The position numbers and the translations under genes were made by a program. A stretch of DNA of 64,000 nt from the NCBI RefSeq assembly GCF_000246985.2, contig NC_022084.1, forward strand, positions 367,994 through 431,993, in the 5' to 3' direction. Shown here piece by piece: positions 1 to 64,000 of the stretch. This DNA comes from Thermococcus litoralis DSM 5473. GTDB taxonomy: Archaea; Methanobacteriota_B; Thermococci; Thermococcales; Thermococcaceae. The notes under the pieces were generated by a model, which saw only the letters and a program-made list of their open reading frames with translations, did no database searches and was not told the DNA's origin. How positions within the stretch are numbered: the first letter of the stretch is position 1; every line of letters begins with the position of its first letter.

Positions 1-1536
1 AAGAGAATACTCGGGAAGTTCTATTACGAACGGGCTCTCCTCTCCTTTAACAACAAATTTTCCAAGGATTAGAGCCGAAAGTAAAGCGAGAAAGAGGGAA
101 ATTGCATATATGCCCACTGCCACAAGGGCTTTATAGTCGCTAAAGAATGCCCCGGCTAGGAAAGTTATAACGACCATTCTTGCACTGCAGGGCACGAGTG
201 GATTTATCAGCATGGTTAATATTCTGTCCCTTTCATCTTCTAACGTTCTTGTTGCCATTATAGCTGGAACGTTGCATCCAAATGCCAAAACCATCGGGAT
301 AAAGCTCTTTCCTGGAAGACCAAACTTTCTCATTATCCTTTCCATGACGACAGCCGCTCTAGCCATATACCCACTGTCTTCAAGAATTGACATTGCAATA
401 AACAGCAAGAAAACCAATGGGAAAAAGCTTAACACTGAGCCAACACCGCCTATGATCCCATCAACAATAAGACCCCTCGCGGTTTCATTACCTATAAATG
501 GCGCAACAAATTCACCGAATGATGCAAAAGCATTGTCCAGGAACTCCTGCATGGGAGTGCCTATTGTGAACACAAACTTGAACAGAACGTAGAATACTCC
601 CAAAAGCCCCAAGAGTCCGTAAACTGGATGAGTGAGAATTCTATCTATCTGGTCGCTGAAAGTTTCTTTGACTTCTCCAAAGTGAGTGACGAATTGATGC
701 ATAAGCCGATCTATAAACTCGTACTTTTGATTTGCTATTACGATGTCAAGGGAGCGCTTATAGTAAACCTCCAGCTCGCTTATATGCTTAAGTATTTCAT
801 CCATTTTTTCCGGGCCGAGATAGTTCAAAACGAGCTTTATTACCTCTTGATCTCTGGCGAGGAGCTTTATTGCCAGCCATCTGATGTTGTACATCTCCTC
901 CAATGGAGTCTCTCTCAAAAGGTTGGAGATGTGCTCTATCTCCCTTTCTATCGGTTCCTCGTATACGGGGATTATGGGACTTGCAGTTATTCTCCCCTCC
1001 GCCATGCTAGCTATTGTTCTTTTCAATTCTTCCAGCCCCTCACCCTCTTTGGCATTTGTTGGAACTACCGGAACCCCCAGAACCTTTTCCATTTTCTTAA
1101 CATCAAAGCGAACTCCCCTTTTTCTTGCGATGTCGATCTTATTTAAGGCAATGACAACGTTTTTGACTCCCATCTCGAATATCTCCATCGTCAAAAAGAG
1201 GTTCCTCATAAGACAAGAGGCATCGACTATATCCACAATAACATCCGCATTCCCACTGAGAATAAAATTTCTCGCAATGAGTTCGTCTATAGAATCTGCG
1301 GTAAGAGAATACGTCCCCGGGAGATCTACTACCAAAAACTCCTTTTCGCGGTATTTCATTATCCCTTCTTTCTTTTCAACCGTTACTCCAGGCCAGTTCC
1401 CCACGTGCTGTCTAAGGCCAGTTAGGGCATTGAAGATCGTGGTTTTCCCTACATTTGGATTGCCCGCTAATGCAACGACTTTTAGACCATTTTTCTTTTC
1501 CTCGGGAACTTTTTCAGCACTGCAACAAGAGCTCAT
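1..1536 (-). CDS. feoB: Ferrous iron transport protein B (FeoB), 3' end cut by window edge
   Basis: FeoB is the membrane GTPase permease for Fe(II). The reading frame on the minus strand starts at ATG 1536 with MSSCCSAEK, a cysteine-rich leader, then a G domain with GNPNVGKTT (about residues 22-30), DLPG and NKID motifs. A helical linker and several hydrophobic segments with the FeoB-like stretch AFGCNVPAIMATRTLE follow, and the frame runs off the left edge of the window. FeoA precedes it with a 1-base stop/start overlap (TGATG), so the two are translated together. The C-terminal part of the permease domain is outside the window. Family assignment is very secure. Confidence 0.96.
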   Translation of the reverse strand, partial: MSSCCSAEKVPEEKKNGLKVVALAGNPNVGKTTIFNALTGLRQHVGNWPGVTVEKKEGIMKYREKEFLVVDLPGTYSLTADSIDELIARNFILSGNADVIVDIVDASCLMRNLFLTMEIFEMGVKNVVIALNKIDIARKRGVRFDVKKMEKVLGVPVVPTNAKEGEGLEELKRTIASMAEGRITASPIIPVYEEPIEREIEHISNLLRETPLEEMYNIRWLAIKLLARDQEVIKLVLNYLGPEKMDEILKHISELEVYYKRSLDIVIANQKYEFIDRLMHQFVTHFGEVKETFSDQIDRILTHPVYGLLGLLGVFYVLFKFVFTIGTPMQEFLDNAFASFGEFVAPFIGNETARGLIVDGIIGGVGSVLSFFPLVFLLFIAMSILEDSGYMARAAVVMERIMRKFGLPGKSFIPMVLAFGCNVPAIMATRTLEDERDRILTMLINPLVPCSARMVVITFLAGAFFSDYKALVAVGIYAISLFLALLSALILGKFVVKGEESPFVIELPEYSL

Positions 1537-1766
1537 CAAAGCTCCCTCCTAACTATGATCTTCTCTGCCACACCTTTTCCCAGAGCTATCCGAGTATTCC
1601 CAATAGCGATTATATAAGGCCCCGGGTTGCCTGATTTGACCACAAAAATCTTTGTCCCGGGGGCTATTCCCATCCCCAAGAGCCTCTGCCTAGCCCTATG
1701 CCCCCCTTGGATGTCAACCACAATACCTTTCTCTCCCTCGCGCATCTGAGTTAACCGCACATACAT
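1536..1766 (-). CDS. feoA: Ferrous iron transport protein A (FeoA)
   Basis: Small SH3-like cytosolic partner of FeoB, about 76 residues, with the family signature GHRARQRLLGMGIAPGTKI and a C-terminal beta-strand ending RREL. The frame also allows starts at 1778 and 1772. I chose ATG 1766 because GGTGA lies 5 bases upstream, and because the promoter and operator fall almost on top of the earlier starts. It is the first gene of feoAB. A palindrome at 1778-1791 downstream of a TATA box suggests metal-dependent repression. Confidence 0.93.
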   Translation of the reverse strand: MYVRLTQMREGEKGIVVDIQGGHRARQRLLGMGIAPGTKIFVVKSGNPGPYIIAIGNTRIALGKGVAEKIIVRREL

Positions 1767-1777
1767 GAGCATCACCA

Positions 1778-1812
1778 TTAGGCAAACCTAATTCCGTTTA
1801 TGAGATATATAG
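1778..1812 (-). promoter_or_regulatory. feoAB promoter with a DtxR-like palindromic operator
   Basis: Read on the minus strand, a TATA element (TCTATATATC, about 1805-1812) is followed some 20 bases downstream by the palindrome TTAGG-N4-CCTAA at 1778-1791. It resembles the half sites of DtxR/IdeR/MDR1 metal-responsive repressors. It covers the expected transcription start, where a repressor would block polymerase. The link to iron is inferred from the position in front of feoAB. Confidence 0.65.
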
Positions 1813-1982
1813 ACTACCTTAAAAAGATTTGGTGGGTCTAAAACTCCAAAAAAGTTTGAACATCAAAGAGAAATGGTTCTAGTATGCTCTCTCCATGGTG
1901 CTATTGTTACATACAAAAAGGCAAAGTATTTAAGGACAAAAATACAAAATATTACTGGAATAATTTCAAAGGAGGACATGAA

Positions 1983-2330
1983 ATGGAAGAAGAAAAGAAA
2001 ACATCACTTGGGCTTGATGAAAATGTGGAAGGGGCTCTTGCATATCTTCTTGGATGGCTGACGGGGATACTCTTTCTCCTGCTTGAAAAGGAGAGCGATT
2101 TTGTGAGATTTCATGCAATGCAATCAACAATTACGTTCCTTGCGATAACAGTAATTGACATAATATTTGGAGCCATTCCGTTTTTTGGCTGGATACTGGG
2201 CTCACTGGTAACATTGATTGGGCTTATACTGTGGATACTCGGCATGGTAAAAGCCTACCAAGGCGAATACTACAAGTTCCCAATAGTGGGAGAAATAGCA
2301 GAAAAGCAAATAAAGAGCTTTAATATTTAG
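1983..2330 (+). CDS. DUF4870-type small membrane protein
   Basis: A 115-residue protein starting at ATG 1983 behind a strong AAAGGAGG site. The frame extends further upstream without a ribosome site, so the shorter start is preferred. It opens with a charged segment and the motif GLDENVEGALAYLLGWLTG, then ESDFVRFHAMQS and two further hydrophobic segments. This is the layout of DUF4870/Tic20-like four-helix membrane proteins. No function is established. A TATA-like AAGTATTTAAGG lies about 50 bases upstream. It is convergent with the AI-2E family gene, overlapping it by 4 bases. Confidence 0.7.
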   Translation: MEEEKKTSLGLDENVEGALAYLLGWLTGILFLLLEKESDFVRFHAMQSTITFLAITVIDIIFGAIPFFGWILGSLVTLIGLILWILGMVKAYQGEYYKFPIVGEIAEKQIKSFNI

Positions 2331-3316
2331 CCTTCTCGTTTTTGTTCTTTCCACTCTTCTAGCAGTGTTGAAAGCAAGCCCAGAGCCACTGGTCCAATTA
2401 TCAGCCCCTTTATCCCAAAGCCCATTATTCCTCCAAATATCCCCACCAGCGCAAGGGCAGGATTTATTTTTGCACCTTCCGCAACAAGTTTTGGCCTAAT
2501 TGTGATGTCTGGACCAGGAGAGATCAAAATTACACCATATACTGAGAGCATAATCCCCGCAAAGATATTTCCTTGGGTAGATAGGTATATTGCCCCAGCT
2601 ATCCACACTATCCAGCCTCCGATAACGGGTAGGAGCTCAAGGATAATACAGAGTATTCCAGCTGCGATTGCCCCACTAAGGTTCGTCACTCCAAAGACAT
2701 AAAAGCCCAAGGTTAGCAGAAAGCCTTTAAAGATGCTCAGCATAAGCCAAGTCCTCAAAATAGCATTTAATGTCTCTTTTCCCTTTTCTATTAGCTCCAC
2801 ACCCAAATCTCTCCTCTCCTCGGGCAGTAATGCGTAAAGCTCTTCAGACAAAGCCCTGGAGTGGACGAGTATTCCATAAAAGACTGCTATGAACACAACA
2901 GCTTGAAGAAGTAACTTGGGTATGGATAAGGTGTAGTTGAGAAGGTATTCGCTCATCTTCTCCGAAACCCTTTCAATCAAAATCGCAGCCGATTGCCCTA
3001 TATCTGGGGGAAGGTTTAAGGACAAAAACCAATTGAGTGCCTCGTTTATGTAGATTACTAACGATCTGGTCACATCCCTAAACCATAGCACTATGCCAAA
3101 TATAAACCCAATCAACAGCAAGGTCATCAAAGCCGATAGCAATATGGCAGACTTTTTTGTATCAAGATTCTTTGCAAGCCTTTCATGGAGGGGATGAAGA
3201 ATGTATGCAACCGTTAAGGCAAAGATTATCGGGGTGATAAGAGGTTCCACGGTTTTCCATACAATGAAGAGAATTATAAGAGAGACGGCAATCCAGACGA
3301 TGTGCTCAGTCTTCAT
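2327..3316 (-). CDS. AI-2E family (PerM/UPF0118) membrane protein
   Basis: 329 residues with about eight hydrophobic segments and a long amphipathic middle region. The C-terminal half contains the family-typical ELLPVIGGWIVWIAGAIYL and SPGPDITIRPKLVAEG stretches. Members include the putative autoinducer-2 exporter TqsA and some Na+/H+ antiporters, so the substrate cannot be named from sequence. The ATG at 3316 lies 5 bases after the stop of the frameshifted gene upstream, in a run of genes (sppA, frameshifted gene, this one) that looks like one transcript. Confidence 0.85.
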   Translation of the reverse strand: MKTEHIVWIAVSLIILFIVWKTVEPLITPIIFALTVAYILHPLHERLAKNLDTKKSAILLSALMTLLLIGFIFGIVLWFRDVTRSLVIYINEALNWFLSLNLPPDIGQSAAILIERVSEKMSEYLLNYTLSIPKLLLQAVVFIAVFYGILVHSRALSEELYALLPEERRDLGVELIEKGKETLNAILRTWLMLSIFKGFLLTLGFYVFGVTNLSGAIAAGILCIILELLPVIGGWIVWIAGAIYLSTQGNIFAGIMLSVYGVILISPGPDITIRPKLVAEGAKINPALALVGIFGGIMGFGIKGLIIGPVALGLLSTLLEEWKEQKREG

Positions 3317-3320
3317 ACAA

Positions 3321-3790
3321 TCATCTCCTAAGGTATTTGAGGATCAAATCTTTAGCCTGTGGTTTGTTAAATACAAACAGGGTTTTTCTAGCTTCATCAA
3401 GCAAGAAATTTTTCCCAACGATCAAAAGCCCATCCTTTAGCTTGTATATCTCTGCACTCTTGACCTCAATAAGGCCTTTCACATCCTCTGGAGCCTCTAT
3501 CTCCTTTAGTAGACTCTCCCCCCATCAATCAAAGCCTGGCTAATGAACTTGGGCTTGCTCAATCTAAGCTCTTCTGGAACAACTTCACTGTAATCCATAA
3601 AGATTCCCCAAAACTCCTTGGCACATTCAAAGGGATACACGTATTCGCTGCCATATATAGGCTGGTAAAGCTCATAGATAATAGACAGCAAAACTTTTCT
3701 CGCATCTCCCCCATAGTATTCAATTCTCAGGTTAAATTTTCCGTCTTCAAAGCCGTTCTCAAACACCTCGAGGTGCTCTTCACACTGCAT
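3321..3790 (-). pseudogene. Unrecognised small protein with an internal frameshift
   Basis: Two overlapping frames read as one protein. The first starts MQCEEHLEVF and stops after LIDGGRVY. The coding pattern resumes in another frame as GESLLKEIEAPEDVKG and ends LKDLILKYLRR-like at 3321 (read as AKDLILKYLRR). The switch lies at a run of six G (minus strand, about 3523-3528); seven or four G would restore a protein of about 156 residues. The ATG at 3790 has GGAGG 8 bases upstream and overlaps the end of sppA. I do not recognise the family. Co-transcription with sppA and the AI-2E gene suggests an envelope or quality-control context. A sequencing error, a true mutation or slippage on the G run are all possible. 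Confidence 0.7.
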
Positions 3791-3795
3791 CCGCA

Positions 3796-4800
3796 TCACC
3801 TCCGTATATAGGAGGCGATGTAATTGGGAGGCATGTAGAGTGAAGAGCTCTCATAAATGCCAAATTCTGTCTTTTGGGCATCATAAAGCACAACATTTGC
3901 ACTCTTTACGCCGATAATGCCTTCAAGGATTTTTATTGCATAGTCTATGTCACCGGTGTCGTCAATCAGAGTGCCCTTAACATCGCTCGCAAACCACACC
4001 CTTCCGTTACCGTATTTCTTCGTCGTGTTCATGTCGAGCTTTCTTCCCTCGCTAACAACTTGGAGGAAATACTCAAAGTATGTATCTATTGTCCTCTTTA
4101 TCATCTCTCTTTCCTCATCCGTGAGGTCTCTCCACTCCGCACCCATGTCTTTGTATTTACCCGTCTTGAACACATTCACCTTGATACCGTTTTGAGCATA
4201 GTTTTGCTCCAGGTTATAGTGGACGTAAAGAACGCCAATGCTTCCAACCTCAGCAAGGGGATCGGCTATTATCTTATCAGCGGCACATGCGAGGAAATAA
4301 CCTCCTGAAGCAGCCATACCTCCGGTATAAGCAACTGTCGGCTTTTCATACGATAGTTTTTTCAGCTCTTTGTAAATGGTTATAACCGGCCCTACATAGC
4401 CTCCGGGACTTTCAATCCACAGAACAACTCCATTTATGGTGTCATTTTTCCTTATCTCTCTGATTTTAGAAATTACATCCAGAGCGGTGGTCTCATCAAT
4501 TGGGCCCACTACGGGCAGTATTGCCACGGTTACATTGGCTTCTTCGCTCACATTTCCTCTCACCTGGCTTTTGAGATATTCAATCTCCCTCTGAAGCTCC
4601 TCTATTTTTGCTTGAAGGGCTAACGTGGCGTTGCTCTCTACCTCCTTTACGGTTTCGTTGTAAACCACCGTAAAATTCCTCTCTTGAAGAGCCCTCTGCA
4701 GTTCAGTGTTTTGAGTATAAAGAAGAACTCCCGCAACCGTTGCTAACGCTAGAAGGAGCGTGAGGATGAAGCTGAGATACTTCCATATTTCTCTCTCCAT
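3796..4800 (-). CDS. sppA: Signal peptide peptidase SppA
   Basis: Membrane-anchored serine protease that degrades cleaved signal peptides. The 334-residue protein has an N-terminal transmembrane helix (about 7-28), a coiled-coil-like stretch (about 30-85) and a Clp-like protease domain with WIESPGG and GGMAASGGYF. Ser165 and Lys217 in my count form the Ser/Lys dyad, with the same 52-residue spacing I recall for Thermococcus kodakarensis SppA (Ser162/Lys214). ATG 4800 is chosen because GGTGA lies 5 bases before it; an upstream GTG at 4809 in the same frame is less likely. It overlaps the next, frameshifted gene at its stop codon region. Confidence 0.94.
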   Translation of the reverse strand: MEREIWKYLSFILTLLLALATVAGVLLYTQNTELQRALQERNFTVVYNETVKEVESNATLALQAKIEELQREIEYLKSQVRGNVSEEANVTVAILPVVGPIDETTALDVISKIREIRKNDTINGVVLWIESPGGYVGPVITIYKELKKLSYEKPTVAYTGGMAASGGYFLACAADKIIADPLAEVGSIGVLYVHYNLEQNYAQNGIKVNVFKTGKYKDMGAEWRDLTDEEREMIKRTIDTYFEYFLQVVSEGRKLDMNTTKKYGNGRVWFASDVKGTLIDDTGDIDYAIKILEGIIGVKSANVVLYDAQKTEFGIYESSSLYMPPNYIASYIRR

Positions 4801-4887
4801 CAGAATCACCTAAAGTGAAATGGCTTTGGAAACTTTTAAATTTGGTGTTTCCATAATCTCTAGCAAAAGCAGAAAAAGGTGTAAGAC

Positions 4888-5694
4888 ATGGAGATAGGAG
4901 TAAGTGTTTATCCCCATTTTGTGAACAAAGGGAAGGGTCTGCCCTCAGTTTTAGCAGAGCTGAAGATTAAAGATTATGATTTTGTCCAGATATTTCCCCA
5001 TACACTTGGCTTAATAAAAAACGGACAGGTAATAGAAAAGAACTTGCGCTCAATAGAAAATGCCCTAAGGGGAGTTGGAATAAACTACACAATTAGAATG
5101 CCCACCTCAGTGAATTTGAGGGACAGCGTATACTACACCAGACATTTCAAAGTAGCCAAAGCAATAATGGATGTAGCAATAAAGCTCGGCTCAAAGATAG
5201 TAGTCATGCAAAGCGGCCGCACTGGAAGGCTTGACCTAGAGATAGAAGCCCTTCAAGAGCTGGCGGAGATGGCGAAGAACTTTGGAATTAAAATTGCCCT
5301 CGAAAACACCTACAGCGTTAAAGACACACTTTACGTTGTTGAAAGCGTTAATAAAGAAAACGTGGGTTTTGCCCTTGATTTAGGGCACGCTTTTCTAAGT
5401 GCCCAAGGAGACGAAAGCAGATTTTTAGAGGATGTAAAGCTCGGTACAGATAAGACGATAATCCTTATGATTCACGATAACTTCGGAAAGCTCTTCCCAC
5501 AGGTAGAGCCAGAGGATGCCCTGGCATATGGCGTTGGAGACCTTCACCTGATGCCTGGAGAAGGAAAAATCCCCTTCGGAAAAGTGCTAAAGCTTTTCGG
5601 TGATGTGCCGTTATTGCTCAAAGTCAAAGATCCCGACACTTTCGCAAAGCTTCCCTCAAAGAGGGGATTGATAGAAATCCTCACCAGCATTTAA
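4888..5694 (+). CDS. Sugar phosphate isomerase/epimerase-like TIM-barrel protein
   Basis: 268 residues of the xylose isomerase-like / AP-endonuclease-2 TIM-barrel superfamily. Strand-end metal-ligand motifs are visible: IALENTYS, GFALDLGHAF and LMIHDNFGKLFP, supplying Glu, Asp/His and His. Members act on sugar phosphates, inosose or damaged DNA. Nothing in the sequence or neighbours fixes the substrate. It is convergent with the RNase III-like gene, with a 4-base overlap of the 3' ends. Confidence 0.75.
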   Translation: MEIGVSVYPHFVNKGKGLPSVLAELKIKDYDFVQIFPHTLGLIKNGQVIEKNLRSIENALRGVGINYTIRMPTSVNLRDSVYYTRHFKVAKAIMDVAIKLGSKIVVMQSGRTGRLDLEIEALQELAEMAKNFGIKIALENTYSVKDTLYVVESVNKENVGFALDLGHAFLSAQGDESRFLEDVKLGTDKTIILMIHDNFGKLFPQVEPEDALAYGVGDLHLMPGEGKIPFGKVLKLFGDVPLLLKVKDPDTFAKLPSKRGLIEILTSI

Positions 5695-6077
5695 AGCTCC
5701 AGTTTCTCTTTTATTATCTTTAAAAGCTCTCCAAAAGCATTGCCAATCACTTCTTTCTTTCTAGAAGGATGGAGAACATCTGGAGTAAAATTCCGCTTGA
5801 GAATTGACACAGCTTCTTCTATGGTTATTTTCCTCTCAAGCCAAGCGTAGGCTAAAATTGCCTCGGCAATATCGCCTCTTCCATGTTTATCTGTTCTTGG
5901 TGGTACATAGCTTAAGAGCTTAGCCTTCTCAAGGGCAATGCTCAGTGATGCATTGGGCACTCTCCCAGCACTGGGATAGCCGAGGTACTCACTTAAGGCG
6001 AGAGAAAAGATAAAATTAACAAGCGAATCCCCAAACTTTGAGAGATTCTTATCGTTAAAGTCCATAGAATACTCCAT
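5691..6077 (-). CDS. Ribonuclease III family (mini-III-like) protein
   Basis: 128-residue helical protein. The N-terminal stretch KFGDSLVNFIFSLALSEYLG resembles the RNase III signature helix in which Glu/Asp residues bind Mg2+, and a second acidic helix reads RGDIAEAILAYAWLE. No double-stranded RNA-binding domain follows, so it is a catalytic-domain-only form like bacterial mini-III. GGTGA lies 3 bases before the ATG at 6077. It sits downstream of the rpoL cluster on the same strand, which fits an RNA-processing role, but activity is inferred from family likeness only. Confidence 0.6.
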   Translation of the reverse strand: MEYSMDFNDKNLSKFGDSLVNFIFSLALSEYLGYPSAGRVPNASLSIALEKAKLLSYVPPRTDKHGRGDIAEAILAYAWLERKITIEEAVSILKRNFTPDVLHPSRKKEVIGNAFGELLKIIKEKLEL

Positions 6078-6106
6078 TCTTCACCCTCTCAAAATTAAAA
6101 AGGAGG

Positions 6107-6394
6107 TTACTCCTTTATTGCCTTCTCCCAAGCCTCAAGGACCTCTTTTGCCCTATCAAAGATCTTCTGGGCAGCTTCTTCTAAAGCCTTTTCGGGGGTT
6201 ATTTTTCCATCGGTGGCAACTTTGAACCTCGGCTTTCTTGCCATGAGAACTGGGTGCTCTATGGTGTATGCGGCAAATGTGACGTGTTTGTTTTCATGAA
6301 GCACTTCATTGAGTAAGTTTGCAAATGTGTGATCTTCCCCCACAAGATAAAATTCAAGCAGGTTTTCTTCACGCTTTATGACTTCAATCTTCAT
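6107..6394 (-). CDS. rpoL: DNA-directed RNA polymerase subunit L (Rpo11)
   Basis: Archaeal counterpart of eukaryotic Rpb11, which pairs with subunit D in polymerase assembly. About 95 residues beginning MKIEVIKRE, with the conserved core [16 protein letters not shown] and the [14 protein letters not shown] strand. ATG 6394 has GGTGA upstream; a GTG 9 bases earlier is unlikely. Its start overlaps the end of the DUF2067 gene, giving a csl4-DUF2067-rpoL transcript that links transcription and RNA decay. Confidence 0.95.
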
Positions 6395-7013
6395 TTTCCT
6401 CACCTGTTAGTTTTTTCAACATTATCTCCAGGGCTTGCTCCTTATTCTTGATGAGTTCATATTTAAATTTATCCTCCTTATACTCCGCAACCCCCAGTTC
6501 AAGGGCTATATCCAAAACCTCCTCTGGCTCAAGTTCAAAAGCTACAGCTATGGGCAGCACAACTTCCCTTATTTGCCTTGTGGTCTGTAAAGCTACCTCG
6601 CTTAATGCTTCCCCGAGTTTTTTAGTTAGTTCTACAATCTCATTCCACGGAAGGGAGCTTATAAGTCTATTGTCCCTAAGCTCAGCCTTCTCCCCAAGAA
6701 GCTCAAGGGTCTTTAAAAGAATAGGAACCGAAACACTAGTTCCAGCTTCTCTGAAGATATCATCAATATTGTATTGGTAAAATCCCCTCCTGTCTGGATA
6801 CAGGCGAGAGCGTACCCTCTGATGAATGTCCCTGACCTTCTGCATGGCTTCTCTTATCTCGTCCTTGGTTCCTTGGATGTTTATTTTAAGGGAGTTTAAT
6901 TTGCCATGAACGTAAATAAAGGCGGGAAGTTCGAGTTTCTGCAGCTCTTTCATGAGTTCCTCCTTTTCAATGTCATCTTTAACGTGAATAACCATAACCT
7001 TCTTGGCTTTCAT
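6384..7013 (-). CDS. DUF2067 family protein
   Basis: 209 residues, conserved in Thermococcales next to rpoL but without known function. The N-terminal third ([18 protein letters not shown] through [12 protein letters not shown]) looks like a compact alpha/beta nucleic-acid-binding fold. An Arg-rich motif [19 protein letters not shown] follows, then a helical C-terminal half. GGTG lies 7 bases before the ATG. It overlaps rpoL by about 11 bases and follows csl4 by 10 bases, so an RNA or transcription role is a reasonable inference. Confidence 0.75.
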
Positions 7014-7023
7014 TTTCTACACC

Positions 7024-7623
7024 TTACTCCAGCTTCAGCTTTCTATAGTATGTCGAAAGCTTTCTTGTCTCTGTTCTCCCGCATTTTGGACATATGAGCA
7101 CGTTTCCCCTCCTCACTAAAGGAGTCCTGCATGAAGAACAGAGGGCATAAACTACTCCCAAATCAGAACCCTTTGTGGTGAGCTGTATAGGGCTCTTCTC
7201 ATTCGTTAATACCCTCGCCCTAACAATGTCCCCAATTTTGAACTCGTTGCTCATTGACTCCACGTATCCATCCCTAACTTGAGAGATATGTATTCCAGCA
7301 AGTTTTGACGTTGCTATCTCTCTGTACCCCTTTCTACCCTCAATTCTAAGCAGCTGAACTATGGCGGCTTGTGGTTTTACTTCTATAACTCTCGCTATTA
7401 CAACATCCCCCACCTGTGGGAGGGGTGGGGTATCGGTTAATGGTTCCACGGATATTTCAATCTTTTCGGGGTTTATCCTTACTCTTCCAGCTCTTGCCGC
7501 ATACAGCTCTCCATTCTCCTCTATTATGCCCTCACCAGGAAGAAACTCCTCGATAACCCCAAGATAATCCCCTGGAAGAACTATATCTCCATCTTTTACC
7601 CTTTTCTTTTCTTTTTTATCCAT
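7024..7623 (-). CDS. csl4: Exosome complex RNA-binding protein Csl4
   Basis: Cap subunit of the archaeal RNA exosome, which recruits substrates (with DnaG in archaea) to the Rrp41-Rrp42 core. 199 residues in three parts: an N-terminal beta domain (GDIVLPGDYLGVIEEFLPG), a central S1 fold (VGDVVIARVIEVKPQAAIV through GDIVRARVL) and a C-terminal zinc ribbon with CSSCRTPL and CPKCGRTE. First gene of the csl4-DUF2067-rpoL cluster; the IS element is inserted just upstream of its promoter region. Confidence 0.94.
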   Translation of the reverse strand: MDKKEKKRVKDGDIVLPGDYLGVIEEFLPGEGIIEENGELYAARAGRVRINPEKIEISVEPLTDTPPLPQVGDVVIARVIEVKPQAAIVQLLRIEGRKGYREIATSKLAGIHISQVRDGYVESMSNEFKIGDIVRARVLTNEKSPIQLTTKGSDLGVVYALCSSCRTPLVRRGNVLICPKCGRTETRKLSTYYRKLKLE

Positions 7624-7668
7624 CCACTCACCACCACTAAACTTAGCTATTCTGAACTTTTAAGTTTA

Positions 7669-7678
7669 TGGATGAGGA
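7669..7678. repeat. Target site duplication, left copy
   Basis: TGGATGAGGA directly abuts the left inverted repeat of the insertion sequence. The same ten bases occur at 8548-8557 directly after the right end. Ten bases is in the range seen for IS4-type elements. Confidence 0.88.
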
Positions 7679-8547
7679 GGGCGTGTTTAGTTTCACCCCC
7701 TGTTATTTAAACAGTATTTGACTCTGAGGAGGATTTTCAGACCATAACACATTACCCCAAGCAGGATTCGGGTTACAGTAGTCTTTTTCAGAAAACAGGG
7801 GATTCTACTGCCAAACCAAGTTGTAAACGCACCCCAGAACCCCTCATGAGGATTCCTATGCCCGTACTCTTCTTCAGAAAACACTCTGTCTCTCTTCTTA
7901 CTACCAAAACCACCTGGAGGGTTCTTAGTCTTCTTAACAATCGGCCGATAACCCTTTTCCACCACAGTGTTCAGAACTTTCTTTGAATCATAAGCCCCAT
8001 CAGCATAAAAATTCCCAGAACCCTCCGGCAGGAGTTCAATCAGCTCGTTCTCAGAAGTTGTGATCTTCACAGCAACCGGATACAGTAAACCCGGCAGGAT
8101 TCTCGTTATTGCCTGAACTTCTATTCTGTCCTTTTTTTATTTGTGATAATGGTTGAGTCTGCTTGAGTGCTGGCGTAGGGTAATTTCTGGAGTTTTTTCA
8201 GGAGGTGGTTTGTCAGTTCTTCGAGGTTCAGCTTTTTCTCCCAGTTGTGGAGGGTTGAGTAGTGAATGTTTGCTCCGAAGAATTTTCTGCCGTAGTGCTG
8301 GGCGTCTCTGAGGGGTAGGTTGTAGTATTGTTTAAAGAGGAGTATTGCCAGTATTGTTTTTACTGGGAATTTTTTGGATTTTGGTAGGTTCTTCAGCTTT
8401 CCTTCTGATTCGAAGTCTGCTAAAACGTCAAGAATTGCGAATGCCACGCTTTCAGGGTCTTTGAGTCTGTGATCCCATCTGGGGATCACGACAACCACCT
8501 GAAAGAATTCAGCAAAAACCCTAATAAAGGTTACTATAAACACGCCC
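7679..8547. mobile_element. Complete IS4/IS5-superfamily insertion sequence, 869 bp
   Basis: Terminal inverted repeats GGGCGTGTTTA are visible at 7679-7689 and, inverted, at 8537-8547; similarity continues a few bases inward. The element carries one transposase in two frames on the minus strand and is flanked by 10-bp direct repeats (7669-7678, 8548-8557). Joining the flanks restores a plain intergenic sequence between csl4 and thrS, leaving the thrS TATA box (CTATAAAAAG, about 8562-8571) intact. The clean ends and undamaged duplication suggest a recent insertion. Confidence 0.92.
7693..8489 (-). CDS. IS4-like DDE transposase in two frames joined by a shift on A7
   Basis: The first part begins near GTG 8489 (IPRWDHRLKDPE), contains the first catalytic Asp in STQADSTIIT, and stops at 8121 soon after a run of seven A (about 8130-8136). 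The coding pattern resumes in the -1 frame as KDRIEVQAITRILPG and carries FYADGAYDSKK (second Asp) and YGHRNPHEGFWGAF. The latter matches the Y-(2)-R-(3)-E signature of IS4 transposases. It ends at 7693. All three acidic residues are present, so the fused product of about 265 residues could be active. The shift could be programmed slippage, a disabling mutation or a homopolymer error. GTG 8489 is chosen for the GGTGGT just upstream; an in-frame GTG lies at 8543. Confidence 0.8.
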
Positions 8548-8557
8548 TGGATGAGGA
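8548..8557. repeat. Target site duplication, right copy
   Basis: TGGATGAGGA, identical to 7669-7678, immediately follows the right end of the insertion sequence. Confidence 0.88.
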
Positions 8558-8624
8558 AAGGCTATAAAAAGGTTGATGGCAACTTTTATGTAGTTTTGCC
8601 AAGTAGAATGAGGTGGTGATATAA

Positions 8625-18012: not shown

Positions 18013-18585
18013 TTAGAGAATCTTTTTAAACTCCCTCTGCAGGAGAAAAGCATGCTTTTCTTCTATGGCTCTTTCATCAACTACAAGGATAAGAACCGAG
18101 TTTTTAAGGAGAATTTGATCTTTCAAATTAACGAGGAATCTAAAAACAGGCTCAAACCCGTTCTCCAGGATAAGGTATTCAATTCCATCAATAATCAAAG
18201 CATCTTCACTTGTAACCCTAGTCACCGCCCAGTGAAGAATCTTTTCAAGGTGAGTTGGGCTGACTGCATTCTCTTTTCTCACTTTGCTCAACCACACAAA
18301 GGGGAGCTCATACTTCTCGAAAAGGTGAGGATTTCTAACAACTGCTACCGGCTTCCTATCCCTAAGAACCTCAGTGAGAAGGTAATCAACGTCAAGTGAA
18401 GGATAAATATATGCACCAGAAGGAAGCTGCTTATCACTCACCTTTTGCTTATCCCTAGAAACGAAAATCTCAAGAAAGTTCTTCAGTATGCCAAAAGCAA
18501 ACGGAATATAGAAAAGAGCAGTGTAAGTTCCTTCCCCGATGAGATCGTTTGCAACAAATAACATTGCAAAATTAATGTTCGTCAT
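18013..18585 (-). CDS. DUF835 domain protein
   Basis: 190 residues. The N-terminal part is partly hydrophobic (LFVANDLIGEGTYTALFYIPFAFGILKNFLEIF) and could hold a membrane-associated helix pair. The rest matches the DUF835 pattern: GAYIYPSLDVDYLL, PVAVVRNPHLFEKY, WLSKV, then EDALIIDGIEYLILENGF and a terminal VLILVVDERAI. DUF835 proteins look like inactive RecA/KaiC-type modules common in Thermococcales. Binding partner unknown; the nearby KaiC operon is suggestive only. TATA (TTTTATAAAG) lies about 30-40 bases upstream. Confidence 0.7.
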   Translation of the reverse strand: MTNINFAMLFVANDLIGEGTYTALFYIPFAFGILKNFLEIFVSRDKQKVSDKQLPSGAYIYPSLDVDYLLTEVLRDRKPVAVVRNPHLFEKYELPFVWLSKVRKENAVSPTHLEKILHWAVTRVTSEDALIIDGIEYLILENGFEPVFRFLVNLKDQILLKNSVLILVVDERAIEEKHAFLLQREFKKIL

Positions 18586-18680
18586 GGCAGCTTTAGCTAC
18601 GGTAAAGAGCTTTATAAAATTGTTGTTAATAAATTTTTAATGAACTGGATTAGTAACAAGAATTAAAACGATGCACAAAC

Positions 18681-19437
<757 letters not shown>

Positions 19438-19459
19438 TCCTATACCTCCCAAGCAGTAT

Positions 19460-20305
19460 TCAAAAGCTCAGAAGATCATCAAGTGCCTTCAAAGCCCTAT
19501 AAGTATTTTGGAAGTTTGAAATCCCCATTTCAAGACTCCTTCTGAAGCCCCCATTGGGATTTTGAAGGGCTCTTATGAACCTTATGTGAGGTTCTATGTA
19601 CCGAGGCTTTTCGTTAATAAGCCTCAAGCCCCTAACCGCATAGAATGTCGGCTCCAAGTAAGGCGGAAGAGAGTAAGGCACCTCAGTAAAGCCACCGTAA
19701 ACTTCGCACCTGTGGAAGTGTCTCGTCTTTGGAACTGGATATCCCAGTGCGTTGAGTGAAAAGATCGCTTGATAAGTCATGGTTGTTGTTGCCTGCGTTA
19801 CTCCATACCCTTCTCCTTTTCTAAAGCTTTCGATGAAGCCCTTTATCTTTCTTCTCTCCTCAGAGGAAACTTTGTAATCTATTGCTTTAAAAGCTCTAAG
19901 TACCCAGTAGGTTGCTTCAAGTGGTGTTGCGGTTCCGAATTCCTCGCTTCCACCGAGACCAACGGCAAATTTGCCTTCGATGGGTTTATATTTCTCAAAG
20001 ACCAGTGAAAGTCCTTCTTTTGCGAGGTCTTTTGCCCCTAGAATTGCGAGCCCTTCAATTGCCATAGCTATTGCGACAACAGCCTGTTGGGGTTTTAGTG
20101 AATTATAGAGGAACTCTACGGTTTTTTCTTTCTCTGGAATTTCAATGTCCAGCAAATCGTAGATTTTAACCGCGTAGTAGGTGTCATTTATGTTTGTCTC
20201 ATTTAGCAGGGAAACAAAGCAATAGCCACCGTCTTCGTGCCTTCTATCCTCAATATACTTTAAAACTGATCTAAGATCTACATAGTTTCCTAGCTTCGAG
20301 CCCAT
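19460..20305 (-). CDS. Prenyltransferase/squalene-cyclase-like alpha-alpha-barrel protein
   Basis: 281 residues of repeated helical hairpins with the QW-like repeats seen in prenyltransferase beta subunits and terpene cyclases: HEDGGYCFVSL, GGSEEFGTATPLEATYWVL, KGEGYGVTQATTTMTYQAI, and NPNGGFRRSLEMGISNFQNTY (each under twenty residues of core). No DXDD cyclase motif is evident, and the Cys/His zinc site of farnesyltransferases is not obvious, so activity is open. It is the first gene after the fluoride riboswitch, 22 bases before crcB; its presence in a fluoride operon is unusual. GGAGG lies before ATG 20305. Confidence 0.75.
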   Translation of the reverse strand: MGSKLGNYVDLRSVLKYIEDRRHEDGGYCFVSLLNETNINDTYYAVKIYDLLDIEIPEKEKTVEFLYNSLKPQQAVVAIAMAIEGLAILGAKDLAKEGLSLVFEKYKPIEGKFAVGLGGSEEFGTATPLEATYWVLRAFKAIDYKVSSEERRKIKGFIESFRKGEGYGVTQATTTMTYQAIFSLNALGYPVPKTRHFHRCEVYGGFTEVPYSLPPYLEPTFYAVRGLRLINEKPRYIEPHIRFIRALQNPNGGFRRSLEMGISNFQNTYRALKALDDLLSF

Positions 20306-20334
20306 TCTACCGCCTCCTAAAGTTTTAGCGGAGA

Positions 20335-20400
20335 ACAGGCGTCATCAGCCCTTAGCGGGCGGTTCGGGCTCGAAGCCCCGGGCGGACGCCATCGCCCAAA
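20335..20400 (-). ncRNA. Fluoride riboswitch (crcB motif)
   Basis: On the minus strand: GGGCGATGGCGTCCGCCC, a GC hairpin with a CTTCGAG-type loop, AACCGCCC, then GGGCTGATGACGCC. These are the fluoride aptamer's conserved parts: the GGCGATG start, the pseudoknotting GCC elements, GGGCTGATG, and GGCGTC pairing with GACGCC. It lies between a TATA box (GCTTATAAAAT, about 20417-20428) and the first gene of the crcB operon, so the RNA starts almost at the aptamer. The ribosome site GGAGG of the first gene follows about 20 bases later, so control of translation is plausible in this archaeon. Confidence 0.93.
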
Positions 20401-20415
20401 GGCAAATTCTTAGGT

Positions 20416-20431
20416 AATTTTATAAGCTTTT
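20416..20431. promoter_or_regulatory. Shared TATA region between the fluoride operon and amzA
   Basis: TTTTATAAGC reads as a TATA box in both directions. Leftward it sits about 25 bases before the riboswitch start; rightward it sits about 45 bases before the archaemetzincin ATG. No second TATA candidate as good is seen in the gap. Confidence 0.5.
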
Positions 20432-20472
20432 CTTTTGGAAAGATAAAATAATAAGCAAGCGAGTGGTGAGAG

Positions 20473-21123
20473 ATGGAGCTTGTTGGATTCGTCCACGTTG
20501 GCAACACATTCAACGAAAAAGCAATCGCCGGAGCTTACAGGAGAGTTAACAACTATTTTAAATCAAAAAACCTTCCAATAAGACTTGTTTATCTCGGAGA
20601 ACTTGAATTGGGCCCTGGTTATCTCGTTAATATCTACACGGACGGTGGGAGTGTTAAAGGGTACCCTCTGGAGGGAATTACCGAACTTTTGCATGCGAAA
20701 CTTATACATGCCCGAGAAGAGCTTTTTGAGAAGAAGAAGGCAAGGGCGGAAAAGAACAATAGTTCCGAAGAAGAGGTTACCATGAACAAGATATTCGGAA
20801 TAGTGAACTTCCCCATAGTTTCGAGAAATCCCTACCTGGATTTTTATGAGAAATTTTTGGGGATTCAGCAGAATTTCCACGAACTAAAGGTTATGGTCCT
20901 TTCAATAAAACCTTTTGAATCTGAAAACAAGAAACTTTTTGAGGATAGACTTTTCAAGGGGATTTTACACGAAATAGGGCACGCTTTTGGATTAAATCAC
21001 TGTCAAGAGGACTGCGTTATGAACCCCCCAAAGGTCATTGCCGAATGGGACTTAAGAAGGGACGATTTCTGTGAAAAGTGCTTTTTGGAGCTGAAAAGAA
21101 ATGTTAGAGGGGAAACGGATTAG
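20473..21123 (+). CDS. amzA: Archaemetzincin zinc metalloprotease
   Basis: 216 residues. The zinc-binding active site HEIGHAFGLNH begins at residue 166, followed by CQEDCVMN and a final CEKC. This is the archaemetzincin layout HEXXHXXGX3CX4CXM...CXXC with its second structural zinc. It is a cytosolic protease of unknown substrate, widespread in archaea. The glycosyltransferase gene starts 23 bases inside its 3' end, so they are co-transcribed. Confidence 0.95.
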   Translation: MELVGFVHVGNTFNEKAIAGAYRRVNNYFKSKNLPIRLVYLGELELGPGYLVNIYTDGGSVKGYPLEGITELLHAKLIHAREELFEKKKARAEKNNSSEEEVTMNKIFGIVNFPIVSRNPYLDFYEKFLGIQQNFHELKVMVLSIKPFESENKKLFEDRLFKGILHEIGHAFGLNHCQEDCVMNPPKVIAEWDLRRDDFCEKCFLELKRNVRGETD

Positions 21124-21751
21124 CGTTGTTATTCCAGCTTACAACGAGGCAAAAAGAATTGGAAAGGTTCTCTCAAAAATCCCGGAGTTCGTTGATGAGG
21201 TTATTGTTGTGGATGATGGGAGCAGAGACAACACTTCAGAGGTCGCAAAAAGTTATGGAGCAAAGGTAATCCGACTCGAGGAAAATCAAGGAAAAGGGGC
21301 GGCAATGAGAGAAGGGATCAAGAATGTAAGCGGAGACATTGTGGTTTTTATGGACGCAGATGGCCAGCACAATCCAGAGGAAATTGAGAAGCTCCTCTAT
21401 CCAATTTTGAGGGGGGAGGCAGACTTTGTTATAGGCTCTCGGCTGATAAAGGCACAAGGAAAAAGACCGCTTATAAGAAAGATAAGCAACTTTCTGAGCA
21501 CTGGCTTAATAAAGCTCAAGCTGGGTATTGATGTTAGGGACACTCAAAGCGGATTTAGAGCCATCAAGAGGGAATTCCTACCGGAAATAGAGAGCAAAAG
21601 ATATGAAGTTGAGACTGAAGTTTTAATAAAAGCCGTGAAAATGGGAGCGAGGGTTAAGGAAGTCCCGGTGGAGAGAATCTATGGGGTTGAGACGGGCCAT
21701 TTCAGGTTTGAAGACGTTTTGAGGTTCATCCACTCCCTTATCAAGTACTGA
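21101..21751 (+). CDS. Family 2 glycosyltransferase (dolichol-phosphate sugar synthase-like)
   Basis: 216 residues, GT-A fold, no membrane helices. Motifs: SVVIPAYNEAKRIGKVL at the start, VVDDGSRDNT, the metal-binding FMDADGQHNPEEI, IGSRLI and RDTQSGFRAIKREFL. The closest types are dolichol-phosphate mannose or glucose synthases that charge lipid carriers for N-glycosylation. Donor sugar cannot be read from sequence. Overlaps amzA by 23 bases. Confidence 0.9.
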   Translation: MLEGKRISVVIPAYNEAKRIGKVLSKIPEFVDEVIVVDDGSRDNTSEVAKSYGAKVIRLEENQGKGAAMREGIKNVSGDIVVFMDADGQHNPEEIEKLLYPILRGEADFVIGSRLIKAQGKRPLIRKISNFLSTGLIKLKLGIDVRDTQSGFRAIKREFLPEIESKRYEVETEVLIKAVKMGARVKEVPVERIYGVETGHFRFEDVLRFIHSLIKY

Positions 21752-21760
21752 GGTGAGTAT

Positions 21761-22597
21761 ATGGAGAGAGCAATATTTGAAGCGATAAAGCTTGCTGTCA
21801 CAAAAATTCCCGACGACGTTGTTAAATCCTTGCGAGAGGCCTACGAAAAGGAGGACAACCCAGTTGCAAAGTTCAACCTTGAAAACATTTTAAAAGCCGT
21901 TGAAATCGGAAAGCGAGAACGAATTCCGGTATGTCAAGACACCGGAACGGTGACTTTCTTCGTAGAGGCTGGAATCAAAAGTCCGTACTTAAGAGAAATA
22001 GAAGAGGTCATAACTTCAGCTCTGGAAAAAGCAACGAAGGAAATTCCTCTAAGACCAAATACCCTTGATGTTCTCACGAACAAAAACGTTGGAAACCTCC
22101 CGATTATTCATTGGGAGCTTGCAAAAGGGGATAAAATAAGGATAGCTATTCTGCCAAAAGGAGGCGGAAGCGAAAACTGTTCTGCTTTAGCAATGCTAAC
22201 TCCTGCGGAGAGCTTTGAAGGTGTAAAGAGGGCTGTTGTTGATAGAGTCAAAGAATGCGGCGGGAAGCCCTGCCCTCCAGTAATAATAGGAATCGGCATT
22301 GGGGGGAGTGCAGACTTTGCATTAAAGCTTGCCAAAAAAGCCCTGTTAAGACCCGTAGGAGAGAGGCACAAAGACAAAAGGATAGCAAAATTCGAGGGGG
22401 AGCTGCTTGAAGAAATAAACTCCATAGGAATAGGCCCCATGGGGATGGGAGGAAAAACAACTGCTCTAGACGTCAAGGTTGAGATCACTTATAGGCATCC
22501 GGCTTCGTTCCCTGTTGGAATTGTTTTCCAGTGCTGGGCGCATAGGAAGGCTTTCTTAGAGATAAGCGCAAACGGAGAGGTGAGAGTATGGCAGTAA
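21761..22597 (+). CDS. fumA: Fumarate hydratase class I, alpha subunit
   Basis: 278 residues; the catalytic [4Fe-4S]-binding half of the two-subunit class I fumarase. Cluster cysteines are probably in [23 protein letters not shown] and [16 protein letters not shown]. It overlaps the beta-subunit gene by 10 bases. Interconverts fumarate and malate; in this window it can take fumarate released by purine and arginine pathways. GAGGTGAG precedes the ATG. Confidence 0.95.
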
Positions 22598-23106
22598 AGC
22601 TGAGGACACCGCTAACAGAAAGAGAAGTGCTAAAGCTCAAAGCCGGAGACTTGGTTTACCTCTCGGGAGTGATATACACGGCAAGGGATCTCGCTCATAG
22701 AAAACTACTAGAAAAAGCCCCCTTTGATTTAAGAGGAGCTGTTATCTATCACTGCGGCCCCATAGTACAGAAAGAGAGCGGAAGATATAGGATAGTCTCC
22801 GCGGGCCCAACAACAAGCGCGAGAATGAACAGACACCTCGAAAAAATCCTAAGCATGGGAATCAAAGGCATCATAGGGAAAGGCGGGATGAATCCAGAAC
22901 CCTTTAAAGAACATAGGGCAGTTTACTTTGCATTTACTGGTGGTGCTGGCTCTCTGGCTGCAAAGAGCGTAAAAAGAGTTTTGGACGTTTACTGGCTTGA
23001 GGAGCTTGGAATTCCTGAGGCGGTTTGGGTTCTAGAGGTTGAGGACTTTCCGCTCATAGTGGGAATAGACGCTTTTGGGAACTCCTTATACTCTAACCCC
23101 CGCTGA
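22588..23106 (+). CDS. fumB: Fumarate hydratase class I, beta subunit
   Basis: 172 residues with the family motifs [39 protein letters not shown] and GIIGKGGM. In larger fumarases this is the C-terminal domain. Convergent with the MoaD/ThiS-like gene, overlapping 14 bases at the 3' ends. Confidence 0.95.
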
Positions 23107-23323
23107 GAACTGGCATGACCTTTATTTCATCCCCTTCCTCAACTACTGCATCTCCTTTTGCAGGCTTGCCGTTGATGAGGATTATCTTGTCATGGAATTC
23201 GTCATACCTTGGGATTAGCTCCCTAAGTATCTCATCCACGGTCTTGGGCCTGTCGAGCTTTATCTCAAGCTCTCTAGCTTTGGCAAGATGAGCAAAAGCT
23301 CCCATAAGCCTGATTTTCACCAT
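23093..23323 (-). CDS. MoaD/ThiS-type ubiquitin-like sulfur carrier
   Basis: 76 residues, beta-grasp pattern, ending in the diagnostic di-glycine (VMPVLSGG) that is adenylated and thiocarboxylated. Candidates are MoaD for the tungstopterin cofactor needed by the oxidoreductase at 24319-26184, TtuB for the TtuA tRNA thiolase at 47291-48226, or an archaeal SAMP. Sequence alone does not decide. ATG 23323 is chosen for GGTGA 5 bases upstream. Confidence 0.88.
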
Positions 23324-23557
23324 ATGCATCACCACAGATACTATTCTCTGTCAGCTGATAAATTTTGTTGTCCTTTTTACTTTGTTTTATTGTTTGTTGT
23401 TTTTACTTTTGTCTTTTCGTTTTTTCCAATGGTAAATTATATATAGTTTGAGGGCTTATTACTTATGAAAATTTCCTCATGCTTGGGGGGGCGAATGAGA
23501 AAGATAATTGTGCTGGTAGGAATTTTATTTTTTTGTATCCCTAAATTGGTGATGAAA

Positions 23558-24214
23558 ATGAGAAAGAGCGTTATTTGGGTGGCGGGTCTATTGTCCATTT
23601 TGGTAGTTGCACTCTTAGGTTACTCTTATGAAGCACCGGATATTCAAAAAATACAATCAAAACTGGAACAGATCCCCACGGAGGATTACATCTATGTAGA
23701 AAATGCGACCCTATATGCAGTTCAAAACGCCTCCACAGGCATTGAGCGTATAACTGCTTACCATCTAATATACCTCAAAAAGTCTAAAGGGAAGTATACC
23801 TTCAATGGCTCCGTAAGGTACTATGTAAATGGGACTTATAAGTATGGATACTCAATTTATTTTGAATTTTTCGGAGGTAATGTCTCAGGGTACGTAAACG
23901 TTAATGGTACAATGTATGACATAAAAGACAAAGAATGGGAAAAAATAACAGGAATAACAAGGGAAGAACTAATACAACGGGAAATATACTCTTCATTCCG
24001 GATAGAAAGGTTGAAAATCCTATTAAATGAGTCCAAGTGGCAGCTAAAGCAGAGGAGAGTATTCTCTGGAACTTATGAATTCAAGGGAGTTTATAAGGGT
24101 TCTAAGGTCGAGCTTATAACTAACAGCCAAATATCTAAGATAACTATCAACATAGAAACTCCCTACGGATCCAAAATCCACAAAGAACTGATATTAGGGA
24201 ACAAGTCATCATGA
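23558..24214 (+). CDS. Unrecognised membrane-anchored extracellular protein
   Basis: 218 residues from ATG 23558 (GGTGA upstream): an N-terminal helix (SVIWVAGLLSILVVALLGYS), then an extracellular domain rich in Tyr, Asn and strand-like segments with several N-glycosylation sequons (NAT, NAS, NGS, NGT, NVS). The frame is open from ATG 23465, which would be leaderless behind a TATA box (TTATATATAG, about 23436-23445) and would add a second hydrophobic helix. ATG 23495 behind a run of seven G is a third option. I do not recognise the family. Confidence 0.6.
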   Translation: MRKSVIWVAGLLSILVVALLGYSYEAPDIQKIQSKLEQIPTEDYIYVENATLYAVQNASTGIERITAYHLIYLKKSKGKYTFNGSVRYYVNGTYKYGYSIYFEFFGGNVSGYVNVNGTMYDIKDKEWEKITGITREELIQREIYSSFRIERLKILLNESKWQLKQRRVFSGTYEFKGVYKGSKVELITNSQISKITINIETPYGSKIHKELILGNKSS

Positions 24215-24318
24215 GTATGATTGTCTTACTTGAACTTTTTTCATTTTCTTTTGAAAATCTCTTTTCAAAATAAGAGAAGTCAAGAAGCCCAAGAGACAAA
24301 AAAGATAAAGAAAAAAGC

Positions 24319-26184
24319 TCACTCGAGCTTCGTAACCTTCTCAAGCTCTGGGATGACGAACTCAAGGTTGAGCTCCTTAAGTGTCTCCTTCTTTGGAATA
24401 CCCCTCTCGTCCCAGCCCCTGAGCTTGTAGTATTCGCTGAGTAGAGCGTCATACTTGTCCTTCTCCAAGTGCTGGCCTTTGTATGGGCCGCTCTTAAGGC
24501 CTTCTTTGAACCATCTCTCTGGTGGATAGTCCATTTCTCTGCTCCAGTTGCCGTTGAATTCCCTAACCCAGTATGCCCTCATGAGAGCATAAACCCTATC
24601 GGCTGCCTTGTAGAGGTCGTCCCAGGTGTACTTGACGCCGGTTATTGCTTCAAGAAGCTTTGGATAGTAGTCCAAGCTTAGGCCAACTTCAACCCATGGC
24701 AATCTACAGGCAGTGAGCATCTCAAAGAGGCCACCTCTAAGTCTCTGGAGCTCGATAACCTTTGCGGCCTTTTCTGGGTCGTAGGTTATCTTGTACTCAA
24801 CTTTCTGGGCCTTTTCGCCTTCAATTGGTGCGGTACCAATTTCCCATGCAATGACCCACGCTTCCTTGTGGTGAGCACCGATTGAACTAGTTCCATATGC
24901 CAAGGCCATTGCCGGATAGATGTAACAGTTGTAACCGCTGACCTCAAGACCTTTTACGTGCATTGCAAAGTCCTTGGCACCGAGCTTTTCGCTCATCACT
25001 TTGACACCCTCGGCTGCAAGGTTTCCAAGTTCACCCCTTCTGTAGGCTATGTCCAATGCAAGCTGCTTGGCCTTCTTGAAGTCACCAAATTCTGGAGCAT
25101 CGTCATCTTTTATTATGCCCTTCTCCTTAGCTTCCATCACGTAGGATATCGCGACTCCCAGCGAGATTGTATCAAGGCCCATCTCGTCGGCAATTCTGTT
25201 GAGAACTGAGACCTCGTTAAGCTTTCCTATGCCAAGGTTTGAACCCAATAGGGCGACGTTTTCATAGTCCAGCTCACTCTCCTGACCTTCAGCATCAAGA
25301 ACCACGTTTCCACAGGGCATGTTACAGTATGGACAGCCCCTCTGCTTAACCTTCATACCTTCCATTGTGTAGCCGTCTATTGAGCGGGCGAACTCAAAAG
25401 AGCCGTCGCTGAAGTTCCTCGTCGGCAAGGCGGAGTTCTCATTTGTCCATTCCACAGCGGCCATCGTTCCCTGTCTGTGCCAGAACGGATAGCCAGGTGA
25501 GTTGAGAATTGCATCGTAGGCTTCTTGTGAAAGTTCTTTAAGCTTCTCCTTGTCCGCAACGGGAATTTCCTTGGTACCCTTGATAACTACCGCCTTGAGC
25601 TTTTTGCTTCCCATTACTGCACCCATACCGGGTCTTCCGGCAGCCCTTCCTTCCTGGGAGATAACAACGGCATACTTAACGAGGTTCTCTCCACCGGGAC
25701 CTATGCTTAGAATTCCGACGTTTTTGCCGTGTATCTCTTTGAGTTCCCTTTCAGTTTCAAAGGTGGTTTTGCCCCAGAGGCCCTCAGCACTCAAAATGCT
25801 AACGTTATCATCCTCTATGTAGATGTAAACCGGCTTTTTGGCCTTACCTTCAACAACGAGCGCATCATAACCGGCTTTTCTTAAATGCACAGTAGCCATT
25901 GTTCCAAGGTTCCCATCACCATAACCGCCTGTTAGGGGGCTCTTAGCAGCTATAACCATCTTTCCGCCGCTTGGGGTTGGAAGACCGTTGAAAGGACCGG
26001 TGGCAAATACAAGCTTGTTCTTTGGGCCAAGAGGATCTACGTTCTTTGCTTCGTTCCAAAGAATCCAGGCTGCTAGACCTCTACCACCAATAAAATTCTT
26101 TGCAACTTCCGGAGAATATTCCTGCACCCAGACTTTGTTGTTAGTTAAATCAACCCTTAGGATTTTTCCCCACCAGCCTTTCAT
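24319..26184 (-). CDS. for: Tungsten-containing formaldehyde ferredoxin oxidoreductase
   Basis: 621 residues. Oxidises short aldehydes with ferredoxin as acceptor, using a bis-tungstopterin and one [4Fe-4S] cluster. N-terminal [14 protein letters not shown] is the AOR-family start, [11 protein letters not shown] and [13 protein letters not shown] flank pterin-binding parts, and CPYCNMPCG supplies three cluster cysteines with a fourth in LTACRLPW. The length and sequence fit FOR (about 620) rather than AOR (about 605) or GAPOR. It is a single gene with its own AT-rich upstream region of about 220 bases. Confidence 0.92.
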
Positions 26185-26432
26185 AGAAGACCACCAGAGT
26201 TCATTAATGCTTGAATTTTAATAAAGGTTTTGGGTTCATAAAATAGTTTACTTTTAGCAAATTGTGAAAACAAAGTTGTTTACAAAAAACATTTCAAATA
26301 AGTTTTCTTATTTATCAAAAGGTTTCGAAAAATTTGCAACAGATGGCTGATTTGGTTCGTATGAATTCGATTACTCCATAAAACCACAAAAGAATTTAAA
26401 TAATCTCAATGATCAAAACACAACTGATGACC

Positions 26433-27461
26433 ATGTGGTTTGAAATTAAAAGGGCAAAAGATGCATTACCGCATTACTTTTCAATCTTAAGCGGAGAAGA
26501 AAAGCCAAATTTCTTCTATTCAAAGCAGGTAGAGGTTAATTTCGGAGAAGATGAGGACCTTGAGAGTCTGTGGGAAACACACGAAGAAGGCATGGAAAAG
26601 TTGAGAGAGAACGATTTAAAAGAGAATCCCAAAAAGAGTCTCCTCGATTTAAAAGCCCTAATAGCATATAAAATGCTTGAAAGCTGTGAGCTGTGCGAGT
26701 TTAAATGCCACGCAAATAGATTTGAAGAGATCGGCTACTGCAGAGTGAAAGAAAGTTTAGTGGCGAGTGATTTTCTCCACATAGGGGAGGAGCCGGAGCT
26801 TGTGCCGTCTTATACAGTCTTTTTTTCCGGGTGCAACTTTAGGTGCGCCTTCTGTCAGAACTGGGATATAAGCCAATACCGCGTAGGCTTGAGGTATTCC
26901 CCCAAGGAGATGGCCGTTAAGATAGCGGTGGCATATGCTGAGGGGGCAAAGAACGTTAACTTCGTTGGTGGCGAGCCAACTCCAAATCTTCCTTTTATCC
27001 TTGAGACTCTAAAGTATGTCAAAGTTCCGATTCCGGTAGTGTGGAACTCCAACATGTACATGAGCGAAAAAAGCATGAAACTTTTGGATGGGATTGTCGA
27101 TGTCTACCTTGGGGACTTCAAATGGGGTAACGATGAAGATGCACTTAAATACTCAAAAGCTCCCAGATACTGGGAAACAGTTACAAGGAACTTTTTACTA
27201 GCTAAAAACCACTACAAAGCCGAGTTTTTAATAAGGCATCTTGTAATGCCGGGTCATTTAGAGTGCTGCACAAGGCCAATTTTAGAGTGGATAAGCGAAA
27301 ATCTCGGCAGGGACGTTAGGGTCAATGTAATGTTCCAATACCGTCCAGAGTACAGGGCCCATGAATATCCCGAAATTGATAGAAGGCTCACAAACGATGA
27401 GATGCTTAAAGCGGCTGAACTTGTAAAAGAATTCAGATTAAAGAACGCGCTGGTGGGATAA
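26433..27461 (+). CDS. Radical SAM protein with an extra N-terminal cysteine set (PflA/COG1313-like)
   Basis: 343 residues from ATG 26433; starts at 26409 and 26427 are also in frame. The radical SAM motif CNFRCAFCQNW binds the cluster and S-adenosylmethionine, and NFVGGEPTPNLPF is the GGE motif. Ahead of it lies CELCEFKCHANRFEEIGYC, four more cysteines typical of the PflX-like uncharacterised group. A TATA-like AATTTAAATAA at about 26393-26403 implies a nearly leaderless message, favouring the later starts. Two tiny membrane protein genes follow without gaps. Substrate unknown. Confidence 0.85.
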   Translation: MWFEIKRAKDALPHYFSILSGEEKPNFFYSKQVEVNFGEDEDLESLWETHEEGMEKLRENDLKENPKKSLLDLKALIAYKMLESCELCEFKCHANRFEEIGYCRVKESLVASDFLHIGEEPELVPSYTVFFSGCNFRCAFCQNWDISQYRVGLRYSPKEMAVKIAVAYAEGAKNVNFVGGEPTPNLPFILETLKYVKVPIPVVWNSNMYMSEKSMKLLDGIVDVYLGDFKWGNDEDALKYSKAPRYWETVTRNFLLAKNHYKAEFLIRHLVMPGHLECCTRPILEWISENLGRDVRVNVMFQYRPEYRAHEYPEIDRRLTNDEMLKAAELVKEFRLKNALVG

Positions 27462-27581
27462 ATGCAGGTTACATCTGGAGTTTCCGCAAAATGGGTTTTA
27501 ATTCTTTTTCTGCTGTTTTTCATTCTCTTCGGCTTGAAAACACTCTTAGAAGAATATTTGGAACGAAAAGGGGGAAGATAG
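27462..27581 (+). CDS. 39-residue single-pass membrane protein
   Basis: ATG directly follows the radical SAM stop (TAAATG). The product MQVTSGVSAK... has one hydrophobic helix (about 11-25) and a charged tail LEEYLERKGGR. Its stop abuts the next small gene (TAGATG). Length and position argue for a real operon member; no family recognised. No strong ribosome site of its own, so translational coupling is likely. Confidence 0.6.
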   Translation: MQVTSGVSAKWVLILFLLFFILFGLKTLLEEYLERKGGR

Positions 27582-27749
27582 ATGCCCATTCCGCTGAGAG
27601 AAGTTACAGATAGACAGCTTGTAGGAGCAATACTAAGCTTGGTAGCGGTTTATCTAATCTTTCGCATCTATACCGCTTGGTACTCCAAATACCTGGAGAA
27701 AAAGGAGAAAGAACTTGAGGAAAACGAAAAAATTGGAGAGCTTTACTAG
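27582..27749 (+). CDS. 55-residue single-pass membrane protein
   Basis: Starts ATG 27582 immediately after the previous stop. One hydrophobic helix (LVGAILSLVAVYLIFRIYTAW) followed by a strongly charged tail (KYLEKKEKELEENEK). GGGGGA lies in the preceding codons as a ribosome site. Third gene of the radical SAM operon; function unknown. Convergent with the 27746-27946 gene. Confidence 0.62.
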   Translation: MPIPLREVTDRQLVGAILSLVAVYLIFRIYTAWYSKYLEKKEKELEENEKIGELY

Positions 27750-27946
27750 CCTCCCGCCCTAGACTTCATCAAGACGTTCATGAACTTCTCGATTTCCTCG
27801 TTGCTCCCATCAATGATTATCTCCCATCTGGGCATTCCAAAATAGGCATCAGCTTCTCGGATTTTTATATCAACCCTCGCCTTGGAACCCTCCTTGATTT
27901 TAAGAATCTCCTCGGGGGGAATTGCGGTTATCAGTTTTCTTCTCAT
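27746..27946 (-). CDS. Small conserved-looking hypothetical protein
   Basis: 66 residues from MRRKLITAIPPEEILKI. An alpha/beta pattern with AYFGMPRWEIIIDGSNEEIEKFMNVL suggests a compact ferredoxin-like fold. The frame extends to 27991, but a TATA-like ATATTTTAAAG at about 27966-27976 places the transcript start near 27946, so the short, leaderless start is preferred. Function unknown. Confidence 0.55.
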   Translation of the reverse strand: MRRKLITAIPPEEILKIKEGSKARVDIKIREADAYFGMPRWEIIIDGSNEEIEKFMNVLMKSRAGG

Positions 27947-28035
27947 GAAGAAAGTTAAGAGGATGGCTTTAAAATATCTTTCGAATTCCAAAAAACTTAA
28001 TTAATTCCAGATGGAAAAAGAAAATGGTGAGAGAA

Positions 28036-29463
28036 ATGGAGCTTCCCTCTCATAAGACAAAGATAATTGCCACGATAGGGCCGGCTTCTAAGCAAAAAGA
28101 GACCATAAAAAAGATGATAAAAGCCGGAATGAGTGTTGCGAGGATAAACTTCTCCCATGGAACTCTTGAAGAGCATGCAAAGACCATTGAGACAGTGAGA
28201 GATGTCGCCGAGAAATTGGAAAGGAGAGTCGCAATTTTAGGCGATTTGCCGGGATTAAAAATGCGAGTGGGAAAGATAAAGGGGGACTCAGTGACTCTAA
28301 GGAAGGGAGATAAAGTTGTGCTCACGACGAGAGATATTGAAGGCGACGAAACAACTATTCCAGTTGAGTTTAAAGACTTACCAAAGCTGGTTTCAAAAGG
28401 TGATACCATATACCTGAGCGATGGCTACATAATGCTGAGGGTTGAGGAAGTCAGGGAAAATGAGGTCGAATGTGTTGTAGTTAACGGAGGGATACTGTTC
28501 TCCCATAAGGGGATAAACATTCCAAAAGCGAATCTCCCGATAGAGGCGATAACTCCAAGGGACTTTGAGATAATAGAGTTCGCAATTGAACATGGGGTAG
28601 ATGCCATAGGTCTATCTTTTGTAGGTTCGGTGTATGATGTGCTCAAAGTAAAGAGCTTTCTTGAAAAGAAAAGTGCAGATCTCTTCGTGATTGCGAAAAT
28701 AGAGAGGCCTGACGCAGTGAGGAACTTCGATGAAATTCTAAACGCTGCTGATGGAATAATGATAGCGAGGGGAGATCTTGGCGTTGAAATGCCGATTGAA
28801 AAGCTCCCTATAATGCAGAAACAGCTTATAAAAAAGACCAATTTAGCAGCAAAGCCGGTAATAACTGCCACTCAAATGCTCGTCTCAATGACCACCGAAC
28901 GGATACCAAAAAGAGCAGAGGTAACAGATGTCGCGAATGCGATACTCGACGGAACTGATGCAGTGATGCTCTCCGAAGAGACCGCCATAGGAAAGTACCC
29001 CGTTGAATCGGTGGAAATGATGGCAAAGATAGCTAAGACAACGGAGGAATATAGGGAATCCTTAGGTTATTCCAGATTGCGCGCTTGGATTGACTCGTTA
29101 CCAAAAAGAAGCACTATAAAAGAAGCGATAACACGTAGTGTTATAGATGCTCTCTGCGCCATAGACATAAAATACATCCTAACCCCCACAAGGACTGGGC
29201 TAACTCCAAGGTTAATATCCCGCTTCAAACCAAAGCAATGGATCTTAGCTTTTTCAAGCAGTGAGAGGGTCTGCAACAACTTAGCCTTTTCCTATGGCGT
29301 TTATCCATTCTGCATGGATGAGAACTTTAACGAAAAGGATATAATAATGCTGGTAAAGGGATTGGGAATAGTCAAAGAAGACGATACAGTGCTTTTAACA
29401 GAGGGAAGACCAATAGGAAAGACCGTGGGGACAAATACAATGCGCATCTTCCAGATCCCTTAA
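28036..29463 (+). CDS. pyk: Pyruvate kinase
   Basis: 475 residues; last glycolytic step, phosphoenolpyruvate plus ADP to pyruvate plus ATP. Seen: TKIIATIGPAS start, ARINFSHG, the catalytic Lys region FVIAKIERPDAV, IMIARGDLGVEMP, and PVITATQMLVSM with TDVANAILDGTDAVMLSEETAIG. The C-terminal regulatory domain is full length. GGTGAG lies 4 bases before ATG 28036. Convergent with the CinA-like gene (4-base overlap). No TATCAC-N5-GTGATA glycolytic motif is visible upstream. Confidence 0.97.
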   Translation: MELPSHKTKIIATIGPASKQKETIKKMIKAGMSVARINFSHGTLEEHAKTIETVRDVAEKLERRVAILGDLPGLKMRVGKIKGDSVTLRKGDKVVLTTRDIEGDETTIPVEFKDLPKLVSKGDTIYLSDGYIMLRVEEVRENEVECVVVNGGILFSHKGINIPKANLPIEAITPRDFEIIEFAIEHGVDAIGLSFVGSVYDVLKVKSFLEKKSADLFVIAKIERPDAVRNFDEILNAADGIMIARGDLGVEMPIEKLPIMQKQLIKKTNLAAKPVITATQMLVSMTTERIPKRAEVTDVANAILDGTDAVMLSEETAIGKYPVESVEMMAKIAKTTEEYRESLGYSRLRAWIDSLPKRSTIKEAITRSVIDALCAIDIKYILTPTRTGLTPRLISRFKPKQWILAFSSSERVCNNLAFSYGVYPFCMDENFNEKDIIMLVKGLGIVKEDDTVLLTEGRPIGKTVGTNTMRIFQIP

Positions 29464-30215
29464 ACCTCCTCAAACCTTATTCCCTTTTCCTCCATGAATT
29501 TCTTTGCTCTTTCAATTTCCTCCTCTGATTCTCCAAAGAGAATTATCCCAATGTATTTTCCAAAGCCCTTTGGAGATGAGTGTATCTTTACCCTGAACTT
29601 GCTCAACGTTTCATTTAATATTGGAGCAAGCTTTGATTCGTCCGTTATCTCTGCTAGAAGCTTTTTTTGAATGAACACTCTCCTTCCAAGTCTGGGAAGC
29701 ACTTCGTTTTCAAGCATTGCCTTCATTTCTCTTGGCAGTCCGGGGAGGACAAATATTTTTGTGTTCTCATAGCTCAAAAAAGCGCCCGGAGCGGCCCCAA
29801 CGGGGTTGTTGAGCATCTCGGCTCCCTTTGGGAGGTACGCCATCTTTTTACGTGCCTCATTAATTTCTGGATCATCTATAAAGCCCTTCTTATAGAGATC
29901 CAAGTAAAATTCCTCAATTCTCCTGAGGGCATCCTCCCTTAATTCCAATTCAACGCCAAGAGCTTTGGCAACTGCAATCATCGTAACATCGTCGTGTGTT
30001 GGACCTAACCCTCCAGCTATTATCAGGACTTCTGGCTTTCGGGAGAGAGCCTCTCTGATCACGCTTTTTATGTCCTCAACATCATCCCCAACGGTTGTTA
30101 TTCTCTTTACCCAATATCCCCTTTCCGTGAGCTTTTGAGCTATAAACGCGGAGTTGCTGTCGATGGTGTTGCCGGTCAGCAGTTCATCTCCTATGGTGAT
30201 TATCTCAGCAAACAT
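29460..30215 (-). CDS. CinA N-terminal / MoaB-like molybdopterin-binding domain protein
   Basis: 251 residues with MFAEIITIGDELLTGNTIDSNSAF, LIIAGGLGPTHDDVT and NPVGAAPGAFL, the hallmarks of the CinA competence/damage-inducible N-terminal (COG1058) domain. Related proteins hydrolyse ADP-ribose or take part in NMN recycling; the C-terminal deamidase is absent. ATG 30215 has GGTGG upstream. Confidence 0.88.
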   Translation of the reverse strand: MFAEIITIGDELLTGNTIDSNSAFIAQKLTERGYWVKRITTVGDDVEDIKSVIREALSRKPEVLIIAGGLGPTHDDVTMIAVAKALGVELELREDALRRIEEFYLDLYKKGFIDDPEINEARKKMAYLPKGAEMLNNPVGAAPGAFLSYENTKIFVLPGLPREMKAMLENEVLPRLGRRVFIQKKLLAEITDESKLAPILNETLSKFRVKIHSSPKGFGKYIGIILFGESEEEIERAKKFMEEKGIRFEEV

Positions 30216-30330
30216 CTTCACCACCGTAACTCAATTGTGCTATCTAAAATTTAATCTTTCGCTCCAGTTGGAGATGGAACAAGCAAGGAGACAGAAATCC
30301 TTTAAAAGCATATATCTAAACCCATTCACG

Positions 30331-31071
30331 ATGATAAAAGCGGTAAAAGACGACTTTGTTAAGTTCTATCGTTTACACCAAAGCCTTGAGGCCCTCGAGC
30401 GGGTTAGGGGAGAGATTAGTGAAGAAGCTTACGAGAGATTAAAAGCCCTCGTTTATTACAGACTTTACGGAAGGGAATTTAATAGAGATAAAATCAAAGA
30501 AAAAATTGCTTTGGCTTTTTCAATGGGTAGTGACAGTACGGCATCGCTTTTAATCCTTAGGTGGGCAGGATTCGATGTAGTTCCGGTAATGGTAAGACTC
30601 CCTCAAATGAGGGATGTAATACTCCTAAGAGCCCAGGAGTATGGGGCAGTTTTTGTTGAAGTTCCAAACTATGCCGAAGTCATAAGCTCTCAAATACAGA
30701 AAAGGGCTCCAATCTGTGGAAAATGCCATTCAATGATAATGGAAGCGGTTAAGAACTATGCGAGAAAAAATGGAATAAAAATAGTAGCCTCCGGAGACCT
30801 GCTCAGCTTTGGAAGTATTTCAATTTATAAAGAGGGAGACCTAATAAAGCTGAACCTTCCAGCCTTTTTAGCCCTCGATAAAAGGGAAGCAATAAGCATA
30901 CTTGGCAGAAAATACGCATTGGGCTTTGGGTGTCCTCTGTGGAAGAACGCCACCAAAAGTGCGCCGATTTTAAAACGCTTTGGTATTCAGAGGGTATTGA
31001 GGGAGCTCAGGGCAGGAGCGATAGACAAGGAGATAGCAAATGCCCTCATCAGAGACATCCTCAAAAATTGA
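30331..31071 (+). CDS. PP-loop ATP pyrophosphatase-type protein
   Basis: 247 residues. AFSMGSDSTASLLIL is a PP-loop (SGGxDS-like) ATP-binding motif of the alpha-hydrolase superfamily that includes tRNA thiolases, QueC and PAPS reductases. ICGKCHSMIMEAV adds a Cys pair, and GFGCPLWKNATKS another Cys. No RNA-binding domain such as THUMP is seen. The longer open frame overlaps cinA; TATA-like TTTAAAAGCATATATC at 30300-30315 favours the near-leaderless ATG 30331. Followed 12 bases later by the MFS gene. Substrate unknown. Confidence 0.75.
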   Translation: MIKAVKDDFVKFYRLHQSLEALERVRGEISEEAYERLKALVYYRLYGREFNRDKIKEKIALAFSMGSDSTASLLILRWAGFDVVPVMVRLPQMRDVILLRAQEYGAVFVEVPNYAEVISSQIQKRAPICGKCHSMIMEAVKNYARKNGIKIVASGDLLSFGSISIYKEGDLIKLNLPAFLALDKREAISILGRKYALGFGCPLWKNATKSAPILKRFGIQRVLRELRAGAIDKEIANALIRDILKN

Positions 31072-31083
31072 GGAGGTAAGAAC

Positions 31084-32325
31084 ATGAAGCGGGAACGTTC
31101 TCTGCTTCAAATCATTAGAGAGCGCACTGCAAAAATCTCCATAAGAAAAAAGAGAAAAAGAAACCTCCTTCTTCTTGCAATTTCAATGTTTTTGGCAAAT
31201 ATAAGCTGGGGAATAGCCTTCCCATACCTCGGGGTGTACATGAAAATTCTAGGAGGGTCGCTTTTTCTTGTCGGGCTTTTGAGCGTTGCTTTCAATTTAA
31301 CCTCTAGCATAGCCCAGTATCCTTTTGGGTATCTTTCTGATAGAACCGGGAGGAGAAAGCCGTTCATAGCGTTTGGAATATTCTCTTCAGGTGTTGCGTA
31401 CCTTTTTGTAATATTTGCCACAACTCCATCCATGCTCCTCGGGATAAGAATTCTTCAGGGAGTTTTAGGCTCTTCACTTTTCCCCGCTCATACGGCCTTT
31501 ATTTCCGAGCTTTCGGTTCTGGAAAAGGTGGGTTCGACCTTTGGTTTCTTTAACTTCATTGAAAATATAGGGTACATGCTGGGCAACTTTCTAGGGAGTG
31601 GGATAGTTAAACTCCTTGGCATCAAAAGCGCTTTTGTAATATCAGCTGTAATATCAATTGTTTCAGCCGGAATTGTGATGCTCATAGAAGAAACTCCCCA
31701 TCAACCTTCACGTTCCAAGCGATTAATAATTCCGCAAGAAAGCAGAGAGAGCGAGAGGGTTATTTTCGAGGGCAACGCTTTTAAGAATCTTTTAAAGGGC
31801 AAACTGGGCATCTTTTACTTGTCTGTTTTGTTTGCAATGGTAGCATCTGGCCAAGTTTACTCCGTGCTCTCTGTATACTTTGAAGAAAGATTTGGGAGTC
31901 AATGGGTTGGAATTCTCTTTGGTGTTGATTCTCTGGCAGCAGCATTAGGTGCCCCATTCATAGGGAAAGCCATTGATAAAAAGGGCGCGAAAAAGATCTT
32001 CATTTTATCACTAGTGGGCTACATGATAGTGTTCTACGGATATGGCATAATCGCAACCATTTATTCAATGATAGTTCTCTCCATCCTTTCAGGAATAAAA
32101 TGGTCGGCCTTTATTAGTGCCTCATCTTCTTATGTGGCATTAAACACAGAAGATAAGATAAGGGCACAGGCTATGGGAATGCTAAATACGATGATGAGCA
32201 TTGGATGGGTTGTTGGGCCTTTAATAGGAGGCTATCTAAGTGGAATAAGCTTTAAAATTAACTTCCTCTCTTCGTTGATACCACTCACCCTGGCACTCAT
32301 TCTAATTCTCATTCCAAAATCTTAA
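31084..32325 (+). CDS. MFS transporter
   Basis: 413 residues, about twelve membrane helices in two sets of six, with the inter-helix loop motif GYLSDRTGRRKPF between helices 2 and 3 and its second copy GKAIDKKGAKKIF. A basic cytosolic N-terminus of about 40 residues precedes helix 1. The pattern resembles drug/sugar efflux MFS proteins. Substrate not predictable. GAGGTAAGAAC precedes the ATG; cotranscribed with the PP-loop gene. Confidence 0.9.
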   Translation: MKRERSLLQIIRERTAKISIRKKRKRNLLLLAISMFLANISWGIAFPYLGVYMKILGGSLFLVGLLSVAFNLTSSIAQYPFGYLSDRTGRRKPFIAFGIFSSGVAYLFVIFATTPSMLLGIRILQGVLGSSLFPAHTAFISELSVLEKVGSTFGFFNFIENIGYMLGNFLGSGIVKLLGIKSAFVISAVISIVSAGIVMLIEETPHQPSRSKRLIIPQESRESERVIFEGNAFKNLLKGKLGIFYLSVLFAMVASGQVYSVLSVYFEERFGSQWVGILFGVDSLAAALGAPFIGKAIDKKGAKKIFILSLVGYMIVFYGYGIIATIYSMIVLSILSGIKWSAFISASSSYVALNTEDKIRAQAMGMLNTMMSIGWVVGPLIGGYLSGISFKINFLSSLIPLTLALILILIPKS

Positions 32326-32349
32326 AAGCCCTTAAAAGAAGGTGTCTAC

Positions 32350-33351
32350 ATGCTCTACGTCGAGATACTTGGGAATCTTCCAGAGATGGCTCAAGGTGAA
32401 GTTAGGGCGTTGCTAGAAATGGCTAGTCCAGAGTTTAGGATCATAGAAAGAGATTACCTTTTTCTTGCCCTTAAAGGAGATAAAAAGGCGTTTCCCCTCC
32501 TCAACAGACTTGGCTTAGCACATGAATACGGCGAGCTTTTGTTCTCTGCTAAAAGCTTGGAGGAGCTGTATTCAAAAGCAGAAAATGTCAAATGGAAAAA
32601 CTACATCAGGGGAACTTTTAAAGTAGATAGAGAGACAATGGTAAACTGTTCCCATTTAGTAGAGAACGTTGAGAAGAAATTGGGGGCAATAATATCAAAA
32701 AGAGGGTTCAAAGTGAATCTAAGCTCTCCCGAAACATTAATCAGAGTTTACTGTGGAAAAAAGCTTTGGGTTGGGATTAGAGAGAGATTTTTTAAAGCAA
32801 AGCCGTTTAATGAACGAAAAGCTGATCAAAGGCCGTTTTACAAACCTATAGCTTTGCCTCCAAGAGTAGCGAGGGCAATGGTTAATCTGGCAAGGGCAAA
32901 AAAAGAAGTTCTTGATCCTTTTATGGGCACTGGTGGAATCCTTATCGAAGCGGGTCTTATGGGTCTAAAAGTCTATGGAGTTGATCTGAGGAGAGACATG
33001 GTTGAAGGCGCTAAAAGGAATCTGGAACATTATGGAGTCAAAAACTACGTTTTAAAGCAAGGAGACGCTACGAAACTTAGAGAGCTCTTTCCTGATAAAA
33101 CTTTTGAGGCCGTTGCGACAGATCCACCCTATGGGAGCTCTGCCACTCTCGGTGGGAGAAAAAGAGAGGAACTGTATAAAAAAGCCTTATCAAGCATATA
33201 TGATGTCCTTGACGGCTACTTAAGCATAGCGTTTCCTGCTCAGTTTAATGCAGAGATAGTAGCTGAGAAAATTGGGTTTGAAGTTTTGGAAAAATACTAC
33301 CAGAGAGTTCACTCTTCTTTGGATAGATATTTTTACGTTATGCGCACCTGA
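32350..33351 (+). CDS. tRNA (guanine(10)-N2)-dimethyltransferase
   Basis: 333 residues. The N-terminal THUMP-type RNA-binding domain (about 1-150) is followed by a Rossmann methyltransferase with [28 protein letters not shown] and the amino-methylating motif [14 protein letters not shown]. Matches archaeal Trm-G10, which makes m2G and m2,2G at position 10 of tRNA. The DPPY motif excludes most 5-methyl enzymes. Starts 24 bases after the MFS gene with AGGTG before the ATG. Confidence 0.92.
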
Positions 33352-33466
33352 AGCATCTTTCTTGAAATCCGCCACGTGTTCTTCTTTTTCTTCTTTTACA
33401 ACTTGATTTTAAATTTCAACAAAAAGGTTATAAAAGGTTGGAGGATTAAAAGCTAGAGGTGGAAAC

Positions 33467-34744
33467 ATGGAAGGGTACGATATAAGGCCTGTAGAGAAGA
33501 GTAAAAGGACATTTACCCCCTTGACGATCTTTGCAATATGGTTCGGAGCAGGAATAAGTATTGCAGAATTCTGGGCAGGAGCATTGCTAACTCCAGCACT
33601 TTCACTTGGCATGGCTATACTGGTAACAATCGTCGGACACATTCTTGGAAATACAGTAATGGCCCTAATAGCTCTCGAAGGTGAGGAAACAGGACTGCCA
33701 ACTATGGTGCTCTCAAGAGCCCCCTTAGGGATTAAAGGTTCGATTTTACCATCGGTCTTAAACTACCTCCAGCTTATAGGGTGGACGGCAATAATGCTCA
33801 TAGTTGGGGCAAATGCAATGAACGCAGTGTCAAAAGTCTTCGGTTTTGAAAGCTATGCCCTCTGGGTAATCCTCTTAGGCATCCTCGTTACTGGATGGAC
33901 GTATATAGGGCCAAAGAACTGGGAAAAGCTTGAAAAGATAGCGGCCTTGCTTTTACTTGCATTAAGCCTGTGGCTCACATACGTTACACTCAAGAGATTT
34001 TCTCTAGAGGAGCTCCTTTCCAAACCCGGAACTGGAGAAATAGGCATTATGCTTGCCCTAGATCTGGTAATAGCGATGCCCCTTTCATGGGCACCGTTAA
34101 TAGCGGATTACTCAAGGTTTGCCAAGGATAAAAGCTCAGCCTTCTGGGGAACATATTTAGGTTACTTCATATCCTCGAGCCTGTTCTACTTTGTTGGAGC
34201 CCTAACCAACATGGCAATTGGTGAAGGAGATCCAATCGGAATCATAGCAGCTTACGGCGTTGGAATTCCAGCTATGCTGATAGTCATCTTCTCTACGGTC
34301 ACTACAACATTCCTCGACGTCTATTCAGCGGCAATAACCTACAAGAACATCTCACCAAAAGCAGATGCAAAGAAACAGGTACTTCTAGTTGGTTTCCTTG
34401 GAACTCTATTAGCCCTTGTTTTCCCAATGGAACAGTATGAAAGTTTTCTACTACTTATAGGTGGGGCATTTGTGTCTTTAGCGGCAATAATGGTAACTGA
34501 CTACTTCCTTGTAAGGAAAACCTATGTCCCAGAGGAACTGCTTGATGAAAACGGTCCATTTGCTGGATACAACTTAAAGGCGATAATAATCTGGGCGATA
34601 GGATTTGCGTTCTACATGGGTTTGGCTTTAGAAGGCCTCTTTGGACTTCACATTCCGGTTTTAAGTGAACTCGGCTTCAGACTTGGCTCTAGTATTCCAA
34701 CATTCCTCCTTGTAAGTGCTTTGTATTATTTGCTTGGGAGGTGA
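33467..34744 (+). CDS. NCS1-family permease of the thiamin operon (CytX-like)
   Basis: 425 residues, twelve membrane segments, with the NCS1 pattern (ltifaiwfgagisiaefw near helix 1 and a GWTAIMLIVGANAMNAV helix). Genes of this family next to thiM/thiE/thiD are usually CytX, thought to import hydroxymethylpyrimidine. That role is inferred from context. A TATA box (GGTTATAAAAGG) sits about 40 bases upstream and AGAGGTGG precedes the ATG. No TPP riboswitch is recognisable in the 110-base leader region. First gene of a five-gene operon. Confidence 0.85.
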   Translation: MEGYDIRPVEKSKRTFTPLTIFAIWFGAGISIAEFWAGALLTPALSLGMAILVTIVGHILGNTVMALIALEGEETGLPTMVLSRAPLGIKGSILPSVLNYLQLIGWTAIMLIVGANAMNAVSKVFGFESYALWVILLGILVTGWTYIGPKNWEKLEKIAALLLLALSLWLTYVTLKRFSLEELLSKPGTGEIGIMLALDLVIAMPLSWAPLIADYSRFAKDKSSAFWGTYLGYFISSSLFYFVGALTNMAIGEGDPIGIIAAYGVGIPAMLIVIFSTVTTTFLDVYSAAITYKNISPKADAKKQVLLVGFLGTLLALVFPMEQYESFLLLIGGAFVSLAAIMVTDYFLVRKTYVPEELLDENGPFAGYNLKAIIIWAIGFAFYMGLALEGLFGLHIPVLSELGFRLGSSIPTFLLVSALYYLLGR

Positions 34745-34749
34745 AAGAA

Positions 34750-35550
34750 ATGGAATGGATTGGTAAAGATTTGGAAAAGCTTAGAGAAAAGAAGCCTTTA
34801 GTGCACAATATAACCAACTACGTCGTTATGAACACCACTGCAAACGCCCTCCTAGCTATAGGAGCATCTCCAGTAATGGCCCATGCAATAGAGGAACTTG
34901 AAGAGATGATAGCCCTAGCAGATGCGCTGGTTATAAACATTGGAACCCTCGATGAGCATAAGATATACTCAATGTTTAAAGCCGTTGAGATAGCCAAGGA
35001 GCTCAAAAAGCCTGTAATCCTTGATCCCGTTGGTGCCGGGGCAACAAAGCTGAGAACAAAGACCTCTCTAAAACTGTTGGAGGTAGGAGATATAAGCGTA
35101 GTCAGGGGCAACTTTGGAGAGATAGCAGCTCTTTTAGGTGAACACGGCAAAACTAGGGGTGTAGATTCAGCAGTTTATGATAAAGAAGCTGCAAAGGACT
35201 TAGCGGAGAAAGCGGCTGAAGAATTCAACACAGTGACAGCAGTCACTGGGGCTGTGGATTACGTAAGCAATGGCAAGAGAACTTACGCTATAGAAAACGG
35301 AACTCCCATGCTCGGAAGGGTGACGGGAACTGGATGTATGGCTACTGCAATAATAGGGGCGTTTTTAGCGGTTGAAGAACCTTTGAAAGCATCTATAGCA
35401 GGACTAACAACCTTTGAAATTGCTGCAGAGAAAGCCTTTGAAGAATCCCCGTATCCGGGAAGCTTTCACATGAAGCTCTACGACTGGCTCTACAGGATTG
35501 ATGGAGCGCTCATAAAGGAGAGAGCTAAGGTGAGGGAAATTGAACCTTAG
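34750..35550 (+). CDS. thiM: Hydroxyethylthiazole kinase
   Basis: 267 residues; phosphorylates the thiazole alcohol for thiamin salvage. Ribokinase-like fold with KPLVHNITNYVVMN near the start, ILDPVGAGATKLR, SVVRGNFGEIAAL and the anion-hole/catalytic RVTGTGCMATAII. ATG 34750 has GGAGGTG upstream overlapping the permease stop. Overlaps thiE by 11 bases. Confidence 0.95.
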   Translation: MEWIGKDLEKLREKKPLVHNITNYVVMNTTANALLAIGASPVMAHAIEELEEMIALADALVINIGTLDEHKIYSMFKAVEIAKELKKPVILDPVGAGATKLRTKTSLKLLEVGDISVVRGNFGEIAALLGEHGKTRGVDSAVYDKEAAKDLAEKAAEEFNTVTAVTGAVDYVSNGKRTYAIENGTPMLGRVTGTGCMATAIIGAFLAVEEPLKASIAGLTTFEIAAEKAFEESPYPGSFHMKLYDWLYRIDGALIKERAKVREIEP

Positions 35551-36163
35551 AAAAAAGCTGAAGCTTTATGTCATCACTGATAGGAGGCTAAGACCAGAGG
35601 TAGAAAGCGTCAAAGAGGCATTAGAGGGTGGCGCAACCTCCATTCAACTGAGGATAAAAAATGCCCCAACAAGAGAAATGATAGAGATCGGTAAGGAAAT
35701 AAGGAAGCTCACAGAGGAATATGATGCTCTCTACTTTGTGGATGATAGGTTAGATGTGGCTTTAGCAACAAACGCAGATGGAGTTCAACTGGGTTCTGAA
35801 GACATGCCCATCTCAATTGCCAAAGAGATAGCACCCAATCTAATCATAGGTGCCTCCGTCTACAGTTTGGAAGAAGCCCTGCAAGCGGAAAAGGAGGGGG
35901 CAGACTATTTGGGGGCAGGTTCTGTCTTTCCTACTCCTACAAAGAAGGATGTCAAGATTATTGGCATAGAAGGGCTTAGTAGAATAGTGGAATCGGTAAA
36001 AATTCCCGTGGTGGCAATAGGGGGCATAAAACACGAAAACGTCCGGGAAGTTCTCAAAGCCGGAGTAGATGGGATTGCTGTGATATCTGCAATAATGGGG
36101 GCAGAAAACGTAAGAGAAGCCACTGAAAGAATGAGAAAGATTATAGAGGAGGTTATCGGATGA
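35540..36163 (+). CDS. thiE: Thiamine phosphate synthase
   Basis: 207 residues, TIM barrel; joins HMP-pyrophosphate and thiazole phosphate. Motifs: LYVITDRRL, TSIQLRIKN, YFVDDRLDVALATNADGVQLG, GADYLGAGSVFPTPTKKD and VVAIGGI. The likely start is TTG 35540 with GGTGAGG spaced 5 bases upstream inside thiM. Overlaps thiW by the ATGA junction. Confidence 0.95.
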   Translation: MNLRKKLKLYVITDRRLRPEVESVKEALEGGATSIQLRIKNAPTREMIEIGKEIRKLTEEYDALYFVDDRLDVALATNADGVQLGSEDMPISIAKEIAPNLIIGASVYSLEEALQAEKEGADYLGAGSVFPTPTKKDVKIIGIEGLSRIVESVKIPVVAIGGIKHENVREVLKAGVDGIAVISAIMGAENVREATERMRKIIEEVIG

Positions 36164-36645
36164 AGGCTGAAACAAAGACACAAAAGCTCGCTTATGTAGG
36201 TATTTTCACTGCATTGGGAGTAATTCTAGGCACGATTTCTTTTCCAGTTGGTCCAACAAAAGTCGCTCCTTTCCAGCACTTTATAAACGTAATAACGGGA
36301 GTCCTGTTAGGCCCCTGGTGGGCCTCTTTAACGGCACTTTTCATAGGGATACTGAGAATGTCTCTAGGAGTGGGCACGATATTCTCAATTCCCGGTGGAA
36401 TTCCAGGAGCTTTTATGGTTGGTTTGGTGTATAAGATAGGAAAAAAGGACTGGGCAGCATTTAGCGAGCCCTTTGCAACTGTTTTTATAGGAGGGACCCT
36501 AAGCTCCCTTCTCTTTGGACCCCTTATAAACGTCCATAAAGGTGTTGTGTGGTTTTGGATAGCCTTTGCTCCCAGCACCCTTGTTGGAACGACTCTTGGT
36601 TTTCTAACCCTCAAAGCCCTAAGAAAGATGGAGGTGATAGAATGA
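36160..36645 (+). CDS. thiW: ThiW, thiamin-precursor ECF transporter S component
   Basis: 161 residues, about five membrane helices, with the S-component start KLAYVGIFTALGVILGTIS and PVGPTKVAPFQHFINVITG. ThiW proteins bind the thiazole precursor and use a shared energising module (EcfA/T), which is not in this window. ATGA overlaps at both ends with thiE and thiDN support co-translation. Confidence 0.9.
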   Translation: MKAETKTQKLAYVGIFTALGVILGTISFPVGPTKVAPFQHFINVITGVLLGPWWASLTALFIGILRMSLGVGTIFSIPGGIPGAFMVGLVYKIGKKDWAAFSEPFATVFIGGTLSSLLFGPLINVHKGVVWFWIAFAPSTLVGTTLGFLTLKALRKMEVIE

Positions 36646-37982
36646 TTAGAAAAGCTTTAACAATTGCCGGCAGTGATAGTGGAGGGGGAGCCGGAATAGA
36701 GGCAGATTTGAAAACCTACTCCGCTTTTGGTGTTCACGGTTTGGTTGCAATTACCTCAGTAACAGCTCAAAACACTCAAGAAGTAAGGGCAATCCACGAT
36801 GTTGATCCAGAAGTTGTTGCAAAGCAAATAGAGGCAGTTGCCGATGATATTGGAGTTGATGCCGCAAAGACCGGAATGCTGAGCAACGCTGAGATTATTA
36901 AAGCCGTTGCAAAAACGGTGAAAAAATACAGCTTTCCCCTCGTGGTGGATCCGGTAATGATAGCCAAAAGTGGAGCGCCCTTGTTAAGGGAAGACGCAAT
37001 GGACGCTTTGATTGAGAAGATAATTCCCCTTGCAAAGGTTGTAACTCCCAACAAGCCAGAAGCTGAAAAGCTGAGCGGAATAAGGATTGAAAACCTTGAA
37101 GATGCAAGAAAAGCCGCAAAAATCATAGTGGAAGAGCTAGGGGCGGAGAGTGCAATAGTTAAGGGGGGACATCTAGGATTAAGTGAAGCTGTGGATGTGT
37201 TTTATTTTAACGGCGAGTTCAAGGAATACAGAGCACCGTTTGTTGATGGTTGCACCCATGGTACCGGATGTTCTTTCTCTGCAGCAATAGCGGCAAATTT
37301 AGCCAAAGGAAAGGAGCTTGAAGAGGCAGTTAGAATAGCGAAGGAATTCATCACAATGGGGATTTATTATGGAGCAAAAATAGGTTATGGGCACTGTCCC
37401 GTTAATCAGAATGCCTGGATAGAGATTCCAGCTGAAAAATGGAGAGTTTATGAGTCCCTAAGAAATGCCATTAAGGAACTTGTAGCGATTGAAAATCTTC
37501 CTCAATATGTTCCAGAGGTGGGCATGAACTTTGTCTACGCACTGCCCAGGCTGTATGCAAGGAGCAAAGATGATGTTGCCGGAGTCAAAGGAAGGATAGT
37601 AAAGTTTGGAAGTGCTGTAAAGCCGGTAGGAGGAGTGGAATTTGGAGCCTCCGATCATCTGGCAAGGGCTATTTTAACATATATGAACTTCTTCCCCGAA
37701 ACCAGAAGTGTGCTAAACCTAAAATACAGCGAAGAACTGATTAAAAAAGCTTCTAACTTGGGACTTAGAGTATCTTTCTACGATAGAAGGGAAGAGCCAG
37801 AGGAAATAAAAGCCCAAGAAGGAGGCACCATTCCCTGGGGAATAAGAACTGCTATTGAAAGAATAAACGGCAAACCCGACATAATTTATCATCTCGGAAA
37901 CTGGGGCAAAGAGGCAATGATCCTAATATTTGGAGAAACCCCGCAGGTTGTATTGAGAAAACTCAAAATGCTTATCGAATAG
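36642..37982 (+). CDS. thiDN: Bifunctional HMP-phosphate kinase / ThiN-type thiamine phosphate synthase
   Basis: 446 residues. N-terminal ThiD (about 1-265): TIAGSDSGGGAGIEADLKTY, VDPVMIAKSG and the catalytic DGCTHGTGCSFSAAIA. C-terminal ThiN (about 275-446): NLPQYVPEVGMNFVYALP, VGGVEFGASDHLARAI and GTIPWGIRTAI. Archaeal ThiN replaces or adds to ThiE, so this genome carries both thiamin phosphate synthase types in one operon. ATG 36642 overlaps the thiW stop; the longer frame upstream is not used. Confidence 0.94.
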   Translation: MIRKALTIAGSDSGGGAGIEADLKTYSAFGVHGLVAITSVTAQNTQEVRAIHDVDPEVVAKQIEAVADDIGVDAAKTGMLSNAEIIKAVAKTVKKYSFPLVVDPVMIAKSGAPLLREDAMDALIEKIIPLAKVVTPNKPEAEKLSGIRIENLEDARKAAKIIVEELGAESAIVKGGHLGLSEAVDVFYFNGEFKEYRAPFVDGCTHGTGCSFSAAIAANLAKGKELEEAVRIAKEFITMGIYYGAKIGYGHCPVNQNAWIEIPAEKWRVYESLRNAIKELVAIENLPQYVPEVGMNFVYALPRLYARSKDDVAGVKGRIVKFGSAVKPVGGVEFGASDHLARAILTYMNFFPETRSVLNLKYSEELIKKASNLGLRVSFYDRREEPEEIKAQEGGTIPWGIRTAIERINGKPDIIYHLGNWGKEAMILIFGETPQVVLRKLKMLIE

Positions 37983-38456
37983 TCCCGTATCACGTTTAGC
38001 TTTTCCTTTTTTGGGTTTTCTTTCTTCTGGTGGGCCAGTTTTGATGTTAAGGCTCTAAGGTTGCTCTGGAAGCCTTTAGTAACTGAAAGTTACTATCAGA
38101 CAGAGAGTTATAAAATTTTGAGGTTTTTGTAACGAAATTTTTTCGGAATTTTGAGCGGAAGCTCCTCAGGAATCCTTTGATATTTTCTCCTCATGAAAAT
38201 TCGACCATTTTTAGTTCAAAGTGTTTTTATTAGCTTATTTTTGGTTTAGGCTTTTGTTTTGTCTCTGGAAGTCTTGTGAACATTTTTGTGCATGAAAGAA
38301 AAGTAGTAGGTTCAGGTGAGTGAGTGCTTTGAAGTCTTTTCTAGTGGCTTGGATTCGAGCCTTCTTATGGCTGTTTTATTGACCCTTTGTGGAAAGGCTT
38401 ATAAATTTCAAGCTCTCTAATAGTTTTGTAGGGGATTTAAAGGAAAATTCGCCCCT
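37983..38456 (+). other. CRISPR leader region
   Basis: 474 bases without a gene, AT-rich and rich in T runs on the plus strand, between thiDN and the first CRISPR repeat. A TATA box (GCTTATAAATTTC, about 38397-38409) lies some 55 bases before the first repeat and would start the pre-crRNA. The last 60 bases (TAGTTTTGTAGGGGATTTAAAGG) abut the array. The intact repeats at this side and the decayed repeats at the other fix the polarity as leader left, transcription rightward. No open frame or RNA gene recognised in the rest. Confidence 0.75.
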
Positions 38457-40753
38457 GTTCCAATAAGACTTTAAAAGAATTGAAATTAGAAAGAAAAGAG
38501 GTCAGTGATTTTGTTTCAAGTATAAGTTCCAATAAGACTTTAAAAGAATTGAAATATATTAAAGATTCCCCTACCGTTAACCCGTCTAAAAGTTCCAATA
38601 AGACTTTAAAAGAATTGAAATTCATTAGCCAGATAGACACCATAGAACACCTAAAAACGTTCCAATAAGACTTTAAAAGAATTGAAATGAATTCGAAGTT
38701 TTAGTCGTAAAAGACAAAGAAGAAGGTTCCAATAAGACTTTAAAAGAATTGAAATTCAACGAACCAACACCATACACCACGAACGTACCCCTGTTCCAAT
38801 AAGACTTTAAAAGAATTGAAATCACGTGATAACATAGTCCCCGCGGCGGGGTCGTTAAATAGTTCCAATAAGACTTTAAAAGAATTGAAATTTTCCATAC
38901 AGTTGACCGGGAATTCCCCCTTATGTTAGGTTCCAATAAGACTTTAAAAGAATTGAAATTTTCTCGAAATTGATTTTTAAGCCCACGTGGGCGTAGTAAG
39001 TTCCAATAAGACTTTAAAAGAATTGAAATAATAAATTCTACTACTTCGTCAAGTACATTTTACAAGTTCCAATAAGACTTTAAAAGAATTGAAATCGAAT
39101 TTTCGGGCGTATTCTTCTATTAGCTCTATCACTGTTCCAATAAGACTTTAAAAGAATTGAAATTATTTTATGGCAGTGACTTAATAAGCGTTAGGTTTTG
39201 CCGGAAGTTCCAATAAGACTTTAAAAGAATTGAAATTGATAAACCCCCCTGTATTTGCCGCCCCGAACCGGTGGTTCCAATAAGACTTTAAAAGAATTGA
39301 AATTAAAATACATTGACCTAGAACTTTTAAGCATGCTAGAAAAGTTCCAATAAGACTTTAAAAGAATTGAAATAAAATAACGGGGTTCACGTGAATGTTT
39401 AGCCCCTTTTGTTCCAATAAGACTTTAAAAGAATTGAAATATTGCACCCGTATTATTTCCCTTTGTGTCGTCCATGCTTCGTTCCAATAAGACTTTAAAA
39501 GAATTGAAATTTATTTAACCCATTTAAACCCATTTAATACGGCTTTTCGTTCCAATAAGACTTTAAAAGAATTGAAATATGGGTGCCGGGAATCAATGAA
39601 AACTTAAAAATCCAGTTCCAATAAGACTTTAAAAGAATTGAAATTTAGAATAGTGTACACTTTTTAACTAAAAAATGAACGGTTCCAATAAGACTTTAAA
39701 AGAATTGAAATAGCGACTTCTCAATGGACACGCCCGTCGCGAGGTTCGTGTTCCAATAAGACTTTAAAAGAATTGAAATCACTACTTCGGTCACTTGATC
39801 AGAGAGCCATTCTGCAAGTTCCAATAAGACTTTAAAAGAATTGAAATGTGTTTTTGCGATGTATTCAATCTTCATGCGAGTAAATGAGGAAAAGTTCCAA
39901 TAAGACTTTAAAAGAATTGAAATACTATCCCGCTTTGTGAGGTTTTAGACGCTACGAACTGTTCCAGTTCCAATAAGACTTTAAAAGAATTGAAATTCAT
40001 GAAACTCATCACCATAATGAAACTTAGTTTCATTGTTCCAATAAGACTTTAAAAGAATTGAAATTTCACTTTAACCACCACTTGATGCCTAACCTCTTTA
40101 CGTTCCAATAAGACTTTAAAAGAATTGAAATCCCATTACCCCTCCTTTGAATGTCACGCTCTCGAAGGGTTTTGGTTCCAATAAGACTTTAAAAGAATTG
40201 AAATAATTTCATTAAGGTTCTCATCGTATTTTTTGATAATAAGTTCCAATAAGACTTTAAAAGAATTGAAATAAGTCCTTTTGCTAATGCGATAGCTTCG
40301 TTTACCTTCTCGTTCCAATAAGACTTTAAAAGAATTGAAATTTTTTTTGTTAATTCCCTGAAGATAATTGGGATATTACCACCCGTTCCAATAAGACTTT
40401 AAAAGAATTGAAATAACCTCAATTGCTTGTTTTATTCCTTTCCTAAATTGCGTTCCAATAAGACTTTAAAAGAATTGAAATTAGAACTTATGAAAGCTAT
40501 GTAATTGAAGAGCAGAAAGAGTTCCAATAAGACTTTAAAAGAATTGAAATCAGTAAACTTAACCACGTGTTGAATGTTCTTTTTAATGTTCCAATAAGAC
40601 TTTAAAAGAATTGAAATAGCCCTTTCCCCTAACATCCGCTACCTTTTTGCCCAAATGTTCCAATAAGACTTTAAAAGAATTGAAAGTTTCGATGCCCTTA
40701 ACGTAACTCCCCTCTATTACGGGGTTCCAATAAGACTTTAAAAGAATTGAAAG
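38457..40753 (+). CRISPR. CRISPR array, 34 canonical 30-bp repeats
   Basis: Repeats begin GTTCCAATAAGAC and end AAAAGAATTGAAAT, a Thermococcales-type repeat linked to type I/III systems. 34 copies start at 38457 and recur every 66-76 bases to 40724. The last two (40657, 40724) end in GAAAG instead of GAAAT. The 33 spacers between them are 36-46 bases, mostly 36-40, with longer ones of 43 and 46 in the older half. The 43-base spacer at 39924-39966 ends with GTTCCA, a copy of the first six repeat bases. No cas gene lies within the window, so interference proteins must be supplied from elsewhere. Confidence 0.98.
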
Positions 40754-40791
40754 AGTGGAACTTTCGGGGGTTCCTGGACTGCTGTAATAAT

Positions 40792-40828
40792 GTTCCAATA
40801 AAACTTCAAAAAGCTCTTTTGTTCCAAT
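40792..40828 (+). repeat. Decayed terminal CRISPR repeats
   Basis: After a 38-base spacer (40754-40791) comes GTTCCAATAAAACTTCAAAA, a repeat with substitutions that loses the family pattern after about 20 bases. Directly behind it, at 40821, GTTCCAAT starts again and fades. These mark the trailer end and the oldest part of the array. Confidence 0.75.
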
Positions 40829-40957
40829 CTTCTGCCATGCAGTTGAACGTTTGTCACATGAATTGGGAAAAATTTCTTGGCAATACTCAATATAGACGAA
40901 AAATATTCCGTAAAATTTATATTCTGTCGATGAATATTCACAGTTGAGGTAGTCAAA

Positions 40958-41122
40958 ATGTACGAGCTTATGAACTTGTCTACTGGCGAAATTATTAGGA
41001 CGGGTGAAAATTTAGAGGAGCTACTTCAAGACTTGCCAGAAGGGTTTTATGAGATAAAAGAACATGGAGAATTTGTGAGGTTTTATAGTACAACTAAACC
41101 CGAGCACCAGTGCTGGATTTGA
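40958..41122 (+). CDS. 54-residue protein next to the CRISPR trailer
   Basis: ATG 40958 behind GAGGTAGTCAAA encodes MYELMNLSTGEIIRTGEN and continues to EHQCWI-stop. Alternating strands and acidic helices (NLEELLQDLPEGFYEIKEH) look like a small folded domain. A TATA-like TTTATATTC at about 40916-40924 lies 35-40 bases upstream. Composition and the clean promoter-to-stop layout support a real gene. Family not recognised; being next to CRISPR does not prove a role in it. Confidence 0.6.
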   Translation: MYELMNLSTGEIIRTGENLEELLQDLPEGFYEIKEHGEFVRFYSTTKPEHQCWI

Positions 41123-41161
41123 GACTTTTTTTAATTTTTGAAAAATAACAAAGACATAAAA

Positions 41162-42319
41162 CTAAAGAACCTTTCTTAGAATTTCCCTCAGATCCTTTAG
41201 AAACTCCTCAAGGTGCTCTCTCTTTACGTGGGGCATCATAACGATTCTTATGTACCCTCTATGGGCACTTATTCCCCAGCCTCTAGCTTTAAGTTCCCCC
41301 TCAAGTTTCTTAAGCTTCTTGGAGCCGAAGGAAACTATGTTCAGCATTGGCTCCCTTATTAGGTACACCCCATCTAGAGCCTTTATCTGCTCTGCAAACC
41401 AGTATGCATTTTCCATAGCTTCCTTAACGACTCTCTTGTATCCTTCAAAGCCCAGATGCTTTAGGAGAGCCCAAACGGCTATTGCATTAGCTCCAGGCCT
41501 AGTGCCAGTTATTGTAGCTTGAAATATTTGTCCGCCAGCTAAGTATGGCGCTAGAACGTTTATAGCGTCCATGTACTTTTTCTTCCTAAAAACTATCCCA
41601 CCGGCTGGAATTGGAGCCATGCCCATTTTATGTGGGTCTATGGTAACGCTCTGTACGCCTTTGAGCTTGAAGTCAAAATCTGGCAACTCATAACCTAGAG
41701 CTTTTGCGAAAGGTATCACAAACCCACCAAAGGCTGCATCAACGTGAAGGGGAATCCCGTAATCTACGGCAATATCTGAAAGAGAGGGAATGTCATCCAC
41801 AACACCTAACCCGGTTGTACCGGCAATTCCAACTATCCCAATAGTGCTGTCGGTTATCTTGCTCTCAACATCTTTAACATTAACAGAATAGTCCTCATTA
41901 AGCTCAGCCCAAACTAGTTTTACTCTCAGCAGATCACTCGCCTTTAGAAAAGAGAAGTGGGCACTTTTTGGGAGAATTAATTCGGGATTCTCAACATCAG
42001 ATATATTGCGAAAAGCCCTAACAGCCAAGATATTCGCCTCGGTACCACCGCTTACTATGTTGCCATAGGCTTTCTTCAGGTGCAAAAGTTCTCCAAGCAT
42101 CTGAACGGCTTCTTCCTCAATCTTTTTGCTCCCTTTGTGCAGTCCAGGATCGCCTAAGTTTCTGTCTATGTATTTTTGAATTATCTTTTGAGCAAGCGGA
42201 TGAGGGTAAGTGCACATTGACCCTAAAATCTTACCTGAATTAAAAGTCAAGTCGATTTTGAACCTCTCCTCAAGTTCAGCAAGTACTTCCTCTTCGTTCA
42301 TTCCTTCCTTTGGAATCAT
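41162..42319 (-). CDS. mfnA: PLP-dependent L-tyrosine/L-aspartate decarboxylase
   Basis: 385 residues, group II decarboxylase fold. GGTEANILAVRAFRN and HVDAAFGGFVIPF (Asp194 pairs with the pyridine nitrogen) lead to SVTIDPHKMGMAPIP with the PLP lysine at 231. In Thermococcales the relative I recall, TK1814, is an aspartate decarboxylase providing beta-alanine for coenzyme A; in methanogens MfnA makes tyramine. Here the CoA role is favoured, with CoaBC encoded in the same window. GGTGGGAGC precedes the ATG. Confidence 0.92.
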   Translation of the reverse strand: MIPKEGMNEEEVLAELEERFKIDLTFNSGKILGSMCTYPHPLAQKIIQKYIDRNLGDPGLHKGSKKIEEEAVQMLGELLHLKKAYGNIVSGGTEANILAVRAFRNISDVENPELILPKSAHFSFLKASDLLRVKLVWAELNEDYSVNVKDVESKITDSTIGIVGIAGTTGLGVVDDIPSLSDIAVDYGIPLHVDAAFGGFVIPFAKALGYELPDFDFKLKGVQSVTIDPHKMGMAPIPAGGIVFRKKKYMDAINVLAPYLAGGQIFQATITGTRPGANAIAVWALLKHLGFEGYKRVVKEAMENAYWFAEQIKALDGVYLIREPMLNIVSFGSKKLKKLEGELKARGWGISAHRGYIRIVMMPHVKREHLEEFLKDLREILRKVL

Positions 42320-42363
42320 GCTCCCACCAGTCTAGACTTATCGGCATAGCATTTAAGCTTTTG

Positions 42364-43542
42364 TTACTCGCCTCTTATGTGGGATAAATAAAGCCTGAAG
42401 AACTGGGGTGTGGTTATGGCTGTTAGCATCGAGACTATGACAACAGTGGCAAAGAGGCTCTGGTCTATTAACCCTTCTTCAATCCCGAACTTTAATATGG
42501 CAAGCTCCAAGCTACCTCTTCCACCCATACCAATGCCAACCAGCGTCGCTGATTTCCAATCGAATCCAAACGCCTTCATTCCCAATCCACAGCCAAGAAG
42601 CTTTCCTAAAACCGCAGCCAGGTAAAGAAGGACTATCAAAGCAATGCTGAGCTCACTGAGGGATGGATTAAACATTAACCCCACATAAATGAAGAATAGG
42701 GGTATGAAGAACTCTGTAAGAACCACCTGCAGGTCTCCAATGAGTTCGTTAAGCTTTATCTTGCTTAGTACAAGCGGATCTCTCCTCTCCCTGAGCCTGC
42801 TTATTGTTAAACCTGCAAGATAAGCGCCGATTATCTGATGCAAGCCAACTCTTTCCGCCACTATTGCCAAGAGGAATGTAAGAATTATCGTGAAGGTAAA
42901 GAATATGTTGAGGTTCCTCAATATGCTGTAAAACCTCACAGAACGCTTGAAAATGTATTCTGAAAGCAAGAGAACCACTGTTATGAATATGGCTATTTTA
43001 ATCGTCAAGATAACAAGGGGAAAGAGTGCAAGCTCGCCTTTTGTCATCGCCGTTATTATACCAATTAGATAAACGGCCATTATGTCATCGGCAAAGGCGG
43101 CTCCCATCAATATCGATGAGATTTCCTTCCTAACCCTCGATTTCAGCAATACTCCGCTTGTTACCTCAATTGCGGTATTCCCCAAAGTCACTCCCACAAA
43201 GATAGCAGCGGCTAAGCCCTTTCCAAAGAAGTAAACCGTTGAAAAGCCAAAAAGGAATGAAAATGCAACACCTAAACCAGCTACCGAAATTGCTTTTGCT
43301 TTGTTGGAGGCAATTGATGAAAAGTTGCTCGTGAGACCCATATAAAGCATCATCATTAAAAGGCCAAACTCGGATAGAACTTTTAATGGCTCGGAAGGAG
43401 AGATAACGTTGAGAAGAAACGGTCCAAGTATCATTCCAGTAAGTATGTGGGCAATTATAGGGTGGATTTCTTTCTTTTCGAAAAGCCACTCCAACGTCTT
43501 TGCAAAGACCAGAAGAATGGAAAGGTCGAGGATGTACTCCAC
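42364..43542 (-). CDS. Cation:proton antiporter (CPA2/KefB type)
   Basis: 392 residues, about twelve helices. LTGMILGPFLLNV is the family helix near the N-terminus, GNTAIEVTSGVLLKSR and AAFADDIMAVYLIG carry the paired acidic ion-binding residues, and IGMGGRGSLELAILKFG is the conserved later loop. No TrkA-N regulatory domain. Starts 1 base from the DUF131 stop, so the two form one unit. Confidence 0.9.
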   Translation of the reverse strand: MEYILDLSILLVFAKTLEWLFEKKEIHPIIAHILTGMILGPFLLNVISPSEPLKVLSEFGLLMMMLYMGLTSNFSSIASNKAKAISVAGLGVAFSFLFGFSTVYFFGKGLAAAIFVGVTLGNTAIEVTSGVLLKSRVRKEISSILMGAAFADDIMAVYLIGIITAMTKGELALFPLVILTIKIAIFITVVLLLSEYIFKRSVRFYSILRNLNIFFTFTIILTFLLAIVAERVGLHQIIGAYLAGLTISRLRERRDPLVLSKIKLNELIGDLQVVLTEFFIPLFFIYVGLMFNPSLSELSIALIVLLYLAAVLGKLLGCGLGMKAFGFDWKSATLVGIGMGGRGSLELAILKFGIEEGLIDQSLFATVVIVSMLTAITTPQFFRLYLSHIRGE

Positions 43543-43543
43543 T

Positions 43544-43789
43544 TCATACCCTCCTGCTCAGCAAAGCTCCTATTATCCACAAGAGCATTAGAAAGATTGC
43601 GAGTATCATTGCCAAGGTGGCCCCTCTGCTCGTACCAAAGACTATCGGGATGGGGCCAATCATTATCACTCCCCCGCCCTCAACATCAGCTTCCCCAGAC
43701 GATGCCGCCATTAAAGTCCCTATGAATATCAGCATGAAACCTATGAATATTAATCCCATTCCTGCCAGTACAAGTAGCTCTCCCTTCAT
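43544..43789 (-). CDS. DUF131/TIGR00304 family small membrane protein
   Basis: 81 residues with two hydrophobic helices separated by an extracytoplasmic-type loop containing EGGGVIMIGPIPIVFGTS, the family signature. Function unknown, restricted to archaea. Co-transcribed with the antiporter that follows 1 base later, suggesting an accessory subunit. Confidence 0.85.
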   Translation of the reverse strand: MKGELLVLAGMGLIFIGFMLIFIGTLMAASSGEADVEGGGVIMIGPIPIVFGTSRGATLAMILAIFLMLLWIIGALLSRRV

Positions 43790-43866
43790 GGCCCCTCATG
43801 GAAAACTACGCTTAGAGTTTTTAAGCTTTAACGCTAAAGTTATTAAAGGGGGAGGGAAGTTAGCTT

Positions 43867-44559
43867 ATGCTTGTGATTGTTGATCTTGATGATACCCTCT
43901 GCAACACATGGGAAGCCGCAAGATGGAGTGTTCTAAGGCTCTTACCCCATTTAATTAGGAAAAGAAAGTTTAAGGCGCTCCTCTACATCCTTACCCAGAG
44001 ATACAAAGAGCTGGAGCAGTCAAGAGAACTGCATCTCCTCGATTTAGATGAACTCGTTGAGAACTTTATGGAAAGGATCTATCAAAAAATCTCGGAAGAT
44101 GACCTTAGGGAAATGTTTGAACTTGTTGATAGAACATTTTTCTCGAATTTAAAGCTTTACCCAGATGCCATTGAGTTCTTAAAGGGTTTAAAAGAGATGA
44201 ACGCGAAGGTTGTTTTAGTAACGGATTCTTCCTCTGAGTGGCAGAGAAAGAAGCTGGAGTACCTCAACTTGAAGCAATACTTTGATCACCTCATAATAAG
44301 TGGAGAAACCGGACACAGCAAGCTTGAACCATATAATTTTATACTTGCAAAGAGAAGGTTCCCTAGGGAAAATGAGATCTATGTAGTGGGAGACAGAGAC
44401 GATACAGACATGAGGGGAGGGAAAGAGATAGGCGCAACGACGATTCTCGTAAGACGAGGCTACTTCAAGTCCCTCTTGCCAAAACATGCCGATTATGTAG
44501 TTAAGGATCTCAGAGAGGCACTAGAGGTGATAAAGAATGAGCATAAAAAGCGAACTTAA
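43867..44559 (+). CDS. HAD-superfamily hydrolase
   Basis: 230 residues. Motif I VIVDLDDTLCNTW gives the nucleophile Asp and acid/base Asp, VVLVTDSSSEW is motif II, the Lys of motif III lies in GHSKLEPYNF, and VVGDRDDTDMRGGKEIGAT is motif IV. A helical cap (about 20-95) makes it subtype I, like phosphoglycolate phosphatase or nucleotidases. Substrate unknown. Overlaps the next gene by 23 bases. Confidence 0.88.
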   Translation: MLVIVDLDDTLCNTWEAARWSVLRLLPHLIRKRKFKALLYILTQRYKELEQSRELHLLDLDELVENFMERIYQKISEDDLREMFELVDRTFFSNLKLYPDAIEFLKGLKEMNAKVVLVTDSSSEWQRKKLEYLNLKQYFDHLIISGETGHSKLEPYNFILAKRRFPRENEIYVVGDRDDTDMRGGKEIGATTILVRRGYFKSLLPKHADYVVKDLREALEVIKNEHKKRT

Positions 44560-45157
44560 GAGAAAAGCATTACATCTCACTGGGCTTATTGTCCCGTTGA
44601 TCTATTTGATATTTGGACAAAAAGCAGCAATAGGATTTGTCGCATTTGCATTGATAATCTTCCTAATCCTAGAACCCTTTAGGATAGTTGAAGAGCTAAG
44701 AGACAAGGTAAAGAGAAAACTCGGGATTTATGTCAGAGATGAAGTAATAGCTCTCGTAGAGCGAGAACTGGACGCAATTTCAAGGGAACACGAGAGGCAC
44801 TCGATCGGGGCGCACATATACTTCACAGCTGCAGCATTAATAATAGTCTGCTTTTTCCCAAGGGATATAGCCATAGGTGCCATAACGGTGGCAACACTTG
44901 GAGATGCTATTGCAGCGATAGTGGGCAAACCCTTGGGAAAACACAGGTTTAAAAACGGAAAAAGCGTAGAGGGAAGCTTGGCCTACTTTTTAAGCGCTTT
45001 CTTGATACTCTTTCTTTTAATAGACCTTCCCCATGCTTTTGTAGGGGCTTTAGCGGGAATGCTGGCAGAATTTTATGAGTTGCCCCCAGATGACAACTTT
45101 TCAAACCAACTTGCCGTAGCGTTTGCAATATACTTGTTCAGAAAGGTCGTCTTTTGA
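44537..45157 (+). CDS. Dolichol/polyprenol kinase-like membrane protein (CTP-dependent)
   Basis: 206 residues, about six membrane segments, with KRKALHLTGLIVPLIYLIF and the cytidylyltransferase-type signature ATLGDAIAAIVGKPLGKHRFKNGKSVEGSLA. This pattern is shared by SEC59/DGK1/VTE5 kinases that use CTP and by archaeal relatives. A role in lipid-carrier or archaeal lipid recycling is likely. Overlaps the HAD gene, so a two-gene operon handling phosphorylated lipids is possible. Confidence 0.8.
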   Translation: MSIKSELKRKALHLTGLIVPLIYLIFGQKAAIGFVAFALIIFLILEPFRIVEELRDKVKRKLGIYVRDEVIALVERELDAISREHERHSIGAHIYFTAAALIIVCFFPRDIAIGAITVATLGDAIAAIVGKPLGKHRFKNGKSVEGSLAYFLSAFLILFLLIDLPHAFVGALAGMLAEFYELPPDDNFSNQLAVAFAIYLFRKVVF

Positions 45158-45202
45158 GAATGGGCAAATCTATTCACCAGGAGTAATACGGGAGCGGGAG
45201 CA

Positions 45203-45243
45203 TAAATATTTATATATCTTTCCCACTATCACTCTTAGTGATA
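45203..45243 (+). promoter_or_regulatory. Promoter with Thermococcales glycolytic motif (TrmBL1/Tgr site)
   Basis: A TATA element (ATTTATATATC, about 45206-45217) is followed by TATCAC-TCTTA-GTGATA at 45227-45243, an exact TATCAC-N5-GTGATA palindrome. This is the known binding motif of TrmBL1/Tgr. Lying downstream of TATA at the transcription start, it should repress the glucanotransferase gene when maltodextrins are absent; sites upstream of TATA activate gluconeogenic genes instead. Confidence 0.92.
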
Positions 45244-45264
45244 ACAATTTATGGAGGTGCAGGA

Positions 45265-47244
45265 ATGGAAAGAATAAACTTCATATTTGGCATCCACAAT
45301 CATCAGCCATTGGGCAACTTCGGCTGGGTGTTTGAGGAAGCGTATAACCGCTCTTACAGGCCTTTTATGGAGATTTTAGAGGAATTCCCAGAGATGAAAG
45401 TAAACGTTCACTTCAGCGGACCGCTTTTGGAATGGATCGAAGAAAACAAACCAGATTATCTCGATCTTCTTAGATCCCTCATAAAAAGGGGACAACTTGA
45501 GATCGTTGTGGCGGGATTTTATGAACCAGTGTTAGCGGCCATTCCAAAAGAAGACAGATTGGTTCAGATAGAAATGCTAAAGGATTACGCAAGAAAGCTC
45601 GGCTATGATGCAAAAGGTGTGTGGCTCACAGAGAGGGTATGGCAGCCGGAACTGGTAAAGTCGCTTAGAGAGGCTGGAATCGAGTACGTAGTCGTTGATG
45701 ATTATCACTTCATGAGTGCTGGATTGAGCAAAGAAGAACTCTTCTGGCCGTACTATACGGAAGACGGTGGAGAAGTCATAACAGTGTTCCCAATAGATGA
45801 AAAATTGCGCTATTTGATACCCTTCCGTCCGGTTAAGAAAACCATCGAGTACTTAGAAAGCCTTACAAGTGATGACCCCTCAAAGGTAGCTGTGTTCCAT
45901 GACGACGGCGAAAAGTTCGGAGTATGGCCGGGCACTTATGAATGGGTCTATGAAAAAGGATGGCTTAGAGAGTTTTTTGATGCAATTACAAGCAACGAAA
46001 AGATCAACCTCATGACTTACAGCGAGTATTTAAGTAAGTTCACTCCAAGAGGACTTGTGTACCTCCCAATAGCATCATACTTTGAGATGAGCGAATGGTC
46101 TCTACCAGCAAAGCAGGCAAAGCTCTTCGTAGAGTTTGTAGAACAGCTAAAGGAAGAGGGGAAGTTTGAAAAGTACCGCGTCTTTGTCAGGGGAGGTATA
46201 TGGAAGAACTTCTTCTTCAAATATCCAGAGAGCAACTTTATGCACAAAAGAATGCTCATGGTAAGCAAAGCCGTGAGAGATAACCCCGAAGCTAGAAAAT
46301 ACATTCTCAAAGCACAGTGCAATGACGCATATTGGCACGGCGTCTTTGGAGGAATTTATCTGCCTCACTTGAGAAGAACTGTGTGGGAGAACATAATAAA
46401 AGCCCAAAGATACCTAAAGCCAGAAAACAAAATCCTTGATGTTGATTTTGATGGAAGAGCGGAGATTATGGTTGAAAACGATGGCTTTATTGCCACGATA
46501 AAGCCCCATTACGGGGGCAGCATTTTTGAACTAAGCTCCAAGAGAAAGGCCGTGAACTACAACGACGTGCTTCCGAGAAGATGGGAACACTACCATGAAG
46601 TTCCAGAAGCCACCAAGCCAGAGAAAGAAAGCGAAGAAGGGATTGCAAGCATACACGAGCTTGGAAAACAAATTCCAGAAGAGATAAGGAGGGAACTTGC
46701 CTATGACTGGCAGCTGAGGGCTATCTTGCAAGACCACTTCATCAAACCAGAAGAAACTCTCGACAACTATCGCCTTGTAAAGTACCACGAGCTCGGTGAC
46801 TTTGTAAATCAGCCCTACGAGTATGAGATGATAGAAAACGGAGTAAAGCTGTGGCGTGAAGGAGGCGTTTATGCAGAGGAAAAAATCCCTGCAAGAGTAG
46901 AGAAGAAAATAGAACTAACGGAAGACGGCTTCATTGCAAAGTACAGAGTCTTGCTTGAAAAACCCTACAAAGCTCTCTTCGGAGTAGAGATTAACCTAGC
47001 AGTACACAGCGTTATGGAAAAGCCAGAAGAGTTTGAAGCAAAAGAGTTTGAAGTGAATGACCCATACGGCATTGGAAAAGTCAGGATAGAGCTCGACAAG
47101 GCTGCAAAGGTTTGGAAGTTCCCGATAAAAACGCTCAGCCAGAGTGAGGCCGGATGGGACTTCATACAGCAGGGAGTAAGCTATACAATGCTTTTCCCAA
47201 TCGAAAAGGAGTTAGAGTTCACGGTAAGGTTCAGGGAGCTTTGA
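45265..47244 (+). CDS. 4-alpha-glucanotransferase, GH57
   Basis: 659 residues from ATG 45265 (GGAGGTGCAG site); the frame is open from 45238. Transfers maltosyl units between alpha-1,4-glucans. The (beta/alpha)7 barrel begins FIFGIHNHQPLGNFGWVF. The nucleophile is Glu123 in WLTERVWQPEL and the acid is Asp214 in VFHDDGEKFG, the numbering I recall for the crystallised Thermococcus litoralis enzyme. A helical segment and a C-terminal beta-sandwich follow. Expression is controlled by the TATCAC-N5-GTGATA site upstream. Confidence 0.97.
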   Translation: MERINFIFGIHNHQPLGNFGWVFEEAYNRSYRPFMEILEEFPEMKVNVHFSGPLLEWIEENKPDYLDLLRSLIKRGQLEIVVAGFYEPVLAAIPKEDRLVQIEMLKDYARKLGYDAKGVWLTERVWQPELVKSLREAGIEYVVVDDYHFMSAGLSKEELFWPYYTEDGGEVITVFPIDEKLRYLIPFRPVKKTIEYLESLTSDDPSKVAVFHDDGEKFGVWPGTYEWVYEKGWLREFFDAITSNEKINLMTYSEYLSKFTPRGLVYLPIASYFEMSEWSLPAKQAKLFVEFVEQLKEEGKFEKYRVFVRGGIWKNFFFKYPESNFMHKRMLMVSKAVRDNPEARKYILKAQCNDAYWHGVFGGIYLPHLRRTVWENIIKAQRYLKPENKILDVDFDGRAEIMVENDGFIATIKPHYGGSIFELSSKRKAVNYNDVLPRRWEHYHEVPEATKPEKESEEGIASIHELGKQIPEEIRRELAYDWQLRAILQDHFIKPEETLDNYRLVKYHELGDFVNQPYEYEMIENGVKLWREGGVYAEEKIPARVEKKIELTEDGFIAKYRVLLEKPYKALFGVEINLAVHSVMEKPEEFEAKEFEVNDPYGIGKVRIELDKAAKVWKFPIKTLSQSEAGWDFIQQGVSYTMLFPIEKELEFTVRFREL

Positions 47245-47261
47245 CCTTTCTTTTCTATTAT

Positions 47262-47320
47262 ACCTCAGATAGGGAGGCCTCCATCATCCATCAGGGCCCG
47301 AAAGGTTCTTCATCATCGGT
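47262..47320 (-). ncRNA. Probable C/D-box guide RNA overlapping the ttuA 3' end
   Basis: On the minus strand: box C GATGATGA (47317-47310), then AGAACCTTTCGGGCC, box D' CTGA, spacer TGG, box C' ATGATGG, then AGGCCTCCCTAT, and box D CTGA (47268-47265). Box order, the 3-base D'-C' spacer and the 12-base second guide are typical of Thermococcales 2'-O-methylation guides. The first guide interval is longer than usual (15). The 5' half overlaps the last codons of ttuA. Targets would be RNAs containing GGCCCGAAAGG or AUAGGGAGGCC; not checked. Confidence 0.5.
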
Positions 47321-48226
47321 ATTGGCTATTTTAAGGGTGACGGGCTCTTCCAGACCCCAGAATTTACAGAAGGAGCATTTTTCTCCCTGCGCAGGCATTC
47401 CACAGAGCTTACATTCCTTGAGCTCTATCTCCCTAAGCTCGGCCTCAAATAAGTGTCTTTTCCTCAGGTAGCCCTTGACAAAGTTTATCTTAGTCCCGGG
47501 TCTTTTTTCTTCCATTTCGTTCAAAATTTCCTTGTACTCTATTGTCGTAGCTCCTCTCGCATGGGGGCATTCATCAACTATATACTCCAACCCCACTGCG
47601 AGGGCATATGCCACAACTTCCCTCTCGGTGAGCTCGTAGAGGGGCTTGACCTTTCTTACAAACTTCCCCTCTCCCGGTAAAACCGGCCCCTGCTTCGCAA
47701 GGTATTCAGTATTCCAGTTCATGAGGTTGGAGAATATAAAGCTCGCCTCATCATCCAGGTTATGGCCCGTTGCAATGACGTCAAAGCCGTTGTCATAGGC
47801 AAACTTGTTGAAGAGATACCTCTTCGTAAGGCCACAGTAGGAACAGGTGGGTCTTCTCGTTCTCACCTCGCCGATTCCTTTTCCAAGAAGCTCCCTAACG
47901 TTAACCACGTGAAGAGGGGCACCTATAATCCTGCACTGTTCCCTAGCATATTGCTCACTTTTTTCTGAATACTCCCCTATGCCAAGGTTTATATGTAGAC
48001 ATTCCACATTGTAACCGAGCTTCTTTAGAACGTAAGCCGTTACTGCAGAATCCTTTCCCCCGCTAATAACCACAAGAACTTTTTCATCCGGCTTGAGGAG
48101 TTTGTATTTCTCGATTGTCCTCTTGACTTTCCTCTCAAAATACTCCACAAAGTGATCAGCGCAAAGATACATTTTTGGATAATGGAGTTTTATAAACGCT
48201 TTCTCTCCACAAACTCTGCACCTCAT
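47291..48226 (-). CDS. ttuA: tRNA-5-methyluridine(54) 2-sulfurtransferase
   Basis: 311 residues. Makes 2-thiouridine at position 54, stabilising tRNA at high temperature. N-terminal zinc finger CRVCGEKAF...CADHF, the PP-loop ISGGKDSAVTAYVL, catalytic Cys pair in RRPTCSYCGLTKR and a later Cys in IVDECPHARG (Fe-S site), and a C-terminal zinc finger CKLCGMPAQGEKCSFC. Needs a TtuB sulfur carrier, for which the protein at 23093-23323 is a candidate. The 3' end overlaps a probable guide RNA. Confidence 0.94.
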   Translation of the reverse strand: MRCRVCGEKAFIKLHYPKMYLCADHFVEYFERKVKRTIEKYKLLKPDEKVLVVISGGKDSAVTAYVLKKLGYNVECLHINLGIGEYSEKSEQYAREQCRIIGAPLHVVNVRELLGKGIGEVRTRRPTCSYCGLTKRYLFNKFAYDNGFDVIATGHNLDDEASFIFSNLMNWNTEYLAKQGPVLPGEGKFVRKVKPLYELTEREVVAYALAVGLEYIVDECPHARGATTIEYKEILNEMEEKRPGTKINFVKGYLRKRHLFEAELREIELKECKLCGMPAQGEKCSFCKFWGLEEPVTLKIANTDDEEPFGP

Positions 48227-48273
48227 GATCTCACCAGAATGAGAAAAAGAAGAACAAATTTAAACCTTTGCAT

Positions 48274-49728
48274 TCATGCCTCCAAACTCTCAACAACTTT
48301 TTTCCAGTTGCCCGGTTTTTTAAAGTCCTTCTCCGTGTATAAGCCCTCCTTGATCAATATTCCCCTCGCTGCCAAAATGCCCGTGGCTGCCGCATTAACT
48401 ATATCCCTGCTCAACCCAGCCCCATCCCCTGCTGCGAATATGTTCTCTATGCTGGTTTCAAGGAGCTCATTAACCTCAACCTGCATTGCATAGTACTTTA
48501 TCTCTGGAGCGTAGAGCAAGGTGTGGTCGCTTGCAACACCGGGGATTACCTTATCAAGCTTTTCAAGTCCCTCAATTATGTTCGTCACAACTCTGTGGGG
48601 CAATGCCATCGCTATATCTCCCGGAGTAACGTGCTTTAATGTTGGTTCAACGTCGCTCTTCCTGATTCTGCTCCATGTGCTCCTTCTTCCCCTCTTCAAA
48701 TCCCCAAGTCTCTGAAGTATTGGCCGTCCTCCCCCGATGGTGGTTGCGAGCTGTGCTATGCTCTTGCCGTATGCTGTTGTATCCTCAACCGGCTCGGTTA
48801 GCTCTATTCTTGTGAGAAACGCAAAGTTTGTATTGTTGCTCTTTTTGTCTCTCATGGAGTGGCCGTTTACGCCAACGTAGCCGTCATATTTTTCTTCGAC
48901 AACAAAGCCGTTTGGATTGGTGCAGAAAGTCCTCACAAAATCATCGTAAGTGTCTGTGTATATGTGGAACTTCGGGTCGTGGTTTATCCTCGTTATGGGC
49001 TCCATTATTATGGCTGGAACTTCAACCCTAACACCCACGTCTATTGGGCCGTGTCTGGCATTTAGCCCAATCTTTTGAGCAACGTCGTGGAACCACTCCG
49101 CCCCCCCTCTGCCGGGGGCGACTATTATGTATTTGGACTTTACCGTGAATTTATCCCTTCCCTTCTTCGCTGTGATTTCTCCCTTCCTAAACTTCTCAAC
49201 CTTTGTCCATAAGACAAATTTCACTCCTTTGGCTTCTAAGTGGTCTTTAATGCTTTTTATGACTTCTTTTGTATGATCCGAGCCGATATGGCGCTGAATT
49301 ATTGGTATGAACTTTACCCCAGCTTGAGCGGCTCTTCTTTCCCATTTCCTGATTTCGTCTTCGTTGCCCTTATAAACGCCCTTAGGAGCTCCGTGCCTCA
49401 AGAAAATCTGGTCAACTTCCCATACAAGCTGCCAAGAATAGTTTTCATCTTTTGTAAGGTCAGTCAAGTTTCCTCCAATATCAGGTCTTAGATTTATTGT
49501 CCCATCGCTAAGGCCGCCAGCTCCTCCGACACCGCTCATTATATGACAGGGCTTGCACTCAATGCAGTAGCCGAGTTCGTCCATTGGGCATGTTCTCTGA
49601 TCTATGTCTCCACCTTCATCAAAAATTGCAATTTTCAAATCGCTTTTTTCTGCAAGCTCGTAAGCCGCAAAAAGGCCTGCTGGACCTGCACCTATTATAA
49701 CAACATCAAACCTTTCATCAAAATTCAT
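48274..49728 (-). CDS. FAD-dependent dehydrogenase (COG2509-like)
   Basis: 484 residues. N-terminal FAD-binding VVIIGAGPAGLFAAYELAEKS and a cysteine pattern CPMDELGYCIECKPCHIMSG that could hold metal or disulfides. The middle shows IIVAPGRGGAEWFHDVA and the C-terminal FAD segment NIFAAGDGAGLSRDIVNAA. Broadly like the uncharacterised COG2509 dehydrogenases. Substrate and acceptor unknown. Confidence 0.8.
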   Translation of the reverse strand: MNFDERFDVVIIGAGPAGLFAAYELAEKSDLKIAIFDEGGDIDQRTCPMDELGYCIECKPCHIMSGVGGAGGLSDGTINLRPDIGGNLTDLTKDENYSWQLVWEVDQIFLRHGAPKGVYKGNEDEIRKWERRAAQAGVKFIPIIQRHIGSDHTKEVIKSIKDHLEAKGVKFVLWTKVEKFRKGEITAKKGRDKFTVKSKYIIVAPGRGGAEWFHDVAQKIGLNARHGPIDVGVRVEVPAIIMEPITRINHDPKFHIYTDTYDDFVRTFCTNPNGFVVEEKYDGYVGVNGHSMRDKKSNNTNFAFLTRIELTEPVEDTTAYGKSIAQLATTIGGGRPILQRLGDLKRGRRSTWSRIRKSDVEPTLKHVTPGDIAMALPHRVVTNIIEGLEKLDKVIPGVASDHTLLYAPEIKYYAMQVEVNELLETSIENIFAAGDGAGLSRDIVNAAATGILAARGILIKEGLYTEKDFKKPGNWKKVVESLEA

Positions 49729-49913
49729 ATTTCCCTTACCGATATTTGGGTATAACCACTTTATAAACTTTTGCCTGATACAAGGTTAAGAAGAGCTTTT
49801 TCCCTCTGGATTTTTGCTTTGTATATGTACATAGCAACCACGTGGAGAGATTCTGCTTTACAGCTAGGAGAAAATTTTAAGTGGAAATCAAACAAAAATT
49901 ATAGGGGGTAAAT

Positions 49914-50468
49914 GTGAACGACCCTTTCCCAAGCAAACCTCAAAACGTGAAAAATAAAAAGATATCGATAATCATTGGCAAAAAACGACATATAATGCTT
50001 CAAAGAAAAGAAGAGCTAAGCCACAACATCAGGTACATCTCTAAAGTCCCGGTCAAGCTTGTTATGGACAGGGAATTTTTGACAGTCCGCCCTGAGGATC
50101 CTCTAACAGTTCTAATCGGCAGGTTCACAAGCGAAGAGACTTCTGCCGTAGTTGTGGGCGAAGATGGGAGGCTCCTCGGGTTCATAACGATGAAAGACCT
50201 TCTGCACTTTTTTACAACACCGAGAAGATATTCAGTCGTTGGCTTAGGCTTACTGAAAAAATACACTTTAACCCGCGCTTCCAGAGTAGAGGACATAATG
50301 GTGAGGAAGCCCATAACCATTCATGTAGATGACAACCTCGGGCATGCTATTAAACTCATGACGGAGACCGGGAAGCACCATCTGCCCGTAATAGATGATA
50401 ACAAAAAGGTTCATGGCTTACTGGAAGTTAAAGACATAGTACGGCTTATTAGGATTGTCGCGCTTTAA
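49914..50468 (+). CDS. CBS-pair domain protein
   Basis: 184 residues from GTG 49914 (GGGGGTAAAT upstream); a shorter start at ATG 49995 lacks a ribosome site. Two CBS motifs: VKLVMDREFLTVRPEDPLTV ... GRLLGFITMKDLLHF and RVEDIMVRKPITIHVDDNLG ... HLPVIDDNKKVHGLLEVKDIVRLI. CBS pairs sense adenine nucleotides or ionic strength. The two antiporter genes follow directly, so it probably regulates them. Confidence 0.88.
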   Translation: MNDPFPSKPQNVKNKKISIIIGKKRHIMLQRKEELSHNIRYISKVPVKLVMDREFLTVRPEDPLTVLIGRFTSEETSAVVVGEDGRLLGFITMKDLLHFFTTPRRYSVVGLGLLKKYTLTRASRVEDIMVRKPITIHVDDNLGHAIKLMTETGKHHLPVIDDNKKVHGLLEVKDIVRLIRIVAL

Positions 50469-50486
50469 TCAGCGGGAGATGATAGC

Positions 50487-51628
50487 ATGGACGTGTTCCT
50501 CGAACTTGCAGTTATCCTAATAGTTGCCAAAGTGTTTGGATATCTAGCAACAAAAATAAAAATGCCCGGGGCTCTCGGTCAGCTTATTGGGGAATACTTA
50601 TTGGTCCCTCCATTCTCAACATAGTAAGTTATTCCGAAGGAGTTCATTTAATAAGTGAGATGGGAGTGATTTTGTTACTCTTTCTTGCCGGTCTCGAAAC
50701 GGATGTTGAAGAATTCAAGAGCGTTGGAGTGCCCGCTTTTCTTATTGCCAGTGGTGGAGTTGTAGTTCCTTTCATGATGGGCTATTACATATCAAAATGG
50801 TTTGGATATGGGAGAACCGAAGCTCTGTTTCTGGGAAGTGTTTTAACAGCCACAAGCGTTGGGTTAACTGCTAGTATATTGATGGAGATGAAAAAGCTCC
50901 GCACGAAGGAAGGAACCGCTATTTTAGCTGGTGCTGTCGTTGATGATGTCCTTGGAATTATAGTACTCACAGCCCTGATTGCCATGCACAGAAAGGGACA
51001 TGTCTACATAGAAGACTTGGGAATTTTAATTGGTGAAATAGCAGTGTTCTTTATAGTGAGCTGGCTTGTTGGAAGACCAGTTGTTAAGGAACTTTTGCTA
51101 CTTTCAGAAAGGATCGATTTGCCGGAAACCTTAACAGCATTTGCCCTCGCGGTAACCCTCATTTTTGCATACATAGCCGAGCAGTTTAAGATAGCAGGGA
51201 TAACCGGGGCGTATTTAGCGGGAGTATTAATAGCACAAACAGACGAAGCAAAGAGAATAACTGACAGAATGATAACTATCTCTTATTCCCTCTTCGTTCC
51301 TGTTTTTCTTGTGGGGATTGGAATAAAGACTGACGTAGAGATTCTCCTCCATACAGGGATGTTTGCAATTCTGTATTCAATAATAGCAATAATAGGAAAG
51401 ATTGCGGGATGCGGAGTTGGTGCATTAATAGCTAGATTTAAACCTAAAGAAGCCCTCAGGGTTGGTGTTGGGATGATTCCCAGAATGGAAGTTGCGCTGA
51501 TTATGGCGAACGTTGCCCTTACCGAGGGTATTTTTGACAAAGGGATATTCTCAATTCCCGTTACAATGGTAATCCTGACAACGTTTGTAACTCCCCCACT
51601 CTTGAAGTGGGTGTTCTCGAGGGACTAG
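50487..51628 (+). pseudogene. Cation:proton antiporter with a frameshift near codon 35
   Basis: ATG 50487 (GGAGATGATAG site) gives MDVFLELAVILIVAKVFGYL through PGALGQLIG, then breaks at a run of four G (50589-50592). A fifth G would continue as GILIGPSILNIVSYSEGVH and lead to MGVILLLFLAGLETDVEEF. The rest (to 51628) is intact CPA2 antiporter with GAVVDDVLGIIVLTAL. So the protein is full length apart from one missing base: a recent mutation or a sequencing error. Lies between the CBS gene and a second, intact antiporter. Confidence 0.85.
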
Positions 51629-51629
51629 T

Positions 51630-52754
51630 ATGGAAACGCTCCTCATGCTGGCATTGATGCTGGCTACAGCAAAGCTCCTTGGGTGGGTATTTGAAAGACT
51701 AGGCCAGCCCATTGTTCTCGGCCAGATTCTTGGAGGCTTGATTATAGGAATTTTTGCAGAGAGTACTGAGATAGTCAGGGAGTTTTCAAACCTTGGAGTT
51801 CTGTTACTTCTATTCCTCGCGGGAATAGAAAGCGATCTGCAGGAGTTTAGAAGGGTTGGAAGACCGAGTATCCTCGTTGCTGGAATTGGGGTGCTCTTTG
51901 CGTTTATATTGGGATTCCTAATAGCATACCCATTTGCTGGATTTCAAGAAGCTTTGCTCTACGGTGCATTGATAACTCCAACAAGCGTCAGCATAACCGT
52001 AAGGGTTCTAATGGAACTTAGAAGGCTCAGAACAAGAGAAGGCACAACTATTCTGGCAGCCGCGGTTGTTGATGATGTCCTTGGGATTCTCATTCTCACA
52101 ATGGTCATTTCACTTTTGCGTGAAGGCAGTATAGACTACAGAACTATTATGGAGATTATTGTAGAAGTAAGCGGTTTTCTGGCGATATTCCTTTACCTCG
52201 GCCCCATATTTGCGGAAAAGGCTTTTAAGAGAATTTCACGTATAGATTTGCCCGAATCAACGACTGCATTTGCAATTGTGTTTTTGATACTCTTTGCCTA
52301 TATGGCCGAACACCTAAATCTGGCGTCCATCTTAGGGGCGTATATGGTAGGTCTCACTATAGGGCAGACAAGCTACAAAAAACAGGTTGAAGACCATGTA
52401 AGTATTTTGGGTTATTCTTTGTTCATACCCATCTTTTTTGTTGAGGTCGGCATGAGAATCGAACTGACCTATGTATTTCACGCAAGCATCTTTGCAATTC
52501 TCTATACTGCTATCGCGGTAGTAAGTAAAATAATTGGATGTGGCCTTGGAGCATATTTAGCGGGCTTTGACATCAAAACCTCTTTGCGAATAGGTATCGG
52601 AATGATTCCAAGGCTTGGGGTGGAGCTTGCCATGCTAACCATAGCACTTTCAAGTGGAGTTATTGGTTCAGAGGCACTGACTATAGCAATCTTCATGGTA
52701 TTTGTAACAACTATACCAACACCTCCTTTGCTAAAATGGGCGTATAAGCGATGA
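51630..52754 (+). CDS. Cation:proton antiporter (CPA2 type), intact paralogue
   Basis: 374 residues, about twelve helices, starting 1 base after the stop of its damaged neighbour. LGQPIVLGQILGGLIIGIFAES is the N-terminal helix, LLLLFLAGIESDLQEFRRVG and AAAVVDDVLGILILTMVI carry the ion-binding acidic pair. Clearly a duplicate of the preceding gene. In archaea these usually extrude Na+ or K+. No TrkA-N domain; the CBS protein upstream may supply control. Confidence 0.9.
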   Translation: METLLMLALMLATAKLLGWVFERLGQPIVLGQILGGLIIGIFAESTEIVREFSNLGVLLLLFLAGIESDLQEFRRVGRPSILVAGIGVLFAFILGFLIAYPFAGFQEALLYGALITPTSVSITVRVLMELRRLRTREGTTILAAAVVDDVLGILILTMVISLLREGSIDYRTIMEIIVEVSGFLAIFLYLGPIFAEKAFKRISRIDLPESTTAFAIVFLILFAYMAEHLNLASILGAYMVGLTIGQTSYKKQVEDHVSILGYSLFIPIFFVEVGMRIELTYVFHASIFAILYTAIAVVSKIIGCGLGAYLAGFDIKTSLRIGIGMIPRLGVELAMLTIALSSGVIGSEALTIAIFMVFVTTIPTPPLLKWAYKR

Positions 52755-52871
52755 TCAATTAGATTTGTGAAAACCAATAAACCAATTTCCTTAAAAATTC
52801 GAAAGAAAATTATTTATATTTGAAGAAACTACACAATAGAGTAAGGACCAAAAAGTTATTAGGTGGATTTT

Positions 52872-53141
52872 ATGGTATATGTGCTCGTTAAAGAGGAGAT
52901 ATCAAAAGGAAAGCTAGTAGATTTGGTAGTGCTTATAGGAGACAAGGAGAGAATAAACAAGTTCATTTACGAGAACCTTAACAAATTCTACAGAGATGGC
53001 GGGAGTTTTCTAAAGCGAAAGGAAACAGAAGATAGGCTTTATGAGGTATGGGAGCTACATAAACCTGATGGGGAAATCCTTGAGCTACGCTTCTATGTGT
53101 TCGGAGACGAAAAAATAGACTCAATCAAGATAATTGAATGA
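52872..53141 (+). CDS. Small hypothetical protein
   Basis: 89 residues from MVYVLVKEEISKGKLVDLV. An alternating strand/helix pattern with a basic centre (GGSFLKRKETEDRLYEVW), no membrane segment and no recognised motif. TATA-like TTATTTATATTT at about 52809-52820 and GGTGG 5 bases before ATG 52872 support a real gene. Sits just before tRNA-Gly on the opposite strand. Confidence 0.6.
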   Translation: MVYVLVKEEISKGKLVDLVVLIGDKERINKFIYENLNKFYRDGGSFLKRKETEDRLYEVWELHKPDGEILELRFYVFGDEKIDSIKIIE

Positions 53142-53145
53142 GAAT

Positions 53146-53223
53146 TGGTGCGGTGGCCGGGATTTGAACCCGGGTCACCGGCTTGGGAGGCCGGTGTCCT
53201 AGACCAGGCTAGACTACCACCGC
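53146..53223 (-). tRNA. tRNA-Gly (CCC)
   Basis: Cloverleaf on the minus strand: acceptor GCGGTGG pairs with CCACCGC, the anticodon stem CCGGC/GCCGG holds the loop CTCCCAA with anticodon CCC, and the T loop is GGGTTCAAATCCC. The 3' CCA is encoded. No intron. GC-rich in an AT-rich context as expected for a hyperthermophile. Confidence 0.97.
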
Positions 53224-53257
53224 TCAAGAGAAATAATGAGAAAAGGGTTTAAAAGCT

Positions 53258-53683
53258 TTACTTTAAGCGCTCTAGAATTATAGCAGGACAAACCTTTGTA
53301 ACACCGTCAATTTTTCCGATTTTGTTTGACATTATATCCGCGAGATCCTCCCCGTCTTTTGCCCATATTTCCGCCATTATCATGTGATCGCCACTTGAAA
53401 GATAAAGCTCCTTAACAAACTCGAATTCTTTCAATTTGCTGGCAACCTCAAACAGCTTTTCTGGCTTTGTGTCAACTCCAGTCAGGCTTATCAAATTATA
53501 TCCAAGCTTTTGGGGGTTTACTTTGATTGTATACTGCTGGATTATACCCTTCTCTTCAAGAGCCCTAACCCGCTTTCTTACAGCTGTCTCACTTATACCC
53601 AACACCTTGGCTATTTCCGTGAAAGGTGTCCTCGCATCCTTTGTCAGCATCTCAATTATAACCCTATCTTTTTCGTCTAACAT
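53258..53683 (-). CDS. lrpA: Lrp/AsnC-family transcriptional regulator LrpA
   Basis: 141 residues, beginning [19 protein letters not shown]. Helix-turn-helix (about 15-50, [20 protein letters not shown]) followed by an alpha/beta ligand-sensing domain with [12 protein letters not shown] and [16 protein letters not shown]. Length and sequence closely resemble Pyrococcus furiosus LrpA, which represses its own promoter. GGTGAG precedes ATG 53683; the frame extends to 53716 without need. TATA (ATATATATTAA region, about 53713-53722) lies upstream. Confidence 0.9.
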
Positions 53684-53736
53684 ACATCTCACCTCATTGT
53701 TATTTTGTCGAAACATATATATTAACTTTTTGAACT

Positions 53737-54996
53737 CTAAAGTTCTCCCTTCAAACTTAGTTTTGCTATGAGCTCAACATGTGGAGTATGGGGAAACATG
53801 TCGAGTCCAATTATGCTCTCCAGAGAATACCTCTCTTTAAGCTTTTCTACGTTCTCAGCAAAAGTTTTTGGGTTGCAGGAGACGTAGACCAGATTCTCTG
53901 GTGAATCCTTCAAAATCTTTCTTATGAGCTTTGGATGCAAACCTGCCCTCGGAGGATCTACTATAACGGTGTCGTAAATGCCAAGGTTTTCAACATCTTT
54001 ATCTGCACCAACTCTAAATTCAGCCTCAACATTGTTTATTTCAGCATTTTTCTTTGCCATACCAACTGCGAAGGGGTTTATCTCAACGCCCTCTACTTTG
54101 AACCCTCTCTTGGCAAGGTATATTCCAAAGGTCCCCACACCAGAATATAGGTCGAGAACTTTTTCACCTTCTACAAATTCTGCAACCTTTTTTAGGAGGT
54201 TAACTGCTTGATATGAGTTCGTTTGGAAAAATGAGTTGGGATGGATTAGGTAAATCACGTTGTCAAGCTTTTCTCTGATGAATTCCATTCCCCAAGACTT
54301 TCTCGGCTCGCCATAGGACACATCGCTTTTAGTCTCGTTGATACTCCAATAAAGAGAGTCAACGAAATCAAAATAGTGGCTGACTTCCTCGGGAAGTTTT
54401 CCGGTAGAGGTTACTAAATTTGCCATTAATTCTCCTGTAAATTTCCCCTCTCTAAGCACAATGTATCTCAAAAAACCCTCACTCTTTTTTAAATCCCAAA
54501 GTTGGATTCTAAAATCCTCTATAAATTCCCTCAATGCACTCAATGCTTTTTTGCTATTTTCTCCGAACACTTTACACTCTTCAATCTCAACAACATCCCA
54601 CCAAGTTCCCCTTCTCCTAAATCCTATCCCACTCGTTGTTGTTGCAACGTCAATTCTGTTTCTATGCCCGTAGATTTTTGGGGATGGGAGTACTTCTACT
54701 TCAACATTGAGAAGATGGGCAAGCTTTTCCTCTTTAAACTTTATCTGCTCCTTGTAAGGGATATGCTGAAGCAAGCATCCCCCACATCGTCCAAAATACC
54801 GGCAAGCTGGCTCTACCCTGTTAGGAGAAAATTCCACTATCTCATAATCATGAGCAACGAGCCTTTTCTTCTCTCTGTGCCATCTCTTGATTTCAACAAC
54901 GTCACCTGGAGAAGTAAACGGAACCAATATGGTCTTTTTCCCGACATTTGCTTCTCCGAATCCTTCCTCACTTAGTCTTTCTACACTTGCTCTCAT
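53737..54996 (-). CDS. TrmA/RumA-type RNA uracil-5-methyltransferase
   Basis: 419 residues. An N-terminal TRAM-like beta domain, an iron-sulfur Cys set [13 protein letters not shown], then a Rossmann core with [26 protein letters not shown] and [10 protein letters not shown] carrying the catalytic Cys. Thermococcales have two paralogues, one for tRNA U54 and one for 23S rRNA; I cannot say which this is. U54 methylation would be the step before TtuA thiolation. Starts beside a TATA/hairpin region shared with the HTH gene. Confidence 0.88.
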
Positions 54997-55051
54997 GTTT
55001 CAATGTTTTTGGGAGGCATATAAAAAGATGCCGCTCAAGTTTAGAAAAGCT

Positions 55052-55077
55052 TTGGCATTATATTGTCACAATGCCAA
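55052..55077. repeat. 8-bp inverted repeat in the leader of the small HTH gene
   Basis: TTGGCATT and AATGCCAA separated by ten bases. It lies 30 bases after a TATA box (CATATAAAAAG, about 55017-55027), which is itself inside a GGCAT/ATGCC pair. Could be an operator for the encoded winged-helix protein or an RNA hairpin in its 5' leader. No other use evident. Confidence 0.6.
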
Positions 55078-55135
55078 CTTACTACATGAAAAACCTTATT
55101 AGTGATAGAGGAGTAGTATTAATGGTGTTTTCGTG

Positions 55136-55348
55136 ATGGTTGCTAGAAGGGAAATCATATATAAACTCTTAGCGACCAAGAAAAAAGCTACTTCTCTTCA
55201 GAAGTTGAGTGAAGAGCTCGAAACCCCCATGCCCCACCTTTTGAATGCTTTAAGGCATTTAGAATCCGAAGGGCTTGTTGAAATATCTTTCGGGGAGGAA
55301 AAAGCTACAATAATGGTAAAGGCAAAGACTATTGAAGATTACTTTTGA
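55136..55348 (+). CDS. Small winged-helix DNA-binding protein
   Basis: 70 residues, [18 protein letters not shown] with a helix-turn-helix ([31 protein letters not shown]) and a short beta wing. Typical archaeal ArsR/MarR-like minimal domain, no ligand domain. The target is unknown; an inverted repeat lies in its own upstream region. Convergent with pyrE, overlapping 10 bases at the 3' ends. Confidence 0.75.
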
Positions 55349-55911
55349 TCCTTTCTCTGCTTTTCTTTGTATTCAAATAGTTCTCCAACGGTCACAAGAG
55401 GAATTAAAGTGTAGCCTTCTCTCGAGAGTAATTCTTTCGCGCCTTCTTCTCTATCTACGACTACCATAATAGCAACTACCTTTGCACCTTCTCCCTCTAA
55501 GACTTTTGCAGCCCTTAAAACGCTATTTCCTGTCGTTGTAACATCCTCAACCAAAAGAACCCTATCTCCAGGTGTTATTACTCCTTCAATCTGCCTTCCG
55601 GTCCCATAGCTTTTTTTCTTTTTACGCACTATTAAAATGGGCTTTTCTGTTTCCAAGGCCAAAGAGACAGCTATAGGAACCGCCCCCAACTCTGGCCCAG
55701 CTATTTTGTCGTACCCAAGGCCTAGCTCCTCTGTCTTGGCCTTTATAAGGAAGGCAATAAGCCTTAGGGCTTTTGGATTGGTTATCAGTTTTTTGATGTT
55801 TATGTAATAGTCACTTTCTTTTCCGGAGCTCAGGATAAAATGACCGAACTCGATTGCTTTTTCTTTGAAGATCATTTCGATAAGCTGGTCTTTTTTCATT
55901 GACATCTCCAT
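55339..55911 (-). CDS. pyrE: Orotate phosphoribosyltransferase
   Basis: 190 residues. Joins orotate and PRPP to orotidylate. [17 protein letters not shown], and the PRPP loop [17 protein letters not shown] are diagnostic. ATG 55911 has GAGGTGA upstream; later in-frame ATGs are possible. Divergent from pyrB, sharing an AT-rich 80-base promoter region. Confidence 0.95.
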
Positions 55912-55949
55912 GTAAATCACCTCTTTTTTTACTCGAATATGTTAACAAA

Positions 55950-55962
55950 AAATTTATAAATC
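55950..55962. promoter_or_regulatory. Symmetric TATA box between pyrE and pyrB
   Basis: ATTTATAAAT is itself a palindrome. It is about 35 bases before the pyrB ATG and about 45 bases before the pyrE ATG in the other direction. One TATA sequence could therefore serve both transcripts, tying pyrE to the pyrBICKDF operon. Confidence 0.55.
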
Positions 55963-55975
55963 TTTGCAGAGTTAA

Positions 55976-57360
<1,385 letters not shown>

Positions 57361-57368
57361 GGGTCAAA

Positions 57369-58628
57369 ATGATAATCAAAGGAGAGATAATCTCAAAGAG
57401 TTTCAAAGGAAGGGGACACATAATAATCAGGAATGGAGTAATCAAGAGCGTTCAGCGAGAAAAGCCGGGAGAGATAGACATCGATGCAGAGGACAAACTT
57501 GTTATCCCTGGATTAATAGATATGCATGCTCATTTTCGAGAGCCCGGGTATGAACACAGAGAAACGATAGAAAGTGGGTCAAGAGCGGCTGTTCATGGAG
57601 GCATTACAACTGTCGCCCTTATGCCAAATACTAATCCCGCCATGGACAATATCAAGGTAATAGGATACGTAAAAGAGAAAGCAAGAGAAATAGGGCTCGT
57701 TGACGTTCTCCCAATCGGGGCAATTACAAAAGGCAGGAATGGAAAAGAAATCACGGATTTTGAGAAATTAGCAGAACACGTTGTAGGCTTCAGTGATGAT
57801 GGGTCAACTCCTCAAAGCTTCAGAGTATTTTTAGAAGCTACAAAATACGCAAAAAAAGTAAACAAGCCAATCTTAGACCACGCAGAGATAAAGGAATTAT
57901 CAGGAGGTACCATGAGAGAAGGGAAGTTCTCAAGGCGTTATGGCATAAGCGGAATCCCCGACATAGCTGAATCAATAGCCGTTGCAAGGGACGTGGAAGT
58001 GGCAAGATATACTAGAGCTCATATTCATATACAGCACCTCTCAACAAAATCCTCCGTGGATATAGTTAGAGAAGGAAAGAAAAAAGGAGCACCAGTATCT
58101 GCTGAAGTTACTCATCATCACCTCCTTTTTAAGGATGAAGACCTGAAAGATCGTTCTTCGTTTAAAAAGGTTAATCCACCTCTACCAAGAGAAGAGGATC
58201 AAGAGGAACTTATAAAAGGACTCCTTGATGGCACAATAGACATAATAGTCACTGACCATGCTCCGTATTCTCTTGAGGAAAAGAACATAGACATTGAAAA
58301 AGCACCCTTCGGAATAAGTGGTATTGAAACCCTGCTCTCATCTTTGTTGTTAATAGCAGAAAAACACGAGATCAATTTTGAAATCCTTTTAGAAAAGGTT
58401 ACCTACAACCCAGCAAATCTCTTCAATCTTCCTCTAAGAGGAGACGTAAGAGAAGGATACAGAGCAGATTTGGTCATCTTAGATCCAGATAAAGAGTGGA
58501 AAGTCACAGAGAAAAGTTTATTTTCAAAAGGTAAGAACACTCCATTCCTCGGGAGAAAACTTCCAGGGGTAGTTGAAATGACCATTAAAGGGGGCAGGAT
58601 TGTATACCGGGGGATCACCTTTGATTGA
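57369..58628 (+). CDS. pyrC: Dihydroorotase
   Basis: 419 residues. Type I dihydroorotase fold with DMHAHFREPGYEHRET (metal-binding HxH), ATTVALMPNTNP-like GGITTVALMPNTNPA, IHIQHLSTKSS and the catalytic DHAPYSLEEK. ATG 57369 is preferred; GTGAGG lies upstream at the end of pyrI. Its last codons contain the start region of pyrK. Confidence 0.95.
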   Translation: MIIKGEIISKSFKGRGHIIIRNGVIKSVQREKPGEIDIDAEDKLVIPGLIDMHAHFREPGYEHRETIESGSRAAVHGGITTVALMPNTNPAMDNIKVIGYVKEKAREIGLVDVLPIGAITKGRNGKEITDFEKLAEHVVGFSDDGSTPQSFRVFLEATKYAKKVNKPILDHAEIKELSGGTMREGKFSRRYGISGIPDIAESIAVARDVEVARYTRAHIHIQHLSTKSSVDIVREGKKKGAPVSAEVTHHHLLFKDEDLKDRSSFKKVNPPLPREEDQEELIKGLLDGTIDIIVTDHAPYSLEEKNIDIEKAPFGISGIETLLSSLLLIAEKHEINFEILLEKVTYNPANLFNLPLRGDVREGYRADLVILDPDKEWKVTEKSLFSKGKNTPFLGRKLPGVVEMTIKGGRIVYRGITFD

Positions 58629-59328
58629 AGCAGAACTTATAGAAAAGAAAATAGCAAAAGATTACGGATTCTTTAAATTTAAACTCCATAAAAAATTAGA
58701 AAGCCCGGATGCAGGACAGTTTATAATGCTAAAAGCTCTTGATGAGCCGATTCTTGCAAAGCCGTTCTCCATTTATTCCTACAAAAACAAAAACCTCACC
58801 CTATTTATAAAACGTGTTGGAAGATTGACAGGAAAGATATTCTCCAGTCCTGTAGGGGAGGTGTTCTACATAAGAGGGCCCTATGGAACACCGTACATTG
58901 AAAAGATCAACAAAGGGAGGAAGTATATTTTAATCGGGGGAGGAAGCGGGATAGCACCTTTAAATTTCTTTTCAGAGCTTTATCCCGAGCTTGTTTATAA
59001 AAAACTCTATGGATTTAGAGAAAAATACATAAGAGAGCTCTTCGAGGAGGAGGAGCAGTCGATCCTTGTAATAGAAGAAGAAAGCGGGAAAACTGTCGTG
59101 GACATATTTAGGGAGGTCTATTCAGAGGAACTAGGAATTTTGGCATGTGGTCCAATCCCAATGCTAAAAAACCTTCCTCATGGTTCATACGTTTCCCTTG
59201 AAAGTGTAATGGGATGTGGAATAGGAACATGCAAAAGCTGTGCCGTAAAGACAAAAGAAGGCATTAAGATGGTATGCAAGGACGGGCCACTCTTTAGAAA
59301 GGAGGAGATACAATGGGAGTGGATTTAA
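58621..59328 (+). CDS. pyrK: Dihydroorotate dehydrogenase electron transfer subunit
   Basis: 236 residues, ferredoxin-reductase-like: FAD/NAD modules with AKPFSIYSYKNKN, YILIGGGSGIAPLNF, then the [2Fe-2S] ligands CGIGTCKSCAVKTKEG and a later VCKDGPLF Cys. Passes electrons from PyrD to NAD. TTG 58621 within the pyrC 3' end with GGGGGATCACC upstream is the likely start; TTG 58600 is also open. The partner gene pyrD follows with an overlap. Confidence 0.92.
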   Translation: MIEAELIEKKIAKDYGFFKFKLHKKLESPDAGQFIMLKALDEPILAKPFSIYSYKNKNLTLFIKRVGRLTGKIFSSPVGEVFYIRGPYGTPYIEKINKGRKYILIGGGSGIAPLNFFSELYPELVYKKLYGFREKYIRELFEEEEQSILVIEEESGKTVVDIFREVYSEELGILACGPIPMLKNLPHGSYVSLESVMGCGIGTCKSCAVKTKEGIKMVCKDGPLFRKEEIQWEWI

Positions 59329-60233
59329 GCGTCGAAATACTGGGACTAACATTTAAAAATCCCCTTGTGCTTGCTTCTGGACCAGCGGGATTTGGTTTTG
59401 AGCTCCAGCAATATCTAGACATCTCAAGGATAGGCGCAATAACCCTGAAAACCATTACACTGAATCCAAGAGAGGGAAATGCCCCTCCAAGACTTGTTGA
59501 CACTCATGGAGGAATAATAAATTCCATAGGACTCCAAAATCCGGGCATCAAAGAATTTGTGAGAACCATTGCTCCAAGACTTAAAGATCTTAAAACGATC
59601 AAAATTGGAAGCATTGCGGGATTCACCACAGAGGAATGGAAAATTTTGGGGGAAGAAATGGACAAAATTAAAGAGATAAAGGTGATTGAGCTCGATCTCT
59701 CGTGCCCTAACGTAGAAGGAAAGAGAATCTGGGCTAAAGACGAGGAACTTACTCAAGAAGCAATAAAGGCCGTAAGAGAATCGACGGATAGGCCAATAAT
59801 AGCCAAGCTAGCCCCCGATGTTACGGATATAGTGAAGGTAGCAAAGAAGGCAGTAAATGCAGGTGCCGATGCCCTGAGCATTGGGAACACAATAGAAGCT
59901 ATGAGGATAAACATAGAAACTGGACTGCCCGTCCTTAAACTCAAAACTGGTGGCTTAAGCGGTCCCGCAATAAAGCCGATTACTCTTGCGAGAGTCTTTA
60001 GAGTGGCGGAAGCTTTAGAAGTCCCTATTATAGGCATCGGGGGAGTTATGAACTGGCAGGACGCTTTGGAATATGCAATGGCCGGAGCATCTCTTATCGG
60101 AATAGGAACAGCCATTATGGTAGATCCTCAAACACCGCTTGAAATTTTGCATGGTATTGAGAGCTTTCTAAGGCAAAAAGGGATCGAGAAATTTGAGGAC
60201 ATAATTGGAATAGCCCATAGAGGTGGGTTCTGA
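59313..60233 (+). CDS. pyrD: Dihydroorotate dehydrogenase, class 1B catalytic subunit
   Basis: 306 residues, FMN TIM barrel. NPLVLASGPAGFG, DLSCPNVEGKRIWA (catalytic Cys), APDVTDIVKVAKKAVNAGADALSIGNT and PIIGIGGVMNWQDALEYAMAGA fit class 1B, which needs PyrK. Overlaps pyrK by 16 bases and pyrF by the TGATG junction. Confidence 0.96.
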   Translation: MGVDLSVEILGLTFKNPLVLASGPAGFGFELQQYLDISRIGAITLKTITLNPREGNAPPRLVDTHGGIINSIGLQNPGIKEFVRTIAPRLKDLKTIKIGSIAGFTTEEWKILGEEMDKIKEIKVIELDLSCPNVEGKRIWAKDEELTQEAIKAVRESTDRPIIAKLAPDVTDIVKVAKKAVNAGADALSIGNTIEAMRINIETGLPVLKLKTGGLSGPAIKPITLARVFRVAEALEVPIIGIGGVMNWQDALEYAMAGASLIGIGTAIMVDPQTPLEILHGIESFLRQKGIEKFEDIIGIAHRGGF

Positions 60234-60982
60234 TGTTTATTAAGAAATATAGAAAGGCGAGAGACAAGAACACGTCAATTTTAGTAGTTGGTCTTGACAG
60301 CGATCCTGAAAAAATCAAAGGGTTCAAAAGTGTGATGGAGTTCAACGAGCACATCGTAAAAGAAACGGCGGATTTGGTGTGTGGCTACAAGATAAACATT
60401 GCATTCTATGAAAAATCCGGTTGGAGAGGGTATAAAGCACTTGAAGAAACAATAGAACTCATAAAAAATGAGACAGATTTGCCAATAATACTCGACGCCA
60501 AGAGGGGAGATATCGGAAACACTGCAAGAGCCTATGCCAAGGCATATTTTGATAAACTTGGTGTTGACTCGGTAACCGTTAATCCGTACATGGGGAGAGA
60601 TGCCATAATACCGTTTTTGGAGAAAGGGCATGCGTTTGTTCTGCTCCTAACTAGCAACGAATCGATCGGAGATGTTGAGCTTCATGTATATCACAAAGTC
60701 CTCGAGCTTGCAAAGGAACTTGAAAAAAGCTATCCAGAAAGGATTGGCATAGTGGTAGGTGCAACAAGGAAAGAGTATATAGGCAAAATTTCTAATGCGA
60801 GTGGAGGCCTTTCATGGTTAATTCCCGGCATTGGAGCACAAGGGGGAAACCCAGAAGTTCTCAGAGAATTAAAAGGGAAAGACATTGTGGTTAATGTTTC
60901 AAGAGCCATCATATTTGCAGAGAACGTGAGAAAGAAAGCAGAGGAGTTCAGAGAGTTGCTAGCAAGGCAGTATTTTGATTAA
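60233..60982 (+). CDS. pyrF: Orotidine 5'-phosphate decarboxylase, type 2
   Basis: 249 residues with the catalytic Lys/Asp set in [30 protein letters not shown] and [13 protein letters not shown], plus the [10 protein letters not shown] phosphate loop. [14 protein letters not shown] is the type 2 signature (longer, otherwise mostly bacterial), unlike the short type 1 enzyme I expect in archaea. Last gene of the pyrimidine operon; completes UMP synthesis. Convergent with the phosphatase by 4 bases. Confidence 0.93.
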
Positions 60983-61680
60983 ATGTATCCAAACTTCTTT
61001 AAGATGTGCAAAATTCCCTCAGCAGTGCCTTCACCATATGGCTTACTTGTTACGTAATCTGCTTCCTTTTTAACACTTTCTGGAGCTTGAGCCACTGCAA
61101 CTCTGTAGCCAACTACTCTAAAGGCATCAAGATCGTTTTCGCCGTCTCCAATGTGAGCAACTTCCTCTGGCCTTATGCCCAAGAGCTCGCATGCTTTTCT
61201 TATCCCCTCTCCTTTATTCACATGGGGCTGTTTCACGTGTATTGCATATCCGCTGTCTACTGCCACAAGATTCAGGCCGAGCTCCCTTATGATCTCTCTA
61301 ACCGCCTCAACTGGAACCGTTCTTTTTATCACAAGTCCTGCTCTTCTCTCCCCAAATTTCATTGTGTTGCTCATTTCCGCTTGATGGTAGCGTTTTTTGA
61401 GCTCGCTCCATAAGATCATGGAATCTCCCATATCTCCAAGAAAAATCCTGTTGTTGCGCTTATCCCCTATAACGCCCCCGTCCTCGGCAATAAACGGGCC
61501 GCTTGTCCCTATTAAAATGCTCGCTGCATAAGCAAAGCATGCGCTGTTTCCTGTAACAAGCATCACAGGTAGTCCAAGGCTTTCGGCTTTTCTAACTGCT
61601 TCAAGGGCTTTTTCATGGAGTCTTCTATCGGGATACGTTATTGTGCCATCAATGTCTACGGATATCGCTCTAATTTTCAT
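60979..61680 (-). CDS. Phosphoglycolate phosphatase (HAD subclass IIB)
   Basis: 233 residues. [24 protein letters not shown] motif [15 protein letters not shown] motif II, Lys in KGEGIRKAC and [14 protein letters not shown] motif IV. The Cof-type insert gives an archaeal phosphoglycolate phosphatase, like the Thermoplasma TA0175 protein. ATG 61680 has GGTGGG upstream. Confidence 0.9.
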
Positions 61681-61690
61681 TTTTCCCACC

Positions 61691-62956
61691 TTAGTGATCT
61701 TTCATGATCTCCCTTAAAACACTTGTGGCATAGACACTCTTAGGCAAGAAAAATCGGAAAATAAGCCCCTCTTCAAATGCCCTGTATCTAAACTTCTTAG
61801 GCTTTATTAACAGCTCTCTTCTCCCGCCAGGCTCTGCCAAAATTTTTAGATGCTTCATTTTAAATTCCTCAAGCATTATACCTTCCTCTTCCAGCACTTC
61901 TCTCTCAATCCTGCCCATTTCTCCATCGGCAAGCCGCGAGGCGAATCCAAAAATAGGGCCCGTAACCATTGCCTCTCCTTTTTTGATCTTTTCATTTACA
62001 AAGCGAAGGGTTCTTTCAGTAACTTTGAACGTTTTGCTCCTTATAGGGAGTCCCCTTTTTACCTGACAAACAATATCTCCAGGTAGTGCTTCATTAAGAG
62101 GTAATCCTTCCTCAATTCTCCTCGAGAGCACTTTGTTAAAGAGATAAGACTGATAAGAGTGAATGAATATTCTCACTATTGGCCTTGGGAGAACTGCAAA
62201 GGCTTTTTTCCAGCTTTTTGTTTCCTTATATTTATAAAGCATAGCCCTTTCATACCTTAAAAAGTTGGGAAACTCCTCCAATGCCTTTTCAACATCGCCA
62301 CTTTTCAAGAAGTTCCTTCTTGCTTCATCGCCCATCATATCACCTGTATATTCTCCCAAAAACTTAAACGCTGCTTCTTCAAAATTTCCCTTCAACAGAA
62401 GCTTTCCCACCTCATGATTGATAACCCTTTTCTCACCAAAGCGCTGGTAGCCAAAATAATTTGGAAAGCCCCCTTTGACTTTTAACTCTGCCAAAATCTC
62501 CTTAGTACGTTCTAGAGCGGTATCAGGATTAACGTCTCTCACAGTTATCTGGAAATAATTCCCGAGAAGCATGCCAAGTTTTAGCCTTTTTCCATATCCC
62601 GCAAACTCCAATGAAATGTCCGAAATCTCTAAAGAGTCAAGACGCTTTTTTATTTCTTCCGAGTTTTCAGTGCAGATGCTGATGTACTGATAAGTTACCG
62701 CATGCCTATCCTTAGTACCGGCAAACCCAATCTGCTTGTAATCTATACCAACTCTCTTGGCTATTTCCTTTATAGCAGCCATTGTTTCCCAGTTCCGTTT
62801 TTTGAGGAGGTATATCAAGCACTTATTCCCTTTAAAAATGCTCTTTGGAATTTTTTCCTTCACTATGAAATCCTCTGGGTAGGTTTTAATCTTCCCCCCT
62901 ATTCCAGGAGACGAGCTTAAATATTTGAAATGACTAAAAAATTCTTTATAGTCCAT
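61691..62956 (-). CDS. truD: tRNA pseudouridine(13) synthase
   Basis: 421 residues. TruD catalytic Asp in [16 protein letters not shown], preceded by an unusual N-terminal RFD and followed by the family [11 protein letters not shown] motif. The C-terminal insert domain continues to about 400. ATG 62956 is used with GAGTGATGAAA upstream; ATG 62962 is in frame too. Its start lies 10 bases after the pth2 stop. Confidence 0.94.
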
Positions 62957-62965
62957 TTTCATCAC

Positions 62966-63322
62966 TCACACAAGTTTTAGGTTTCCAGTAACCTTATCAA
63001 CTATCTCCTCTGGTGCTGGACCAATTGCCAAACACGTTATCGTTCCCGGCGGAACTTCCGTTAAGCCTGCGTCCCTTATTAATGCCGTTGGAATCCCTAG
63101 ATTCTCTGCTTGAGCCTTTAGCTCAAAAAGCTCTCTTTCGTTCTCCGCTTTTACGACAACTTTCTTCTGCCCCTCGTTGAACCAGGCTTTAAACCATTCT
63201 GGCTTTTCTTTGTAAGCTTTAAAAGCCGCTGTAACTGCTCCATGAGCCACTTGAACTGCTAATTTGCCTTTGCTGAGCTTCAAATCTGACCTAACTACCA
63301 TAACTTGCTTATACTTGAACAT
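62966..63322 (-). CDS. pth2: Peptidyl-tRNA hydrolase (Pth2)
   Basis: 118 residues of the archaeal/eukaryotic Pth2 type. YKQVMVVRSDLKLSKGKLAVQVAHGAV gives the catalytic Lys and Gln/His region, AVIRDAGLTEVPPGT-like IRDAGLTEVPPGTITCLAIGP the second. Recycles peptidyl-tRNA. Co-transcribed with truD. TATA (AAGGTTTATATATCC read on the minus strand) sits about 35 bases upstream. Confidence 0.95.
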   Translation of the reverse strand: MFKYKQVMVVRSDLKLSKGKLAVQVAHGAVTAAFKAYKEKPEWFKAWFNEGQKKVVVKAENERELFELKAQAENLGIPTALIRDAGLTEVPPGTITCLAIGPAPEEIVDKVTGNLKLV

Positions 63323-63380
63323 CTCTCATCCCAAAAATAACAAACAAAAAGGATATATAAAGGTTTAAGAAAAAAGAGGT

Positions 63381-64000
63381 TCAAGTTTGTGTCTCTTCAA
63401 CAGCCTTTTCTTCGACTTTTAATGTCTCCTCTTTCTTTGGAAGCCCTCCGGGTCTCCTCTCCCTCCTCCCAAGCTCTTTAAGGGCTTTCTCATATTTTGA
63501 TTTCAGGTCCATGTAGTTGTACGCCAAGACCGCTGAAGCTATAAGGAACAAGATAGCTAAGATTGGCCACCAGTTGATGCCTTTTTCTGATGGTGGCAGA
63601 TAAGAGATAGTTATGTTATTGAGCTTCTCCGCAAGCACTTCCCTTGCTTTGTTGTCCAACTTTGCTAACGTTGAGTTTACGTATTGTGGAAGCTCTTCGG
63701 GAGATGGGTAAACTTTGACTTCCTTAATCTCCACTGCCGGTGGGAGGGAATTAACTACCACAAGATTTCCAAAGTTCTCTTCATGCCACTTGCCAAGTGG
63801 GTCTTGGTAAACTAGCATTGCACTTATTATGGCATTATCTGGCTTTAAGATTGCATACTCACTTTCTAAAGTTTTGGTTTCCCCGGCTTTAAGGTCTCCA
63901 ACAAAGAGCTCTGTCTCCCCATCGAGGCTATCCGGGAGAAGTAATTTAATCGTAGCATTTTTTATGAATTCGTATTTTGCGTCTTTACCTTCGGCAGAGA
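63381..64000 (-). CDS. Cell-surface membrane-anchored protein, C-terminal part (cut by window edge)
   Basis: The frame is open to the right edge and beyond. The visible 206 residues hold beta-rich extracellular sequence (LPDSLDGETELFVGDLKAGETK, a NEW3/CARDB-like ending), N-glycosylation sequons, a membrane helix (WWPILAILFLIASAVLAY) and a charged cytosolic tail ending KEETLKVEEKAVEETQT. Resembles COG1361 S-layer-associated proteins; the full N-terminus is needed to say more. Confidence 0.65.
   Translation of the reverse strand, partial: SAEGKDAKYEFIKNATIKLLLPDSLDGETELFVGDLKAGETKTLESEYAILKPDNAIISAMLVYQDPLGKWHEENFGNLVVVNSLPPAVEIKEVKVYPSPEELPQYVNSTLAKLDNKAREVLAEKLNNITISYLPPSEKGINWWPILAILFLIASAVLAYNYMDLKSKYEKALKELGRRERRPGGLPKKEETLKVEEKAVEETQT

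Follow-up and report, generated by a model that had tools for sequence, protein, structure and literature searches.

A fluoride riboswitch of the Thermococcaceae accompanies an alpha-alpha toroid gene more faithfully than the exporter gene crcB and has an insert complementary to the first codons of the toroid gene

The window, that is, the whole stretch of 64,000 nucleotides that was analysed, lies in a Thermococcaceae genome of 2,215,172 bases assembled as a single contig. On its minus strand a TATA-like box is followed, in this order, by a fluoride riboswitch, a Shine-Dalgarno sequence, an ORF for a protein of alpha-alpha toroid fold (hereafter the toroid), crcB, and a DUF190 gene. The features are:

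20418..20425, minus strand: TATA-box-like element TTATAAAA (within CTTATAAAA at about 20426-20418), presumed promoter from a reading of the sequence.
20405-20329, minus strand: fluoride riboswitch aptamer (RF01734, crcB motif; cmscan, 50.7 bits).
20385..20390, minus strand: pseudoknot 5' strand GGCGUC (RF01734 match and alignment of 63 leaders).
20366..20379, minus strand: aptamer insert GGGGCUUCGAGCCC, an insert in the RF01734 match and a local hairpin in the ligand-bound form.
20358..20363, minus strand: ACCGCC of the aptamer, overlapping the 5' side of P2; complement of the Shine-Dalgarno GGCGGU.
20338..20343, minus strand: pseudoknot 3' strand GACGCC (RF01734 match and alignment of 63 leaders).
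20309..20317, minus strand: Shine-Dalgarno sequence GGAGGCGGU, with CGG replacing the usual UGA.
20293..20305, minus strand: start codon and codons 2-5 (AUG GGC UCG AAG C), proposed strand of an OFF helix.
20305-19460, minus strand: toroid ORF, 281 amino acids, 846 nt, TK0513 orthologue, PF00432 fold.
19437-19066, minus strand: crcB, Fluc-type fluoride channel (PF02537, 101.4 bits; TIGR00494, 90.2 bits against a cut-off of 80.45).
19061-18681, minus strand: DUF190 (COG1993) gene (PF02641, 132.3 bits).

The first-pass annotation had placed a fluoride aptamer at the very start of the transcript, about 25 bases past a TATA box, and had described its first gene as an alpha-alpha-barrel protein and not crcB, with crcB and DUF190 behind it. 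The gene order was confirmed, and the second gene exceeded the TIGR00494 equivalog cut-off for CrcB/Fluc. Initiation is predicted approximately 25 nt past the TATA-like element, at the first bases of the aptamer. Scans for sigma-70 promoters and bacterial terminators returned nothing above chance, these being bacterial models that are inapplicable to archaea. The check suggested for the aptamer, alignment to the crcB RNA covariance model, gave a full-length match (1-64) with E 4.3e-11 and a score well above the gathering score of 34. In an alignment of 63 leaders the P1 and pseudoknot pairs were present in 100% of cells and the P2 pairs in 98%, and two-sided changes over the aptamer structure as a whole exceeded all 500 shuffles. 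The RF01734 score, the Pfam match of the ORF and the pair conservation in the 63 leaders rule out a misread aptamer or ORF. The window aptamer has in common with known RF01734 fluoride riboswitches a score above the curated cut-off, P1, P2 and the pseudoknot; it differs from them in that the hairpin insert between P1 and P2 complements the first codons of the regulated gene, and in that the target gene is not an exporter.

A transcriptome study of Thermococcus kodakarensis reported the crcB RNA "surprisingly" upstream of TK0513 and not of crcB (TK0514), which has a separate transcription start (Jager et al. 2014, PMC4247193). The arrangement at the TK0513 locus is orthologous to that in the window, and the same order stands in genome G045. 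The paper covers one species, and in the portions of it consulted no analysis of the function, family or expression platform of TK0513 was found; the literature searched yielded no other paper on this gene. Thus the riboswitch before TK0513 was already known in one species, while the complementarity of the insert to codons 1-5, and of the aptamer ACCGCC to the Shine-Dalgarno sequence, is new here. According to a passage of PMC8241225 that cites Speed et al. 2018, the fluoride riboswitch of archaea presumably acts on the translation of genes for fluoride export. No description of a fluoride riboswitch expression platform extending into an ORF was found in the literature examined, a set outside which Speed et al. 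2018 falls.

Separate searches for the toroid ORF, for the riboswitch, for crcB and for DUF190 covered 115 genomes of the class Thermococci, and the positions of the matches were compared; the class, here identical with the phylum, is the reach of the survey, and one contig scan returned Thermococcales or Thermococci only. A recognisable toroid was present in 90 genomes, and in 88 of these the riboswitch lay 17-64 nt upstream (median 35; 23 nt in the window) on the same strand. This linkage is far above chance, and chance adjacency is thereby ruled out. The remaining two were G101, whose toroid is decayed, and G033, which retains only the last bases of the aptamer. A gene-order survey had been proposed in the first-pass annotation, and toroid homologues never found near crcB or a riboswitch elsewhere were to have counted against its placing of the toroid under fluoride control; the survey contradicts such an absence and shows the toroid to be a conserved primary target, with the position of crcB varying from genome to genome.

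CrcB is the known fluoride exporter, and known fluoride defence consists mostly of export. The riboswitch could be a switch for the whole operon, having crcB and DUF190 as its real targets and the toroid as an incidental first gene reached by cotranscription. Consistent with this, no more than 250 nt separate the toroid from crcB in 15 of the 90 toroid genomes (the window and 14 others), and in another 58 crcB stands further downstream on the same strand, with other genes between. However, crcB is unlinked, elsewhere in the genome, in eight, and in all eight the riboswitch stays with the toroid; in a further nine crcB was not found, some of these being incomplete assemblies. Riboswitch and toroid were mostly still together across the unlinked and not-found groups. 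For example, G041 and the genomes of the Pyrococcus-like genus g3 have the riboswitch beside the toroid, with crcB-DUF190 elsewhere or gone, and G032 has only a remnant of crcB beside an intact riboswitch and toroid. Directly ahead of crcB the riboswitch was never seen in the Thermococcaceae, the sole case among the 115 genomes being G017, of another family. The separate crcB start reported for T. kodakarensis (PMC4247193) and the pairing of the leader with the toroid's own first codons, described below, also speak against a whole-operon switch, which is considered distinctly unlikely. As a general statement, the idea of a riboswitch-led operon centred on crcB is not supported by these counts and the separate start. 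The riboswitch keeps its place before the toroid even in genomes whose crcB has relocated, and the toroid is taken to be its dedicated target.

Gene loss was seen in both directions. G033 (L088) retains the toroid, but crcB, DUF190 and the greater part of the aptamer are gone; in G101 (L092) crcB is retained, the toroid is decayed, the DUF190 gene is broken and the riboswitch is absent.

The frequent neighbourhood of the genes had suggested that the toroid physically associates with CrcB/DUF190 or regulates it. Such a role is very doubtful: two genomes in which an intact crcB was not found, G032 and G033, still have the toroid, and G101 still has crcB alongside its decayed toroid. A required partnership is disfavoured by these genomes.

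In another family, genome G006 (L080, 2613-5433, minus strand) carries a riboswitch followed by a dynamin-like GTPase gene, a gene of 101 amino acids and a divergent toroid (24% identity, E 2e-10). This riboswitch-led toroid is an independent hint of a fluoride link. Note that the genome-wide PF00432 search was insensitive, missing even the window's own gene, and per-genome toroid counts, such as that for G006, were not relied on.

The toroid matched PF00432 (Prenyltrans) at 45.2 bits against a cut-off of 26.5, and an AlphaFold model built from 20 orthologues had a mean pLDDT of 90.1 and a pTM of 0.89, with a single-toroid fold; together these place the protein in the alpha-alpha toroid superfamily. 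A conserved, glycine-rich loop at 115-124 (VGLGGSEEFG) had a pLDDT below 50, which suggests that it is mobile. Foldseek returned matches at probability 1.00, the top ones being 8pak/8paj and the nearest relatives squalene-hopene cyclases and the beta subunits of protein farnesyl- and geranylgeranyltransferases (FTase/GGTase), with 11-17% identity and TM-scores, normalised to the query, mostly of 0.6-0.74. About 100 columns are invariant, many of them polar, and the invariant residues cluster at the repeat starts; the polar ones include R21, H23, D25, N38, N40, D41, E121, E122, E130, Q179, E208, E218, R225, R255, R256, N264, Q266, N267 and R270.

These matches raise the possibility that the toroid is a terpene cyclase or a protein prenyltransferase, which would limit entry of HF by altering membrane isoprenoids or by prenylating a protein. 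HF does enter cells by crossing the membrane (PMC11139923). The structural neighbours favour such an activity, but the motifs do not. None of 71 orthologues has the DxDD motif, whose lack had been noted earlier for the window protein, and none of the 71 has the strict QW motif, so that the QW-like repeats of the first-pass annotation prove to be generic toroid repeats (GGY/GGF ... TYYA). The class II terpene cyclases (squalene-hopene cyclase, drimenyl-diphosphate synthase) include the top Foldseek matches, and D-V-D-D of drimenyl-diphosphate synthase aligns to N38-I-N-D41 of the toroid in a weak local alignment (E 0.03); the toroid, in contrast, has NxND where DxDD sits, DxDD nowhere else and no QW motifs. 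The zinc ligands of FTase/GGTase are Asp-x-Cys ... His. Their beta subunits share the single alpha-alpha toroid (TM-score up to 0.74 to the query) and show a weak profile match to it (E 0.001), whereas the toroid, at 13-17% identity, lacks a conserved zinc triad: by sequence comparison, made without structural superposition, the only invariant D, C or H residues are H23, D25, C29 (the sole invariant Cys), D41, D93 and H240, with no D-x-C pair. No alpha-subunit-like gene was seen beside the toroid at the locus. By active-site motifs, membership of either enzyme class is rejected, and many of the conserved repeat-start positions are polar, so a cyclase or prenyltransferase role is unlikely overall. 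The protein is probably an enzyme, and most likely one with a polar pocket.

The aptamer insert, a hairpin of about 13 nt, was found to complement codons 1-5 of the toroid ORF (AUG GGC UCG AAG CU). In the window the insert strand GCUUCGAGCCC (20376-20366) is the exact reverse complement of GGGCUCGAAGC (20303-20293), which comprises the G of the AUG and codons 2-5, giving 11 Watson-Crick pairs. In addition, ACCGCC (20363-20358) complements GGCGGU within the Shine-Dalgarno sequence (20314-20309) and is paired with it in the minimum-free-energy fold. Complementarity of insert and start was seen in most of 70 leaders, and among 63 distinct leaders the pairs of the insert helix were kept in 97.1% of cells and those of ACCGCC with the Shine-Dalgarno sequence in 93.7%; sliding the partner strand by 1-3 columns reduced the kept pairs in the whole helix to 30-50%. 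When the leader was folded, the insert paired with the first part of the coding sequence; the 113-nt leader folded at -55.5 kcal/mol with a z-score of -4.1, where energies were computed with standard parameters and no pseudoknots and extrapolated to 85 C. The mean pairing probability between the start region and the aptamer was 0.71 with the natural codons and 0.19 with synonymous versions, and in 57 of 70 leaders the natural codons out-paired at least 95% of the synonymous versions.

This excess of pairing speaks for a function at the RNA level, as do the synonymous constraint and the correlated loss that follow. Codons 2, 3 and 4 are nearly frozen synonymously (GGC in 69/69, TCG in 66/70 and AAG in 65/65); codons 2 and 3 ranked first and second for lowest synonymous variation among 92 conserved columns of amino acids with at least four codons, and codon 4 ranked first among 60 conserved two-codon columns. 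At codon 5, where the complementarity ends, the third base varies freely. Loss was correlated as well: all 59 leaders with an intact insert motif kept codons 2-4, while five of the 12 that had lost it had changed them (Fisher 6e-5, ignoring relatedness), these five falling in four separate places in the protein tree; the other seven without the motif still keep the codons. The Shine-Dalgarno sequence also departs from the usual, with CG after GGRGG (GGRGGCG) in 57 of 68 toroid leaders compared with two of 92 other genes.

Note, however, that covariation in the long-range helix was not above that of shuffled controls in the 63 leaders, because its bases hardly vary, and the variation seen consisted mostly of G-U changes. 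Since the insert is also backed as a local hairpin in these leaders, including by two-sided changes, its conservation alone does not prove long-range pairing. A local hairpin in the bound form and a long-range helix in the free form would fit a two-state switch, without proving it.

The repeated motif GGCUUCGAGCC might instead serve as a DNA operator or as an RNA site bound by a protein, for instance in autoregulation by the toroid, and not form the two strands of one RNA helix. The motif is near-palindromic and is present in two inverted copies, codons would be frozen by a binding site too, and the covariation result counts in favour of this reading. Yet the one-sided changes within the insert helix (30 cells) all yield G-U pairs, as would suit paired RNA but not a DNA site, and the second riboswitch copies described below lack the insert. 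The aptamer insert GGCTTCGAGCC has no other exact copy in the window's genome; the exact motif occurs once there, and therefore a regulon under such a DNA operator is ruled out. A binding site of either kind seems decidedly improbable.

The locus is thus read, with reasonable though incomplete confidence, as a translational fluoride ON switch dedicated to the toroid gene, a grading that covers the switch and not the class of substrate. Pairing of the aptamer strands with the ribosome-binding site, mutually exclusive with the aptamer fold, is predicted and conserved. Without fluoride, the 3' half of the aptamer region, with the insert strand GCUUCGAGCCC and ACCGCC, would pair with the Shine-Dalgarno sequence as well as with the start codon and codons 2-5, and this OFF helix would block ribosome binding. 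With fluoride, the pseudoknotted aptamer would form, the insert would close on itself as a hairpin and the start site would be released, so that rising fluoride would lead to toroid synthesis. The downstream crcB and DUF190 would act as separate genes with their own Shine-Dalgarno sequences, crcB having its own promoter in T. kodakarensis. The toroid itself would most likely be an enzyme, soluble and made up of a single toroid, whose substrate is polar or phosphorylated, possibly an isoprenoid phosphate, and whose activity is part of fluoride tolerance.

In nearly all relatives of Thermococcus and Pyrococcus the riboswitch directly precedes the toroid gene, and its RNA seems to pair with codons 1-5 of that gene; the toroid protein therefore probably has an overlooked share in the way these organisms deal with fluoride. 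The wider proposal, for which the chances seem evenly balanced, is that the toroid family is a hitherto unassigned fluoride-defence enzyme and the primary fluoride-induced product of the Thermococcaceae, under a riboswitch with an OFF state that zips the aptamer insert onto the first codons, aptamer and coding sequence having co-evolved. Across a whole archaeal family the toroid gene has held on to its own fluoride switch, and with greater constancy than the exporter has. This points to a second defence line, for whose testing T. kodakarensis (TK0513) offers a genetically tractable host. The leader also gives a clear natural example of an archaeal riboswitch with an expression platform that seems to take in the beginning of the coding sequence.

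The genes behind the toroid differ between lineages. A DUF6062 gene is a strict genomic partner, being the next gene, 6-82 nt downstream, in all 55 genomes that have one (for example L066:4865-5566 and L095:3325-4023). Its product is helical, with invariant C17-x2-C20, C55-x2-H58, C103-x2-C106 and C139-x2-H142, and no solved relative was found for the predicted fold. Pyrococcus-like genomes have two small coiled-coil-like genes in place of DUF6062; the window genome has neither, and crcB follows the toroid directly.

A second fluoride riboswitch was observed directly before a HyfC-led operon resembling membrane hydrogenase or formate hydrogenlyase in 14 Thermococcus genomes (L081, L083, L084, L099, L130-L135 and L137-L140); in a fifteenth, G072, it ends with its contig. 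The placement is that described for formate hydrogenlyase genes by Weinberg et al. 2010 (PMC2864571), and the locus is separate from that of the toroid riboswitch, from which its aptamer differs in having no insert. The ORF start here, GUG ACG CC, repeats the pseudoknot strand GAUGACGCC and could therefore compete for the same aptamer loop, which makes it possibly another start-codon expression platform.

Inside crcB of the window, at about 19125-19085, GCAAA[TC]GTTATAAT followed by TTAGT is nearly invariant in nucleotides (codons 105-108). This stretch stands about 50-60 nt ahead of DUF190 and is probably an internal promoter for that gene. Elsewhere in the window, a CRISPR array of more than 30 CRISPR-DR6 repeats occupies 38457-40753, and the C/D-box guide RNA sR47 lies on the minus strand at 47317-47263 (72 bits).
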